Assembly: GCA_025358125.1 (NCBI GenBank)
Contig: JANYKS010000110.1
Span: forward strand, 1 to 64,000
Direction of reading: 5' to 3'
Length of the DNA: 64,000 nucleotides
Source: Actinomycetes bacterium
Lineage (GTDB): Bacteria > Actinomycetota > Acidimicrobiia > Acidimicrobiales > Ilumatobacteraceae
The notes under the pieces are model-generated. The model was not told where the DNA came from. It made no database searches and saw only the letters and a list, made by a program, of their open reading frames with translations. Numbering within the stretch: the first letter of the stretch is position 1; each line of letters opens with the position of its first letter. Both the position numbers and the translations under genes were made by a program. Positions 1 through 64,000 of this stretch are shown in pieces.

Positions 1-124
1 TGTTACTCACCCGTTCGCCACTAGATCTTCCAGGTTATTGCTAACCCTTGGACCTCGTTCGACTTGCATGTGTTAAGCACGCCGCCAGCGTTCGTCCTGA
101 GCCAGGATCAAACTCTCCGACAAG
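1..124 (-). rRNA. rrs: 16S ribosomal RNA, 5' end (partial)
   Basis: On the minus strand the sequence reads as the start of a bacterial 16S rRNA: GAGTTTGATCCTGGCTCAG, then the conserved ACGAACGCTGGCGGCGTGC and the ACATGCAAGTCGAACG stretch, ending with GGCGAACGGGTGAGTAACA at the window edge. Only about 120 nt are present and the gene continues to the left. The exact mature 5' end is an estimate. It lies downstream of tyrS on the same strand and should be the first gene of an rrn operon. Confidence 0.96.
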
Positions 125-451
125 AACTCACTCGATTGCTCGAGCTTCGTTCGCTTGAGAGCCATGAAGCATCTGGGGGAATAGCCCAGTGCCTAGCTTC
201 ATGTCCTGCTCTACTTTGTAACCATATTGGTCAGACGCTTGTGCGTCCGACCGGAATTGACAAGCAGCTCCATCGCAAAAAGTGCGATGTGCTGCCCGCA
301 CTATCGTTCAGTCTTCTCTTCCGTTTTCAAGGAGCCGTAGCTCATGCGACACTCACCCTCGCGGGAGTTGGTGTCGCTTTCCGGGGCCTTTTCAGCCGCC
401 CGAAGCGGGAGCAAACACTAACCACGCCCCCCGTCGTCCGCAACCTCTTGG
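125..451 (-). promoter_or_regulatory. rrn leader and promoter region
   Basis: A 327-bp stretch between tyrS and 16S without a credible gene. Read on the minus strand it holds, in order: a possible promoter (TTGCGG, 17 nt, TAGTGT) soon after the tyrS stop; a hairpin at 377-346 with 7-bp arms GCGACAC/GTGTCGC that fits a boxB; CTCCTTGAAAACG at about 334-322, which resembles boxA; a hairpin at 289-271 (CATCGCA/TGCGATG) with a T-rich loop; and a hairpin at 252-229 (GGTCGGACG/CGTCTGACC, one mismatch) that may be an RNase III site. The boxB-then-boxA order is that of rRNA antitermination leaders. The promoter call is weak; the hairpins are seen directly. Confidence 0.5.
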
Positions 452-1714
452 TCAAGAAATCTCCAACAGATGGTAATTGGACTTGCCCTTGCGTAACAAC
501 AGGTACCGGCCGTGGACCAGCCCGACATCGCTGAGCTGGGATGATTCGCTCAGGAGGGCGCCGTTGGCTCGATAGCCGTTCTGCTGCAGCGTGCGCCGCG
601 CATCGCTGTTGGAAGTGGCGAGTCTCGTGCTCACGAGCAAGCCGATCAGATCCGACAATTCGTCGGTTCGAACGCACGATGAGGGGACCTCGCGGGCGAC
701 CGCGGCCAGCGCAGCCTCTGACGCCGACGCCGGATCGCCCCCGAACAGCACCTCGGTCGCCGAACGGGCAGCGTCGAGAGCCGCGGTGCCGTGGACGAGC
801 TCGGTGAGCTCATCGGCCAGTGCTCGCTGCGCGACTCTGCGCTCCGGCGCGACGGCGTGGCGGCCGAGCACTTCCGCGATTGCGGCGAGTGGTTGGATCG
901 AGAACATCCGGAGATAGCGACCGATCATCGCATCGTCGACCTGGATCCAGAACTGGCGGAACTGGTACGGCGATGTCTTGGCCGGATCAAGCCACACCGC
1001 CCCGTCGACGGACTTGCCGAACTTGGCGCCGTCGGCCTTGGTGACCAGCGGATGCGTCAGTGCGTGGGCTGTCTTTGACACGCTGCGGCGGATCAGATCG
1101 ACACCGGCAACAATGTTGCCCCACTGATCGGACCCTCCGGCCTGGAGTTCCACACCCTCGTGCTCGTACAGGTGGCGGAAATCGTTGGCCTGGAGCAGTG
1201 AATAGCTGAACTCGGTGAACGACAGACCGGTGTCGGTCTCGAGCCTGCTGCGCACGGAATCCTTGGCGAGCATCTGATTGACGGTCACGAATTTGCCGAC
1301 GTCGCGGAGAAAATCGAGCAACCTCACGGGTTCGGTCCAGTCGGCATTGTTGACCAGCTTGGCCTGGTACGTGCCAGGGCTGAAGTCGAGCAGTCGTTGC
1401 AGCTGGACCTCGATCCGCGACACGTTGTAGCGCAGGGTGTCGGGGTCCAGCAAATTTCGTTCGTCGCTGCGCCCGGAGGGATCACCGACCATTCCGGTGG
1501 CGCCGCCGGCCAAGGGGAACGGCTTGTGGCCGGCCAACTGGAACCGACGCAGGAACAATTGTCCGACGAGATGACCGGCGTGGAGGGAATCGGCCGTCGG
1601 ATCGAAGCCGACGTAGAGCGAGATCGGACCGGAGGAGAGTCGGGCCGCGAGCGCGACGCGATCGGTGGAGTCGTGAATGAGCCCACGAGCTTCGAGGTCG
1701 GCAAGTAGATCCAT
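452..1714 (-). CDS. tyrS: tyrosine--tRNA ligase
   Basis: Cytoplasmic class I aminoacyl-tRNA synthetase that charges tRNA-Tyr. At 420 aa it has the usual bacterial length. The HIGH-type motif is HAGH at residues 45-48, the TyrRS signature AGGSDQWGN is near 192-200, and KFGKS is at 231-235; the last 80 residues form an S4-like RNA-binding domain. The start at 1714 is preceded by AGAGG 5 nt away. It is divergent from the flavin oxidoreductase gene with 65 bp between them and lies upstream of the rRNA gene on the same strand. Nothing in the gene looks abnormal. Confidence 0.96.
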   Translation of the reverse strand: MDLLADLEARGLIHDSTDRVALAARLSSGPISLYVGFDPTADSLHAGHLVGQLFLRRFQLAGHKPFPLAGGATGMVGDPSGRSDERNLLDPDTLRYNVSRIEVQLQRLLDFSPGTYQAKLVNNADWTEPVRLLDFLRDVGKFVTVNQMLAKDSVRSRLETDTGLSFTEFSYSLLQANDFRHLYEHEGVELQAGGSDQWGNIVAGVDLIRRSVSKTAHALTHPLVTKADGAKFGKSVDGAVWLDPAKTSPYQFRQFWIQVDDAMIGRYLRMFSIQPLAAIAEVLGRHAVAPERRVAQRALADELTELVHGTAALDAARSATEVLFGGDPASASEAALAAVAREVPSSCVRTDELSDLIGLLVSTRLATSNSDARRTLQQNGYRANGALLSESSQLSDVGLVHGRYLLLRKGKSNYHLLEIS

Positions 1715-1779
1715 AGCGGCCTCTATGTTGCCAGCTCACCAGGCCGTTTGCGCACCGGATATGCAGCTAGCTTGACGTG

Positions 1780-2574
1780 ATGCGACATGCCCTCTCCTTG
1801 CCACCATTCGGCGAGTTGTCGGACCCTCTGGTCCTCATCGATCTCGCCGTCGCGGCCGAGGAGCACGGATGGGACGGCGTGTTCCTGTGGGATCACCTCC
1901 TCCGCCCCGTCGAGCAGGCGACGCTGATCGCCGACCCCTGGATCATGCTGACGGCGATCGCGATGGCGACCAAGACGGTAAGGATCGGCCCGATGGTGAC
2001 GCCTATCGCACGTCGCCGTCCGCTGAAATTGGCGCGCGAGATCGCGACCCTCGACCTCGTCTCGGCCGGGCGGCTGACACTCGGCCTCGGTCTCGGCGTG
2101 GACTCCGGCGGCGAACTGACCCGCACCGCGGAGGAGTTGGACCCAAAGGTACGCGGCTCGATGCTGGACGAGGGTGTGCGATTGCTCGATTCGATGTTGC
2201 GCGGTGAGCATGTCGTTCATCGCGGTCAGCACTACGTGATCGATGGCATCACGCTCGCGCCCACGGGTGTCCAGCAGCCGCGCGTGCCGTTCTGGCTTGC
2301 GACGCGGGGCGACAACCTTGCCCCTCTTCGGCGTGCCGCGAAGTACGAGGGACTGTGCCCCACGGTGATCACACCGGAGCGGCTCGGCGAGATCGTCGAG
2401 TTCATCGCCGACGAGCGGGGCACGCTCGACGGATTCGACTTCGCGCTGATGGTGACCCCCGACCATCCGTTCGAGGAGTACGAGCGCCGCGGCGCAACCT
2501 GGGCAATCCACGAGATGAAGCCGCAGCAATCGGTATCCGACATCATGCGGATCATCACGACAACGATCGCGTGA
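1780..2574 (+). CDS. LLM-class flavin-dependent oxidoreductase
   Basis: Luciferase-like monooxygenase family protein of 264 aa, expected to use a reduced flavin (often F420 in actinobacteria) with an unknown substrate. Family features are the N-terminal DLAVAAEEHGWDGVFLWDH segment, a central IGPMVTPIARRRP stretch and the LGLGLGVD loop. A GTG immediately precedes the ATG; the ATG at 1780 is preferred because TAGCTT lies 6 nt before it, fitting a leaderless transcript. Its TGA overlaps the ATG of the next gene by one base, so the two are probably co-transcribed. The chemistry cannot be assigned from sequence alone. Confidence 0.85.
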   Translation: MRHALSLPPFGELSDPLVLIDLAVAAEEHGWDGVFLWDHLLRPVEQATLIADPWIMLTAIAMATKTVRIGPMVTPIARRRPLKLAREIATLDLVSAGRLTLGLGLGVDSGGELTRTAEELDPKVRGSMLDEGVRLLDSMLRGEHVVHRGQHYVIDGITLAPTGVQQPRVPFWLATRGDNLAPLRRAAKYEGLCPTVITPERLGEIVEFIADERGTLDGFDFALMVTPDHPFEEYERRGATWAIHEMKPQQSVSDIMRIITTTIA

Positions 2575-3632
2575 TGGCTGATCCACCGGTCACCGTCGAG
2601 CAGGCGATCGAGTCCCAGGCAGTCTCGTGCGGCCCGAACGGCTCTGCGCTGTACGGATTGCTGCTCACGGGTCTTCTCGCCGACTACCGCAACGGAGGAC
2701 TCACAGCCGAGTTCCTCGATGGGGTCAGCGCGAAACCGTGGAACGACGCGATCGCACTGCGATATCTCGCGACGGCACACCGCCTCGCTCTTTCGGGCGC
2801 CGCGCCGCGGCTTGCGCGGCATTATCCGTCGTGCGGTGGAAGGTGGGGCGGCGACGAGATCACCGACGACTTCCTCACGGTGGTTGCCGAGAACCGGACC
2901 GAGTTCAGGGCAGGCATGCGCCGCAACGTGCAGACGAACGAGGTCGGCAGGGCTGCAGTGCTGGCATCGGGCTTTGCGCTGATCGCGAGCCGTTTCGGTC
3001 CGGTCCTTGACACACTCGAACTCGGCAGTTCGGCTGGACTGTTGTCGCGCTGGGATCGCTACCACTACGCCACCGGCGACTCCGGGTTTGGCGATGAGTC
3101 GAGCGGGGTCGGCTTCGATCCTTCGTGGTGGGTGTCGCCCACCAAGCCCGGCCTCGGCTCCCAGCCGCGCGTCAGGAACCGATCGGCGAGTGACATCTCG
3201 CCGATCGACATCAGTACAGCGGATGGGCGGCTGACGATGCTGTCCTTCGTGTGGCCGGATCAGCTCGAGCGGGTCGATCGGTTGCGCGCCGCGCTGGTCA
3301 TCGCCACCGAATTCCCCGTCAGAGTCGAGCAGGCCGACGCCGGCGAATGGCTCGCTCGGCGGCTCGCCGAGGGGCTCCGCCCCGGGGCATCGACCGTGGT
3401 CTTTCACTCGATCGTGTGGCAATACCTTGGGCGCGCTACGAAGGACGCCGTGCGCACGACCCTCAACGCCGCCGGAGCGCTCGCCCGCCAGGACACTCCG
3501 TTGCTGTGGCTGCGGATGGAACCGGCCACGACAGCGCACGCCGACCTGCGACTCACCACGTGGCCGGGCGGCGACGACGAGGTACTGGCCAATGTCGGCT
3601 ATCACGGCGCCGGGATCCGCTGGCTGCTCTAG
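2574..3632 (+). CDS. DUF2332 family protein
   Basis: A 352-aa protein that reads as the DUF2332 family, common in actinobacteria and proteobacteria and of unknown function. Recognisable pieces are FLDGVSAKPWNDAIALRYL, the RHYPSCGG segment and the central VQTNEVGRAA stretch; the C-terminal part (VVFHSIVWQYL, then LWLRMEP) is also typical. No signal peptide or membrane segment is seen. Start and upstream stop overlap as TGATG. The last 4 bp overlap the convergent glycosylase gene. The family call rests on memory of conserved segments, not on a search. Confidence 0.75.
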   Translation: MADPPVTVEQAIESQAVSCGPNGSALYGLLLTGLLADYRNGGLTAEFLDGVSAKPWNDAIALRYLATAHRLALSGAAPRLARHYPSCGGRWGGDEITDDFLTVVAENRTEFRAGMRRNVQTNEVGRAAVLASGFALIASRFGPVLDTLELGSSAGLLSRWDRYHYATGDSGFGDESSGVGFDPSWWVSPTKPGLGSQPRVRNRSASDISPIDISTADGRLTMLSFVWPDQLERVDRLRAALVIATEFPVRVEQADAGEWLARRLAEGLRPGASTVVFHSIVWQYLGRATKDAVRTTLNAAGALARQDTPLLWLRMEPATTAHADLRLTTWPGGDDEVLANVGYHGAGIRWLL

Positions 3633-4207
3633 TGGCGGACGGACCAGCGCCACAGCCGGTCCGTAGCCACCCGGATACCGACCCGCTTCGTGACGATCGG
3701 TACCTCCGGGGGCGCGTGACCGTCGTCGAGGATGCATGCCCTCAGCCCGCTACACAGGTCGAAACCGTTGAGGTCGATATCGATCCCGAACGCCTGACAC
3801 AGCTTGCCGGGGCCGTCGGCGATGTTGGTACCGCGGCCCCTTCTGCGGATCATCTGCTCCGTTCCGACCAGCGGTTCGACGGCGCGAATCAGCACCGCCT
3901 GGCCATCGCCGGCGTGACCGGTCACGATGTTCGCGCAGTGATGCAAGCCGTAGGTGAAATAGACGTAGAGGTGGCCGGCCTCCCCGAACATCACGGAGTT
4001 CCGGTTCGTCCGGCCCCGGAAGGAATGACTGGCGGGGTCGTCACGGGTGTACGCCTCGACCTCGGTGACCCGACCGATGCACTCGCCGACGACGAACAGT
4101 TTGTTCAGTACGAGCGGTGCAACATCGGGCGCCCCAGCGGCGAAGAACTCGCGCTCCAGGTGGTGCAACGCCACGTCGGCGTCAGCCCAGTCGTTCGCGC
4201 ACCACAT
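3629..4207 (-). CDS. DNA-3-methyladenine glycosylase (AAG/Mpg type)
   Basis: Base-excision repair enzyme that removes alkylated purines. The 192-aa product carries VTEVEAYTRDDPASHSFRG, with the catalytic-base glutamate in EVEAY, the NSVMFGEAGHLYVYFTYG segment that contains the intercalating tyrosine region, and GPGKLCQAFGI. The reading frame is open upstream to 4246, which would give a 205-aa form overlapping the thioesterase by 65 bp; the ATG at 4207 overlaps it by 26 bp and aligns better with the family. Convergent with the DUF2332 gene, with a 4-bp overlap. Confidence 0.88.
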   Translation of the reverse strand: MWCANDWADADVALHHLEREFFAAGAPDVAPLVLNKLFVVGECIGRVTEVEAYTRDDPASHSFRGRTNRNSVMFGEAGHLYVYFTYGLHHCANIVTGHAGDGQAVLIRAVEPLVGTEQMIRRRGRGTNIADGPGKLCQAFGIDIDLNGFDLCSGLRACILDDGHAPPEVPIVTKRVGIRVATDRLWRWSVRH

Positions 4208-4574
4208 CGGGCACGCGCGTCGGGCGGTTCTCACCGGGCGTGACACTCACGTAGGTGATCGCGGCCGTGAACCGGCGCTCGCCGTTGGCTGTACCGACGA
4301 TGTCGACATCGAAGCTCGCGTTGCCCCATCGGCTCACCGAACAGGTGAGGTTGCCGGTTTCACCGAACACGAGCGGCGCCTGCCATGCGATCGTCGCGGT
4401 CTTGAGCATGAAGTCGAAGCCGAGACTCTCGAAGCCCTCCCCGTTCGGGGTCAGCACCGTGCGAAACCAGGTGTCGACAGCGTCGTCGCAGTAGGCCATG
4501 TAGTGGGCATTGAAGACGACCTTCTGCATGTCGCACTCGCCGTAGCGCACGCGGACGCGATGCACGTAAGTCAT
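4182..4574 (-). CDS. acyl-CoA thioesterase (hotdog fold, 4HBT)
   Basis: A 130-aa single-domain hotdog thioesterase of the YbgC/4-hydroxybenzoyl-CoA type. The N-terminus RVRYGECDMQKVVFNAHY contains the family aspartate and the helix that follows it; ALA-type beta strands (TATIAWQAPLVFGETGNL) come after. It probably hydrolyses an acyl-CoA, substrate unknown. It begins 9 bp after the argH stop. TAGGAT, which overlaps the argH TAG codon, lies 6 nt before the ATG, so it could have its own leaderless promoter as well as read-through from the arg operon. Confidence 0.85.
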   Translation of the reverse strand: MTYVHRVRVRYGECDMQKVVFNAHYMAYCDDAVDTWFRTVLTPNGEGFESLGFDFMLKTATIAWQAPLVFGETGNLTCSVSRWGNASFDVDIVGTANGERRFTAAITYVSVTPGENRPTRVPDVVRERLG

Positions 4575-4583
4575 CGCGGCATC

Positions 4584-6101
4584 CTACGGCCGGGCGGGAA
4601 GCGCGAACTCGGACCAGTTCGCCCATCCGGCGAGTGCGGCCCTGAACCGCTCGATCTGGACGGCGACGGGCTTGGGCCCCGCGCCTCCGGGAGTGGTGCG
4701 GCGGGTGACGGCGACCCCCGGCGCGACGAGCGCCGCCGCTTCGTCGCCCAAGCGCGGATGGTGCGCAACGAGGTTTCGCAGCGACGACTCGCCGGCGAGG
4801 GCCTCGCGCACGAGCGATCCGACGATCGCGTGAGCCTCCCGGAACGGCACGTCTCGTTCGACGAGCCACTCGGCGAGATCGGTGGCAGAGCCGGTCTCGC
4901 TGTCGGCCGCTGCCTGCATCCGGCGGATATCGAACGTGGCCGTTGCGATCATCCCGGCGATCGCCCCGAGCCCGAGGCGGACCTGATCCATCGCATCGAA
5001 CAGCGGCTCTTTGTCCTCCTGGTAGTCGCGGTTGTAGGAGAGCGGCAGGCCCTTCATCGTCGCGAGCAAGCCGGTGAGATCGCCGATCACCCGGCCTGCC
5101 TTGCCACGGGCGAGTTCGGCGATGTCGGGGTTCTTCTTCTGCGGCAGCATCGAAGAACCGGTGGCGTAGCCGTCGTCGAGCTCGGCGAAGCCGAACTCCG
5201 CGCTCGTCCACAGCACCCACTCCTCGCCGATGCGAGAGAGGTTGATCGCGATCAGCGTCAGATCGAACAGCGCCTCGGCGATGTGATCGCGTGAACCGAC
5301 CGCGTCGAGCGAGTTCTCGAACGTGTTCGCAAAGCCGAGCTGCTCGGCGGTGAATGCCGGATCGAGCGGCAGCGACGACCCGGCGAGGGCGCCTGCGCCG
5401 AGCGGCGAGATGTCGACCCGTGCCAGCGTTCCCCTGATCCGATCGATGTCGCGGCCCAATGCCCATCCGTGGGCGAGGAGGTGATGAGCGAGCAGTACCG
5501 GCTGGGCGCGCTGCATGTGGGTGTAGCCGGGCAGGTACCCATCGCGGGCCTCGACCGCGCTGTCGAGCAACACGTGTTGGAGTGCGACGATCCGTTGCGC
5601 GACCACGATCAACTCGCGTTTGAGCCACAGCCGGACTCCCGTTGCCGACTGGTCGTTGCGGCTCCGACCGGTGTGCAACTTGGCGCCGGCGGGCCCGGCG
5701 ATCTCGGTGACGCGCCGTTCGATCGCGGTGTGGATGTCTTCGTCGCTCGGGGCGAAGACGAACGAGTCGGACAACAGCTCGCCCCCGGCCTGATCGAGGG
5801 CCGCAAGGATCGCGTCGCGTTCGGCCTCGGTGATCAGGCGAGCACGGGTGAGGCCGATGACATGGGCACGCGAGCCCTCGATATCGTCGGGCCACAGCCG
5901 GCGATCGAACGAGAGGCTCTCGGTGAAGGCCATCAACTCCGCAGAGGGACCACCCTCGAAACGGCCGTGCCACAACGTTTTCGCTGTGCTAGTGGGTCGG
6001 GACTGGCCCTCGCTTCGCTTTGGCTGCTCCCTCCCGCGGCTCGTCGCTGGCGCTTCTCTCGCCGAAGCGTTGTCTTGGGCGTTGTCGTCGGGCGTGCTCA
6101 T
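4584..6101 (-). CDS. argH: argininosuccinate lyase
   Basis: Last step of arginine synthesis: argininosuccinate to arginine and fumarate. 505 aa, fumarase/aspartase fold, with signature GSSMLPQKKNPD. The ATG at 6101 overlaps the argR stop as ATGA, which fixes the start. The family normally reaches its LWGGRF-like motif within a few residues; here LWHGRF is at 43-48, after a hydrophilic extension. Residues 17-37 of that extension are encoded exactly by a 63-bp repeat whose second copy is at 11323-11385. argG is not in this operon. Confidence 0.95.
   Translation of the reverse strand: MSTPDDNAQDNASAREAPATSRGREQPKRSEGQSRPTSTAKTLWHGRFEGGPSAELMAFTESLSFDRRLWPDDIEGSRAHVIGLTRARLITEAERDAILAALDQAGGELLSDSFVFAPSDEDIHTAIERRVTEIAGPAGAKLHTGRSRNDQSATGVRLWLKRELIVVAQRIVALQHVLLDSAVEARDGYLPGYTHMQRAQPVLLAHHLLAHGWALGRDIDRIRGTLARVDISPLGAGALAGSSLPLDPAFTAEQLGFANTFENSLDAVGSRDHIAEALFDLTLIAINLSRIGEEWVLWTSAEFGFAELDDGYATGSSMLPQKKNPDIAELARGKAGRVIGDLTGLLATMKGLPLSYNRDYQEDKEPLFDAMDQVRLGLGAIAGMIATATFDIRRMQAAADSETGSATDLAEWLVERDVPFREAHAIVGSLVREALAGESSLRNLVAHHPRLGDEAAALVAPGVAVTRRTTPGGAGPKPVAVQIERFRAALAGWANWSEFALPARP
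5991..6053. repeat. 63-bp dispersed repeat, copy 1 (inside argH)
   Basis: A 63-bp segment that recurs at 11323-11385 with 58 of 63 positions identical. It contains an imperfect hairpin: GGGACTGGCC pairs with GGCTGCTCCC around a loop CTCGCTTCGCTTT-like core. Its length is a multiple of three and it adds 21 residues to the N-terminus of ArgH without breaking the frame. It behaves like a small palindromic element that can sit within a coding sequence. Whether it is repeated elsewhere in the genome cannot be seen here. Confidence 0.8.
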
Positions 6102-6577
6102 GGTCGCACCGGGTCGACGCCCGCGAGGTCGCGCAACTTTGCGGCCAACTTGGCGCCCGTCGTGGTCTCGTCGGCGATCACGAGCAGAGTGTCGTCGCCG
6201 GCAACTGTGCCGAGCACCCCGGTAATGCCGGACCTGTCCAGCGCCGACGCAACGACATGGGCGCAGCCGGGAGGAGTGCGGATCACGACGTTGTGATGGG
6301 CGTGGCGCACCTCGGCCACCCACTCGCCCATCACCCTTCTCAGCTGATCCTCCGGAGCGATCCGGTTCGGTTCGTACTCGGGAATCGCGTACACGGTGTC
6401 GCCTCCCGGCACACGAACTTTAACCGCGCCGAGATCTTCGAGGTCGCGCGAGACCGTCGCCTGTGTCGCCGCGATGCCTTGCGTCGCGAGCAGGTCGAGG
6501 AGCTGCGGTTGGCTCGTCACCGGATGCTTTCCGATCAGGCGGGAGATCGTCTGTTGGCGTTGAACCTTCGTCGTCAT
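6098..6577 (-). CDS. argR: arginine repressor
   Basis: Transcriptional regulator that binds ARG boxes as a hexamer when arginine is present. 159 aa: an N-terminal winged helix (residues about 1-70, with TQATVSRDLEDLG as recognition helix) and a C-terminal arginine-binding oligomerisation domain with GTVAGDDT near 127. It overlaps argF by 4 bp upstream and argH by 4 bp downstream, so it is translated within the operon it should repress. Probable targets are visible at 10666-10700 and 33862-33896. Confidence 0.95.
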   Translation of the reverse strand: MTTKVQRQQTISRLIGKHPVTSQPQLLDLLATQGIAATQATVSRDLEDLGAVKVRVPGGDTVYAIPEYEPNRIAPEDQLRRVMGEWVAEVRHAHHNVVIRTPPGCAHVVASALDRSGITGVLGTVAGDDTLLVIADETTTGAKLAAKLRDLAGVDPVRP

Positions 6578-7482
6578 GGTCGTACCCCCACGAGAAACGC
6601 GAGCAGCCCACGCGCCGCGTGCATTCGGTTGTGGCCCTGCTGGAACACCCGCGACTGCGGCCCGTCGATGATGTCGGACGAGACCTCCAGCCCGCGATGG
6701 GCGGGAAGGCAGTGCATGAAGATGGCGTCACGAGCGGCAGCGGCCATCAGTCCACCGTTGACCTGATAGTGCCCGAACACCTCCTGGCGGCCGGCTTTTT
6801 CGGCTTCTTGGCCCATCGACGTCCACGTGTCGGTGTGTACCGCGTGTGCGCCAGCGGCGGCATCGAACGGATCTCGGAACTGCTCCACCGTGCCGCCGGC
6901 GAGATCGTTGAGCGCGAACAACTCTTCGTCGGAAGCGCCGTAGCCGCTCGGGCAGCCGAGGCGGACGTGGGCGCCGAGCATCACGCAGGCCTGGGCAAGC
7001 GAGCGGGCGACGTTGTTGTAGTCACCGACATAGGCCACGATGCGTCCGGCAAGGGGTCCGAGGTCTTCCTGCATCGTGAGCGTGTCGGCGACCGCCTGGA
7101 GCGGATGGCTGCGGTCGCTGAGCATGTTGACGACCGGGACCGCGCTCACGGCCGCCATCCGGGCCACGATGGAATGATCGAAGACACGCGCGGCGAGCAC
7201 GCCGTGATAGCCGGCCATGATCCTGGTGATGTCCTCGACGGTTTCACGGGTGTCGAAGCCGACCTCGTCGCCGCGGGTGTAGATCGGATGACCGCCGAGT
7301 TGCACGACCGCCATCTCCATGCTGTGACGGGTGCGGTTCGAAGGCTTTTCGAAGATCAGCGCCGTCCCCTGACCACGCAATGGATGACCGAGCGTCTCGA
7401 TCGGCGTGGCGCTCAGCGCGAGCACGTCCGCCAACTCGGTCGGCGTGAGGTCGGTGAGGTCGAGCAAGTGACGCACCATCAC
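6574..7482 (-). CDS. argF: ornithine carbamoyltransferase
   Basis: Makes citrulline from ornithine and carbamoyl phosphate. 302 aa, two-domain carbamoyltransferase. The carbamoyl-phosphate loop is SNRTRHS (the classical motif is STRTR), followed by HPLQ and the ornithine-side motif HCLPAHRG near the C-terminus. Overlaps argD by 4 bp and argR by 4 bp. It uses carbamoyl phosphate from CarAB, encoded in the pyr operon of this window. Confidence 0.95.
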   Translation of the reverse strand: MMVRHLLDLTDLTPTELADVLALSATPIETLGHPLRGQGTALIFEKPSNRTRHSMEMAVVQLGGHPIYTRGDEVGFDTRETVEDITRIMAGYHGVLAARVFDHSIVARMAAVSAVPVVNMLSDRSHPLQAVADTLTMQEDLGPLAGRIVAYVGDYNNVARSLAQACVMLGAHVRLGCPSGYGASDEELFALNDLAGGTVEQFRDPFDAAAGAHAVHTDTWTSMGQEAEKAGRQEVFGHYQVNGGLMAAAARDAIFMHCLPAHRGLEVSSDIIDGPQSRVFQQGHNRMHAARGLLAFLVGVRP

Positions 7483-8660
7483 GCGAGCACCCTCTCGAGG
7501 ATCTGCACGACCTCGTCGATCTCAGCCTTCGAGACCGTGAGCGGCGGGGCAAAGCGCAGCGCGGTTCCGGTCACCGCGTTGGTGACGACACCGTTGTCGA
7601 GCAGCGCGTTGCAGACCGTCTTCGCGTCGCCTCCGACACCGAGTTCGGCGGCAACGAGCAGCCCCTGCCCGCGCACCGATACGACACCAGGGATCGCGGC
7701 GAGTTTGGCGCTGAGGTACGCACCTTTCTCGGCCGCCAGCGCAGGCGCGTCGATGCGGCGCATCTCGGTGATGACGGCCCTGACGACCGCTGCCGCGAGC
7801 GCTGTGCCGCTATAGGTGCTGCCGTGGTCGCCGGGCTGGAACGCGGTGGCTATGTCCGTGCGCGCCCACACCGCGCCGACCGGGAAGCCGTTGCCCATCG
7901 CCTTCGCCATCGTCACGACATCGGGCACGATGTCCGCGTGCTGGAATCCGAACCAGCGACCCGTGCGGGCGAAGCCGGTCTGGACCTCGTCGATCATCAT
8001 CAACATCCCCCGTTCGTCGCAGAGCTCACGGATCGCGCCCAGATATCCTTCGGGGGCCGGAATGACTCCGCCCTCCCCCTGGACCGTCTCGATCAGCACC
8101 GCGCTGACGGACGGATCGATTGCCGCCGTCAACGCATCGACATCGCCGTATGCGACGTGACGGAAACCGTCGGGCATCGGGAAGAACGGCTCGTGCTTGG
8201 TCGGCTGGCCCGTCGCCGCCAAGGCTGCGAGCGTTCTGCCGTGGAAGCTGCCGTAGGCCGACACGACGACATGACGGCCGCGCCCGCCGAACTTGCGGGC
8301 CAACTTCAACGCCGTCTCGTTCGCCTCCGCGCCCGAATTGCAGAAGAACGTCAACCCGTCCAAGCCGGTCGCCTCGTGCAGCAGGGCGTTCACCATCTGG
8401 GCCGCTTCGATCGCGACCGGATTGGCAAAGAGGTTGGAGACGTGGAGCAGAGTCCTTGCCTGCGCGGCGATCGCATCGGCCACGACCGGATTGGCATGCC
8501 CGAGGCCGATCACCGCGAGGCCGCCGAGGAAGTCGAGATACCGCTTTCCATCGGTGTCCCAGAGCTCGGTACCAGCACCCCGGACGAAGGTGACGGCCGG
8601 CGGTGCGAACACCGGGATGAACGGGCTCGGATTGTCGTCGGTGAACACGGTGGCACTCAT
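7479..8660 (-). CDS. argD: acetylornithine aminotransferase
   Basis: Class III PLP-dependent aminotransferase acting on N-acetylglutamate semialdehyde. 393 aa. Seen are the glycine-rich FFCNSGAEANETALKLA cofactor region, the MMIDEVQTGFARTG motif carrying the PLP-binding aspartate, and the Schiff-base lysine in TMAKAMGNGFPVGA. Four-base overlaps with argB upstream and argF downstream show tight translational coupling. In some bacteria the same enzyme also serves lysine synthesis. Confidence 0.95.
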   Translation of the reverse strand: MSATVFTDDNPSPFIPVFAPPAVTFVRGAGTELWDTDGKRYLDFLGGLAVIGLGHANPVVADAIAAQARTLLHVSNLFANPVAIEAAQMVNALLHEATGLDGLTFFCNSGAEANETALKLARKFGGRGRHVVVSAYGSFHGRTLAALAATGQPTKHEPFFPMPDGFRHVAYGDVDALTAAIDPSVSAVLIETVQGEGGVIPAPEGYLGAIRELCDERGMLMMIDEVQTGFARTGRWFGFQHADIVPDVVTMAKAMGNGFPVGAVWARTDIATAFQPGDHGSTYSGTALAAAVVRAVITEMRRIDAPALAAEKGAYLSAKLAAIPGVVSVRGQGLLVAAELGVGGDAKTVCNALLDNGVVTNAVTGTALRFAPPLTVSKAEIDEVVQILERVLA

Positions 8661-9643
8661 CGGCCATCCTCCTTGGTCGTGCCGCCATCGCCCCAGGCGT
8701 TGACTTTGTCGTTGGCGTTGGCGTTGGCGTTGGCGTTGGCCTGGACCATCGTGCCGATCCCGTCATCGGTGAAGACTTCGAGCAGCAGCACATGCGCGAT
8801 CCGGCCATCGAGAATGTGGGCCCGGCCGACACCGCGCCTGACGGCGCGCACGCAACTGCCGACCTTGGGGATCATCCCACCCGCAATCGTGCCGTCGGCC
8901 ATCAGCGCGTCCAGCTCATCGGGCGTCGTCTGGCGGATCAGGCTCTCCGCGTCGCCGACCGAGCGGCGAAGTCCTTCGATGTCGGTCAGGTACACGAGTT
9001 TCTCCGCGCCGAGCGCTTCCGCGATCGCGCCGGCGACCGTGTCGGCGTTGATGTTGTAGGCCTGCCCGGACACGTCGCTGCCGATCGTTGCGATGACGGG
9101 GATCAGTTCTTCGTTGAGGAGGCGATTGACGATCGTCGGGTTGACATCGGTGACATCGCCAACAAAGCCGAGTTCGGGGTCGCGTGGCGCTGCGACGATG
9201 AGACCGGCATCGGCTCCTGACAGCCCGACCGCCAGCGGCCCGTGCACGTTGATGGCAGCGACGATTTGGGGATTGACCTGACCGACGAGCACCATCCGCG
9301 CGATCTCCACGGTCTCGGAGTCGGTGACCCGCAGCCCGTTGCGGAACTCGACCTGCTTGCCGAGCCTGGTCATCAGATGGCTGATCTGGGGCCCGCCGCC
9401 ATGGACGACGACCGGGCGCATCCCGACGGCGTGCATCAACACGATGTCCTGGGCGAACAACGCGAGCGCATCGGTGTCGCTCGCGCCGGCGAGCGCGTTG
9501 CCGCCGTACTTGACGACCACCGTCTTGCCGGCGAAACGGCGGATGTACGGCAGCGCCTCGACCAACACGTCGGCCTTCACCGCCGGCGTCGAGGTGACGC
9601 CTGGCCGGCTGCCGGTCGGCTCGTCGATCGCGGTCTCGCTCAT
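8657..9643 (-). CDS. argB: acetylglutamate kinase
   Basis: Phosphorylates N-acetylglutamate. 328 aa, amino-acid kinase fold with VVVKYGGNAL at the N-terminus, VVHGGGPQ and the nucleotide-binding YLTDIEGL segment. The start at 9643 overlaps the argC stop (ATGA). The normal C-terminus (IGTMV) is followed by about 28 extra residues that include an AN dipeptide repeat encoded by (GTTGGC)5 on the plus strand. The core is complete, so the tail is probably a neutral addition. Confidence 0.95.
   Translation of the reverse strand: MSETAIDEPTGSRPGVTSTPAVKADVLVEALPYIRRFAGKTVVVKYGGNALAGASDTDALALFAQDIVLMHAVGMRPVVVHGGGPQISHLMTRLGKQVEFRNGLRVTDSETVEIARMVLVGQVNPQIVAAINVHGPLAVGLSGADAGLIVAAPRDPELGFVGDVTDVNPTIVNRLLNEELIPVIATIGSDVSGQAYNINADTVAGAIAEALGAEKLVYLTDIEGLRRSVGDAESLIRQTTPDELDALMADGTIAGGMIPKVGSCVRAVRRGVGRAHILDGRIAHVLLLEVFTDDGIGTMVQANANANANANDKVNAWGDGGTTKEDGR
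8711..8740. repeat. hexanucleotide repeat (GTTGGC)5 in argB
   Basis: Five perfect copies of GTTGGC (plus strand) encode alternating Ala-Asn in the C-terminal tail of ArgB. Gain or loss of a unit would keep the frame, adding or removing two residues. It looks like a simple slippage repeat with no sign of regulation. Confidence 0.85.
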
Positions 9644-10662
9644 GGGTAGACGCCGACCGACGTGAGGCCGGCCGTCTCGTTCAGTCCGAGCGCGACGTTG
9701 GCGGCCTGCACCGCCCCCCCGCTCGCGCCCTTGGTCAGATTGTCGATCGCGCACAATGCCAGCACGTACCCGGTGCGCTCGTCGTAACGGGCGGTGATGT
9801 GGACCGCGTTCGAGCCGAGCGTCGCCTTGGTTGCCGGCGATTCGGACCGCACTACGACGAATGGCTCGCCGGCGTAGGCGCTGCGCAGCGCTGTCAACAG
9901 CGACTCTGTGCTCATCGTCACGCCCACAGCCGGGCGGGCGTAGCAGGTGGCAAGGATGCCCCGGTTCATCGGTGCGAGATGGGGGGTGAACAAGACCTGC
10001 GCACCGACGACCTGTTCGATCTCGGGCGTATGGCGATGATCGAGCAGGCCATAGGCCTCGAAGTTCTCATCGACCGTGCAGAACATGCTCGAATGCTTCA
10101 GCGCCCGGCCAGCGCCGGTGATGCCCGTGGCGTTGTCGACGATGAGGCCGGCCGTCTCGATCAGGCCCTGCTCGACGAGCGGCCTCAGCGCCAGGCTCGC
10201 AGCCGTGACATGGCAACCTGGCGTCGCCACGAGACGGGCGCCCAACAGCTCGGACCGGAACAGTTCCGGCAAACCGTAGACGGCCTCCGCCAGGAGTTCG
10301 GGTTGATCATGGGTGAAGCCATACCATCGCGGGTACAGCGAGGCGTCCTTGAGCCGGTAGGCGGCTGATAGGTCGACGACGCAGCCGACCTTGCCGACGA
10401 GTTGCGGCGCGAGTTGCATCGACGCCGCGTGTGGGAGCCCGAGGAACACGAGGTCGAGACCCTCGGTGCTGCGTTGGTCGAATTCGGACAGGACGAGGTC
10501 CGGGTACCGGACGGCGAGTGACGGGTACAACGACGAAGCCAGCGTTCCCGCCTGGGTGTCGCCGGTTGCCACGACGACGTCGAAATCAGGGTGCTGGGCG
10601 GCGATGCGGAGCAGTTCTGCGCCGGTGAAACCGCTCGCGCCGATGATGCCAACTCGAACCAT
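9640..10662 (-). CDS. argC: N-acetyl-gamma-glutamyl-phosphate reductase
   Basis: NADPH-dependent reduction of acetylglutamyl phosphate. 340 aa. N-terminal Rossmann motif VGIIGASGFTGAELLR, catalytic cysteine in ATPGCHVTAA, and the C-terminal HLAPMNRGIL segment with the catalytic histidine. The frame is open to 10680, but ATG at 10662 starts the Rossmann strand directly and lies 9 nt from a TATGAT -10 element. First gene of the arg operon; followed directly by argB with a 4-bp overlap, so argJ, often found between them, is absent here. Confidence 0.95.
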   Translation of the reverse strand: MVRVGIIGASGFTGAELLRIAAQHPDFDVVVATGDTQAGTLASSLYPSLAVRYPDLVLSEFDQRSTEGLDLVFLGLPHAASMQLAPQLVGKVGCVVDLSAAYRLKDASLYPRWYGFTHDQPELLAEAVYGLPELFRSELLGARLVATPGCHVTAASLALRPLVEQGLIETAGLIVDNATGITGAGRALKHSSMFCTVDENFEAYGLLDHRHTPEIEQVVGAQVLFTPHLAPMNRGILATCYARPAVGVTMSTESLLTALRSAYAGEPFVVVRSESPATKATLGSNAVHITARYDERTGYVLALCAIDNLTKGASGGAVQAANVALGLNETAGLTSVGVYP

Positions 10663-10665
10663 AGA

Positions 10666-10700
10666 CGCATGATCATACATAGATGTGCATGTTCATGCAA
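10666..10700 (-). promoter_or_regulatory. argC promoter with two ARG boxes
   Basis: Two 15-bp ARG-box-like palindromes, CGCATGATCATACAT at 10666-10680 and TGCATGTTCATGCAA at 10686-10700 (plus-strand reading), start exactly 20 bp apart. On the minus strand a promoter TTGCAT, 17 nt, TATGAT is embedded in them: the -35 lies in the distal box and the -10 in the proximal box, which ends 4 bp before the argC ATG. Bound ArgR would block RNA polymerase. The -10 is 9 nt from the ATG, so the transcript is almost or fully leaderless. Confidence 0.8.
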
Positions 10701-10741
10701 CAACATGGACAAACCGGATCGGTTTGGTGGAGAATGTCGGA

Positions 10742-11314
10742 GTGGACCTCGGAGACCTCAACGCGCGCTCGACGAAGGGATCGCTGCTCGTCGCGGCGCC
10801 GTTGCTCGACGGGCCGACGTTTCACCGGACCGTCATCTACGTGCTTCAACACAACGAAGATGGAGCGCTCGGCGTCGTGCTCAATCGCCCGACCGACGAG
10901 GACCATCTGCCGGGGCTCGATCCGTGGATGTACGAACTCTCGCACCCACAGGTCGTGTTCGAAGGAGGGCCGGTGCAGGCCAACACCTTGATCGCAGTCG
11001 CTTCGATCGAGCTCGCGGCAGAGTCGGAGGGTTACGCACCGCTCGACGACGGGCTCGCAACGGTGGATCTCGCGAGGTTGCCGAGCGAGATCGCGGAGGG
11101 CCTTGCGCACCTGCGTGTCTTCAGGGGCTATTCGGGCTGGGGTGCTGGACAGCTCGACGACGAACTGGAGGAGGGCGCGTGGCTCGTGCTGTCGTGCGAC
11201 ACGAGCGATGTGTTTTGCTCCAATCCCCAAGATCTGTGGCGCAACGTCCTGCGCCGCAACGGAGGCCGCAAGGCCCTACTCGCCGACGCCCCCGATGACC
11301 TGAGCTGGAACTAA
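10742..11314 (+). CDS. YqgE/AlgH family protein (DUF179)
   Basis: A 190-aa cytoplasmic protein of the YqgE/AlgH family, function not settled. It has the family opening (KGSLLVAAPLLDGPTFHRTV), the LGVVLNRPT segment and the VFEGGPV motif, then GYSGWGAGQLDDEL. The frame is open upstream to 10685, but that would overlap the ARG boxes; GTG at 10742 has GGAG 9 nt before it and aligns with family N-termini. Divergent from argC, convergent with pheT. Confidence 0.85.
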   Translation: MDLGDLNARSTKGSLLVAAPLLDGPTFHRTVIYVLQHNEDGALGVVLNRPTDEDHLPGLDPWMYELSHPQVVFEGGPVQANTLIAVASIELAAESEGYAPLDDGLATVDLARLPSEIAEGLAHLRVFRGYSGWGAGQLDDELEEGAWLVLSCDTSDVFCSNPQDLWRNVLRRNGGRKALLADAPDDLSWN

Positions 11315-11322
11315 CGCTATCC

Positions 11323-11385
11323 AGTGGGTCGGGACTGGCCTCCGCTTCGCTTTGGCTGCTCCCTCCCACGGCTCGTCGCTAACGC
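11323..11385. repeat. 63-bp dispersed repeat, copy 2 (yqgE/pheT junction)
   Basis: Second copy of the element found in argH (5991-6053), 63 bp, five differences, same orientation. Here it fills the gap between the convergent yqgE and pheT genes and contains the pheT TAG stop codon (11379-11381). The hairpin GGGACTGGCC/GGCTGCTCCC is retained with an unchanged stem. In this position it could work as a two-way terminator, although no T-tract follows on either strand. Confidence 0.78.
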
Positions 11386-13736
11386 AACCGGACGCCGAGC
11401 TTGGTTGTTGCCGCAATGATCTTGGTCCGCACGTCGGCGACCTCGGCGTCGGTGAGGGTGCGATCGAGGGCCTGCAACCGCAGCCGGTACGCAAGGCTGC
11501 GCGACCCGCTCGACACGCCCTCGCCGCGATAGATGTCGAACAGCGCCAGATCGACGAGCAGTGCGCCGGCCGCCTGACGAATGGCCTTGTCGATCTTTTC
11601 GGCAGGTACCGATTCCGGGGCGGCGAACGCGAGATCGAAGTCGGTCGATGGGTAGCGGCTGGTGGGTTTCCATTGGGCGATCTTGGGCCCTGCGGCAAGG
11701 AGGCGGGACAGATCCAATTCCAACCACGCAACCCTTTCGCTGACGCCGAACGCCTCCGATACCTCGGGATGGATTTCGCCGACGGCGCCGACGGCGTCAC
11801 GCCCGACGGACAGCGTTGCCGAGCGCGTCGGGTGCAGGCCAGCGGGTATGAGCGATTGATCCACTCTCGCACCAAAACCCATCGCCGCCACGAGTTCACG
11901 CCACAGCGCCATCGCCGCTCGCGCGTCCTGACCGGAGAACGCGACGGCGAGCGCTTCGTACTCGTCGGGCAGCTCACCACTTCGGTCGCCCGGCGGGAAA
12001 ACATGGCCGATCTCGAACAGCGACACGCCGAAGCTGCGATGCGATTCGTTGAACGCGATCGCCTTCAGCATGCCGGCCCGCATCGACGGCCGGAGCAGAT
12101 CCTCGCCGACGACCAATGGATTGGTGATCCGGATCGCATCGCTCGACAATCCGGCGGCGATCAGCTCGCTGCGGCTGAAGAACGAGTCGGTGATGGCTTC
12201 GTCGAGGCCGTGACCGAGCAGAACCTGGCGCAAAGCCCTGCGCCGCTCCTGGCGTGGGCTCAACCGGCCGTGCATCGTCGAGTTGGGGACGACCTGGCCG
12301 AGGTTGGCGTAGCCGTAGTGGCGGGCGACTTCTTCGATGACGTCGATCTCGGCTGTACTGTCGGGTCGCCACGACGGCAGGTCGACCGTGAGCGCATCAC
12401 CGGCGCGGCCGACCACCGTGAATCCGATCGGATCGAGCAACGCCGCGATCGCGTCGGCGTCGAGGGCCGTACCGAGGATCCGGTTGACCTGACTGACACG
12501 TGTCGGCACCGGGCGAACCTCGTCGGGCATCGACTCGTGGCGGGCATCGATTGCACCGTCGTGCACCACGAGGTCGGGGCACGTCTCGCGGAGCAATTCG
12601 ACGAAGCGCCGCTGGGCGAGCGGCATCCCGTACGGATCGACGCCCCGCTCGAAACGGCCAGAGGCCTCCGAGCGGACCCCGATCCTGTTCATCGTGCGCG
12701 TCATCGCAGTCTGTTCGAACAAAGCGGCCTCCAGCACAACGACCGTCGTGGCGTCGGTGATCTCGCTGTCGAGGCCGCCCATCACTCCACCGATCCCGAT
12801 CGGGACGTCATTTGCGTCGCAGATGAGGAGATCGTCGGACGTGAGCGAACGGACGGCGCCATCGAGAGTGGTGATCGTCTCGCCCTCGCGAGCGAGCCGG
12901 ATCCGGAATCCTCCGCCGCCGAGCGTCTCGAGATCGTAGGCATGGTTCGGCTGATTCAATTCGAGCATCACGTAGTTGCTGACGTCGACGACGTTGTTGA
13001 TCGGACGCATCCCGGCTGCGCCCAATCGGCGGGCCATCCAATCCGGTGAAGATTGCACGACCACTCCGGAGAGAACGAGAGTCGTGAAGCGCTGGCACCG
13101 CTCGCCATCGACGAGATCCACCGACGCGCTGATCGCAGTTCCGTTTGGCGAAATCCCGCTCCGATCAAGCGCAACGAGCCGGCCGAGATGGGCGCCGAGA
13201 TCGCGGGCGACGCCGAGATGTCCCCAGCAGTCAGGGCGGTTGCGGGTGAGGTCGACATCGAACACGACCTCGCTCTGCAGCGCGAGGGCTTCGCCGTACG
13301 CGAGCCCGAGCGGCGTGTCCGCTGGAAGGATCAGGATCCCGCTGTGGTCATCACCGAGGCCGAGTTCGCTGGCCGAACAGAGCATGCCCTGCGAGTCGAT
13401 GCCGAGGATCGGGCGGGGCTCGATCACCCGACCATCGGGCATCTCGGTGCCCGGCGTGGCGAGCGGGACGACATCGCCGGCCGCCATGTTGAACGCCCCG
13501 CACCAGACGTGGCGTTGCGTGCCGTCGCCGGCGTCGACCCACACTCGGTGGACCTTGGCGGCATCGGGGTGGCGTTCGGTACGGAGCACTTTCGCGGTGA
13601 TCACGCCATCGACGGTGGAGCCGACACGGCGGATCTGCTCGACCTGGATACCGAGTCGTGTCATCGCCGCGGCGACCGCCACGGCGTCGTCGCCGACGGG
13701 CGCGATGTCGTTGAGCCAGGAGAGAACGATCTTCAT
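11379..13736 (-). CDS. pheT: phenylalanine--tRNA ligase subunit beta
   Basis: Large subunit of the (alpha-beta)2 PheRS. 785 aa, usual length. In order: N-terminal MKIVLSWLNDIAP, an EMAP-type tRNA-binding domain (about 40-150, LRTERHPDAAKVHRVWVDAG), B3/B4 editing region, B5 domain, a catalytic-like core domain, and a C-terminal anticodon-binding domain ending DAEVADVRTKIIAA. Start at 13736 follows pheS by 19 bp. The stop codon falls within the 63-bp repeat, but the protein end looks natural. Confidence 0.95.
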   Translation of the reverse strand: MKIVLSWLNDIAPVGDDAVAVAAAMTRLGIQVEQIRRVGSTVDGVITAKVLRTERHPDAAKVHRVWVDAGDGTQRHVWCGAFNMAAGDVVPLATPGTEMPDGRVIEPRPILGIDSQGMLCSASELGLGDDHSGILILPADTPLGLAYGEALALQSEVVFDVDLTRNRPDCWGHLGVARDLGAHLGRLVALDRSGISPNGTAISASVDLVDGERCQRFTTLVLSGVVVQSSPDWMARRLGAAGMRPINNVVDVSNYVMLELNQPNHAYDLETLGGGGFRIRLAREGETITTLDGAVRSLTSDDLLICDANDVPIGIGGVMGGLDSEITDATTVVVLEAALFEQTAMTRTMNRIGVRSEASGRFERGVDPYGMPLAQRRFVELLRETCPDLVVHDGAIDARHESMPDEVRPVPTRVSQVNRILGTALDADAIAALLDPIGFTVVGRAGDALTVDLPSWRPDSTAEIDVIEEVARHYGYANLGQVVPNSTMHGRLSPRQERRRALRQVLLGHGLDEAITDSFFSRSELIAAGLSSDAIRITNPLVVGEDLLRPSMRAGMLKAIAFNESHRSFGVSLFEIGHVFPPGDRSGELPDEYEALAVAFSGQDARAAMALWRELVAAMGFGARVDQSLIPAGLHPTRSATLSVGRDAVGAVGEIHPEVSEAFGVSERVAWLELDLSRLLAAGPKIAQWKPTSRYPSTDFDLAFAAPESVPAEKIDKAIRQAAGALLVDLALFDIYRGEGVSSGSRSLAYRLRLQALDRTLTDAEVADVRTKIIAATTKLGVRLR

Positions 13737-13755
13737 GCCTGTCTTGCCTCTCGTC

Positions 13756-14754
13756 TCAGAACTGCTTGATGAAACGGACGTCGTTGCTGTACATGTCGCG
13801 GATGTCGTCGACACCGTGGCGCTCGCGAGCCATCCGATCGATACCGAAGCCGAACGCGAAGCCACTCCACTCCTCAGGGTCGAGGCCGGCGGCGCTCAAC
13901 ACGTTGGGATGGACCATGCCGCAGCCACCCAACTCGATCCAGGTTCCGTCGGGACGCTGGATGTCGAACTCCGCGGAGGGCTCGGTGAACGGGAAGTAGT
14001 TCGGTCGCAAGCGGCTCGTGAAGTCGCCACCGAAGAACGCCTTCGTGAACGCGTCGATCGTCCCGGCGAGATGGGCCATCGTGATGCTGCGGTCGATCAC
14101 CAACCCCTCCAACTGATGGAACACCGGCATGTGCGTGGCGTCGGGCGTGTCACGGCGGAAAACCCGCCCTGGCATGATCATGTAGATCGGCGGCTCGACC
14201 GTTTGCATCACCCGGATCTGCACCGGCGAAGTGTGGGTGCGCAACAGCACGGTGCCGTCCTCGTTGTAGTCGGTGAACAACGTGTCGAAGCCGCTGCGCG
14301 CCGGATGGCTGCGAGGCATGTTCAACGCCTCGAAGTTGTAGAAATCGGTCTCCAGCTCTGGGCCTTCCGCGATCTGGAAGCCGAGCCCGACGAACACGTC
14401 CTCGAGCCGTTCCCACGCTTGAATCGCGAGATGCTCGTGACCGCGCCTCGGCCGGGCCGTGATCTCGGTGAGATCGAGGCGCTCGGCAGCGATGCGCCCC
14501 TGGAGCGCGGCGGCGCTCAGCTCCCGGCGACGTTCGTCAGCCGCCGACTCGACGGCCTCGATCGCTTGGTTGATCGCCTGGCCGACCGTCTTGCGGTGCT
14601 CGATCGCGAGCGAACCGAGCCGGCTCTTGAGCGAGCCGAGAGTGCCCGACTTGGCGAGCACCTCGGAGTCGACGGCGCGGAGGTCGGCGAGGGTGAGGGC
14701 AGTCGCGACTTGTTCGAGTGCAGCTTCGTGAGCATGACGCACTTCTTCGATCAT
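13756..14754 (-). CDS. pheS: phenylalanine--tRNA ligase subunit alpha
   Basis: Catalytic subunit of PheRS. 332 aa: an N-terminal coiled-coil region (residues about 1-85) that contacts tRNA, then the class II catalytic core with LRTHTSPVQIRVM (motif 2 region), the HQLEG stretch and the C-terminal GFGIDRMARERHGVDDIR (motif 3). The start has AAAGG 10 nt upstream. Operon with pheT. No T-box sequence is recognisable in the 134 bp before it. Confidence 0.95.
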   Translation of the reverse strand: MIEEVRHAHEAALEQVATALTLADLRAVDSEVLAKSGTLGSLKSRLGSLAIEHRKTVGQAINQAIEAVESAADERRRELSAAALQGRIAAERLDLTEITARPRRGHEHLAIQAWERLEDVFVGLGFQIAEGPELETDFYNFEALNMPRSHPARSGFDTLFTDYNEDGTVLLRTHTSPVQIRVMQTVEPPIYMIMPGRVFRRDTPDATHMPVFHQLEGLVIDRSITMAHLAGTIDAFTKAFFGGDFTSRLRPNYFPFTEPSAEFDIQRPDGTWIELGGCGMVHPNVLSAAGLDPEEWSGFAFGFGIDRMARERHGVDDIRDMYSNDVRFIKQF

Positions 14755-14835
14755 CGAATGAGCCTTTCAGCGAACCAGCAGGACAACTACCCCCGGGTGG
14801 CATGAAACAGAGGGCGTCAGCGAGCGAACTGCACT

Positions 14836-14856
14836 CCCCCGAGCCGGACCCGGGGG
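14836..14856. terminator. GC-rich hairpin between trmH-like gene and pheS
   Basis: Inverted repeat CCCCCG / CGGGGG with a 9-nt loop that can itself pair in part. It lies 33 bp after the SpoU methyltransferase stop (minus strand) and before pheS. No T-tract follows, as is common for actinobacterial hairpins, so termination is a possibility only. Confidence 0.4.
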
Positions 14857-14888
14857 CTACGAAATCGCTGCGACATCACGCGCTCATC

Positions 14889-15656
14889 CTAGCCACGGCC
14901 ACGTTGGCGAGCCGCTTCGAATACTACGACGGTGGTGGCCATCGCGACGTTGAGGCTCTCCGATCGGCCGACGTGGGGAATCGTCAACCACGAGTCGATC
15001 GGGATCTGATCGTCGACGCCGTGCGCTTCGCTACCCATCACGAGCGCGAACGGCCCGGTGAGATCGGCCGCGGTGTACGGCTGCACCGCGACACCGTCCC
15101 TCGCGTGCGACGTCGTTCCGATGAGCGGCAAACTCAGCCCGCGCAATTCCGGCAGGCTGACATCACCGATGACAGGCACGTGGAACAGCGCCCCTGCGGA
15201 TGCGCGGACCACCTTCGGATTGAACGGATCGACAGAGCCGGTGACGAGCACGACACCATCGACTCCGGCTGCTTCGCTCGAGCGCAGGATCGTGCCGAGG
15301 TTGCCCGGATCGGCGATGCGATCGCAGACGACGACGAGCGACGAACCGGCGAGGCTGCCAACGGATGCTTCGCGCATCCGGACCACCGCCATCAATGGCT
15401 GTGGCGATTCGGTCGAGGCGACCCGCTCCATCACGTGCGGAGCGAGTTCGTACACCGTCGACCCGCCATCGCGCACCGGCTCGCCGCCTGGCGCGACGAA
15501 CTGGGCCTCGATCTGCCAGCCGCCGGCAACTGCTTCCTCGACGAGGGCGGACCCCTCGACCACGAACGCGCCCTCGTCCCAACGAGCACTGCGGCGCCCC
15601 AGGAGGCGCCGCAGTCTCTGGACGTTCGGGTCCTTGAAACCCAATTGCCATGTCAT
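14889..15656 (-). CDS. SpoU/TrmH family RNA 2'-O-methyltransferase
   Basis: SPOUT-fold RNA methyltransferase of 255 aa. An N-terminal substrate-binding domain (residues 1-75, NVQRLRRLLGRRSAR) precedes the three SpoU motifs: ADPGNLGTILRSSEAAG (motif 1), LVMGSEAHGVDD (motif 2) and SLNVAMATTVVVFE (motif 3). It probably modifies rRNA or tRNA; the target cannot be read from the sequence. Located 30 bp after rplT on the same strand, a common arrangement in actinobacteria where this gene joins the infC-rpmI-rplT operon. Confidence 0.9.
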   Translation of the reverse strand: MTWQLGFKDPNVQRLRRLLGRRSARWDEGAFVVEGSALVEEAVAGGWQIEAQFVAPGGEPVRDGGSTVYELAPHVMERVASTESPQPLMAVVRMREASVGSLAGSSLVVVCDRIADPGNLGTILRSSEAAGVDGVVLVTGSVDPFNPKVVRASAGALFHVPVIGDVSLPELRGLSLPLIGTTSHARDGVAVQPYTAADLTGPFALVMGSEAHGVDDQIPIDSWLTIPHVGRSESLNVAMATTVVVFEAARQRGRG

Positions 15657-15686
15657 TGGTTCTGGGTTTGGGTCATCGGGTTCGGC

Positions 15687-16043
15687 TCAGGCGAGCGCTG
15701 CCTTCGCAGCGCCGACCAGCTTGGCGAACGCGTCGATGTCGGTGACGGCGAGATCGGCGAGGATCTTGCGGTCGACTTCGATCCCGGCAGCGTTCAAGCC
15801 GGCGATGAAGCGGCTGTAGCTGAGGTCATAGATACGGCAGCCGGCGTTGATCCGCTGGATCCACAGCCGCCGGAACTCGCCCTTCTTCGCCCGCCGGTCG
15901 CGAAAGGCGTACTGACCCGACCGCATGTTCTGCTCATTGGCAAAACGGGCGGAGCGGCTCCGCATGCCGTAATAACCCTTTGCCTTCTTGAGTGTTGCCT
16001 TGCGATGCTTTCTTGCACCTACGGCACGTTTGACTCTGGCCAT
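15687..16043 (-). CDS. rplT: 50S ribosomal protein L20
   Basis: 118 aa, basic, with the standard start [21 protein letters not shown] and the [16 protein letters not shown] segment. Binds 23S rRNA early in 50S assembly. Third gene of infC-rpmI-rplT; in several bacteria L20 represses this operon by binding its mRNA, but no L20-binding site can be identified here. Confidence 0.97.
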
Positions 16044-16079
16044 CTCGGTGTCTCCTTGTTCAGTTCTTGTTCGGGCTGC

Positions 16080-16277
16080 TCAGCGTTCGGCGAGCAGACG
16101 CTTGATCTTCTTGGCATCACCCGGGTGAACGTCGACCGTACCGGCGAGGTGCCGGGTCCGCTTCGACGACTTCTTCTCGAACAGATGCTGGCGGTTTGCC
16201 TGCAACCGGCGGAGCTTGCCGGTACCCGTCTTCTTGAACCGCTTGGCAGCGGTCTTGCTGGTCTTCATCTTTGGCAT
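16080..16277 (-). CDS. rpmI: 50S ribosomal protein L35
   Basis: 65 aa, begins MPKMKTSKTAAKRFKKTGTG and ends with the conserved GDAKKIKRLL segment. Ten base pairs after the infC stop and 36 bp before rplT, as in most bacteria. The lysine/arginine-rich composition is typical. Confidence 0.97.
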   Translation of the reverse strand: MPKMKTSKTAAKRFKKTGTGKLRRLQANRQHLFEKKSSKRTRHLAGTVDVHPGDAKKIKRLLAER

Positions 16278-16287
16278 TGTGCTGTCC

Positions 16288-17031
16288 TTACGAGGGATCG
16301 GTCGATATGTCGGGTGCGACGTCTTGGGGAGGGGTTGGCTCGTCGTGCGCCGCGGCTTGCGTCTCGGCTCGGGGGGCGGTGACGACCGCTGCGGCGTGCG
16401 AAGCGAGCTCTGAGTCTGAGTCTGACGCTGGCTCAGCGTCTTCGCCGTCGTCTGGGTGAGTTGTTTCGGTCTTGTGATCGCCGCTCGAACGTTCCTTCTT
16501 CGGTGGCGCCCGCTTTTCTGGCGCGAGCACCATCGTCATGTTGCGGCCCTCGAGCCGAGCCTGGGTTTCGACCTTGCCGAGGCCATCCACCTGGGCAATG
16601 ACGGTGTCGAGCAAACGGGAGCCGAGTTCGGGGTGGGCCATCTCTCGGCCACGGAACTGCAGCGTCACCTTGACCTTGTGGCCGTCGGAGAGGAATTCCT
16701 GCATGTGCCGGACCTTGGTGTCGAGGTCGCCCTTGCCGATCTTGGGACGCAACTTCACTTCCTTGATCGACACGTGGACGGTTTTCTTGCGCGACTCCTT
16801 GGCCTTTTGGGACTCTTCGTAACGGAACTTGCCGTAATCCATGATCCGGCAAACGGGTGGATTCGCCAATGGGGCGACTTCGACGAGGTCGAGATCCAAT
16901 GTCCGGGCCATGGTCAGTGCTTCGGGCAAGGTCTTGATTCCGACCTGGCTGCCGTCGGCGCCAATCAGGCGTACCTCACGGGCACGAATGCGCTCGTTGT
17001 ACCTGGGCTCGTTCTGCTGCGGCGTTGCTAT
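16288..17031 (-). CDS. infC: translation initiation factor IF-3, non-canonical start codon
   Basis: IF3 prevents subunit joining and proofreads start codons. About 247 aa: N-domain with YNERIRAREVRLIG, linker, C-domain with KFRYEESQKAKESRK and the GRNMTMVLAP end, then a 65-residue acidic low-complexity tail absent from short IF3s. No ATG, GTG or TTG exists between the in-frame TGA and the conserved NERIR motif. The first codons are ATA GCA ACG; AGGA lies 10 nt before ATA, so ATA at 17031 is taken as the start. An unusual start in infC is the known basis of IF3 autocontrol (AUU in E. coli). Confidence 0.88.
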   Translation of the reverse strand: MATPQQNEPRYNERIRAREVRLIGADGSQVGIKTLPEALTMARTLDLDLVEVAPLANPPVCRIMDYGKFRYEESQKAKESRKKTVHVSIKEVKLRPKIGKGDLDTKVRHMQEFLSDGHKVKVTLQFRGREMAHPELGSRLLDTVIAQVDGLGKVETQARLEGRNMTMVLAPEKRAPPKKERSSGDHKTETTHPDDGEDAEPASDSDSELASHAAAVVTAPRAETQAAAHDEPTPPQDVAPDISTDPS

Positions 17032-17200
17032 GGCTGATCATTCCTGTGCAATGGGCTGTTCTCCCTGTTGGTTGTCGTCGTACACGACGCAAAGCCAAGG
17101 AACGAACAGCCACGCCCTCGCACGAGAGTGGATCATTCGGTGCCATGACCCGGACGCACAATTCTTCTCGGAACACCGTCCCGAGAACGATTGTGGCCGG

Positions 17201-17231
17201 GTGGGGGATGTCGCACGGCTGTGCACCCCAC
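17201..17231 (-). promoter_or_regulatory. hairpin in the infC leader / DUF1844 upstream region
   Basis: A nested inverted repeat: outer arms GTGGGG/CCCCAC and an inner stem GCAC/GTGC around a 4-nt loop. It lies in the 233-bp divergent gap between infC and the DUF1844 gene. On the minus strand it would be part of a long infC 5' leader and could take part in ribosomal-protein or IF3 feedback. The role is inference; the pairing is seen directly. Confidence 0.4.
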
Positions 17232-17264
17232 TTCGCCTCAGTTGTCGAGAGTAAGCTAGCGCAT

Positions 17265-17570
17265 GTGGATCAAGAAACCTCGAACACCCAGGTAGATGAT
17301 GCTCGAGACGCGATGCAAGCGGTTCGGCGCCAGCTCGCGGAGAGCCCGGCGGAAGTCGTCGTCACCAATCATGTCATGGGCCTGTACGAACTGGCAGCCA
17401 TCCATCTCAGCGCCAGCCCGCCCGATCTCGCCCAAGCAGTTCTTGCGATCGACGCCGTCGCGTGTCTCGTCGAGGGCCTCGGCGACCGCCTCGGGGAGAA
17501 CGCTCCGACGATGCGCGATGCGCTCGCAAACATCCGCCTGGCATTCGTCCAGATCAAGAACGCCGGCTGA
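17265..17570 (+). CDS. DUF1844 domain-containing protein
   Basis: 101-aa helical protein of the DUF1844 family, which in actinobacteria is regularly the divergent neighbour of infC. The conserved stretch runs through NHVMGLYELAAIHL and AIDAVACLVEGLG to ALANIRLAFVQIK. Function unknown. The frame is open far upstream, but GTG at 17265 is chosen: TAAGCT lies exactly 7 nt before it (leaderless promoter pattern) and the family begins here. Overlaps the convergent alkyltransferase-like gene by 17 bp. Confidence 0.8.
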   Translation: MDQETSNTQVDDARDAMQAVRRQLAESPAEVVVTNHVMGLYELAAIHLSASPPDLAQAVLAIDAVACLVEGLGDRLGENAPTMRDALANIRLAFVQIKNAG

Positions 17571-17859
17571 ACCTGCCAGAGCGGGCCGTCTTGACCCGAC
17601 CGCCGGCGCACGTCACACCCTCGCCTTTCAACAGTGCCGCCTGTTCGAGTTCGTGGCCCGGCACCAACCGGCCGATCGAGTTCACGACCCGCCACCACGC
17701 CAGATCGTCGTCGTTCGTCGCCAGCAGGTGACCGACGAGACGCGACATCTTCGGGAACCCGGCATCCTCGGCGATCTCGGCGTACGTGACCACCTCACCC
17801 TCACGCAACGAGCGGATGACGGCCAGGATCCGGTCGTCGCGTTCCTGCTGCGGGCTCAC
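17554..17859 (-). CDS. alkyltransferase-like protein (MGMT DNA-binding domain)
   Basis: 101 aa, homologous to the C-terminal DNA-binding domain of O6-methylguanine methyltransferase (Atl1 type). Features: GEVVTYAEIAEDAG helix-turn-helix start, RLVGHLLATND and WWRVVNSIGRL. The PCHR active-site cysteine motif of true MGMTs is replaced, so it should bind alkylated DNA without repairing it, perhaps flagging lesions for nucleotide excision repair. GTG start overlaps upstream gene stop (GTGA). Confidence 0.82.
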   Translation of the reverse strand: MSPQQERDDRILAVIRSLREGEVVTYAEIAEDAGFPKMSRLVGHLLATNDDDLAWWRVVNSIGRLVPGHELEQAALLKGEGVTCAGGRVKTARSGRFSRRS

Positions 17860-18080
17860 GCTGGGCGAATGTCGGCCGCTTCACGCAGGCCCAGCTTCAA
17901 CAGCACCGCGAACGACACCGCCGCACCGACCTGAATCGTTCGGCTCCCGTCCGCGATCGACACGCAGTGGAACGGGTAGACCGTCGCGTCCGGGGTCGAT
18001 GCCGTGATCTCGCCGAGACCGCGGGCGTCGACGAACTCGGTGACGGTTCCGAGCAGCGTGGCTTCACCCGGGCTGATCAC
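17856..18080 (-). CDS. cold-shock-domain-like small protein
   Basis: 74 aa, one OB-fold domain resembling actinobacterial cold-shock-like proteins: GTVTEFVDARGLGEI, then YPFHCVSIADGSRTI and VSFAVLLKLG. The aromatic RNP motifs of classical CspA (KGFGFI, VFVHF) are replaced by GLGEI and VYPFH, so nucleic-acid binding may be altered. GTGA overlap with hisG upstream and with the alkyltransferase-like gene downstream suggests one transcript. Confidence 0.7.
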   Translation of the reverse strand: MISPGEATLLGTVTEFVDARGLGEITASTPDATVYPFHCVSIADGSRTIQVGAAVSFAVLLKLGLREAADIRPA

Positions 18081-18952
18081 GCGATGATCTTCGAGATCGG
18101 CAATTCGAGGATGCCGGTCGCGCCAGCGTCCTTCAACGCCGGGATCAAGATGTTGATCTCGTTCTTGGCGACGACCGTTTCGATTGCGAACCCCCCTCCG
18201 TGGGCCAACTCGCTCACCGTCGGCGCCTTCAACGAGGGCAGCAGCGCGACGACGGTCTCGAAGCTTTCGCGAGCGACGTTGAGCTTGACGAGCACCTTGC
18301 CCCGCGCATCGAGTGTGCCCATCAGCAGCGTCATCAGTTGATGCATCGCGTGCCGCTTGGCGGGATCGTCGTGAGCTGCCCGGTTGACGACGACCTCGGT
18401 GTAGCTGACGAGGATCGTGTCGATGATCCGCAGACCCGCCGCGCGCAGCGCGCGACCCGTCTCGGTGATGTCGACGATGCAGTCGGCGATATCAGGGATC
18501 TTGGCTTCGCTGGCTCCGTAGGAGAGGCGGATCTCGGCAACGATGCCGTGCTCGGCGAAGTACCGGCGGGTCAGCTCCGGGTATTCGGTGCTGACGCGGA
18601 CTCCGGCCGGCAGATCGGACACGCGCTGGACCGGCGAGTCAGCGGCGACGGCGACCACGACCTGGATCGGCAGCGAGGTCGCCTTGGAGTACTTCAGCTC
18701 GCCGAGGCTGATCACGTCGCTCGCGGTCTCCTCGACCCAGTCCCTACCCGTGATGCCGAGGTCGAACAGGCCTTCTGCAACATACGAAGGGATCTCCTGT
18801 GGTCGCAGGATCCGGACTTCACTGATCCGCGGATCATCGATCGACGCCTTGTAGTCGACGGCCGAATTCCGCCGGACCGGCAGATCGGCAGCCTCGAACA
18901 GTTCGAGCGTCGCCTTTTCGAGCGAGCCCTTGGGGAGGACGAGGCGCAACAC
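18077..18952 (-). CDS. hisG: ATP phosphoribosyltransferase (long form)
   Basis: First committed step of histidine synthesis: ATP plus PRPP to phosphoribosyl-ATP. 291 aa, long HisG form with a C-terminal ACT-like regulatory domain (KLNVARESFETVVALLPSL to the end) that senses histidine. Start LRLVLPKGSLE; catalytic-domain motif DLGITGRDWVEE and PRPP loop IVDITETGRALRAAG. GTG at 18952 is preferred over an upstream ATG at 19003 because it sits directly before the conserved LVLPKGSL. hisE, often adjacent in actinobacteria, is not next to it. Confidence 0.93.
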   Translation of the reverse strand: MLRLVLPKGSLEKATLELFEAADLPVRRNSAVDYKASIDDPRISEVRILRPQEIPSYVAEGLFDLGITGRDWVEETASDVISLGELKYSKATSLPIQVVVAVAADSPVQRVSDLPAGVRVSTEYPELTRRYFAEHGIVAEIRLSYGASEAKIPDIADCIVDITETGRALRAAGLRIIDTILVSYTEVVVNRAAHDDPAKRHAMHQLMTLLMGTLDARGKVLVKLNVARESFETVVALLPSLKAPTVSELAHGGGFAIETVVAKNEINILIPALKDAGATGILELPISKIIA

Positions 18953-19005
18953 TGTCGGAATGATACGAGTTCGAGTCCGCCGATCCCGCATGTTCGCGGA
19001 CAAGC

Positions 19006-19045
19006 TCGGTGTTGGGCTGGCCAGATCGGTGTTGGGCTGGCCAGA
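19006..19045. repeat. tandem 20-bp duplication
   Basis: Two perfect copies of TCGGTGTTGGGCTGGCCAGA followed by a partial third (TCAGTGTT), filling the gap between the moaB-like stop codon and hisG. Each unit contains TGGCCA. A recent slippage duplication is the simplest reading. Confidence 0.85.
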
Positions 19046-19531
19046 TCAGTGTTCCACCGGCGCGTCGGCCAGCAGGCGCAGCGCGTGGGGCAAGACGTCG
19101 ATGATCGCGCCGAGTTGCTCGACACAGCCCTTCGGAGAGCCGGGCGTGTTGCAGATGATGGTCCGCCCGTGGATTCCAGCCACGCCACGGCTCAGTCGGC
19201 CGAGCGGGCTGACGAGACGCATCGCCTCAGCCAGCCCCGGTGCCTCGCGTTCGAGCACCGCGCTTGTGCCTTCCGGCGTCTGGTCGCGTGGAGCGAAGCC
19301 GGTGCCGCCCGTCGACACGATCAGGCCAGTGAAGGACTCGGCCATCTCGGTCAGTGCGGCTGCCACGTTGGCAGCGCCGTCGGCGCTGACGCGGTGTTCG
19401 ACCACGTCGAAGCCGGCGTCGACGAGTTGAGCGACGAGCGCCCGCCCGCTGACGTCGTCGCGCGTCCCGTGGGTGACTCCGTCGCTCACCGTGAGTACCT
19501 TCGCTTCCAGCACCTGCGATTCAGTCGTCAT
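19046..19531 (-). CDS. MogA/MoaB-family molybdenum cofactor protein
   Basis: 161 aa, MoCF-binding fold. LTVSDGVTHGTRDDVSG at the N-terminus, the VSTGGTGFAPRDQTPE signature and NTPGSPKGCVEQL near the end match molybdopterin-binding proteins that adenylylate or prepare molybdopterin. MoaB and MogA cannot be separated reliably by eye. The ATG overlaps the rsmB stop (TGATG). No other molybdenum cofactor gene is in the window. Confidence 0.88.
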   Translation of the reverse strand: MTTESQVLEAKVLTVSDGVTHGTRDDVSGRALVAQLVDAGFDVVEHRVSADGAANVAAALTEMAESFTGLIVSTGGTGFAPRDQTPEGTSAVLEREAPGLAEAMRLVSPLGRLSRGVAGIHGRTIICNTPGSPKGCVEQLGAIIDVLPHALRLLADAPVEH

Positions 19532-20703
19532 CACAGAGCACGGTAGCGAATGATGACCATGCCGTCGGTGTCCGCGTTCTGGGGCAGCAGCCGGAAGCCG
19601 CTGCCGAACGGCTCCCACGGATGCTCCGGGGCTGTCGAGATGATCTCGAAGCCATCGGGCGTGCGATGTTTGATCGACTCGGCCGCAGTGATGGTGCAGA
19701 CGCTGTAGACGAGCGTGCCCCCCGGCTTCACCAATGGCGCGGCCGCCGACAGCAGCCGTTGCTGGATGGCGACGAGATCGACGATGTCGTCGGGCGTGAT
19801 TCGCCACCGCGCATCGGGGCGGCGGCGGAGTGACCCGAGTCCGCTGCACGGCGCGTCGATCAGGACCCGATCGAAGCTCGATCGCGCGAACGGAGGCGAT
19901 GATCCATCGGCGATCACGACGGGCAGGTGATAGCCGAGCCGATGAGCGTTGTCGACGACGAGTGCCGCGCGGTGCGCACGGAGATCTGCTGCGACCACGA
20001 ACGCGCCAGACGAGGCCATCTCCGTCGCCTTGCCGCCTGGTGCTGCGCACAGATCGAGCACGGATTCGCCGGTGAGCGCACCGACCAGTTGGGCGACCCA
20101 TTGCGACGCCTGGTCCTGGATGTAGCCGTCCCGCCTCTCGTTGACCTGTGGTGGCTCGTTCATGCACTCGAGTGCGGCGGTCGCCTCGAACTCGCCGAGT
20201 TCGGCGACGAACAGTGCGACGATCCAATCCGGGTAGCTGAGCCGGGTCGGCTCGTCGGGCCAGACCATCACCGAGTCGGCCACCCGCCGCAGCACCGCGT
20301 TGACGAAACCGCGCACCTTCGGGTGGGCGAGCTCAACCGTTTCGCCGACGGCGGCGTGACGGGCCGTTCCGGCGAACGCGAGTTGGTACGCGCCGAGGCG
20401 GAGCAGGGTGCGTACCTCGGCGTCCGGCTCGGTCAGCACGAACCGCTCGACGAGCGCCTCGCACGCACGCCGCATCCGAGTCGTGCCGTAGACGAGCTCG
20501 GTCGCGAACCGACGATCCTGCTCGCCGAGGTTGCTCCGCCCGAGCATCGCCGGCAGCACGAGGTTCGCGTACGCGCCGTCGTGGTCGATCCGCAACAGCG
20601 CGTCGTAGGCGAGTTGCCTCGCGGTCTCGCGCGGTCGCTCGATCGAGCGTTGCGGTTGTTGGCGACCGCGCTGGCCCGGACGATGACCGCGGGGTGCGCT
20701 CAT
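19531..20703 (-). CDS. rsmB: 16S rRNA (cytosine967-C5)-methyltransferase
   Basis: 390 aa: N-terminal NusB-like RNA-binding domain (about 25-165) followed by a SAM methyltransferase domain. SAM motif VLDLCAAPGGKATEMA, catalytic DAPCSGLGSLRRRPDARW and the second cysteine in LVYSVCT are present, as needed for m5C chemistry. Overlaps fmt (ATGA) upstream and the moaB-like gene downstream. The def-fmt-rsmB order is widely conserved. Confidence 0.94.
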   Translation of the reverse strand: MSAPRGHRPGQRGRQQPQRSIERPRETARQLAYDALLRIDHDGAYANLVLPAMLGRSNLGEQDRRFATELVYGTTRMRRACEALVERFVLTEPDAEVRTLLRLGAYQLAFAGTARHAAVGETVELAHPKVRGFVNAVLRRVADSVMVWPDEPTRLSYPDWIVALFVAELGEFEATAALECMNEPPQVNERRDGYIQDQASQWVAQLVGALTGESVLDLCAAPGGKATEMASSGAFVVAADLRAHRAALVVDNAHRLGYHLPVVIADGSSPPFARSSFDRVLIDAPCSGLGSLRRRPDARWRITPDDIVDLVAIQQRLLSAAAPLVKPGGTLVYSVCTITAAESIKHRTPDGFEIISTAPEHPWEPFGSGFRLLPQNADTDGMVIIRYRAL

Positions 20704-21608
20704 CGCCCGACCGGGCTGGCGAGGCGTTCACCCAATTCTGGCCGGGCGCCGTTGGCCCATGCGGCCGTGCCCATCGGCGGTCTGCCCTCGGGCTGGACCC
20801 GCTCGAGGTCGATCGCGCCGATGCCGCACGCCACCGTCGACGGGCCGATGAACGAACCCGGCTGGCCTGATCCGGCGGAGGGCCGACCCGCAACGATCTT
20901 GAGTCGTCTGCCCCGAAATGTCGTCCACGCAACACCGAGGCGGAGCAATCGATCGACCTCTGCGGCCGGGCGCGTCCAGTCGATTGCGAATTCTGACGGG
21001 TTCAGCTTCTTGGCATAGGTCGGCTCGCCGACCTGCGCGACACCCGGCCCAAGACCGTGCTCCAGTGCGGCGACGAGTTGACGCGATCCGACCGAGACGA
21101 GTTCGTGACGGAGTTGTGCCGCGGTCTGGCGGGGGCCGATCGGCACGACGTGAACGTCGAGGATCGGACCGGTGTCGAGTCCCTCGTCGAGCTGCATCAG
21201 GCAGACGCCTGTGGTCGTGTCGCCGGCCAGCAGTGCCCGCTCGACCGGCGCCGCCCCACGCCAGCGGGGCAGCAGCGAGAAGTGCAGATTGACGAATGCC
21301 AGCTCGGCGATGATCGCGGGCTTGATCAGCTGCCCGAACGCGACGACGACACCGAGGTCAGCCCCGACACCGAGCGCGTCGCCCATCTCGTTGCTCACCA
21401 CCAGGCCCAACCGGGTCGCTGCCTGCTTGACCGGGCTCGGCGTCGTCGCGCTGCCCCGGCCCCGGCGTTTGTCGGCGCTGGTGACCACGAGCGCCACCTC
21501 GAAGCCGTTGCCGACGAGTGCTTCGAGCGGTGCGACGGCCATCTCGGGCGTGCCGAAATACACCAGCCGCCGGGGCCGACCGACCGGCAGAGCGGCGAGT
21601 TCGGTCAC
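20700..21608 (-). CDS. fmt: methionyl-tRNA formyltransferase
   Basis: Formylates Met-tRNA-fMet with 10-formyl-THF. 302 aa. N-terminal YFGTPEMAVAPLEAL, catalytic NLHFSLLPRWRGAAPVERAL and GLDTGPIL are seen; the C-terminal domain binds tRNA. GTG start overlaps the def stop (GTGA). Confidence 0.95.
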   Translation of the reverse strand: MTELAALPVGRPRRLVYFGTPEMAVAPLEALVGNGFEVALVVTSADKRRGRGSATTPSPVKQAATRLGLVVSNEMGDALGVGADLGVVVAFGQLIKPAIIAELAFVNLHFSLLPRWRGAAPVERALLAGDTTTGVCLMQLDEGLDTGPILDVHVVPIGPRQTAAQLRHELVSVGSRQLVAALEHGLGPGVAQVGEPTYAKKLNPSEFAIDWTRPAAEVDRLLRLGVAWTTFRGRRLKIVAGRPSAGSGQPGSFIGPSTVACGIGAIDLERVQPEGRPPMGTAAWANGARPELGERLASPVGR

Positions 21609-22126
21609 CTCAGCCGCAAGCGACGCGGCTTGGCCGACTGTTCTTCGAGGATTCTGCGGTAGTCAGCCAAAGCACCCTTGCGCTGTTCCGGTGTCATCCG
21701 GTCGAACATCAAGACACCGTTGAGATGATCGAGTTCGTGCTGGAACAGCCGACCCATCAGCTCTTTGGCCTCGATCTCGATCTCGTTGCCGTCGAGGGTG
21801 CGGCCGCGCATCAGCACCTCGTTGGGGCGGATGATTTCGACGTACAGGCCGGGGATGCTGAGGCATCCCTCGTCGTACACCCACTCGCCGCTGCTCTCGA
21901 CGATCTCGGGGTTGATGATGACCATCTGCTCGTCGTCGACCTCCCACACGAAGATCTGTTTCTGGACGCCGATCTGCGGTGCGGCGAGGCCGAGACCGTT
22001 GTCGCTGGTGTAGAGGGTCTCGAACATGTCGTCGACCAGGCGGGCAACTTTGCCGTCGATCTCGATCACGGCCGCCGCAGGGGTTTTCAGTACTGGATCA
22101 CCGTAGGTGCGGATTTCATACGCCAC
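21605..22126 (-). CDS. def: peptide deformylase
   Basis: Removes the N-formyl group from nascent proteins. 173 aa with all three family motifs: GLGLAAPQIG, EGCLSIPG (metal-binding Cys) and HELDHLNG (two metal-binding His and catalytic Glu). First gene of def-fmt-rsmB; divergent from a methyltransferase gene with 23 bp between the starts. Confidence 0.96.
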   Translation of the reverse strand: MAYEIRTYGDPVLKTPAAAVIEIDGKVARLVDDMFETLYTSDNGLGLAAPQIGVQKQIFVWEVDDEQMVIINPEIVESSGEWVYDEGCLSIPGLYVEIIRPNEVLMRGRTLDGNEIEIEAKELMGRLFQHELDHLNGVLMFDRMTPEQRKGALADYRRILEEQSAKPRRLRLR

Positions 22127-22149
22127 ACTGCAAGGCTACCGAGACCCAC

Positions 22150-22749
22150 ATGAGCAACGACCACTACTTCACCGAGCGACCCTCGTCACCTACTCGGCCG
22201 ATCACCTTCAAGGTCGCGACGCCGGACGGCACGATGCAGTTGACGACCGACCGCGGGGTCTTCAGCCACGGCGCGCTCGACACCGGAACGAAAGTGCTGC
22301 TGCTCAAGGCGCCATCACCACCGCCGTCGGGCAATTTGCTCGATCTCGGATGCGGCGCCGGCCCGATCGCGATCACACTCGCCCGGCGTTCCCCGAAGGC
22401 CACGGTCTGGGCAGTCGATATCAATGCTCGGGCGCTGCGGTTGTGCCGCGAAAACGCCCGCGCCAACGAGATCACCAACATCCAGACCTGTCTCGTCGAG
22501 GAGATGCCCGATGACGTCGTATTCGACGCGATCTGGAGCAACCCGCCGATCCACATCGGCAAGCCGGCGATGCACGCGATGCTGCTGCAGTGGCTGCCGC
22601 GCCTGACGCGGCCCGGCGAGGCGATCATGGTCGTCCAGCGTCACCTCGGCTCCGATTCCCTGCAGGCTTGGCTCACCGGCCAAGGATTTCCCACCACGCG
22701 ACTCGGCTCGGCCAAGGGCTACCGCCTGCTGCGCTCCACCCGCGCCTGA
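22150..22749 (+). CDS. class I SAM-dependent methyltransferase (RsmC-like)
   Basis: 199 aa, one Rossmann methyltransferase domain resembling the C-terminal half of RsmC/RlmG. SAM motif LLDLGCGAGPIAITLA, acidic loop AVDINARAL, and the catalytic SNPPIHIG (NPP[FHW] motif of N-methyltransferases acting on RNA guanine or protein amides). It probably methylates rRNA. TACCGA lies 7 nt before the ATG. It is set on the opposite strand between priA and def, breaking an otherwise co-directional cluster. Confidence 0.85.
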   Translation: MSNDHYFTERPSSPTRPITFKVATPDGTMQLTTDRGVFSHGALDTGTKVLLLKAPSPPPSGNLLDLGCGAGPIAITLARRSPKATVWAVDINARALRLCRENARANEITNIQTCLVEEMPDDVVFDAIWSNPPIHIGKPAMHAMLLQWLPRLTRPGEAIMVVQRHLGSDSLQAWLTGQGFPTTRLGSAKGYRLLRSTRA

Positions 22750-22760
22750 CTCGACAGGCT

Positions 22761-22784
22761 CCCGCCGGCCTCGGGCCGAGCGGG
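22761..22784. terminator. bidirectional terminator hairpin
   Basis: A 10-bp stem with one bulged A and a TCG loop (CCCGCCGGCC pairing with GGCCGAGCGGG). It lies 11 bp after the methyltransferase stop and 7 bp after the priA stop, in the middle of a convergent gap. No T-tract on either side. Confidence 0.6.
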
Positions 22785-22791
22785 CGAGGTC

Positions 22792-24558
22792 TCAGAGACG
22801 GGGCGGATCGACTTCGATCCGCAGCCTGGCGCCCTTGGGCCGAGGCGTGTTCGCCAGTGCGTCGCCAAGCGCTTCCCACGTCGGAGCGCGCAACATCACC
22901 GTGCCATCGCTCGTGGACCCAGACTGCACGCCCGCCAGCGCTAGAGCTGTCGTGAACTCCGCCGAGCCCGTACCGCTGAGCACCGCGAGCGCGGCGGTGG
23001 GCGGGAAGCCGAGCATCCGCCGGCGTTGGAGTTCCTTGGTCATCAGCCGGCCGGGATCGGCGTGCAGCACCGCATCGAGCACCTCGTGCTTTGGCAGGAA
23101 CGTCTGGACCAGGATTCGTCCCCCACCCGACCGACCGCCGACCAATCGCGCTGCCCGCGCGAGCAATGTCATCGCCTGCTCCGTCGCCCGGTATCGGGGC
23201 GCCAGCAACTCGGCGTCGAAGTCGAGCAAGACCACGGTGTCGGCGCGGCGTACTCGGTGCAGCACCGCCTCCGTGCCGAGGTACACCCCGGCCTCGGGAA
23301 CGGGCGCGGTCTCGGCGTCCTTGCCCGTTACCGCCACGACCGCCCGGCCCGCTGCTGCTTCGAGCTCCTCGCGCAACCGCGCGACACCGATCTTGAGTGC
23401 AGCGAACGCGGCTGCTCCGCATGTCTGACACACGGGCGGGCGGACGGTTCCGCAGCGCCCGCATGCGAAGTAACTGTCGTCGCGTTGGTGTACGGCGGCT
23501 TCGCACACCTCACACCGTTGGATCGCACGGCACGTTCGGCACGCGAGCAGGCGGGCCCGGCCGGTCGAGTTGAGAACACAGACAACGACCCGCTGCGGGT
23601 CGCGCAGTTGACGGATCAGCGCCGAGGTGGCGAGGCTGCGTTGCCACGGCTCGTCGCGCGTGCGGTCGACGATCTCAACGATCGGCCAGCCGTTGCGCTC
23701 GTCGGCAACCGTCGGCCGCGAGAATCGGTCTGCGGGAACGCCGGCGACGGCGGTTGCGCTCGGGCATGGCGAAACGAGCAGCGCCGGCACACCAGCGAGT
23801 TCAGCCCGTTTGAGCGCCACGTCGCGGGCGTGCCACGTCGGCTGGCGTTGCTCCTGCAGGCCTTGATCGTGTTCATCGAGGACGACGATCGCAGCCATCC
23901 CGGCACACGGTGCCCACGCCGCAGCCCTCGCGCCGATCACGACATCGACACCGGCTGCCGCTGCTGCCCACTCGGTGGGCAGCAGCGCAACGGATCGGCC
24001 GGTGCGACGCAGCCGCGACGTGAGCAGACGGGCATGGGAAACCGACGGTGCAATCACGAGCGTCGGGCCGAGGCGGCACGCGGCGAGCACGACGGGCACC
24101 ACGTCGGCGGCTGGGGGATGGCGGAGCACGCCCCCGCCAGCGGCGAGTAAGCGTGCGGCGGCCGGATCGGTCGGCTCCGGCACCGGCCCGCCGTGCGCCG
24201 GCGACGGGAGGCTGAGCACGGCGCCGGGGGGCGAGGCCGTCACCAAGAACGGGCGCAGCCGGCCGGCCCAGCGATGGCCTGCCCACCGGGCGAGGTCGAT
24301 GATGTCCTTGCCCGGCCCGATACCGGTGATCTTGGCCAACGCGAGCAGCCGATCTGGCGGGACGTGCGGGTCAGGCGGGCCGAGTGCGACGACCCACCCG
24401 CCGACCCGGCGTCCGGCGAGCGAGACCCGCACGAGCGTGCCGATGCCGACCCGCCCGCTCATCTGCTCGGGGACGAGATAATCGAATTGGCGGTCGAGCC
24501 CGGTGACGTCGGGAACGACCCGGGCGACCAGGAGCTCCGGCGGCGCCGGCGCGGTCAC
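22792..24558 (-). CDS. priA: PriA-like primosomal protein N', helicase-inactive
   Basis: 588 aa. N-terminal 3'-DNA-binding domain (VVPDVTGLDRQFDYLVP), remains of the two helicase lobes, and eight zinc-binding cysteines in the CRTCRAIQRCEVC and CGRCGTVRPPVCQTCG pairs. The Walker A motif (GSGKT) that the family needs is missing: the matching region reads LAACRLGPTLVIAPS. The DEAH box is changed to DEHD. Loss of the ATPase site is known for actinobacterial PriA. GTG start is 5 nt after the metK stop. Confidence 0.9.
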   Translation of the reverse strand: MTAPAPPELLVARVVPDVTGLDRQFDYLVPEQMSGRVGIGTLVRVSLAGRRVGGWVVALGPPDPHVPPDRLLALAKITGIGPGKDIIDLARWAGHRWAGRLRPFLVTASPPGAVLSLPSPAHGGPVPEPTDPAAARLLAAGGGVLRHPPAADVVPVVLAACRLGPTLVIAPSVSHARLLTSRLRRTGRSVALLPTEWAAAAAGVDVVIGARAAAWAPCAGMAAIVVLDEHDQGLQEQRQPTWHARDVALKRAELAGVPALLVSPCPSATAVAGVPADRFSRPTVADERNGWPIVEIVDRTRDEPWQRSLATSALIRQLRDPQRVVVCVLNSTGRARLLACRTCRAIQRCEVCEAAVHQRDDSYFACGRCGTVRPPVCQTCGAAAFAALKIGVARLREELEAAAGRAVVAVTGKDAETAPVPEAGVYLGTEAVLHRVRRADTVVLLDFDAELLAPRYRATEQAMTLLARAARLVGGRSGGGRILVQTFLPKHEVLDAVLHADPGRLMTKELQRRRMLGFPPTAALAVLSGTGSAEFTTALALAGVQSGSTSDGTVMLRAPTWEALGDALANTPRPKGARLRIEVDPPRL

Positions 24559-24563
24559 CGGAC

Positions 24564-25757
24564 TCAGGCGCCGATCGCAGCCTTGAAATCGCCCAACCGG
24601 CTGAGCTGCTCCCAACTGAAGTCGGGCAGGTCGCGGCCGAAGTGTCCGTAGGCGGCGGTCTTGCGGAAGATCGGGCGCTTCAGATCGAGGTCACGGACGA
24701 TCGCCGCTGGGCGGAGGTCGAAGACCTCGCGGACCGATCGCTCGATCGCGGCCGGATCGACGGTGTTGGTGCCGAACGTCTCGACCATGATGCTGACCGG
24801 ATGGGCCATACCGATCGCGTACGCGACCTGAACCTCGCAGCGGCTGGCGGCGCCGGATGCGACGACGTGCTTGGCAACCCAGCGGGCGGCGTAGGCAGCG
24901 GAGCGGTCGACCTTGCTCGGATCCTTGCCGCTGAACGCGCCACCGCCGTGGCGACCCATCCCACCGTAGGTGTCGACGATGATCTTGCGGCCGGTGAGAC
25001 CGGTGTCGCCATGTGGCCCGCCGACGACGAAGTTGCCCGTCGGGTTGACGTAGACGTTGTAACTCTGATCGGCGAACTCGACCGGCACGATCGGGCGGAT
25101 GACCTGTTCGATCAGGTCGGGGCGGATGAGCGTGTCGCGATCGATGCCGTCCTGGTGCTGGGTGCTGACGAGCACTGCCTTGAGCGTGACCGGCCGGCCA
25201 TTCTCGTAATCGAACGTGACCTGGGTCTTACCGTCGGGGCGCAAATACGGCACCGCGCCGGACTTGCGGACCTCGCTCAGACGCTCGGCGAGGCGGTGCG
25301 CGAGCCAGATCGGCAACGGCATCAGATCGGGTGTTTCGTCGCAGGCATAGCCGAACATCATGCCCTGGTCGCCGGCGCCCTGGCTGTTGATGGTGTCCTC
25401 GCCGGCCTTACCGCCGCGGAACTCTTCGCTCTTGTCGACGCCCTGGGCGATGTCGGGGCTCTGTTCGTCGATGCTGACGATGACTCCGCAGGTATTGCCG
25501 TCGAAGCCGTACAGCGCGTTGTCGTAGCCGATGCTCTTGATGACCTCGCGGGCGATCTTGGGAATGTCGACGTACGCGCTCGTGGTGATTTCGCCGGCGA
25601 CGACGCACAGACCAGTGGTCAGAAGCGTCTCGCAGGCAACACGGCCGTTCGGATCTTCGGTGAGGATCGCATCGAGCACGGCATCACTGACCTGATCGGC
25701 CATCTTGTCGGGATGACCTTCGGTCACGCTCTCGCTGGTAAATGTCCACTGGCTCAC
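24564..25757 (-). CDS. metK: S-adenosylmethionine synthetase
   Basis: Forms SAM from methionine and ATP. 397 aa. Starts with [19 protein letters not shown], includes [12 protein letters not shown] and the P-loop-like [19 protein letters not shown], and ends normally. GTG start has CGGAG 7 nt upstream. Likely co-transcribed with priA, whose start is 5 nt away. The 79 bp before the gene show no recognisable SAM riboswitch. Confidence 0.97.
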
Positions 25758-25836
25758 TGAATTGCTCCGAATCGTGGTGGTGATGGTTCGCTCGCCGAAT
25801 TGGGCGGTTCCCGTCGCGGCTGTATCGAAATCTGGA

Positions 25837-27084
25837 TCAAGAACGGCTACCGCGTCGAATGTCGACGACGGAGTCGAGAACGGCTCTGGCGATCGAGCGC
25901 TTGTCGGTGAGGCCGATCGTCACCATCGGCGCATCGGGCCGTAGCAAGCATACGGCGTTTGTATCGTGTTGAAAGCCCACGCCGGCTGCACCGACGTCGT
26001 TGGCGACGATCAGATCGAGGTTCTTGCGACGCAATTTGGCCTCGGCATTGTCGACGAGATCGTCGGTCTCTGCCGCGAACCCGACAAGGATCTGACCGGT
26101 TGGTTTGACCATGCCGAGTCCGGCAAGGATGTCGGGGGTCGGCTCGAGGATGATGTCGGGCGGCCCGTCGTGCTTCTTGAGCTTGTTGACGGCGACGGCC
26201 TTCGGGCGGAAGTCGGCAACAGCGGCAGCCATGATCACGACATCGGCAACCGCTGCCAGGGACTCGACGGCAGTCTGCATCTGGGCGGCCGTCTCGACCT
26301 TGACGAGTGCGACGAAAGGAGGCGTTGCCAACTCGACCGTGGAGATGAGTGTGACGACGGCGCCGCGGGCAGCGGCCTCCGCGGCGAGGGCATACCCCTG
26401 CTTGCCACTGCTGCGATTGGCGATCACCCGCACCGCGTCGATCGGCTCGCGAGTACCTCCGGCGGTCACGACCACGATCAGGTCGGCGAGATCACGCGGT
26501 CCGAGCGTTCGTGCGACGGCTGCGACGATCCGTTCGGGAGACGCGAGGCGACCGGCGCCGCTGTCGCCTCCGGCGAGCCGGCCGACGTCCGGATCGACGA
26601 CGACCACGCCCCGGCGGCGGAGCAGGACGACATTGTCCTGCACCGCAGGGTGCTCCCACATCTCGGTGTGCATCGCCGGGCAGACGATGACCGGGGCGCG
26701 GGTGGCGAGCAGGGTATTGGTCAACAGATCGGTGCTCAGCCCGCCGGCGTACGCGCCCAGGAGGCGGGCGGTGGCGGGTACGACGAGGATCAAATCCGCG
26801 CTCTGACCAAGTTGGGTGTGTGGAATCGGCGAGTCTTCGTCCCACAGACTGGTCTGCACCGGCTCGCTGCACAGCGCTGACAACGTGGTACGGCCGATGA
26901 AATGCTCGGCATCCTGCGTCATCACGGGCACGACATGCGCGCCCGCGTCGACGAGTCGGCGGCAGACCTCGACCGCTTTGTACGCGGCGATCCCCCCGGT
27001 CACCCCGACGACGATGACCCTACCGGAGAAAGAGGGGCCGTCGAGAGCGGGGCCACTCGAATCGGGGCCGCTCAGCGCAGACAT
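25837..27084 (-). CDS. coaBC: bifunctional phosphopantothenoylcysteine decarboxylase/synthetase
   Basis: Two steps of coenzyme A synthesis. 415 aa. N-terminal CoaC flavoprotein (residues about 20-200; [18 protein letters not shown], then the ASANT-equivalent region and [14 protein letters not shown] with the catalytic His). C-terminal CoaB (about 215-410; [21 protein letters not shown] cut short here, and the IVANDV segment). Directly follows rpoZ with a 14-bp gap. Confidence 0.94.
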
Positions 27085-27098
27085 GTCATGACGCCGAC

Positions 27099-27392
27099 TC
27101 AGACGGTGGCGCCGGCGGCTGGCTCGTCAGTTTCCTCGACCGGCACGGAAATGGGCACTGGCACGATCTTGTCGGCCGCGATTTCTTCGAAACCGATGCT
27201 CAGCGGCTTGCGGGCAACGGAGGAAACCTGTGGCGGCACCATGTGTCCGAGGCCCTCACCGAGCTGATTGAAGTACGAGTTGATCTGACGGGCACGACGG
27301 GCTGCGAGCGTGACCAGGCTGAACTTCGAATCGACGCGGCCGAGCAGCTCCTCGATCGGTGGGTTCATCATCGTGTCGTTGGTACGTGCCAT
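27099..27392 (-). CDS. rpoZ: DNA-directed RNA polymerase subunit omega
   Basis: 97 aa. [20 protein letters not shown] and the [15 protein letters not shown] segment match the actinobacterial omega subunit, which helps fold beta'. AGGAGG lies about 10 nt before the ATG. Placed between gmk and coaBC, the standard order. Confidence 0.94.
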
Positions 27393-27484
27393 GGGCAGCG
27401 ATCCTCCTGGTCAACTAGCCCGGCAAGCCTAGCGGTCCGAAGCGAGGTTTCGGCGGACGCCCTGCGCCTGGCCGACGGTATTCT

Positions 27485-28066
27485 TCAGGATCGTGAGGCC
27501 CGGGCACGACACGCGTTGACGATCGCAAGCATCTCTTCGATGGTCTGCTCGAGATCGTCGTTGACCACGACGTAATCGGCCAACGCCATCCCGACCGGTT
27601 CTTCGTCCTCGGCCTTGCGGAGGCGTTCCGCAACCTTTTGGTCGGGGTCGCCTCTCCCCCGTAGACGTCGTTCCTGCTCGGCTCGCGATGGGGGCAGGAC
27701 GAAGATCAGCACGGCACTCGGGTCGAGCGCCTTGACCTGCTTCGCGCCGTCGACCTCGATCTCGAGCACGACGTCGCGACCATCGCTCGTTTCCGGGGTC
27801 GGCGTGCCGTAGTAGTAGCCGAGGAACTCGGTCCATTCGAGGAACCCCCCGCAGGCGATTCGCCTTTCGAACGCTTCGCGGTCAGCAAACACGTACGCGC
27901 TGTCGTGCTCGCCGGCACGCTGGACGCGTGTGGTCCAGCTGCGGCTCAGCCACAGGCCGGGGTCGCGATCGACGAGCGCTTTGACGATCGTGCCTTTACC
28001 GACCCCACCAGGGCCGGACACGACGATGATGAGCGGCTCGCTCCGGGTCGGGAGCCGCCGCTGCAT
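27485..28066 (-). CDS. gmk: guanylate kinase
   Basis: GMP to GDP. 193 aa. P-loop VSGPGGVGKGTIV (the second Gly replaces the usual Ser), then SRSWTTRVQRAGE for GMP binding and the lid region RLRGRGDPDQKVAERL. The start overlaps the mihF stop by one base (TAATG). Confidence 0.96.
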   Translation of the reverse strand: MQRRLPTRSEPLIIVVSGPGGVGKGTIVKALVDRDPGLWLSRSWTTRVQRAGEHDSAYVFADREAFERRIACGGFLEWTEFLGYYYGTPTPETSDGRDVVLEIEVDGAKQVKALDPSAVLIFVLPPSRAEQERRLRGRGDPDQKVAERLRKAEDEEPVGMALADYVVVNDDLEQTIEEMLAIVNACRARASRS

Positions 28067-28377
28067 TACTTGGCGAGTTGATCCAGCAACGACGCCTTCT
28101 GCTGTGTCCCAAGACCTTGGACACGACGATTGTCGGCGATGCCGATTTCTTCCATGACCTTGCGGGCCTTGACCTTGCCGACGCCCGGGAGCGATTCGAG
28201 CAGGGACACTACCTTCAGCTTGCCGACAGTGCTGTCGGTGGAGGCAAGCGCCTCTGCCAGCGAGACGGAGCCGAGCTTGAGCTTGGTCTTCAATTCGGCG
28301 CGAGCGGCGCGGGCCAATGCTGCCTTCGCCAAGGCGTTGGCACGCTGTTCTGGAGTCAATGCGGGAGGAGTTGCCAT
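28066..28377 (-). CDS. mihF: integration host factor, actinobacterial type (mIHF)
   Basis: 103-aa nucleoid-associated protein. The C-terminal helix-two-turn-helix region LLESLPGVGKVKARKVMEEIG is the mIHF DNA-binding core. TAGAAT lies 8 nt before the ATG at 28377, so this gene probably starts its own, nearly leaderless, transcript that continues into gmk and rpoZ. A 70-bp gap separates it from pyrD. Confidence 0.93.
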   Translation of the reverse strand: MATPPALTPEQRANALAKAALARAARAELKTKLKLGSVSLAEALASTDSTVGKLKVVSLLESLPGVGKVKARKVMEEIGIADNRRVQGLGTQQKASLLDQLAK

Positions 28378-28447
28378 GAAAAGGTATTCTATAGCGCTCA
28401 CGCTGCCCCTTTGGTGATCAACCGTCTTTGCGTGGCGGCGACAGGGG

Positions 28448-29359
28448 TCACCCGGCTGCGCCGGTCAGCTCTGTCAGCGACCTGATACCCTCGCCGCTGG
28501 CCCATTCGAGGAGAGAGTCGAGCACCTTCCACGGTGCCCTCGGGTCGGCAAATGTAGCGGTGCCGACCTGCACTGCCGAGGCCCCCGCCAGCATCAACTC
28601 GGCCGCATCCCACCCGTCGGCGACGCCACCCACGCCGACGATGGGCAGCTCGGGGATCGCCTGATGGACATCGAAAACCGCGCGTACCGCGACAGGATGG
28701 ATCGCTCGCCCGGAAAGGCCGCCGCCTCCGTTTCCGAGGGCAGGCCGCCGTGTCGACGGATCGATCACCATCGCGAGCACCGTGTTCACGAGCGTGACAG
28801 CTTCTGCGCCGGAGCGCTGAACCGCCGCCGCAACATCGACGAGGCGATCGGTGTTCGGGCTGAGCTTGGCCCACCGCGGCCGGCGGCACACGGATGTGGC
28901 GGCCATCACCTCACCGCTCAAGACGGGGTCGTTGGCGAAGATCCCGGCCCGCCCTTCGAGGTTCGGGCACGACAGGTTGACCTCGACGGCGACGACGGAG
29001 CTACCGGCATCGGCCAACTGCGCGGCAGCCGCTGCGTAGTCTGCGACGCAGCGTCCCCAGATGCTCGCAACGACGCGTGCACCGGTCGCAGCGAGAGCGG
29101 GTAGATCGTCGCGAAGCCATGCCTCGACGCCGGGACCCTGGAGTCCGACGGCGTTGATCATCCCCTGCGCCGTCGGATGCACACGCGGCGCTGGGTTTCC
29201 TTCCCATGCGTACGCGGCGAGCGACTTGACGACGACCGCACCGAGTCGTGCGAGATCGCCATAGGGCGCCAGTTCTGCGCCGTGACCGGCGGTTCCCGAA
29301 GCCGTCATCACCGGGTTCGCGAAGCTCAAGGACCCGACTGTTATCGCACTGTCGATCAT
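28448..29359 (-). CDS. pyrD: dihydroorotate dehydrogenase, class 1 type
   Basis: Fourth step of pyrimidine synthesis. 303 aa, FMN-dependent TIM barrel. The catalytic base is Cys in EVNLSCPNLEGR, which marks class 1; NGGGGLSGRAIHP and VGVGGVADGWDAAE are the FMN phosphate loops. It looks like class 1B, which normally pairs with the iron-sulfur flavoprotein PyrK, but no pyrK is found in this operon. Two base pairs after carB. Confidence 0.93.
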   Translation of the reverse strand: MIDSAITVGSLSFANPVMTASGTAGHGAELAPYGDLARLGAVVVKSLAAYAWEGNPAPRVHPTAQGMINAVGLQGPGVEAWLRDDLPALAATGARVVASIWGRCVADYAAAAAQLADAGSSVVAVEVNLSCPNLEGRAGIFANDPVLSGEVMAATSVCRRPRWAKLSPNTDRLVDVAAAVQRSGAEAVTLVNTVLAMVIDPSTRRPALGNGGGGLSGRAIHPVAVRAVFDVHQAIPELPIVGVGGVADGWDAAELMLAGASAVQVGTATFADPRAPWKVLDSLLEWASGEGIRSLTELTGAAG

Positions 29360-29361
29360 GA

Positions 29362-32667
<3,306 letters not shown>

Positions 32668-32670
32668 CGG

Positions 32671-33858
32671 TCAGGCGACTCCCCGCTCGGCTGCCGGCAG
32701 TCCTGCCGTGCGACCCGGAGGGGTGCGCCGGATCAGCGGCTTGTCACGCCACTGGTAGGGGTCGTTCATCATGTCGTCGAACACGCCGAAGAGATAGCTC
32801 GCATCGTGCGGCCCTGGCCCGGCCTCGGGGTGATACTGCACGCTGAAGGCCGGCTGGCCCTTGACCAGCATCCCCTCATTGGTGTGGTCGTTGAGGTTGA
32901 TGTGAGTCACCTCGACGGCAGTGCCGAGGCTCCCGGCATCGACGCAGAAATTGTGGTTCTGACTCGTGATCTCGACCTTGGAGCTGGCGAGGTGTTGCAC
33001 GGGGTGATTGCCGCCGTGGTGACCGAACGGCAGTTTGAACGTGTCACCGCCGAGGGCGCGACTGAGCAACTGATGGCCGAGGCAGATGCCGAACACCGGC
33101 ACCTGCCCGACAAGACCGCTGATCGCTTGCACGGCGTATTCGACCATCGCCGGGTCACCGGGGCCGTTCGACAGGAAAACCCCTGCCGGTTTCATCGCCA
33201 GTACCTCCTCTGCCGTTGCCGAGGCGGGCACCACGGTGACCGTGCCGAGCGTCGCGAGGTGATCGATGATGGAGTACTTGATCCCGAAGTCGTATGCAAC
33301 GATCCGGCGGTCTCCGCTGCCGACCGTGTACGCGGTCGGCGTCGTGACCTCGGCGACGAGGTCGATACCGTCTGTGCCCGGTTCGGCCAGCGCTGCCGCG
33401 TGGAGGTCGGCCTCGGCTGCCGTGCCGAATGCTCCGCTCATCGCGCCGGTATCGCGCAACAGCCGGGTCAGGCGGCGGGTATCGATACCGCCGACACCGG
33501 ACACGCCGTAGCGGCGCAGCATCGAGTCGAGGTGCGCCTCCGAGCGATAGTTGGATTGGCGACGGGCGAGGTCGCGGACGACGACCCCGCGGCAGAACGG
33601 CCGCCGGGACTCGAAGTCGGCCAGCGACGCACCGTAGTTGCCGATGTGGGGGTAGGTGAAGGCGATGATCTGTCCGGCGTAGCTGGGGTCGGTCAACACC
33701 TCCTGGTAACCGCTGAGAACGGTGTTGAACACGACCTCGCCGCTGGCGATGCCGCCCGCCGGCGTCGCCCCGATCAGCTCACCCTCGAACACGCTGCCGT
33801 CCGCGAGGACGAGCGCTGCTTCCTGAATGACTCTGGGTGGGCTTGTCACTGTCGACAT
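32671..33858 (-). CDS. carA: carbamoyl-phosphate synthase small subunit
   Basis: Glutaminase subunit. 395 aa. N-terminal CarA domain (ALVLADGSVFEGELIG, FNTVLSGYQEVLTDPSY) and C-terminal class I glutaminase with catalytic Cys in FGICLGHQLL and the His-Glu pair in VQYHPEAGPGP. The ATG at 33858 is 4 bp from a pair of ARG boxes, so carAB can be expressed and arginine-regulated separately from pyrBC upstream. Confidence 0.96.
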   Translation of the reverse strand: MSTVTSPPRVIQEAALVLADGSVFEGELIGATPAGGIASGEVVFNTVLSGYQEVLTDPSYAGQIIAFTYPHIGNYGASLADFESRRPFCRGVVVRDLARRQSNYRSEAHLDSMLRRYGVSGVGGIDTRRLTRLLRDTGAMSGAFGTAAEADLHAAALAEPGTDGIDLVAEVTTPTAYTVGSGDRRIVAYDFGIKYSIIDHLATLGTVTVVPASATAEEVLAMKPAGVFLSNGPGDPAMVEYAVQAISGLVGQVPVFGICLGHQLLSRALGGDTFKLPFGHHGGNHPVQHLASSKVEITSQNHNFCVDAGSLGTAVEVTHINLNDHTNEGMLVKGQPAFSVQYHPEAGPGPHDASYLFGVFDDMMNDPYQWRDKPLIRRTPPGRTAGLPAAERGVA

Positions 33859-33861
33859 CCT

Positions 33862-33896
33862 TGCATGTTCATACATCTCTCTGCATGATAATTCAT
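33862..33896 (-). promoter_or_regulatory. carA internal promoter with two ARG boxes
   Basis: Two ARG-box-like palindromes, TGCATGTTCATACAT at 33862-33876 and TGCATGATAATTCAT at 33882-33896 (plus reading), again exactly 20 bp apart and beginning 4 bp from the start codon, as at argC. On the minus strand a TATGAA -10 lies 9 nt from the carA ATG. The distal box covers the pyrC stop codon. This gives carAB an arginine-repressible promoter within the pyrimidine operon. Confidence 0.78.
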
Positions 33897-35196
33897 CTCT
33901 GGGCTTCTCCGTCGATGACAACCGGCACACCGCAAAGCACGGTGTGGCGCACCTTTCCGCGCACGGCGCGACCGGCATACGGCGTGTTTCGGCTCTTGCT
34001 GGCGAGGCGAGCAGGGGACACCGTCCACGCCAGATCGGGATCGAAGACCGTGATGTTTGCCGGAGCACCGACCTCGATCGCCCGTCCATGGCGATCAGCG
34101 ACGCCCGCGATCGCTGCCGGGCGCCACGACAGCAGCGCGACGACGTGGCGCAGTTCGAGTCCGAGTTCGCTGATCGACAGGGCAAGCGATGTCTCGAGGC
34201 CGAGCATGCCCGGCGGAGCCTGATCGAGCGGCATCTCCTTGAGTTCGGCGGGATGAGGCGCATGATCGGTCGCGATCGCGTCGATCGTGCCGTCGGCGAG
34301 GCCACGTTTCACGGCATCGATGTCGGCCCGCTCACGCAGCGGCGGGTTGACCTTGAAGATCGGATCGAAGCCGGTGAGCATTTCGTCGGTGAGCGTGAAA
34401 TGGTGCGGGGCGGCCTCGGCGGTGACGCGCAGGCCGTCCGCCTTCGCGGTGCGGACGAGGTCGACACTCTTGGCCGTCGACAGATGCAGGAAATGCACGG
34501 GTGCTCCGGTGAGACGTGACAACTCGATGTCGCGCATGACCATCAACTCCTCGGCCACCGCCGGCCAACCGGGTACGCCGAGGCGCGAACAGCACGCGCC
34601 TTCGTGCATGACGGCGCCTTCGGTCAGCCGGCTCACCTCGCAGTGCTGGGCGAGCGTGATGCCGAGGCTCTTGGCGTACTCCAGCGCGCGCCGCATCAAC
34701 AGCGGGTCCTGCACGCCCGTGCCGTCGTCGGTGAAGATGTGGACCCCGGCTGCGGCAAGCTCGGCCATCGGGGCAAGGGTCTCCCCGGCGCGGCCCATCG
34801 TGATGCAGCCGCTCGGCAGCACGTCGCACAGGCCGGCCTCCTGGCCGCGGCGCCTCACCATCTGGACGACCGCGAGGCTGTCGTGCGGTGGCTCGGTGTT
34901 CGGCATCGCCACGATTGCGGTGAAGCCACCCATCGCGGCTGCCCGCGACCCGGTTTCGATGGTCTCGGCTTCCTCCCGGCCCGGCTCGCGCAGGTGCACG
35001 TGGAGGTCGACGAAACCAGGAGTCACCATGCATCCGCCCGCGTCGAGCGTGTCACCGCCGCGTAGCGCCGCTCCGACCTCGGTGACGACACCGCCCTCGA
35101 CGCGCACGTCTGCGCGGTGCTCGCCACGTTGGTCGAGCACCGTGCCGCCCTTGATCACCACGCTCTTCGCCGTTGCGATACCCGTTCCCCCATTTG

Positions 35197-35200
<4 letters not shown>
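33893..35200 (-). CDS. pyrC: dihydroorotase
   Basis: Third pyrimidine step, amidohydrolase fold, 435 aa. Metal ligands in DLHVHLREPG; HCEVS, HFLHLST and ATDHAPH supply further His and Asp ligands. Class I length. ATG at 35200 overlaps the pyrB stop (ATGA). The 3' end overlaps the distal ARG box of carA. Confidence 0.95.
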
Positions 35201-39050
<3,850 letters not shown>

Positions 39051-39054
<4 letters not shown>

Positions 39055-40523
39055 GACCCGGTCGGTTCCAGCGCCGATTCCGCAGCTGTCTGCACCGATA
39101 TCTGGGCGGCGACGGTGATCGCGTCGTCGGGGCGGGACCTTCGAACCCGCGCGAACTCGGATGCGGCGTCGATGCCGACACCGAGACACAGCACCATGAT
39201 CAGCGCCATCCTGGCCAGCGGACCGACAAGGTGCCGCTGGATCTCGACAGAGTCGCCGACGTAGGACACGTAGAGGTCGACGAACGTCGAGGCGAGGAGC
39301 AGACCGAGCACGATCGACTGGACCCGGCGGCGGCGCGACGCGAGCACGAGCCCGACGACCGAGATTGCCGTCCACACGACCAGACCGGTGCGGGTCGTCG
39401 GGCCGCCGATCTGTGCGGGAGGCGGATCGGGCAGCCGTTTCGCGACACCGAACGCGTCGTACCCACTCTGATCGGTCTGCAACAAGACCGGCAGGTCGTC
39501 GTCGAGCGCGCCGATCCAGTGCGGCGCGAACCGGATGTAGGAGATCAGCATCTCGCGCTGGCCGCTGCCGTCCGCCCATGCCCGGAACGGGGCGAGGTCC
39601 GGGCTGGTCAGCATGTCCCAGTTGTTGTCGAAGCTACTGAAACCGGTGCGCTGGCGGAGCGCATCGTCGAGAGGCATGCCCCGATCCTTGAACCACCCGG
39701 TCAGCTCAGGATCCGGGAGCACGCGCAGGCCGATGTTGTTCATCGTCGCGTAACGATTCCTGCCGTTGGCCGACTGGGCGAGGGCCACGCCGATACAGAC
39801 CACGAGCGTCGCGACGGCCCATCTCCGCAGCGCCCTTCGCAACGCCGGGTCGGCCGAACGCCACAGGTACGAGGCGATGAACAGTGCCGGCACTCCGACC
39901 GCGAGCCACGGCGGAACATTGGAGTCGCGGACGGTGAGCCACGCGACCGTGCACGCGCCGGCGACGTGGAGTCGCGGTCTGCTCGGCTGTGCCGAGAAAC
40001 GCCACCACGACAGGACCGAGGCGACCGCGAGTGTCATTCCAAACGACTCGCTGAGAATGTGGGTGTTCCAGAGCGCGAACCGCGGCTCGATGCCGATCGT
40101 GATCACGAGGAAGGCACACACGATCCGCGCTTCGTCGTGACGTAGCAACCGCACGGCGGTAGCTGCCGCGAGTAGGTAGGCGGCGCCGTTGAGGAACGTT
40201 TGCACCACGACCGTGACCACGGTGCTGCGACCGAGGATGAACAGCAGCGCGGGGAACGCGATCGGACGTTCGCCCGCATAGAAGCCGGGCGAGAACGGCG
40301 TCTGCTTGGCCGCGTTGATGAACGAGAACGAGTCGGGGAAAAAGATCTTGAACTGGCCCGGCCAGGCCGCACCGAGGACCCGGATCATGAACACCGCGAG
40401 CCCGAGAGCAGCAGCGACCAGCCACGCCTGGGCCCGCCAGGCGGGGTCGGTGAGCCGAGGCGTGACTGCCCGCCGCCGGAAACGGTGGAGAGCGCTGACT
40501 GCCCGAGTCGCGATCACACCCAT
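39051..40523 (-). CDS. polytopic membrane protein, GT-C-like
   Basis: 490 aa with roughly ten membrane segments. The first loop, after one transmembrane helix, reads KIFFPDSFSFINAAKQTPFS and then FYAGERPIAFPALLF, reminiscent of the acidic first loop of lipid-linked sugar transferases. A longer soluble stretch (about 250-340) follows. Not assignable to a named family by eye. TAGCGT lies 7 nt before the ATG, so it probably opens a leaderless transcript for the two-gene unit. Confidence 0.7.
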
Positions 40524-40550
40524 CGAGCAGACGCTAGCAACCCGGCCGGA

Positions 40551-40976
40551 TCATTGATCGGCGCGGACCTTGGCCGCAATCGCCGCCAGTACGCCGTTGA
40601 CGAAGCGTCCGGAATCGTCGGTGGAGAACCGCTTGGCAAGCTCCACCGCCTCGTCGATGACCACCGCGATCGGAACATCCGGCCGGCCGAGCAGTTCGAA
40701 CGTGGCGATCCGGAGCACATTGCGATCGATCGTCGGCATCCGCTGGAGAGTCCAACCCTTGGCGTTGGCGGCGATCAGGTCGTCGATCTCACGGCCCCGG
40801 GCCTCGACCCCGCCGACAAGCTGGCGGGTCAGCTCGTCGGGGACGAGCACCTGATTCTCGATGACATCGGTCGGGGCGATCGACTTGGACTCCGCCTCGT
40901 ACAGCAGGATCAGGGCGCGTTCGCGCGCGTCGGACCGTTCGTCTTCATCGCCCAGCGGGCGGACACGGCGTGCCAC
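40551..40976 (-). CDS. nusB: transcription antitermination protein NusB
   Basis: 141 aa, all-helical. RERALILLYEAES near the N-terminus and TIDRNVLRIATFELLGRPDVP, FVNGVLAAIA near the end are the NusB hallmarks. Works with NusE at boxA sequences, such as the one proposed in the rrn leader here. Four base pairs after efp. Confidence 0.94.
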   Translation of the reverse strand: MARRVRPLGDEDERSDARERALILLYEAESKSIAPTDVIENQVLVPDELTRQLVGGVEARGREIDDLIAANAKGWTLQRMPTIDRNVLRIATFELLGRPDVPIAVVIDEAVELAKRFSTDDSGRFVNGVLAAIAAKVRADQ

Positions 40977-40980
40977 GGGA

Positions 40981-41544
40981 TCAGACCCGCGTCATGTATT
41001 CGCCGGTGCGGGTGTCGACCTTGATCCGGTCGCCGATGTTCAAGAACAGGGGCACCTGCACGACCTTGCCCGTCTCGAGCGTTGCCGACTTGCGAGCACC
41101 GCTGACGCGATCACCCTGCAGGCCCGGCTCGGTCTCGGCGACCGTCAGCTCGACCGAAGCCGCGATCTCGACGCCGACGATGTCGCCCTGATAGGTGGAG
41201 ATCAGCGCCATCATCGACTCCACCATGTAGTCGGCGGCATCGCCGAGCGCGACCGGGGGCACGGTCATCTGGTCGTAGCTGACGGTGTCCATGAAGACGT
41301 AGTCGTCGCCATCACGGTAGAGGAACTGCATGTCGTTTCGCTCGAGGATCGCCTGCTCGACGCGAACCCCGGCGTTGAACGTGCGGTCGAAGACGTTGCC
41401 GTTCTTGAGGTTGCGCAGCTTGGTGCGCACGAAGGCACCACCCTTTCCGGGCTTGACGTGCTGGAACTCGACGACCTGGAACAGGCCGTTGTCGAGTTCG
41501 AGGGTGATCCCGTTCTTCAGATCGTTGGTGGTGATGGCAGCCAT
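40981..41544 (-). CDS. efp: elongation factor P
   Basis: 187 aa, three beta-barrel domains. The tip loop HVKPGKGGAFVR keeps the lysine that can be modified. Signature region TVAETEPGLQGD and end IGDRIKVDTRTGEY are standard. ATG at 41544 begins AAITTNDLKNG; it overlaps the end of pepQ by 28 bp. Relieves stalling at proline runs. Confidence 0.96.
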   Translation of the reverse strand: MAAITTNDLKNGITLELDNGLFQVVEFQHVKPGKGGAFVRTKLRNLKNGNVFDRTFNAGVRVEQAILERNDMQFLYRDGDDYVFMDTVSYDQMTVPPVALGDAADYMVESMMALISTYQGDIVGVEIAASVELTVAETEPGLQGDRVSGARKSATLETGKVVQVPLFLNIGDRIKVDTRTGEYMTRV

Positions 41545-42689
41545 GTTGAATCCTTGGGCGTCTTGGTGAGCGGCTGGCATCCGTTGGTGGTGACGACCAC
41601 CATGTCTTCGATACGAACGCCGCCGAAGTCCCTACGATAGACGCCAGGCTCAACAGTCACTACGTCCGCGACCTGAAGTGTGTCGTCGTAACTGTGTGTC
41701 AGCCATGGTGATTCGTGGATCGCCAACCCGACGCCGTGCCCGGTTCCGTGGGTGAACCATTCTCCCCACCCGGCGGCTGCGATGTGATCGCGGCAGATGC
41801 CATCGAGGGCGCGCCCGCGTGCATTCGCCATGACGGCGGCGACGCCGGCGGCCTGCGCCTCGAGCACCACCCGATACACCTCGGCCTGGAGCGGGGTCGG
41901 ATCGCCGATTGTGTAGGTGCGGGTCATGTCGCTGTGGTATCCGTCGAACAGGGCCCCGAAGTCGACGACGACCGTCATCCCCTCGACGATACGGGTCGAG
42001 TCTGGATGATGGTGCGGCAACGAGGCGTTGGCGCCGGCCGCGACGATCGTTTCGAAGCTCGGCCCATCTGCGCCGAGTTGGCGCATCGACGACTCGAGTG
42101 CGTCGCGGAACTCCGACTCCGCCGGCTCGGCGCCGAGCAGAGCCAGAGTGGCAGCGAGCGCTTCGTCGGCGATCGCCGCCGCACGGGCCATCCGGTCGAT
42201 CTCACCCTGGTCCTTGGTCCGGCGGTGGTTCTCGATCACGTCCGAGGTCGGGATCCACGAGCCGCGGACGGCCGCCGAGAGCGCGGCGTGACCGGCAAAG
42301 CTGATGTGTGCTCCCTCGAAACCGAGCACGCCACAGCGATGGGTCACCGTTGCGAGGTGGTCCGTCATCGCCGAGCGGGTCGACCCGACGAGGATCCTCC
42401 CGTCGACGCCGGCGTGGTCCATCTGCTCGCGGGCCTGATCGCCGTACCGGCCGTCGGTGATCAGCACGAGATCATCACCGGCCAGCACGACCCAGCCGTT
42501 CGAGCCGGTGAAGCCCGTCAACCAGCGGATGTTCGTCAGGCTCGTAACGAGCAGGCCTTCCACCGGACCCTCTGTCAGAACCCCTACCGGCCCGTCGGTC
42601 AAGTCGGCGCGAACCCGCTCCAGCCGGCCGGCGTGGTCGAGCGCGGCGAGGGTGCCGGGCCCGGGACTGGCGCCAGACATCGACATCAT
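41517..42689 (-). CDS. pepQ: Xaa-Pro dipeptidase/aminopeptidase (M24)
   Basis: 390 aa. N-terminal creatinase-like domain (NIRWLTGFTGSNGWVVL) and C-terminal pita-bread metallopeptidase with ligands in VVDFGALFDGYHSDMTRTY, THGTGHGVGLAIHE, VTVEPGVY and VRIEDMV. ATG at 42689 overlaps the aroQ stop. The aroQ-pepQ-efp-nusB order is common to actinobacteria. Confidence 0.93.
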   Translation of the reverse strand: MMSMSGASPGPGTLAALDHAGRLERVRADLTDGPVGVLTEGPVEGLLVTSLTNIRWLTGFTGSNGWVVLAGDDLVLITDGRYGDQAREQMDHAGVDGRILVGSTRSAMTDHLATVTHRCGVLGFEGAHISFAGHAALSAAVRGSWIPTSDVIENHRRTKDQGEIDRMARAAAIADEALAATLALLGAEPAESEFRDALESSMRQLGADGPSFETIVAAGANASLPHHHPDSTRIVEGMTVVVDFGALFDGYHSDMTRTYTIGDPTPLQAEVYRVVLEAQAAGVAAVMANARGRALDGICRDHIAAAGWGEWFTHGTGHGVGLAIHESPWLTHSYDDTLQVADVVTVEPGVYRRDFGGVRIEDMVVVTTNGCQPLTKTPKDSTWLPSPPTI

Positions 42690-43135
42690 GATGCCTGCAA
42701 TTTGCGACCGATGGCCTCCACCGCGAGTTCGTATCCGTGGATCCCGAGTCCGACGATCGTGCCAGTGGCAACCGGCGACACGACGCTCGTGTGGCGCCAC
42801 GCTTCGCGAGCGTTGGGGTTGGAGATGTGGACCTCGATGATCGGCCCCGAAAACGCCGACAGCGCGTCGTGCAGGCTCCAGGCGTAATGGGTGAACGCGC
42901 CGGGATTGATGATGATCGCGGCGGCTCGCGTTCGTGCGGCATGGATCGCCTCGACGAGTTCGCCCTCGTGATTGGTCTGGAACGCGGCGATGGTGAGACC
43001 GAGCGGGGCAGCGGCGCGCGTTGCGGTGGCGACGTAGTCGTCGAGCGTCGCGGTGCCGTAGATATGAGGCTCGCGCTGTCCCAACAGATTGAGGTTTGCT
43101 CCGTGGAGTAGGGAGACGATGACGGCATCGGGCAT
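42686..43135 (-). CDS. aroQ: type II 3-dehydroquinate dehydratase
   Basis: Third shikimate-pathway step. 149 aa. LLHGANLNLLGQREPHIYG, INPGAFTHYAWSLHDAL and EVHISNPNAREAWRH hold the catalytic Tyr, Arg, Asn and His positions. Four-base overlap with pepQ and three bp after the HAD-PlsC gene. Confidence 0.96.
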   Translation of the reverse strand: MPDAVIVSLLHGANLNLLGQREPHIYGTATLDDYVATATRAAAPLGLTIAAFQTNHEGELVEAIHAARTRAAAIIINPGAFTHYAWSLHDALSAFSGPIIEVHISNPNAREAWRHTSVVSPVATGTIVGLGIHGYELAVEAIGRKLQAS

Positions 43136-43138
43136 GGC

Positions 43139-44602
43139 TCAGTCCGTTCCCGGCCGGCGTTGATACTCCGCTCGCGGATCTCCGGTGTAGCCGGGCGGCA
43201 ATGTTGCCAGCAGTTCTTCGTCGGTCGGGACGCGCTTTACCCTGGCCTCCGGCGCCAGCAGCGCGCTGATCGCTTTCATCAGCTTCTTCGTGTCCGCGTC
43301 GGCGCTGCGGTACTTCAGCTCCACAGGCGGCCCGACGTTGATCGTGACGTGCGGCGGATCCGTCAGGTTGAGCACGTTCGGCAGGCGCGAGTTGCGCGGC
43401 CACACCTTCTCGGTGCCCCACAGACCGACAGGGATCACCGGTGCCTTGGTCATCGCTGCCAGCCGGGCGGCCCCCCACCGCCCCTTCAGGACTGGATCGA
43501 AGAAGGCGATTCCGCGTGGGATGGTGCCCTCCGGCATGATCGCAACGATGTCGCCCTGCTCGAGGGCCTCGGCGGCGGCCGTGAGCGGTTCGTCGCTGCC
43601 GCTGCCCCGCTCGACTCGGATACCGCCCATCGCCTTGGCGAGTTGGCCGACGAGCGGTATGTCGAACACTTCCTTCTTGCCCAGGAACCGCACCGTCCGA
43701 CCGCTTTTGGCGATGGCCATCGCCATCGCCAGCGGATCGAAGTAACTGCGGTGGTTCCCACAAAGGATTGCTGGTCCACTCTCGGGGATGTTTTCGACCC
43801 CGCTGATGTCGAAACGCGCGTACGGGATCAGTTGCGGCCGGGTGAACGCGAGTGCCAGCTTTTGCAGATCGCGCCCGCTCACCGGCAGCCTCGAACCGGT
43901 CGACGGCGCGCTGAGGCGGATCACGGGCCAGCGCCGAGCCCTCGCCATGACGGCCATCCGCGGGTCGGGGTTGACGACGAAGGGATGCCCGACGGCGGCG
44001 AGCAGCGGGGTGTCGTACACGCTGTCGCTGTACGCGAAACTGTGGGCCAGGTCGACATCGTGACGCTCCGCCCATTCGCGCACCGCGGCCAACTTGCCGG
44101 CGCTCCACACGAACGGCCCGGTCAGGGTGCCGTCGTAGGTGCCATCGGCGTTGACGCCATATCTCGTCGCAACGACATCGTCGAGGCCGAGCAGATCGGC
44201 GAACGGCTTGACGAGATCGTACGGCGTCGTGGTCGCGAGGACGATCGGCCGACCGGACTCGCGGTGCTCGTCGAACAGCGGCGCGGCCAACGGCTGGACC
44301 ATCGCCACCAATTGGCCGGCAACCGTCTCGGCTGCCTGCTGAACGGCTTCACGCGACTTGCCCCGCACCATCGTGACGGCCTGACGGGCGAGCGCCATGC
44401 TCGGCAGCGTCTCACCGATCGAGTTGAACAGGTTGAACAACAGCTTCTCGCCGGGCAGGCTCCGTCCGACCAGGCCGGCAGCCTTCATCGCCGAACTGAA
44501 GACTTCCCCGGACGCGCCGGCCAGCAGCGTGCGATCGAGATCGAAGAACGCGGCCCCGACGTTGGGGAGTGCGGTGGCCTTGGCTGCTCCGGCTGGACTC
44601 AT
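43139..44602 (-). CDS. HAD-IB phosphatase / PlsC acyltransferase fusion
   Basis: 487 aa fusion. N-terminal HAD-IB hydrolase (residues about 15-225): FFDLDRTLLAG with nucleophile Asp21, and SYSDSVYDTPLL-type motif III. C-terminal 1-acylglycerol-3-phosphate acyltransferase (about 255-440): CGNHRSYFDPLA (NHx4D) and MPEGTIPRG. It resembles the mycobacterial bifunctional protein annotated PlsC, acting in phospholipid synthesis at the membrane. TACGAT lies 6 nt before the ATG. The 6C-like RNA lies just upstream. Confidence 0.9.
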   Translation of the reverse strand: MSPAGAAKATALPNVGAAFFDLDRTLLAGASGEVFSSAMKAAGLVGRSLPGEKLLFNLFNSIGETLPSMALARQAVTMVRGKSREAVQQAAETVAGQLVAMVQPLAAPLFDEHRESGRPIVLATTTPYDLVKPFADLLGLDDVVATRYGVNADGTYDGTLTGPFVWSAGKLAAVREWAERHDVDLAHSFAYSDSVYDTPLLAAVGHPFVVNPDPRMAVMARARRWPVIRLSAPSTGSRLPVSGRDLQKLALAFTRPQLIPYARFDISGVENIPESGPAILCGNHRSYFDPLAMAMAIAKSGRTVRFLGKKEVFDIPLVGQLAKAMGGIRVERGSGSDEPLTAAAEALEQGDIVAIMPEGTIPRGIAFFDPVLKGRWGAARLAAMTKAPVIPVGLWGTEKVWPRNSRLPNVLNLTDPPHVTINVGPPVELKYRSADADTKKLMKAISALLAPEARVKRVPTDEELLATLPPGYTGDPRAEYQRRPGTD

Positions 44603-44617
44603 GTCGTCATCGTAGGC

Positions 44618-44744
44618 GAAAACGGGAAAGGTCCCGCTTGGGGGAAGCGGGACCTCTCAACCTTGGAACCCAGATGCTTTGGGGAAAGCACCGTGGTGGG
44701 TTCTTGTCGAGCAAGTTGTGGGGGACAACTCGCTTCGATCTACA
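44618..44744 (-). ncRNA. probable 6C-type small RNA
   Basis: On the minus strand three hairpins with C-only loops follow each other: TTGT-CCCCC-ACAA (44726-44714 region), TGCTTT-CCCC-AAAGCA inside an outer stem GAACCCA/TGGGTTC, and AGGTCCCGCTT-CCCCC-AAGCGGGACCT (perfect 11-bp stem, 44655-44629), the last followed by TTTCCCGTTTT as a terminator tract. A promoter TTGCAA, 17 nt, CATACT ends at 44751, putting the 5' end near 44744. C-rich loops define the actinobacterial 6C RNA family; loops here have 4-5 C. In M. tuberculosis the 6C RNA also neighbours a HAD-IB gene. Confidence 0.68.
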
Positions 44745-44790
44745 TGTGAAAGTATGCACATGAATCCGTGATCTTGCAAGGAGAAGTTGT

Positions 44791-44805
44791 AGATATCCGT
44801 TATCT
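44791..44805. promoter_or_regulatory. possible LysR-type operator
   Basis: AGATA-TCCGT-TATCT, a perfect 5-bp inverted repeat ending 9 bp before the lysR-type start and overlapping its TATCTT -10 element. LysR regulators often repress themselves through such sites. Short, so the call is tentative. Confidence 0.4.
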
Positions 44806-44814
44806 TTTTTCGAG

Positions 44815-45753
44815 ATGGATCTTCGCCAACTCTCGGCACTCGTGGCAATCGCCGATCATGGCTCGTTCTCGTCGGCCGCGCGGGCGCTCTACACCGTGCA
44901 GTCGAACATTTCCGGCCACATCGCCCGACTCGAAAAAGAACTCGGCGTGGTACTCGTCGACCGTCAACGCGGCGGCCTGACCGACGACGGCGGGCAGGTC
45001 GTCGACCGGGCTCGCCGGATTCTGCGCGAGATGGACGACATTTCCGCGGATATGGCCAGCCGCGGCGATTCGGTCAGCGGTCATTCCCGCTTCGGCATGA
45101 TCGGAACGACCGCGCGCTGGCTGATGCCGCAACTGCTTCCCGCATTCGCCCTGGATCACCCATTGGTGCACGTCACGGTGTTCGAGGGCAACACCTCCAA
45201 CCTCATTCCCCGTCTCATCGCCGGCCATCTCGATGCCGCGGTCGTCCACCTGCCTGTCGACGACCCGGAGCTCGTGATCGAGCCGCTGTTCGCAGAAGAC
45301 ATGATCGTGGTCGTCCACAGCCGCCATCCGTGGGCCGGCGAAGACGAGTTGTCGCTGCAGAAGGTGGCGAGCGAGCCACTGCTCATTCCGCCCAAGGGCA
45401 CGGTGATGCGCCGGATTCTCGACAAGGCAGCCGCCTCGGCGGGCACCACGCTTCGCCCGCAGGCCGAGATCGACGGTGTCCGCCTGCTCACCTCGCTCGC
45501 GATGGAGGGTTACGGAGCCGCGATCGTGCCGTCGACCGCCGTGCCCGGCTGGCTCAAGGGAGACTTCACGCGGATCCAGGTGCCAGAACTGCCGCGCCGC
45601 GTGGTCGGTTGGGTGCAACGTCGGCGGCCGCCCCCCGGCGCCCCCACTCGTGCCTTGCTGCGTACGATGCGCGAGATCCTCGAGAGCCGTGGTGCAATGC
45701 AGCACGGTGTCCATGTCGGCTCGGAAGCGTTTCCACTCGGCAGGAGCCTGTAG
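44815..45753 (+). CDS. LysR family transcriptional regulator
   Basis: 312 aa. N-terminal winged helix-turn-helix (1-60; FSSAARALYTVQSNISGHIARLE) and a C-terminal periplasmic-binding-protein-like effector domain (about 90-290). The inducer is unknown. TATCTT lies 8 nt before the ATG. It is 47 bp upstream of a carboxyltransferase gene on the same strand, so the two may be functionally linked, but LysR targets are more often divergent. Confidence 0.92.
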   Translation: MDLRQLSALVAIADHGSFSSAARALYTVQSNISGHIARLEKELGVVLVDRQRGGLTDDGGQVVDRARRILREMDDISADMASRGDSVSGHSRFGMIGTTARWLMPQLLPAFALDHPLVHVTVFEGNTSNLIPRLIAGHLDAAVVHLPVDDPELVIEPLFAEDMIVVVHSRHPWAGEDELSLQKVASEPLLIPPKGTVMRRILDKAAASAGTTLRPQAEIDGVRLLTSLAMEGYGAAIVPSTAVPGWLKGDFTRIQVPELPRRVVGWVQRRRPPPGAPTRALLRTMREILESRGAMQHGVHVGSEAFPLGRSL

Positions 45754-45800
45754 CGGCGCAACGTGTGCCGACGCGGCTCGACGCGCCTACAGTCACAGCA

Positions 45801-47162
45801 ATGACGTCGTTCGGACTCAGGTCTCCCCTGCCGATTCGGGCGCATGTTCCTGGTGCCGCGCGGGTCGATGTCCGCGATCTCGGCGGCCGGACGGTCGTGT
45901 GGCTGGACATCGACGCAGCCCAACGCAAGGGCGCGCTGTCGTCGGACGCCTCGTCGATGATCGAGGCGGCAGCTGTCACTGCTGCGACCAAGGGGTTCCC
46001 GCTGATCGCGGTGATGGGCTCGTCGGGCGCCGACATCTCGGAGGGCTTCAGCGCGTTGCACGGCTGGGGACGGGCCGCAAAGGCGCTCACCGATTGCAGC
46101 GGGATCGTGCCGACCATCATGATCGTCAACGGTCCGGCCGTCTCGGGCCCTGCGCTGCTGATCGGCATCGCCGATCACGTCGTGATGACCGAGGCCGCCT
46201 ACGCATTCGTCAGCGGACCGAGCATGGTGGCCGAGTTCACGGGCGTCGTGATGGACAACGACGAACTCGGCGGGGCGGCCAGCCACGCTCGGTACACCGG
46301 CGCCGCGAGCGTTGTCGCGCCAGATCTGGCTGGCGCTGTCGCCGCCGTCGAACAGCTGCTCGCCTACCTCCCGAACAACAACGACGAAGAACCCCCCGTC
46401 AGGGCGACCGACGACGACAAGGATCGGCTCACCCCAGAAGCCGGCGACGTGATCCCGCCGACATCGACGGGATCCTACGACGTCCGCAATGTCATCAGGG
46501 CTCTCGCCGACGACGGCGAATTGTTCGAGTTGCGGGCGAGGTGGGCGGCGAACGTCGTGACAGCGTTCGCGACCTTCGGCGGGCGCCCGGTCGGCATCGT
46601 CGCCAATCAGCCGCTCGCGCTCGCCGGCACACTGGACATTCCCGCTTCGCAGAAGGCTGCCAGATTCGTTTCGTTCTGCGATGCGTTCAATCTGGCGCTG
46701 CTCACTCTCGTGGACACGCCCGGCTTCTACCCTGGCAAGGATCTCGAATGGCGCGGGATGATCCGCCACGGCGCCCAACTCGTGTTCGCGTACGGCCGGG
46801 CAACGGTGCCCAGGATCTGCGTCGTGCTCCGCAAGAGCTATGGCGGGGCCTACATTGTCATGGACAGCAAGCGGATGGGCAACGACTTGTGCCTCGCCTG
46901 GCCATGGGCCGAGCTGGCCGTGATGGGCGCCGGCCAGGCGGCCGCTGTCCTGCAACGGCGGGCCACGCCAGAGCAGCGGGCGGCCTTCGAACTGGATTAC
47001 GCCGAGCGACTGCTGAACCCCTACGTCGCGGCCGAGCGTGGCTATATCGACGGCGTGATCGATCCCGCCGACACCCGGCGCGAGATCTGTCGAGCATTCG
47101 ACATCCTCGTCGACAAGCGCGAAATCATCCGGTCCCGCAAGCACGACAACTCGCCGCTCTGA
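45801..47162 (+). CDS. acyl-CoA carboxylase carboxyltransferase subunit (beta), short
   Basis: 453 aa, crotonase-like carboxyltransferase of the acetyl-/propionyl-CoA carboxylase beta family. The C-terminal half is strongly conserved (GRPVGIVANQPL, LVDTPGFYPGKDLE, SYGGAYIVMDSKRMGNDL, WPWAELAVMGAGQAA). The N-terminal half lacks the GKLTARERI-type opening of full PCC/ACC beta subunits (about 520 aa) and starts abruptly, so it is a shorter subtype. No biotin carboxylase gene is nearby. TACAGT 7 nt before the ATG fits a leaderless start. Confidence 0.85.
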   Translation: MTSFGLRSPLPIRAHVPGAARVDVRDLGGRTVVWLDIDAAQRKGALSSDASSMIEAAAVTAATKGFPLIAVMGSSGADISEGFSALHGWGRAAKALTDCSGIVPTIMIVNGPAVSGPALLIGIADHVVMTEAAYAFVSGPSMVAEFTGVVMDNDELGGAASHARYTGAASVVAPDLAGAVAAVEQLLAYLPNNNDEEPPVRATDDDKDRLTPEAGDVIPPTSTGSYDVRNVIRALADDGELFELRARWAANVVTAFATFGGRPVGIVANQPLALAGTLDIPASQKAARFVSFCDAFNLALLTLVDTPGFYPGKDLEWRGMIRHGAQLVFAYGRATVPRICVVLRKSYGGAYIVMDSKRMGNDLCLAWPWAELAVMGAGQAAAVLQRRATPEQRAAFELDYAERLLNPYVAAERGYIDGVIDPADTRREICRAFDILVDKREIIRSRKHDNSPL

Positions 47163-47287
47163 GCGGCGCCTGGCCGCTTCGTGCGCCGCTGCCCGCTCCG
47201 GGCTATGCCGCCCATACCCGCTGCCCACTAGTCTCGCCCTCGGGGAGAAAGCCCCGCACCCGTATCCGTGTCACCCGAGGGAGCAAC

Positions 47288-48556
47288 GTGCCCGACACCA
47301 TCACCATCACCGACGATCGCACCGGAAAGAAGGTCACGGTCCCGATCATTGACGGGGTCTTCCCCGCGACTGCGGTGCGCGAGCTCGATCCGTCGCTGTA
47401 CGTGTACGACCCTGCATTCATGCAGACGGCAGCGTGCAAGAGCGCGATCACCTATCTCGACGGCGAAGCGGGCATCCTGCGCTACCGTGGTTATCCGATC
47501 GAACAACTCGCTGCCAAGAGTACGTATCTCGAAGTGGCCTACCTCCTCCTCAACGGCCAGCTCCCCACGCCGGATCAACTCGCGATCTGGAAGTCCGAGG
47601 TCACCCGCCACACCTTCATCCACGAGAACATGCGCAAGCGTTTCGTCGACGGGTTCCACTACGACGCCCATCCGATGGGCATGTTCGTCAGTGCTGTCGC
47701 GGCGCTCGGAACGTTCTACAACGACGCCAAGGAGATCGAGGACGCGGCGAGCCGCGACAAGCAGATCCTGCGCCTCGTTGCCAAGATGCCAACGCTCGCT
47801 TCGATGTGTTATCGGTTCTCGGTCGGGCTGCCGTTCGTCTACCCGGACAACGATCTGAGCTTCCCCGCCAACTTCTTGAACATGATGTGGAAGATCGGCG
47901 AATACGACATCGATCCGCGGCTCGAGCGGGCGATGGATGTCCTGTTCATCCTCCACGCCGATCACGAGCAGAATTGCGGCACGACCGCAATGCGCGTGGT
48001 CGGCTCCAGCCACGTCGATCCGTATTCATCGTGCGCGGCCGCCGCGGCAGCCCTCTACGGTCCGCTCCACGGTGGGGCAAACGAGGCGGTGATCCGGATG
48101 CTGACCGAGATCGGCAGCATCGAACACGTTCCTGCGTTCATCGAGGAAGTCAAGAGCGGCAAGGGCAGCCGCCTGATGGGCTTCGGGCATCGCGTTTACA
48201 AGCACTACGACCCACGAGCGACGATCGTCAAGCAGACCGCGTACGACGTGTTCGAGGTGACGGGCAAGAACCCGCTGCTCGACATCGCGCTCAAGTTGGA
48301 GGAAGTCGCGCTCAGCGACGACTACTTCATCAGCCGCAAGCTCTACCCGAACGTCGATTTCTACTCGGGCTTGATCTATCAGGCGATGGGCTTCCCTGTC
48401 GCGATGTTCACGGTGCTGTTCGCGCTCCCACGTACGGTCGGCTGGTTGGCCCACTGGCAGGAGTTGCTTGCCGACCCTGATCAAAAGATCAGCCGTCCGC
48501 GGCAGTGGTACGTCGGTCCGCAAGCCCGCGACTACGTGCCGATCGACGCTCGCTGA
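47288..48556 (+). CDS. gltA: citrate synthase
   Basis: First TCA step, acetyl-CoA plus oxaloacetate. 422 aa, type II (GltA) length. Catalytic histidines in HADHEQNCGT and the GGANEAV segment; MGFGHRVYKHYDPRA is the citrate synthase signature, and the catalytic Asp is in NVDFYSGLIY. GTG start at 47288 has GAGGGAG 5 nt before it. Separate transcription unit after a 125-bp gap. Confidence 0.96.
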   Translation: MPDTITITDDRTGKKVTVPIIDGVFPATAVRELDPSLYVYDPAFMQTAACKSAITYLDGEAGILRYRGYPIEQLAAKSTYLEVAYLLLNGQLPTPDQLAIWKSEVTRHTFIHENMRKRFVDGFHYDAHPMGMFVSAVAALGTFYNDAKEIEDAASRDKQILRLVAKMPTLASMCYRFSVGLPFVYPDNDLSFPANFLNMMWKIGEYDIDPRLERAMDVLFILHADHEQNCGTTAMRVVGSSHVDPYSSCAAAAAALYGPLHGGANEAVIRMLTEIGSIEHVPAFIEEVKSGKGSRLMGFGHRVYKHYDPRATIVKQTAYDVFEVTGKNPLLDIALKLEEVALSDDYFISRKLYPNVDFYSGLIYQAMGFPVAMFTVLFALPRTVGWLAHWQELLADPDQKISRPRQWYVGPQARDYVPIDAR

Positions 48557-48597
48557 CGCCGGCTGCCGACGCGTCTGACGCCGCTTGCCGACGCGTC
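48554..48597. repeat. tandem 22-bp duplication after gltA
   Basis: Two copies, one mismatch and a shift in a GGC/GCT pair, of a 22-bp unit TGACGCCGGCTGCCGACGCG plus TC; the first copy includes the citrate synthase TGA stop codon, and the second would supply another in-frame-looking TGA. Probably a slippage duplication. Confidence 0.75.
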
Positions 48598-48655
48598 TGC
48601 CCCAGCGATACCGCGCCTGACCTGATTCGGCACGGGCAGTGAGTGGCGGCGGCTG

Positions 48656-49636
48656 TCAGCCGACGTCGATCAGGATCTTGCCGGTGTTCGCGTTGGAGGC
48701 CATGTAGAGATGGGCGTCGACGATCCGGTCGATCGGGTACCGCGAATCGATGATCGGGCGCAGTCGGCCGGAATCGAACAACGGCAGCACCTCACGGACG
48801 AAGCGTTGTGTCAGCGCGATCTTTTGTTCCAGCGGCCGCGACCGCAGGGCAGTGCCGATCAGCGCGGCGCGCTTGGCGAGGAGCAGGCCGACATTGACGG
48901 ATGCGTTCCCGCCGCCCATCAGGCCGACCTGGACGATGCGGCCCTGCGTCGACACGACCTGGATGTTGCGGTCGATGTAGGTCCCGCCGATGACGTCGAG
49001 GATCACATCCACTCCGGTGTCGCCGGTGACGGCGCGGACCTCGGCCACGAAATCCTGGGCGCCGTAGTCGACGACCAGATCGGCTCCGAGGTCACGACAT
49101 GCGTGCGCCTTGCCGGAGCTGCATGTGACGGCGATCCGTGCCCCGATCGACTTGGCGATCTGGATGCTGGCCGTTCCGACACCAGAAGCACCTGCGTGCA
49201 CGAGCGCCCAGCGACCACTCGTCAGCCCTCCCTGCACGACGAGCGCGTCCCACGCGGTGAGGAACACCTCCGGGATTGCCGCCGCGTCGGCGACGCTGAC
49301 ACTGGCCGGGACCCGCATCAATTGCCGTTCGTGGACGGCAATCTTGCCGGCGTATCCGCCTCCGGCATCGATTCCCATCACCTCGTCACCCTGCTTCCAC
49401 GCGGTCACCCGCTGGCCGACAGCTGAAACGACCCCGGAGAACTCGAGCCCGGGGATCTCGATGTCGGCTTGGCGCGGGTTGGGGTACAGACCCATCACCT
49501 GGAGCAGATCGGCACGGTTGAGCGCCGTGGCCCGGATGTCGATCAACGCCTCGTCAGGGCCGGGGACCGGATCGGGGACCTCCTCGACGACAAGATTCTC
49601 CGGGCCGCCATGGGAACGTAGGACTACTGCGCGCAT
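48656..49636 (-). CDS. NAD(P)H:quinone oxidoreductase, PIG3-like (MDR family)
   Basis: 326 aa, medium-chain dehydrogenase/reductase without the structural zinc lobe. NRADLLQVMGLYPNP and PGLEFSGVV are typical of the TP53I3/PIG3 quinone reductases; the NADPH-binding motif is HAGASGVGTASIQIA. A GTG codon precedes the ATG chosen at 49636. Single gene, convergent with gltA. Confidence 0.88.
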   Translation of the reverse strand: MRAVVLRSHGGPENLVVEEVPDPVPGPDEALIDIRATALNRADLLQVMGLYPNPRQADIEIPGLEFSGVVSAVGQRVTAWKQGDEVMGIDAGGGYAGKIAVHERQLMRVPASVSVADAAAIPEVFLTAWDALVVQGGLTSGRWALVHAGASGVGTASIQIAKSIGARIAVTCSSGKAHACRDLGADLVVDYGAQDFVAEVRAVTGDTGVDVILDVIGGTYIDRNIQVVSTQGRIVQVGLMGGGNASVNVGLLLAKRAALIGTALRSRPLEQKIALTQRFVREVLPLFDSGRLRPIIDSRYPIDRIVDAHLYMASNANTGKILIDVG

Positions 49637-49678
49637 CACACCAGTCTCACACGGCCGAGGACCTGAAATGGGCGCCGA

Positions 49679-50338
49679 TCAGGCATCGACGAGGTCGAGG
49701 ATCGCCCACAGGCCACGCGGCTCGCGATGGCGGCCCGGCGCCAGCAACAGCGTGCGGATGCCGGCGTCGACTGCGGCACCATCGTTGATGTGGTTGTCGC
49801 CGACCATCAACGCATGTTGCGGTTCGACGCCGACGGCTTCGAGCGCGATCCCGAACAGGCGCAGTTCGGGCTTGATCGTGCCGTGCTCGCCGGACAGCAC
49901 GAACGTGTGGATCAGGTGCTCGAGGTCGTAGTGGGCAAAGATCGGGCGGAGATCGAACGGCACATCGCTGACGACGACCGCAGGCACCTCGCGGGCCTTC
50001 AGCGCGATCAGCACCTCACGCGTGTCGACGTACGGCGACCACCCGCCTGCCGACGTCTCGAACTCGTAGAGGGCCTCGACGACACCAGGAGCAAACCGCT
50101 CCAGATCGGACCACAGCAGCGTCCACCGTTCGTGATGGACGGCACTGCTCTTGTCCCGGCCGAGTGCGAGTTCCTCGGCGATTCGGGACCGCCGACGTGC
50201 TTTGTCCCACACGTCGCGCACCTCGTCGGCGTCGGCGGCCGAACCGTGTCGGGCCGCGTAGTCGACGATGAACTCGACGCTGCCGGCAGTGTCGAACAAC
50301 GTGTGGCCCCAATCGAGTAGGACTGCCTTGACCGTCAC
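49679..50338 (-). CDS. HAD family hydrolase
   Basis: 219 aa. Motif [14 protein letters not shown] (nucleophile Asp), motif [11 protein letters not shown], and motif [13 protein letters not shown], then [17 protein letters not shown] phosphatase or dehalogenase with unknown substrate; the DWGHTL variant of DxDGT replaces the second acidic residue with Gly. GTG start overlaps the icd stop (GTGA), so it is translationally coupled to isocitrate dehydrogenase. Confidence 0.85.
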
Positions 50339-51564
50339 GACGCGCGAGTCGACATCCGGGCCTGCAGCCGGCGATCGATGACGTCGAGGAAGTCCTCGGT
50401 GTTGAGGTAGGGCGCATCGCGCGAGATGAGGATTGCGAGGTCCTTGGTCATCTCACCGCTCTCGACCGCATCGATGCACACTGCCTCGAGCGTCTCGGCG
50501 AACGCCGTCACCTCCGGCGTGTCGTCGAGGTTGCCCCGGTGGGCGATCCCGCGGGTCCAGGCGAAGATCGAGGCGATCGGGTTGGTCGACGTCGGGTTGC
50601 CTTTTTGGTGTTCGCGGTAATGGCGCGTGACGGTGCCGTGAGCGGCCTCGGCCTCCATCGTGGCGCCGTCGGGGGTCAACAGCACGCTCGTCATCAGGCC
50701 GAGCGAGCCGAAACCCTGGGCGACGATGTCGGACTGGACGTCTCCGTCGTAGTTCTTGCAGGCCCACACGTAGCCGCCCTCCCACTTGAGCGCGCTGGCC
50801 ACCATGTCGTCGATCAGGCGGTGCTCATAGGTGAGTCCCGCAGCATCGAACTCGGCCTTGAACTCGTCGTTGAACACCTGCTCGAAGATGTCCTTGAACG
50901 CGCCGTCGTAGGCCTTGAGGATCGTGTTCTTGGTGCTCAGGTAGACGGGATAGTTGAGCTTGAGGCCGTAGCGCAGGCTTGCCCTGGCGAAGTCTCGGAT
51001 CGAGTCGTTGTAGTTGTACATCGCCATCGCGACGCCACCGTCGTCGCCGTACTTGGCCACTTCGAGCTGCAGCGGCTCGCTGCCGTCTGCCGGGGTGTAG
51101 GTGATGGTCAAGGTGCCGGCCCCCGGCACCTTGAAATCCGTTGCCTTGTACTGGTCGCCGTGCGCATGGCGACCGATGACGATCGGCTTGGTCCAACCCG
51201 GAACAAGACGTGGGATGTTGCGCATGATGATCGGCTCGCGGAAGATCACGCCGCCGAGGATGTTGCGGATCGTGCCATTGGGACTCTTCCACATCTTCTT
51301 CAGGCCGAATTCCTCGACCCTTGCTTCGTCTGGTGTGATGGTGGCGCACTTCACGGCAACGCCGTGCCTCTTCGTCGCGTTGGCGGAATCGATCGTGACC
51401 TGGTCGTTGGTGGCATCACGGTGTTCGATGCCGAGGTCGTAGTAGTCGAGCTCGATGTCGAGGTACGCCAGGATCAATTTGTCCTTGATGAACTGCCAGA
51501 TGATGCGAGTCATCTCGTCACCGTCCATCTCGACGATGGGATTCAGAACCTTGATCTTGGCCAC
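50335..51564 (-). CDS. icd: NADP-dependent isocitrate dehydrogenase (type II, dimeric)
   Basis: Oxidative decarboxylation of isocitrate. 409 aa. [32 protein letters not shown] (substrate-binding Ser) and [13 protein letters not shown] (metal-binding Asp) place it with the eukaryote-like homodimeric enzymes. GTG at 51564 is preceded by GGAG at 10 nt spacing; a longer frame to 51651 lacks conservation. Confidence 0.95.
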
Positions 51565-51827
51565 GCGAATATCACTCCAATTCTTTCCTGATTCGTTCCA
51601 ACTTGTATTCGACTTGTACAGTCTAGCCGCCGGCACAGCTGACGCCCCCACGAGCGAATGCGGTGAATGTTACGAACAGTTTACTTTTAGGTGACCACAC
51701 CTCGAAGGCTGGCGTCATACAGTCATGGAATTGTGAGGCCCACCAAACGTTCCGAGACTCGTGCAGTGAGTGATTCCCGCAGCGTCGAATTCGGATTGAG
51801 TTCGATCGGTCGGCGGGAGCGTGCCCG

Positions 51828-53147
51828 ATGGCTCTGATCATGGAACGTGAGCATGATGAACATGAACGCGCCGATGAACATTACGACGCGCCGGTGTCGA
51901 CGAAACGGCCCGAGCCTGGTCGACGGCCCGGTGGCGCACGTACGGCACCGGGCCGGTTGTTCATCCGGTGGTTCGGATTGCTGTGCGCCCCCGCGGTGTT
52001 GGCCGCAGGTTGCTCGTACTTGAACGCGATGAACGCTGCCGGCAACCTCAGCACCGTAGAGCGTTCGGTCGAATGGCTGCGTGGGCACCACTACGGCGAC
52101 ACGGTGTCGTGGATCGAATACAACTACTATTCGCGCAATCAGCCGCGCACCGGCGGCACGTTGGCCGGCGGTCTTCCACGAGCGGCCTCGACTGCAACGA
52201 CTACCGCTGTCGCTGTTGCCGTCGCTGGTGCTGTCGCTGGTGCTGCTTCTGGTACTGGTGCTGCTACTGGTACTGGTGCTGCTACTGGTACTGGTACTGC
52301 TCTGACTCCCGACAGCATCGCCCCGCTCGCACAGCAGCCCGTCGCCGGTGAGGGCGTCTGGCAACCCTACGGCGACGCATCGAACGGCACGACCGCGATG
52401 CAGGTCGCCTATCTGCGACCCGACGACGTGCACGGCACCGTGCTCGCCGGTGTCGTGCGAATCGATCAATCGAGGGCGATGTTCCGTTTGATACCCGGCA
52501 GCCAGGAACCGGGACACGGGCCGTGGCCCGGCGGCAATCAGGTTGCGGCGGCCGACACCGCAAATCTGCTCGCCGGGTTCAACTCGGGCTTCCGAGTCGA
52601 CGACTCACGCGGTGGCTTCGCCGAAGGCGGAAAATTCGTCGGCACCCTACGGTCGGGCGCCGCATCGCTCGTCATCTCCACGGACGGTTCACTGAACGTC
52701 GTCAACTGGGGCCGCGATCTCAGCGCCTCCGACAATCCTGTTGCGGTGCGCCAGAACCTGGACCTCATCGTCGATGACGGCCAACTCGTCGGCGGGCTCG
52801 ACGACAACCTCGCGAACCGGTGGGGCAAGACGGTCGGCAACAAGCTGTTCGTCTGGCGCTCCGGGATCGGCATCGATCCCAGTGGCCGCATCATCTACGT
52901 CGCGTCCGAAGGTCTCAGCGTGAATTCCCTGGCCGCCCTGCTGCAACGGGCGGGCGCGGTCAGGGCAATGGAACTCGACATCAATCACGCGTGGGTGAGC
53001 TTCAACGCGTTTCATCACGATCTCGGCGGCACGATCCAAGGGACCAAGCTGCTCGACGGAATGTCGAAGTCGGAGAACCGCTACCTCGGCCCCGACAGCC
53101 GCGACTTCTTCGCCGTCGTCGCCCGCCAGCCGCTGTCCGCCTCATGA
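51828..53147 (+). CDS. phosphodiester glycosidase family protein (NAGPA-like), exported or anchored
   Basis: 439 aa. A cytoplasmic N-terminus is followed by one hydrophobic segment (about 47-60) ending in AGCS, possibly a lipobox-like site, then a low-complexity Ala/Gly/Thr/Val linker (about 122-157), and a C-terminal NAGPA/DUF2233 domain (GFNSGFRVDD, then ELDINHAWVSFNAF). Expected outside the membrane, acting on a sugar phosphodiester; substrate unknown. ATG at 51828 has GGAG at 8 nt. The linker uses many T-ending codons, unlike the rest of the gene. Confidence 0.8.
   Translation: MALIMEREHDEHERADEHYDAPVSTKRPEPGRRPGGARTAPGRLFIRWFGLLCAPAVLAAGCSYLNAMNAAGNLSTVERSVEWLRGHHYGDTVSWIEYNYYSRNQPRTGGTLAGGLPRAASTATTTAVAVAVAGAVAGAASGTGAATGTGAATGTGTALTPDSIAPLAQQPVAGEGVWQPYGDASNGTTAMQVAYLRPDDVHGTVLAGVVRIDQSRAMFRLIPGSQEPGHGPWPGGNQVAAADTANLLAGFNSGFRVDDSRGGFAEGGKFVGTLRSGAASLVISTDGSLNVVNWGRDLSASDNPVAVRQNLDLIVDDGQLVGGLDDNLANRWGKTVGNKLFVWRSGIGIDPSGRIIYVASEGLSVNSLAALLQRAGAVRAMELDINHAWVSFNAFHHDLGGTIQGTKLLDGMSKSENRYLGPDSRDFFAVVARQPLSAS
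52195..52304 (+). repeat. in-frame low-complexity repeat coding a flexible linker
   Basis: Contains an 18-bp unit GGTACTGGTGCTGCTACT at 52251-52268 and 52269-52286, a partial third copy, and earlier related GCTGTCGCTG-type units. It codes short Ala/Gly/Thr/Val repeats. Codons end mostly in T, in contrast to the strong G/C third-position preference around it, as expected of slippage-grown DNA. Confidence 0.8.
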
Positions 53148-53305
53148 GGCGACTGGGCATCGCGGTCGAGATATTGGTTGCGCTGCTCGGAATGCTCGCA
53201 ATCCGGGCGATGGGCGGCGAGTGGCCGCTCATGATCGCCATCGCGGTGATGGCTGTGGCAGCCACGGTGTTGATCAGCAGACGACCGCGCAGCCAGCGCA
53301 ATTGA
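53144..53305 (+). CDS. small membrane protein (53 aa)
   Basis: Starts with ATG overlapping the stop of the glycosidase gene (ATGA) and codes 53 residues: a first hydrophobic segment (about 5-22, GIAVEILVALLGMLAI), a short loop GGEWP, a second segment (about 28-45), and a basic tail RRPRSQRN. Predicted two-pass membrane protein. The coupling suggests it works with the glycosidase-like protein or in the same envelope process. No family recognised. Confidence 0.7.
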   Translation: MRRLGIAVEILVALLGMLAIRAMGGEWPLMIAIAVMAVAATVLISRRPRSQRN

Positions 53306-53351
53306 GTCGCGAAGGGGTCCCGGAGCACACGGCGGCTCTACCATCGGCCCC

Positions 53352-54449
53352 ATGGAATTCGGATGGACGCCCGAGCAGACGGAACTTCGCGAACGGGCGC
53401 GCACGGTAGCGGTCGAGGCAATCGCTCGCTACGGCCGCCACAACGACAGCTGGATCAACGGCTACAGCAAGGAATTCGCGAAGGAGCTGTCCGCCAACGG
53501 CTGGATCGGCATGACTTGGCCGACCGAATTCGGCGGCGGAGGACGACCGCCGATCGAGCGTCTGATCGTCGGCGAGGAGTTGATCAAGGCCGGCGCCCCG
53601 ATTGCCGCGATGTGGTTCGCCGACCGGCAGATGGGCCCGACCTTGATCAAGTACGGGCGGCCCGATCAGCAGGCCGAGTTCCTACCGAAGATCCTCAGCG
53701 GCGAGACCACATGGTGCATCGGCATGAGCGAACCCGACGCCGGCAGCGACCTCGCCAGCCTCAAGACGGCAGCGGTACGCGACGGCGATCACTGGGTCAT
53801 CAACGGACAGAAGATCTGGACCAGCTTCGCCGAGGTGGCCGACTACTGCTATCTCATCTGCCGCACCTCGACCGAGGGCCCGCCTCACGCCGGGATCAGC
53901 GAGATCATCGTGCCGATGGACACCCCTGGGATCGAGGTCCGCCCGATCAAGGACATGACCACCAACCGCCACTTCTGCGAGGTTTTCTTCACCGACGTGC
54001 GCGTGCCCGTCGTCAACATGGTCGGCACGGAGGGCGCCGCGTTCAAGCAGACGATGGGTCAACTCGAGCACGAGCGGGGTGGCGTCGATCGCCTCGTCAG
54101 CAACTATGCCCTGTATCTCCAGGCGAGAGAGCGCGCCGATACGACCGATCTGCTCGTTCGCCAGGAGATCGCGGCATTGGAGATCGCCTACCGGATCGGT
54201 CGGATCCTGGTCATCCGCGAATCGCTCCGCCAAGCGCCCGCCGGGTTCAGCGCGGCGACGAAGTGTTTCTGCACCGAACACGAGGTCCGTGTCGCTGACT
54301 TCGTTGCACGGGTGCTCGGACCAGAGGCAATGCTGTGGAATCAGCTCACCCAAGGTCTGTGCTACGCCCCGGGGTACACGATCATGGGCGGCACGTCGAA
54401 CGTGATGCGCAACATCCTCAGCGAACGAGTCCTGGGTCTCCCCCGCTGA
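53352..54449 (+). CDS. acyl-CoA dehydrogenase
   Basis: 365 aa, FAD enzyme. FGGGGRPPIERLIVGEE, MSEPDAGSDLASLKT (FAD/substrate loop), WVINGQKIWTSFAEVADYC, and C-terminal MGGTSNVMRNILSERVLGLP are family hallmarks. The residue pattern resembles the actinobacterial FadE group with unusual substrates (steroid or branched chains), but this is only a resemblance. TACCAT 7 nt before the ATG. Confidence 0.92.
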   Translation: MEFGWTPEQTELRERARTVAVEAIARYGRHNDSWINGYSKEFAKELSANGWIGMTWPTEFGGGGRPPIERLIVGEELIKAGAPIAAMWFADRQMGPTLIKYGRPDQQAEFLPKILSGETTWCIGMSEPDAGSDLASLKTAAVRDGDHWVINGQKIWTSFAEVADYCYLICRTSTEGPPHAGISEIIVPMDTPGIEVRPIKDMTTNRHFCEVFFTDVRVPVVNMVGTEGAAFKQTMGQLEHERGGVDRLVSNYALYLQARERADTTDLLVRQEIAALEIAYRIGRILVIRESLRQAPAGFSAATKCFCTEHEVRVADFVARVLGPEAMLWNQLTQGLCYAPGYTIMGGTSNVMRNILSERVLGLPR

Positions 54450-54473
54450 CGTGCCGGGACTAGCATCGCCTCG

Positions 54474-55826
54474 GTGGCGGACCTTCTCGATCTCTCAGCT
54501 CGCATCATCGATTCGGGTCTGACGGATCAACCCGTCAACCGGGTCACGAATGAACTGAGCGAGTTGGCCGACGGCCTCGCGATCGTCGAGAGCTTCAGCC
54601 ACAGCATCGCGCTGCACACCCCGGATGGGCTCGTCGCGTTCGACTCGTCGGGAGTCCACACCGGTGAAGCCGTCGTCGCTGCACTGCGGTCATGGCGGCC
54701 GGATCCGATCAGCCATCTCGTCTACACCCACGGCCACGCCGATCACGTCGGTGGCAGCACCCACTTCGCTGCAGCGGCCGCACGCGATGGTCATCGCCCG
54801 CCGACAGTGGTCGGCCACGAGAACGTCGCCAACCGGCTCGATCGCTATGACTACACCAACAACTGGAACCTGATCATCAACGCCAGGCAGTTCGGCGGAA
54901 TCCCCGGCGAGCTGAACCTCGGCATCGGCGACATCGACGGCATTGGCGATTCGGCGCTGACCGTGAAGACGCAGGGCGCGCGCCGGTTCCTTCCGGCCGG
55001 CACACTTCGCCCCGACGAGACATTCTCCAGCGAACACACGCTCTCCATCGGAGGCGAAACGATCGAACTGCACCACGCACGCGGCGAGACCGACGATCAT
55101 CTGTGGGCGTGGCTGCCGGAGCGGCGCTGGATGATGACGGGCGACTTCGTCATCTGGAACTTCCCGAACGCGGGCAACCCGCAAAAGGTGCAGCGCTACC
55201 CGATCGAATGGGCGGCTGCGCTGCGGCGGATGATGGCCAAGGGCCCCGAGCTGTTGTTGCCGGCGCACGGTCTGCCGATCAGCGGTAGCGAGCGGATCGC
55301 ACGGGTGCTCGGAGACATTGCGACGGCGCTCGAGGACCTCGTCGCCGAGGTCGTTGCGATGATGAACAGCGGCGAGACGCTCGACGCCATCATCCATACC
55401 GTCAAGGTCCCCGGCGAGACGCTCGCCAAGCCGTACCTGCGCCCGTTGTACGACGAGCCGGAGTTCGTCATCCACAACGTCTGGCGTCAGTTCGGTGGAT
55501 GGTGGGACGGCGCGGCGAGCCGGCTCAAGCCTTCGCCGGACGCCGATGTCGCAGCGGTCCTCGCCGAGCTCGCCGGCGGCGCCGATGTGCTGGCGCGCCG
55601 GGCCGAGCAGGCCGCGTCGGAAGGTGACCTCCGCCTCGCCTGTCACCTCGCCGACTTCGCCGGCTTGGCCGCACCCGACGATGCAGTGGTCCATCAGCGA
55701 CGGGCCGCGATCTACGAGCTTCGCCGCACGGCCGAGCCGTCGTTGATGAGCAAGGGCATCTTCAAGGCGGCAGCACGCGAGTCGCGGGCGGTCGTCGACG
55801 CGGCTACATCGCCCCGGCGACGCTGA
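54474..55826 (+). CDS. metallo-beta-lactamase fold hydrolase, alkyl-sulfatase-like
   Basis: 450 aa. Metal-binding motif THGHADHVGG, further ligands in HARGETDDH and TGDFVIWNFP, and then an alkyl-sulfatase dimerisation-like region (EFVIHNVWRQFGGWWDG). It may hydrolyse an alkyl sulfate or related ester; a signal peptide is not seen. GTG at 54474 is 7 nt from TAGCAT. Follows acyl-CoA dehydrogenase by 24 bp, in line with surfactant or fatty-chain use, but that link is inference. Confidence 0.84.
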   Translation: MADLLDLSARIIDSGLTDQPVNRVTNELSELADGLAIVESFSHSIALHTPDGLVAFDSSGVHTGEAVVAALRSWRPDPISHLVYTHGHADHVGGSTHFAAAAARDGHRPPTVVGHENVANRLDRYDYTNNWNLIINARQFGGIPGELNLGIGDIDGIGDSALTVKTQGARRFLPAGTLRPDETFSSEHTLSIGGETIELHHARGETDDHLWAWLPERRWMMTGDFVIWNFPNAGNPQKVQRYPIEWAAALRRMMAKGPELLLPAHGLPISGSERIARVLGDIATALEDLVAEVVAMMNSGETLDAIIHTVKVPGETLAKPYLRPLYDEPEFVIHNVWRQFGGWWDGAASRLKPSPDADVAAVLAELAGGADVLARRAEQAASEGDLRLACHLADFAGLAAPDDAVVHQRRAAIYELRRTAEPSLMSKGIFKAAARESRAVVDAATSPRRR

Positions 55827-55874
55827 CGAGCACGATCGGCATCACAGAGAGATACCAGCTGTAGCGTCGCGACC

Positions 55875-56864
55875 ATGCAGCACGTTCGCTTCGGTCGCAC
55901 CGGCCTCCAGGTTTCCCAGCTCTGCCTCGGCACGATGACGTTCGGATATCAGTGCGACGACGACATGTCGTTCGCGATCCTCGACGCTTCGGCGGCCGCC
56001 GGCATCACCTTCATCGACACCGCCGACGTCTATCCGCTCGGCGCGCCGTTCGATCTGTTCGGTCGGACCGAGGAGATCGTCGGGCGGTGGCTGCACGGCC
56101 GCCGCGACGACTACATCCTGGCTACCAAGTGCTTCTACCCGACAGGCAAACGCCCATGGGAGGGGGGCAACTCGCGCAAGAACATCATCCGCTCGATCGA
56201 TCTGTCCCTGCGGCGACTGCAGACCGACTACATCGACCTCTATCAACTGCACGACTACGACCCGAGCACACCCATCGACGAGAGCCTGCAGGCGCTCGAC
56301 GATCTCGTCCGGTCGGGCAAGGTTCGCTACGCAGGCTGCTCGAACTTCCTCGCCTATCAGGTCGCTCGTTCGCTCGGGCGCAGTGAGATCCTCGGAACGG
56401 CCAGATTCGATTCCGTCCAGCCCCGATACAACTTGCTGTTCCGCGAGAACGAGCGCGAGCTGTTGCCGCTGTGCGCCGAGGAGAACATCGCGGTGATCCC
56501 CTACAACCCGCTCGCGGGCGGCTTCCTTACCGGCAAACACGCCGCAGGAGCGCCCACCGAGGGCGGCAGGTTCACGCTCGGCCACGCCGCCGATCGGTAT
56601 CAGGAGCGCTATTGGCACGACCGGATGTTCGCGATGATCGCCGAACTCCGACCACTCGCTGCGCAAGCGGGTGTGTCGATGGCAACGATGGCGGTGCAGT
56701 GGGTGCTCGCCAACCCGACGATCACCAGCCCGATCATCGGTGCGAGCAGGCCAGAGCAACTCGCCGACGCGATCGCTGCAACCGAGACGGTGATGGATCC
56801 CGATCTCAAGAACCGGCTCGATCAGCTGACGTACGAGTTCCGCTTCGGAGACAACGCGCGCTGA
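55875..56864 (+). CDS. aldo/keto reductase
   Basis: 329 aa TIM-barrel NADPH reductase. Catalytic tetrad visible as Asp and Tyr in FIDTADVYPLG, Lys in YILATKCFYP and His in YQLHDYDP; the C-terminal NPTITSPIIGASRPEQL binds NADPH. Substrate unknown. TAGCGT lies exactly 7 nt before the ATG. The 3' end overlaps the convergent MFS gene by 43 bp. Confidence 0.92.
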   Translation: MQHVRFGRTGLQVSQLCLGTMTFGYQCDDDMSFAILDASAAAGITFIDTADVYPLGAPFDLFGRTEEIVGRWLHGRRDDYILATKCFYPTGKRPWEGGNSRKNIIRSIDLSLRRLQTDYIDLYQLHDYDPSTPIDESLQALDDLVRSGKVRYAGCSNFLAYQVARSLGRSEILGTARFDSVQPRYNLLFRENERELLPLCAEENIAVIPYNPLAGGFLTGKHAAGAPTEGGRFTLGHAADRYQERYWHDRMFAMIAELRPLAAQAGVSMATMAVQWVLANPTITSPIIGASRPEQLADAIAATETVMDPDLKNRLDQLTYEFRFGDNAR

Positions 56865-58108
56865 CCCTCGCCGGCCGTCGCCGGCCGGGTCGCGCGCCAG
56901 CCGTAGGCGGCCGCGATCAGGGCCGAGGCTCCACCAAGAGCGAGGCCGGCCCGCGGACTGAACACCTGACACACCCAGCCCAGGATCGGACCTCCGATCG
57001 GGGTGCTGCCGAGGAAGACCATCGCCTGCAGTGCCAGCACGCGTCCGCGCATCGCGGGGTCTGCGCGCAGCTGCATGATGGCCGTCGAGGTCGTCATGAA
57101 GGCGATACTCGACACGCCGACGAGCAAGCCGATCGGGAACGTGAACGCGAGGTTCGGCGTCGCCGCGAGCAGCAGCATCGCGCCTCCGAACGCGAGCGCC
57201 GCGACCGCGATGTTGCGCACCGACACCGACGTCCGCCTGGCCGCCATCAGCGCTCCGAACAACGAGCCGACGCTGATCACGGAGTACACCAGCGTGAACG
57301 TGGTGTCGTTACCGTGCAGCGTGCGCTTGACGAGCAGCGGCATCACGACGTTGAAGTTGAACGCGAACGTGCCGATCAGGGTCATCATGATCAGGGGCAC
57401 CCACAGATCAGGGACCGAGCGCACGTAGCGGAGACCGGCGCGCACCTGACCACGGCCCCTCGGCGACACGACGCGAGGACGCAATTCGCTCGTGCGCATC
57501 ATTGCCAGCCCGGCGATGACTGCAAGATAGGAGATGCCGTCGACGGTGAAGCACCAGCCGTACCCGACGGTGTTGATCAGCAGTCCCGCAAGGGCCGGGC
57601 CGACGATTCTCGAGCCGGTCATCAACGCGCTGTTGAGGCTGACGGCATTCTGCACATCGGCGTCGGGAACCATCTCGACTGCGAAGGCCCGCCGGGCCGG
57701 ATTGTCGAATGCGGTGCAGAAGCCCCCGAACACCGCGATCGAGAACAGCCCGATCAGAGGCGGGTGATTCATGAATGCAATCGTTGCCAATGCGAACGAC
57801 TGCAGCATCGCCAACGACTGGACGATGATCAACAGCTTGCGTTTGTCGGAGCGGTCCGCGACGAGGCCGGCCCAGGCGCCGATCAGCAACACCGGGCCGA
57901 ACTGACATGCGGCAAGCAGCCCGAGCGCGACGCCGCTGTTGGTGATCTTCAGCACGAGCAGCGCCTGGGCGATGAGCGTCAGCCAGTTACCGATCTGGGA
58001 GATCAGTTGACCGCCGAAGAACAACCGGAAGTTGCGCACTCGCAGCGACCGGAACGTGCCACCCGACTTCCCCCTGGGATCGACGCCCGCCGCGACGGGC
58101 GTGCTCAT
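56822..58108 (-). CDS. MFS transporter, EntS/MFS_3-like exporter
   Basis: 428 aa with about 12 membrane segments. LFFGGQLISQIGNWLTLIAQALL at the N-terminus is cut here but marks the MFS_3 exporter group; GAWAGLVADRSDKRKLL is the loop 2-3 motif. ATG overlaps the MarR stop (ATGA). An efflux pump under MarR control, substrate probably a drug or metabolite. Confidence 0.9.
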   Translation of the reverse strand: MSTPVAAGVDPRGKSGGTFRSLRVRNFRLFFGGQLISQIGNWLTLIAQALLVLKITNSGVALGLLAACQFGPVLLIGAWAGLVADRSDKRKLLIIVQSLAMLQSFALATIAFMNHPPLIGLFSIAVFGGFCTAFDNPARRAFAVEMVPDADVQNAVSLNSALMTGSRIVGPALAGLLINTVGYGWCFTVDGISYLAVIAGLAMMRTSELRPRVVSPRGRGQVRAGLRYVRSVPDLWVPLIMMTLIGTFAFNFNVVMPLLVKRTLHGNDTTFTLVYSVISVGSLFGALMAARRTSVSVRNIAVAALAFGGAMLLLAATPNLAFTFPIGLLVGVSSIAFMTTSTAIMQLRADPAMRGRVLALQAMVFLGSTPIGGPILGWVCQVFSPRAGLALGGASALIAAAYGWRATRPATAGEGQRALSPKRNSYVS

Positions 58109-58590
58109 CGAGCGGCCTCCTCGGGTGCCTCGGGTGCCTCGGGTGCCTCGATCAGCTTCACCAAGACGTCAGCGGCGGCGGCCAGCTTGGAGCGATCGAG
58201 GGCGCTCAGCGAGCGCAGTCGTGATTGCAGCCATTCCGTGCGGCGGTTGCGCACGTCGTCGAGTTTGGCGATGCCGGCCGGGGTGATCAGGATGCGGGTG
58301 ACCCGCCGATCGTGCTCGTCGGTTTCGCGGGACACGAGGCCGAGCGCTTCCAACTTGGCGACGACGGCGGTGATCGTCGGCGGCGAGACCTGCTCCAACG
58401 CGGCGAGTTCGCCGTGGGTCGTTCCGCCGTGGCGCGAGATCGACGCGAGCGCCGCGGTGACCGTCGGGCCGAGACCCGTGCGGTCCTGTTGGCGAAGTCG
58501 ACGGGCGAGTCGGGTGACCGAGTGGCGCAGCGCAGTGGCCAGATCGAGCGTCGAGTCGCTCGTTGCCGAGGGCTGTTGGATGGTCGGCAT
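58105..58590 (-). CDS. MarR family transcriptional regulator
   Basis: 161 aa winged-helix repressor: TVTAALASISRHGGTTHGEL, VSPPTITAVVAKLEALGLVSRE (recognition helix) and the wing RRVTRILITPAG. The C-terminus ends with a three-fold EAP repeat from a 9-bp duplication. ATG at 58590 lies 6 nt from TACACT, and a 29-bp palindrome just upstream is a natural autoregulatory operator. Co-transcribed with the exporter. Confidence 0.92.
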   Translation of the reverse strand: MPTIQQPSATSDSTLDLATALRHSVTRLARRLRQQDRTGLGPTVTAALASISRHGGTTHGELAALEQVSPPTITAVVAKLEALGLVSRETDEHDRRVTRILITPAGIAKLDDVRNRRTEWLQSRLRSLSALDRSKLAAAADVLVKLIEAPEAPEAPEEAAR

Positions 58591-58604
58591 CACGCCAGTG
58601 TACA

Positions 58605-58633
58605 CCAATTAGTTCGTTCGTCGAACTAATTGG
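58605..58633. promoter_or_regulatory. MarR operator palindrome
   Basis: Perfect inverted repeat CCAATTAGTTCG / CGAACTAATTGG with a 5-bp centre (TTCGT). It starts 2 bp beyond the TACACT -10 element of the marR-exporter operon and spans its spacer and -35 region. Length and symmetry suit a MarR dimer site. Confidence 0.8.
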
Positions 58634-58671
58634 CCAGGCGACCGGCAGGCGACGGCGAAGCGCCCGCTTCT

Positions 58672-58716
58672 ACTGCGGTGGATTTGCCCGTCCAGCAGGG
58701 GTAGATCCACCGCAGT
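58672..58716 (-). terminator. terminator-like hairpin after the DUF222/HNH gene
   Basis: Perfect 12-bp inverted repeat ACTGCGGTGGAT / ATCCACCGCAGT around a 21-nt loop, touching the HNH gene stop codon. No T-tract. It may end the HNH transcript; long perfect repeats at such genes could also be recombination remnants. Confidence 0.55.
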
Positions 58717-59987
58717 CAACTGGCAATGTCGAATCCGAGTTGCTCCCCGGCGCCCGGATCGCCGGACGGTTCGGTGTGGCCGGTCGGGTCCGCCTGTTTT
58801 CGCCCGCGTGGGGGTGCTTGGAGGATGGTGCCGTCGGGTGTTTCGATCAGCAGATCGTAAGCGTTTCCGAGGAGTCGCCATCGCAGTTCGTGGACAAGGT
58901 GATGATGGGCGTTGCACAACAGGACCAGGTTCGCGATATCGGTCGGGCCGTCGTCGCGGGTGACTTCGTCGATGTGATGGACGTCGCACCACCCCGGCGG
59001 CCGGTGACAACCCGGCCATCGACACCCGCCGTCGCGTTCGACGAGGACCAGGTATTGGCTGTCACTGGCGAGGCGGGTTTGGGTCCCGAAATCGAGGGTG
59101 ACCGAGGTGCCGTTGGTGACAAGTCGGTGCAGCCCGGCATCACAGGCGAGTCGGCGCACCGCGTCACCCGACAATGTCACATCCTGACCGATAACCACGC
59201 CACGCCCGGCGGCACGTGCGACAATCGTCTCGTAGCCGACGGTAATGATCAGTTTTGGTCGTTCCCGCCCACCTGTCACAGTGCCTGCCGCGTACGCGTT
59301 GCACAGATCGGTCAACGCATCGGCGATCCGCTGCGGATATGTCCGCCCCGACAGATCATCGAATGCTTTACCGGCGATGTGATCGAGCGCAGATTTGATG
59401 AACGCCGCGTCTTCGTCGGGGACCGACCCTTTGATGTCGGTCATCCCGTTGTCACCCTTGGAAAAACCGAGATAGCGCCGGGCCCGCGCTTCGGCATCGC
59501 GTTCGGCCTCACCGGTTGGATCTGTGATTGCCTTCCAATGCTCGAGCGCCTTGCGGGTCTCATGCGGAGCGGACCCGGCCGCGATCTCCAACAGCAGCTC
59601 GGCGTCGTCCGCGAAACAGTCGCTGTCGACAACCGCGCCGAGTGCTTCGGCGTTATCAGCCGACAGTTCACCGGAACGCATCTTGTCGGCGATCACCGGA
59701 GCCTTGGTGACCGTGTCAGCCAATTTGACCTGCTTACGGGCGGTCTTCATCGTCGATCCGGTCGCGGCGGCGAGCCACGCCGGCATCGACGTTGCACCGG
59801 TGGTGCGCCACACTTCGGCAAACTCTGCAGCGTGGGCAAAGCGGGCGAACTCCGCTTCGAACCCGGTGATCAAACGCCGCAAACCGACCACAACCTCACC
59901 CAACTCGGCGACAGGCACCGCAGCCACATCAACACCAGCGAGGCTGTGGAGGCCCTGTTCAACGGGTGCCAGCACCGGATGAGTCAT
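58716..59987 (-). CDS. DUF222 / HNH endonuclease domain protein (13E12 family)
   Basis: 423 aa. N-terminal DUF222 (about 1-300; GATSMPAWLAAATG, DAAFIKSALDHIAG) and C-terminal HNH nuclease: CRWPGCHRPPGWCDVHHIDE followed by NLVLLCNAHHHLVH, with the four zinc cysteines and catalytic His. This family is multicopy in actinobacteria and several mycobacterial members are DNA-damage induced. TAGGTT lies 6 nt before the ATG, and a near-perfect SOS box is 19 bp upstream. Confidence 0.92.
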   Translation of the reverse strand: MTHPVLAPVEQGLHSLAGVDVAAVPVAELGEVVVGLRRLITGFEAEFARFAHAAEFAEVWRTTGATSMPAWLAAATGSTMKTARKQVKLADTVTKAPVIADKMRSGELSADNAEALGAVVDSDCFADDAELLLEIAAGSAPHETRKALEHWKAITDPTGEAERDAEARARRYLGFSKGDNGMTDIKGSVPDEDAAFIKSALDHIAGKAFDDLSGRTYPQRIADALTDLCNAYAAGTVTGGRERPKLIITVGYETIVARAAGRGVVIGQDVTLSGDAVRRLACDAGLHRLVTNGTSVTLDFGTQTRLASDSQYLVLVERDGGCRWPGCHRPPGWCDVHHIDEVTRDDGPTDIANLVLLCNAHHHLVHELRWRLLGNAYDLLIETPDGTILQAPPRGRKQADPTGHTEPSGDPGAGEQLGFDIAS

Positions 59988-60005
59988 GCCTTCAACCTAG
60001 TGGAC

Positions 60006-60021
60006 TCGAACGTATGTTCGC
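60006..60021 (-). promoter_or_regulatory. LexA SOS box
   Basis: TCGAAC-GTAT-GTTCGC matches the actinobacterial SOS box TCGAAC(N4)GTTCGA at 11 of 12 fixed positions. It lies just upstream of the TAGGTT -10 of the DUF222/HNH gene, so LexA would block that promoter. Confidence 0.72.
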
Positions 60022-60032
60022 AACCTTTTGAG

Positions 60033-60055
60033 GAAGATTCTTCGAAAGAATCTTC
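60033..60055. repeat. perfect 23-bp palindrome
   Basis: GAAGATTCTT / AAGAATCTTC with a 3-bp centre (CGA), lying between the SOS box and a methyltransferase remnant. Its AT-rich arms contrast with the surroundings. Could be a protein-binding site or the scar of an insertion or recombination. Confidence 0.6.
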
Positions 60056-60062
60056 GCAGGTG

Positions 60063-60152
60063 ATGGGCTCACTCGTCGAGCACGAGGGCCTGCGCGGCAA
60101 GGTCCAGATGATCTACCTCGACCCGCCGTACGGCATCAAGTTCGGCAAGCAA
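60063..60152 (+). pseudogene. remnant of a type III-like Mod DNA methyltransferase
   Basis: About 30 codons read MGSLVEHEGLRGKVQMIY, then LDPPYGIKFGKQ, the SAM-binding/catalytic start of adenine methyltransferases of the Mod type (family: VMGSL(L)ERE-GL-GKVQMIYIDPPYGIK). After residue 30 the similarity stops and no further methyltransferase motif (such as FXGXG) occurs on either strand. A fragment left by deletion; not functional. Confidence 0.7.
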
Positions 60153-60680
60153 CTCAAGAGGAAGCGCTCGTCGTGGCGCAGGACCTCGATCGAGGCGCTC
60201 GCCTCGACGGGCTCCCAGAACCGCTGCTCGATCAGGCGCCGCACCGAGGCGTCGAGCAGCCCGTCGAGGGTCGCCAAATCCGGCTGAGATCGCATCGGCC
60301 CAATGTAGACGCCCATCTCTCGGTGACTCGCATGACGGCTGGTCGCTCGGCGAGGCGTCTACGCCGACCGCCCGCCGCCGACCGCCCACCGCATAGTCTG
60401 TACCTCACCCGCAACTCGAACCGATCATGGTCATCCCATTGCACGATCCAACCGGCCCAGCCGCCGCGGACCGACTTCATCGCTCCCGCCCGACCGTTGA
60501 TCAGCGCATAGAAACCGGAATGGTGATCAGTAGTGGCTCGCTGGCCGTTGACTTGCTGGGAACTTGCCGACCGGCAACTTTTCAATGCTCATGGGAGCGA
60601 TCGTCCCGTACGTCCCACGACCTGTCAACCACTGGTCAGTGGCGCTCTCCGAAAAGGTGCTTTCACCAGGACTTTTCTGG
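60153..60680. other. 528-bp stretch without a confident gene
   Basis: No complete gene recognised. On the minus strand 60295-60165 an open stretch reads as plausible protein (MRSQPDLATLDGLLDASVRR) but stays open only by running antisense into the Mod fragment; it may be the 5' end of a lost gene. The section 60300-60680 has mixed composition, no repeats and no RNA fold that I can recognise. Taken with the Mod remnant it looks like decayed accessory DNA next to a tRNA gene. Confidence 0.5.
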
Positions 60681-60754
60681 TGGGCACGACGGGGCTCGAA
60701 CCCGGGACCTCCACCGTGTCATGGTGGCGCTCTAACCAACTGAGCTACGCGCCC
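60681..60754 (-). tRNA. tRNA-Val (anticodon GAC)
   Basis: Minus-strand cloverleaf: acceptor GGGCGCG pairs with CGTGCCC (one G-U), D-arm GCTC/GAGC, anticodon arm CCACC-ATGACAC-GGTGG with anticodon GAC, T-loop TTCGAGC, discriminator A. CCA is not encoded. One mismatch at the base of the T-stem. A TGCTAGGAT extended -10 lies about 60 bp upstream. Confidence 0.95.
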
Positions 60755-61161
60755 GCAGCGACCGAAAGTGACCCAGACCCGGGCCGATTGCGCTCGATAC
60801 AGCGACCAGATCCTAGCAGCCATTGCCGGAGAAGTCGGCCCAATGTTCGTGGTTTGGGCCCCCCGCCCATGACATCCACCAGCCCTCGAGCCCGGACATT
60901 CGCGCTTGCTCCGCAGGCGCTCGGTGGTCTGCCCTTCCAATCCCGCCGCCGAGCTGATTTCACGCGGGCAGACTCCGTCGGGAGGCCCGGTTCGAGAATC
61001 CTTGGGCGCGTTGTGAGCGGGCGCGGGCGCGCAAATCGCGCCCGACGAGCCACAAGGGCAGTCAACGGGGCGAGACATCGCCGACTGCGCCCGTGGCGGG
61101 GCGACCATCGTCGGATCAAGAGTGCTCTGAATGCGTCGGAGAACTTCGTGACGGGCGAGAC
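60755..61161. other. 407-bp gap between tRNA-Val and hemW
   Basis: No gene found. Contents: a possible tRNA promoter (TGCTAGGAT, minus strand, near 60811-60819) and a strong hairpin at 61025-61043 (GGGCGCG/CGCGCCC, 5-nt loop) that could end hemW transcription. Open frames here are short and lack coding character. No SRP, RNase P or tmRNA signature. Confidence 0.5.
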
Positions 61162-62235
61162 CTACCGCAGCCGCAACGAAACTTCATTTGCCAACAGTCG
61201 GCCACGTTGGGTGAGCACCCAGCGCTCGCCGTGCAACTCGACCAGACCGGGCAATTCGTCACCGTCGAGCGCTGATCGTTCCACGCCTTCACGCAGGCGG
61301 AGCTGGAGCTGGAGTCCCTCGATCCGGCGCTGCTCGGGGTCGAGCTCCTCGCCTGCAGCCTCGACCGACGCATCGCCAAACCCGGCGCCGGCGACGACAT
61401 CGATATAGCGATCCGGGGTGCGCACGTTCCAGAACCGGCGGCCACCGCGGTGGGAATGGGCTGCGCAGCCGAAGCCCTGATAGTCGCCCTGACGCCAGTA
61501 GACCAGATTGTGGCGGCACTCGTGTCCCGGCACTGCCCAGTTGCTGACCTCATAGTTATGCAGGCCGGCCGCGGACAACAGCCCATCGACCATTTCGTAT
61601 TTATCGGCGAGGTCGTCGTCGTCGGGGTGCCGTTCAGGTTCGAGCGCCAGCGGCGTACCGGCCTCGATGGTCAGCGCATATGCGGAGATGTGCGGGGGGC
61701 TCAACGCAATGGCGCCCGTAACGGTTCGTTCCCAGTCCTGCAATCGCTCGCCGGCACCGCCGTAGATCAGATCGAGGTTGAAGGTCGGGATGCACGCAGA
61801 ACGCACAGCTTCCACGGCCCGCTCCACATTCGCCGGCACATGGGTGCGCCCGAGCGACGCGAGCACCTCTGGCACCATCGACTGCACACCGATGCTGACC
61901 CGGTTGACACCGGCGGCGGCGTAGGTGCGCATCATCTCGACGGTGACGTCGTCGGGATTGCATTCGACCGTCACCTCGGCCGCGGCTCGACGCGGGATCG
62001 CGGAGATCACACGGGCCAGCGAGGCTGCCGGGACGCGGGTCGGCGTGCCGCCACCGACGAAGATCGTGTCGGCGACAGGCATCCCGGCCGCCGCCTGCCG
62101 CTCGATGTCGACGACGAGCGCGTCGAGGTAGCCCTCGATCAGATGATCTCGATCGGTCCACGTCGCAAACGCACAGTAGTCGCAGCGCCGAGCACAAAAG
62201 GGGATATGGACGTAGACGCCGAACGGGTCAGCCAC
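61162..62235 (-). CDS. hemW: HemW-like radical SAM protein
   Basis: 357 aa, annotated in many genomes as oxygen-independent coproporphyrinogen III oxidase but now viewed as a heme chaperone. Iron-sulfur cluster motif HIPFCARRCDYCAF (CX3CX2C); FVGGGTPT and VSIGVQSM follow; the C-terminal HemN-like domain completes it. The extra N-terminal residues of true HemN are missing. GTG start. Convergence with nothing; likely follows bldD-like gene by 26 bp on the same strand. Confidence 0.9.
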   Translation of the reverse strand: MADPFGVYVHIPFCARRCDYCAFATWTDRDHLIEGYLDALVVDIERQAAAGMPVADTIFVGGGTPTRVPAASLARVISAIPRRAAAEVTVECNPDDVTVEMMRTYAAAGVNRVSIGVQSMVPEVLASLGRTHVPANVERAVEAVRSACIPTFNLDLIYGGAGERLQDWERTVTGAIALSPPHISAYALTIEAGTPLALEPERHPDDDDLADKYEMVDGLLSAAGLHNYEVSNWAVPGHECRHNLVYWRQGDYQGFGCAAHSHRGGRRFWNVRTPDRYIDVVAGAGFGDASVEAAGEELDPEQRRIEGLQLQLRLREGVERSALDGDELPGLVELHGERWVLTQRGRLLANEVSLRLR

Positions 62236-62261
62236 GTCGCGCGTTTCTCGTGATCGCGGCG

Positions 62262-62786
62262 TCAGGTGTCGGCTGGGCGGAAGAGCAGGTCGAGCGCGTC
62301 GAGACGCTGACCGACCTGGTCGACGGGCACATCCAACATCGCCGCGATGGCGCGGGTGTCGTCACCGCGGACGGTGAGCACCTTGCCGTTGAAGTCCTGC
62401 CGCTGGACCTGGATCATCCGCAGGAAGCGGGCCAACATCTCGAACGGTTGACCGGACAACTGCGACAGCTTGACGAGGTCGACCGCCATCTTTCGGGCGT
62501 TGCCCGCGTCGGCGGCCGAGTCGGTGGTGACGCTCTGCTCGTCGCGCGGCAGCAACTGATCGACCGGCACGTTGTAGAACGAGGCCAGCCGCTCGAGGCG
62601 GGGAACGGATATGGCCCGCTCGCCCCGTTCGTAGGCGCCGAGAACGCTCGCCTTGAACTCGTCGCGCGACGTCGCCTCGACGTCTTGGAGGCTGAGCCGC
62701 TTCTGGCGCCGGATGACGCGTAGGCGTTCACCGACCTTGCGGCTATAGGGAGACGAGGAAACCTCGTCGTCATCGAACTCACGCAT
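62262..62786 (-). CDS. BldD-type regulator with c-di-GMP signature
   Basis: 174 aa. N-terminal XRE helix-turn-helix (about 17-80; GERLRVIRRQKRLSLQDVE, GAYERGERAISVPRLERLA) and C-terminal BldD domain. The c-di-GMP motif RxD-x8-RxxD is intact as RQD-FNGKVLTV-RGDD (about residues 129-143). In Streptomyces, BldD dimerised by c-di-GMP represses development genes. The second of two adjacent ATGs is chosen: AGGAGGT lies 5 nt before it. Upstream promoter TTGCCA, 17 nt, TTAAAT. Confidence 0.9.
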   Translation of the reverse strand: MREFDDDEVSSSPYSRKVGERLRVIRRQKRLSLQDVEATSRDEFKASVLGAYERGERAISVPRLERLASFYNVPVDQLLPRDEQSVTTDSAADAGNARKMAVDLVKLSQLSGQPFEMLARFLRMIQVQRQDFNGKVLTVRGDDTRAIAAMLDVPVDQVGQRLDALDLLFRPADT

Positions 62787-62819
62787 CATGCACCTCCTGC
62801 GCCCACCCGCGACGCGTTG

Positions 62820-62862
62820 TAACAGCTAGTGAATTTAACCACACTCTGCAGTATTTGGCAAC
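62820..62862 (-). promoter_or_regulatory. promoter of the bldD-like gene
   Basis: Minus strand: -35 TTGCCA, a 17-nt spacer, -10 TTAAAT, then about 45 nt of leader to a strong RBS AGGAGGT. This gene therefore has a normal leader, unlike many other genes of the window. Exact ends are approximate. Confidence 0.5.
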
Positions 62863-62901
62863 TGTGAGTAGCAGATTTGCGCTCGCTCCGAGCAGATTCA
62901 T

Positions 62902-63591
62902 TCATTCAGTGGCGAGTTCATCACGCAGGGCGCTCAACCGGACAGCGGCCGCCAGCGCCGCCGTCTCGACCCGCAGGATGGTCGAACCGAGTCGGCGATG
63001 CTGATCGGATGCCGCCAACTCCACCGGACTCCATCCACCCTCGGGACCAATGAGCACCGTCGGGGTGGCGAGCGTCAGCACGCTGCCACCCGGTTCGGCG
63101 AGCGCGGTCTCCGTCCCGTTCAGGGTCGCCGGCGAATGAGGCCCATCGATGAGCGGCAGCCACACCCGCCGGCTCTGCATCGCAGCCTCGCGGCCGACCT
63201 TGGCAAGCTTTGCCATCTGGCGGTCGGCGCGATCCGCCTGCCAACGCACCACGGAACGCTCGGCATCGAGCACGACGATCCGGTCGACGCCGATCTCGGT
63301 CAGCTTCTGCACGATCCACTCGAGCCGATCACCCTTTGGCAACGCAAATCCGACGGTCACAGCCGGCGCGACCCGAGCGTGCTCGAACACGTCGGAATCG
63401 GGCTCGAGCCCGCCATCGGCAACGAATCGACACATTCGCCAGCCACCCTCGCCGTTGCTGACCGACACCGATTCGCCCGCACGCAAACGCAAGACGCGGC
63501 CGAAATGGTGCAGGTCGTCGTCGTCGAGGAGCGGCGCATCGAGTGATCGGACGAACGCATGCGCCGCTGAGCGGCGCAACAGCTGATTCAC
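62902..63591 (-). CDS. rsmE: 16S rRNA (uracil1498-N3)-methyltransferase
   Basis: 229 aa SPOUT methyltransferase with N-terminal PUA-like domain (HHFGRVLRLRAGESVSVSNGEG) and C-terminal knot: QKLTEIGVDRIVVLDAERSV, VLIGPEGGWSPVE and LGSTILRVETAALAA. Methylates U1498 of the decoding region. GTG start overlaps the dnaJ stop (GTGA); the dnaJ-rsmE pair is conserved in many bacteria. Confidence 0.95.
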   Translation of the reverse strand: MNQLLRRSAAHAFVRSLDAPLLDDDDLHHFGRVLRLRAGESVSVSNGEGGWRMCRFVADGGLEPDSDVFEHARVAPAVTVGFALPKGDRLEWIVQKLTEIGVDRIVVLDAERSVVRWQADRADRQMAKLAKVGREAAMQSRRVWLPLIDGPHSPATLNGTETALAEPGGSVLTLATPTVLIGPEGGWSPVELAASDQHRRLGSTILRVETAALAAAVRLSALRDELATE

Positions 63592-64000
63592 GAAAAGGCC
63601 GACTTGATGCGCGAGAACAAACCCTTCTCGTGCGTTTCGACGAGCTCGCCGCGGCTCTCCGCGTAGAGCCGGAGCAGTTCGGCTTCGTCGTTGGTGAGCT
63701 TGGTCGGCACCTGGACCCTGGTCCTGACCCGGAGGTCGCCCCTGCCCCGACCCTGCAGGCGTGGGACGCCGCGACCGCGCAGCACGAACTCTTTGCCCGG
63801 CTGGGTACCGGGCGGAACTTCGAGTTCTTCGTCGCCATCGAGCGTTTCCAGAGTGAACCGGGTGCCGAGTGCCGCCTGGGCGATCGAAATTGGGAGATCG
63901 GTGACGAGGTCGGTGTCCTCGCGGCGGTACCGGTCGTGGGCAGCGGCGCGGATGTGCACGTACAGATCGCCGGCCGGACCGCCGCGTGGACCGACCGCGC
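63588..64000 (-). CDS. dnaJ: chaperone protein DnaJ, C-terminal part
   Basis: The gene enters from the right edge; the last 136 residues are present. They cover the end of the second substrate-binding beta domain (GGPAGDLYVHIRAAAHDRYRR cut here; DLVTDLPISIAQAALGTRF) and the GRGVPRLQGRGRGDLRVRTRVQ segment, ending SRIKSAFS. J-domain and zinc fingers lie outside the window. Co-chaperone of DnaK. Confidence 0.94.
   Translation of the reverse strand, partial: AVGPRGGPAGDLYVHIRAAAHDRYRREDTDLVTDLPISIAQAALGTRFTLETLDGDEELEVPPGTQPGKEFVLRGRGVPRLQGRGRGDLRVRTRVQVPTKLTNDEAELLRLYAESRGELVETHEKGLFSRIKSAFS

Follow-up and report, generated by a model that had tools for sequence, protein, structure and literature searches.

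A three-hairpin C-loop small RNA and its obligate LysR-type partner gene in Acidimicrobiales

In enterobacteria, OxyR is a LysR-type regulator encoded beside OxyS, the small RNA (sRNA) that it controls. In the Rhizobiales, the sRNA of the VtlR/LsrB-AbcR1/AbcR2 system acts on many mRNAs (PMC7486931). The C-rich loops of the mycobacterial B11/6C RNA pair with G tracts beside ribosome-binding sites, lowering both translation and mRNA (PMC12395582), and complementary sites are overrepresented among the genes that are raised in a mycobacterial strain deleted for B11 (PMC10470900). The promoter of B11 has been described as housekeeping-type, and its core function is yet to be found (PMC12395582). 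The activation of C-loop sRNAs of the 6C type is poorly understood, and an obligate regulator with a fixed, operator-like dyad, such as we describe below, lets the input and the output of such an RNA be tested together.

Here we analyze a stretch of 64,000 nt from an Ilumatobacteraceae genome (GCA_025358125.1, contig JANYKS010000110.1, positions 1 to 64,000), called the window throughout. What is new is that a three-hairpin C-loop sRNA has a LysR-type regulator as its obligate partner, which known 6C RNA has not been seen to have; a literature search, whose reach did not extend to key subscription papers, returned no earlier description of a LysR-paired C-loop RNA.

Structure and conservation of the RNA

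The sRNA gene, on the minus strand, is flanked by a LysR-type gene (44815-45753, plus) and an HAD-IB/PlsC gene (44602-43139, minus), and our covariance model R1 scores 118.6 bits there (44618-44750). Its parts are as follows.

44618..44744, minus strand: C-loop sRNA gene of about 127 nt, its ends placed from the promoter and terminator; based on R1, the fold and covariation
44751..44779, minus strand: sRNA promoter, with -35 TTGCAA (44779-44774), a 17-nt spacer and -10 CATACT (44756-44751); read directly, conserved
44737-44708, minus strand: hairpin H1, CGA-A-GCGAGUUGU[CCCCC]ACAACUUGC-UCG; read directly
44703-44666, minus strand: hairpin H2, outer stem GAACCCA/UGGGUUC, inner part UGCUUU[CCCC]AAAGCA; read directly
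44658-44626, minus strand: hairpin H3, the terminator, GAGAGGUCCCGCUU[CCCCC]AAGCGGGACCUUUC, then CCGUUUU; read directly
44619..44662, minus strand: H3 including its near-invariant stem base GGUU-GAGA...UUUC-CC and GUUUU; 98.4% of cells paired

An earlier sequence-only reading had described three hairpins whose loops, of 5, 4 and 5 nt, consist of C alone, and both the sequence and the fold agree, with the H1 loop CCCCC at 44724-44720 and the H2 loop CCCC at 44684-44681 (both minus). The perfect 11-bp stem that it reported for the last hairpin is present as the core of a stem that reaches 14 bp when G-U and A-U pairs are counted. The T-rich tract that it saw after H3 exists but is interrupted (UUUCCCGUUUU). 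The sRNA folds with a minimum free energy of -64.5 kcal/mol, where shuffled sequences give -34.7 +/- 3.5 (z -8.44; none of 200 shuffles reached it). A coding function was rejected, as no ORF of at least 80 aa lies on the sRNA strand at this place and the changes among relatives follow a paired-base pattern.

Strict scans for sigma-70 promoters and for terminators called no site at the sRNA, because each promoter hexamer is a 4/6 match and the T tract is interrupted. The pattern TTGnnA-17-CATACT/CATAAT is nevertheless kept in most relatives, and promoter and terminator are both conserved in dozens of them, so the suitably spaced TTGCAA-17-CATACT promoter and the terminator of the earlier reading were rightly identified. 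In one subgroup (L038, at 2247-2274, L042, L048 and L171), an extra palindrome, TTGTGAT-N3/4-ATCACGA, is inserted between the sRNA -10 and H1; it resembles a CRP/FNR-family site and may serve a second regulator or form a fourth hairpin.

Relatives were collected by a protein search with HAD/PlsC, which gave 80 loci labeled nearly all as Acidimicrobiales/Ilumatobacteraceae or unclassified Actinomycetota, and the same three hairpins stand upstream of HAD/PlsC in most of them. With R1, the sRNA was found in 47 of the 49 genomes of the source's family, usually with a single strong match per genome, and no further copy was found in the source genome. Four of the collected records look mislabeled, since their titles disagree with their content: L061, L063 and L075, MAGs titled Bifidobacterium breve, and L087, titled Acidobacteria bacterium ATN2, carry an Acidimicrobiales-type HAD/PlsC, and all except L075 also carry the sRNA and LysR.

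We drew up the structure manually and checked it against 57 realigned sequences; both sides change in 29 of its 38 pairs and all three stems covary, although the realignment, being fitted to the structure, is by construction biased in its favor. On this set, 384 cells change on both sides against a shuffled mean of 116, paired cells amount to 91.4% against 73.9%, and the score is 0.478 against 0.160. None of 500 shuffles reached any of the five measures, and sliding the structure by one column destroyed the signal (score 0.04-0.09). On a plain MAFFT alignment, RNAalifold already found compensatory changes in H1 and H3 and missed H2, because H2 is misaligned there. The occurrence of the RNA across the family and this strong covariation, the opposite of the absence of covariance in relatives that had been named as counting against the sequence-only reading, confirm that the C-loop hairpins are not due to chance and bear out the putative independent minus-strand sRNA of about 125 nt.

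Both-side changes affect 10 of 12 pairs in H1 and 11 of 11 in H2, and while these stems turn over, the longest C run stays at 5-6 in the H1 loop and at 4-7 in the H2 loop in 57/57 sequences. The terminator is the most conserved part of the sRNA by sequence, and its loop has lost the C run in 19/57. The H3 stem base GGUUGAGA...UUUCCC (44662-44624, minus, and in relatives) is almost invariant, though pairing alone permits change; it might be a contact with a protein or an RNA.

The divergent lysR gene and the shared dyad

The neighborhood of the sRNA contains three further features.

44815..45753, plus strand: LysR-type transcriptional regulator, divergent, 312 aa (Pfam HTH_1 and LysR_substrate)
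44792..44804, no strand: GATA-N5-TATC dyad, candidate site for the LysR-type regulator, conserved between the lysR and sRNA promoters
43139..44602, minus strand: HAD-IB/PlsC fusion gene, downstream of the RNA (TIGR01490 and Acyltransferase)

The LysR protein scores 63.3 bits with HTH_1 and 144.9 bits with LysR_substrate. An ortholog of its gene stands divergently, 63-115 nt upstream of the RNA, in 67/67 scored RNA loci, while seven HAD/PlsC loci without the RNA lack the lysR ortholog too, and the RNA-lysR pair is retained in three loci (L021, L084, L085) where HAD/PlsC is 1.3-2.0 kb off. The divergent lysR gene is thus the constant partner of the RNA, in obligate linkage; part of this linkage could be plain synteny, but the pair survives changes in the rest of the neighborhood. 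A reverse search from the LysR protein returned orthologs, at the thresholds used, only in the order Acidimicrobiales, and C-loop hairpins stood behind the same dyad in 22 of the 25 LysR-anchored loci examined there, two of the others (L179 and L181) having no adjoining RNA and L184 being counted neither way. Throughout family f22 and in a few others, what stands behind the orthologous lysR is a pair of hairpins with six to eight C, much like 6C.

A 13-bp dyad, GATR-N5-YATC with a variable center, occurs at about the same place in 62/66 loci. In the window, its center lies about 54 nt upstream of the predicted sRNA start and the dyad forms the -10 of lysR (TATCTT). Among 30 loci checked, 23 have the distal half of the dyad, TATCnT, placed as a leaderless -10, 8 nt ahead of the lysR ATG. 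Regulators of the LysR type that repress their own gene and activate a divergent one are usually laid out in this way, the two genes sharing a dyad that lies near -50 to -65 of the target and overlaps the promoter of the regulator, and the conserved dyad with its overlap of the lysR -10 agrees with this. The conserved dyad and the linkage suggest that LysR binds here. A freshwater subgroup (L053, L058, L063, L064, L068, L070) has an extra CTATC half-site upstream of the dyad, with about 9-10 nt between CTATC and GATAG-N3-CTATC; such a layout would suit a LysR tetramer that contacts two sites. Thiol peroxide sensing of the OxyR type was rejected, since the 312-aa LysR protein scores well short of the OxyR cut-off and contains no cysteine.

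Two further observations concern the source genome. It has a second, stand-alone HAD-IB gene (L101, G000:C93:21450-22055; TIGR01490, 173.6 bits), which groups nearer the clade of 6C-neighboring HAD-IB genes and beside which no C-loop hairpin pair is apparent. The first 123 positions of the window, which are also the start of the contig (1-123, minus), lie inside a 16S rRNA gene cut by the contig end (Rfam SSU_rRNA_bacteria, 81 bits).

Proposed action and rival explanations

The model that we favor, with moderate confidence, is a LysR-controlled, trans-acting sRNA whose H1 and H2 C-loops block G-rich ribosome-binding sites. The sRNA would be a stand-alone unit transcribed under the divergent LysR-type regulator. 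Sitting on the GATA-N5-TATC dyad, LysR would cover its own -10 and repress its own leaderless gene, and, with its ligand, would activate the sRNA promoter from about -54. The C runs in the loops of H1 and H2 would then act as seeds: several mRNAs would be paired at G runs (GGGG, GGGGG, GGGGGA) within their ribosome-binding sites, keeping ribosomes from entering, while H3 would be mainly a terminator and 3′ protection, its C-loop an optional third seed. Action on G-rich ribosome-binding sites is plausible by analogy with mycobacterial B11/6C, on which this part is modeled. The loss of C from the terminator loop and its strict retention in H1 and H2 lead to a clear prediction of which loops are the seeds.

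A search for G-rich ribosome-binding sites as targets, which the sequence-only reading had suggested, covered 460 kb of the source genome with 298 predicted starts. GGGGG before start codons fell mostly at -15 to -6, the place of the Shine-Dalgarno sequence, so potential targets of the right kind exist in this sample. The motif was found in the ribosome-binding region of 9/298 genes, which is not above the expectation from base composition, and the G run of pyrB (GGGGGGA), the best candidate target in the window, is not kept in relatives, even within the genus.

The position of the RNA on the same strand as the HAD-IB/PlsC gene and directly upstream of it, the terminator and the start codon being 17 nt apart in the window, would also suit a 5′ leader (attenuator or riboswitch) of that gene, an explanation that we rejected as very improbable. 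A TAnnnT element of the Actinobacteria type stands 5-8 nt before the HAD/PlsC start in 44/48 relatives (shuffle mean 2.3, maximum 7), and in the window (TACGAT-GACGAC-ATG) TACGAT lies 6 nt before the ATG, downstream of the sRNA terminator; HAD/PlsC is therefore probably read from its own leaderless promoter, which argues that the RNA is not its leader. The distance from the RNA to HAD/PlsC varies from 16 to 182 nt among relatives, no conserved anti-terminator pairing was seen, and, where a cis-acting leader would always stand in the 5′ leader of the same gene, the RNA is detached in the three loci L021, L084 and L085 mentioned above and in many order-level relatives, with no HAD/PlsC match within about 1.5 kb in L173, L175, L176, L183 and L188-L195. 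The HAD/PlsC gene is a neighbor and not an obligatory part, and the RNA outlives its adjacency. That only the terminator matters, with H1 and H2 as by-products of a strong terminator between divergent genes, is barely conceivable: the terminator is indeed the best conserved part by sequence, but drift affects precisely its loop, H1 has a conserved promoter ahead of it, and H1 and H2 covary in 21/23 pairs with their C loops kept throughout, so that covariation largely refutes it. The C-loops could instead bind a protein, single-strand C-binding or RNA-remodeling, with the RNA as its sponge or scaffold. The near-invariant length and content of the loops would fit this, as would the stem base GGUUGAGA...UUUCCC, though it lies outside the loops, and a conserved mRNA target was looked for and not found, either in the GGGGG search of 460 kb or for pyrB in relatives. 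We nevertheless consider protein binding improbable, as the loops range in length between 4 and 7 C, a drift that fits pairing, and the mycobacterial C-loop RNA acts through base-pairing with G tracts (PMC12395582).

A different question is whether the LysR-controlled sRNA is a true, diverged member of 6C by descent, to which LysR control was added in Acidimicrobiales and which would have the same mechanism as our model; we think this almost as probable as its opposite. The Rfam 6C model (RF01066), whose use had also been proposed, has its best match in the window at the same place as the sRNA, but at 24.1 bits against a gathering cut-off of 47, so that no match is called in the window at that cut-off. 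None of the 61 relatives searched has canonical 6C (0/61 at E <= 0.001; best score 37 bits in L087, again under 47), which speaks for such descent, and the two-hairpin forms with six or seven C behind the same lysR point the same way, although Rfam 6C does not match them. Conversely, R1 matches canonical 6C at the exact place and strand in 8/12 loci, weakly (16-24.5 bits); in a control of 453 kb of DNA, only two 6C copies scored above 12 bits, one further match reaching 11.5 bits, but at whole-genome scale ordinary GC-rich terminators match as strongly as 6C, so part of the cross-match is due to the terminator. Across the phylum, R1 gave weak matches outside the order, and those inspected were terminators; we therefore claim no spread beyond the order. 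The sequence-only reading had taken the HAD-IB neighborhood as support for 6C, which did not hold: canonical 6C loci have an HAD-IB gene in 8/12, divergent from 6C in all eight and of a different clade from the fusion here, which is co-directional with the RNA, and the RNA also occurs without HAD/PlsC. HAD-IB synteny was accordingly rejected as proof of 6C homology. C-loops are also easily evolved repeatedly. Of the 6C-like label, the C-loop architecture stands, and by analogy the sRNA likely works like 6C; it is a possible member of the 6C family, but its score is under the Rfam cut-off and its hairpin number and synteny differ. More tentatively, and in our view rather unlikely, the C-loops may have evolved independently of 6C, the RNA serving a LysR-type metabolite sensor as its dedicated output, with the two non-terminator loops as general anti-RBS seeds.

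If this is true, one regulator and one RNA would form a device through which a metabolite signal reduces the translation of a G-rich-RBS regulon across Acidimicrobiales. The sRNA itself would extend C-loop regulation to Acidimicrobiia, an abundant, little-studied aquatic group in whose 61 relatives searched Rfam 6C is absent.

Comparison with known systems

The closest described RNA is 6C (RF01066; B11 or ncRv13661 in mycobacteria), likewise an actinobacterial sRNA of about 90-130 nt with C-only hairpin loops, a last hairpin that is the terminator, mostly a single chromosomal copy and expected pairing with G-rich ribosome-binding sites. As the sequence-only reading had recognized, the RNA in the window, with three hairpins and loops of 5, 4 and 5 C, departs from the form with two hairpins and about six C; among its relatives, three hairpins with C4-C7 loops stand against the two C-loops of 6C. 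It also differs in its conserved GGUUGAGA...UUUCCC terminator, in its score under the Rfam cut-off, and in having a divergent LysR gene with a dyad where 6C has a divergent HAD-IB gene. The seed of M. marinum B11 is its terminator loop (PMC12395582), whereas here the non-terminator loops are invariant and the terminator loop drifts.

The ar14-type sRNAs of alphaproteobacteria (RF02344) also have hairpin loops with a C-rich anti-Shine-Dalgarno sequence, and the best Rfam match of one two-hairpin relative (L190) is ar14, at 28 bits against a cut-off of 58.8; however, ar14 loops are of the CCUCC type and no locus is shared. In its arrangement, the locus resembles VtlR/LsrB with AbcR1/AbcR2 of the Rhizobiales, where a LysR-type regulator gene stands beside the sRNA under its control, as we infer here. 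Both that system and OxyR-OxyS involve another RNA and another regulator, and the regulator here, unlike OxyR, has no cysteine and is not a thiol peroxide sensor; the pair in Acidimicrobiales is instead divergent, with a shared dyad.
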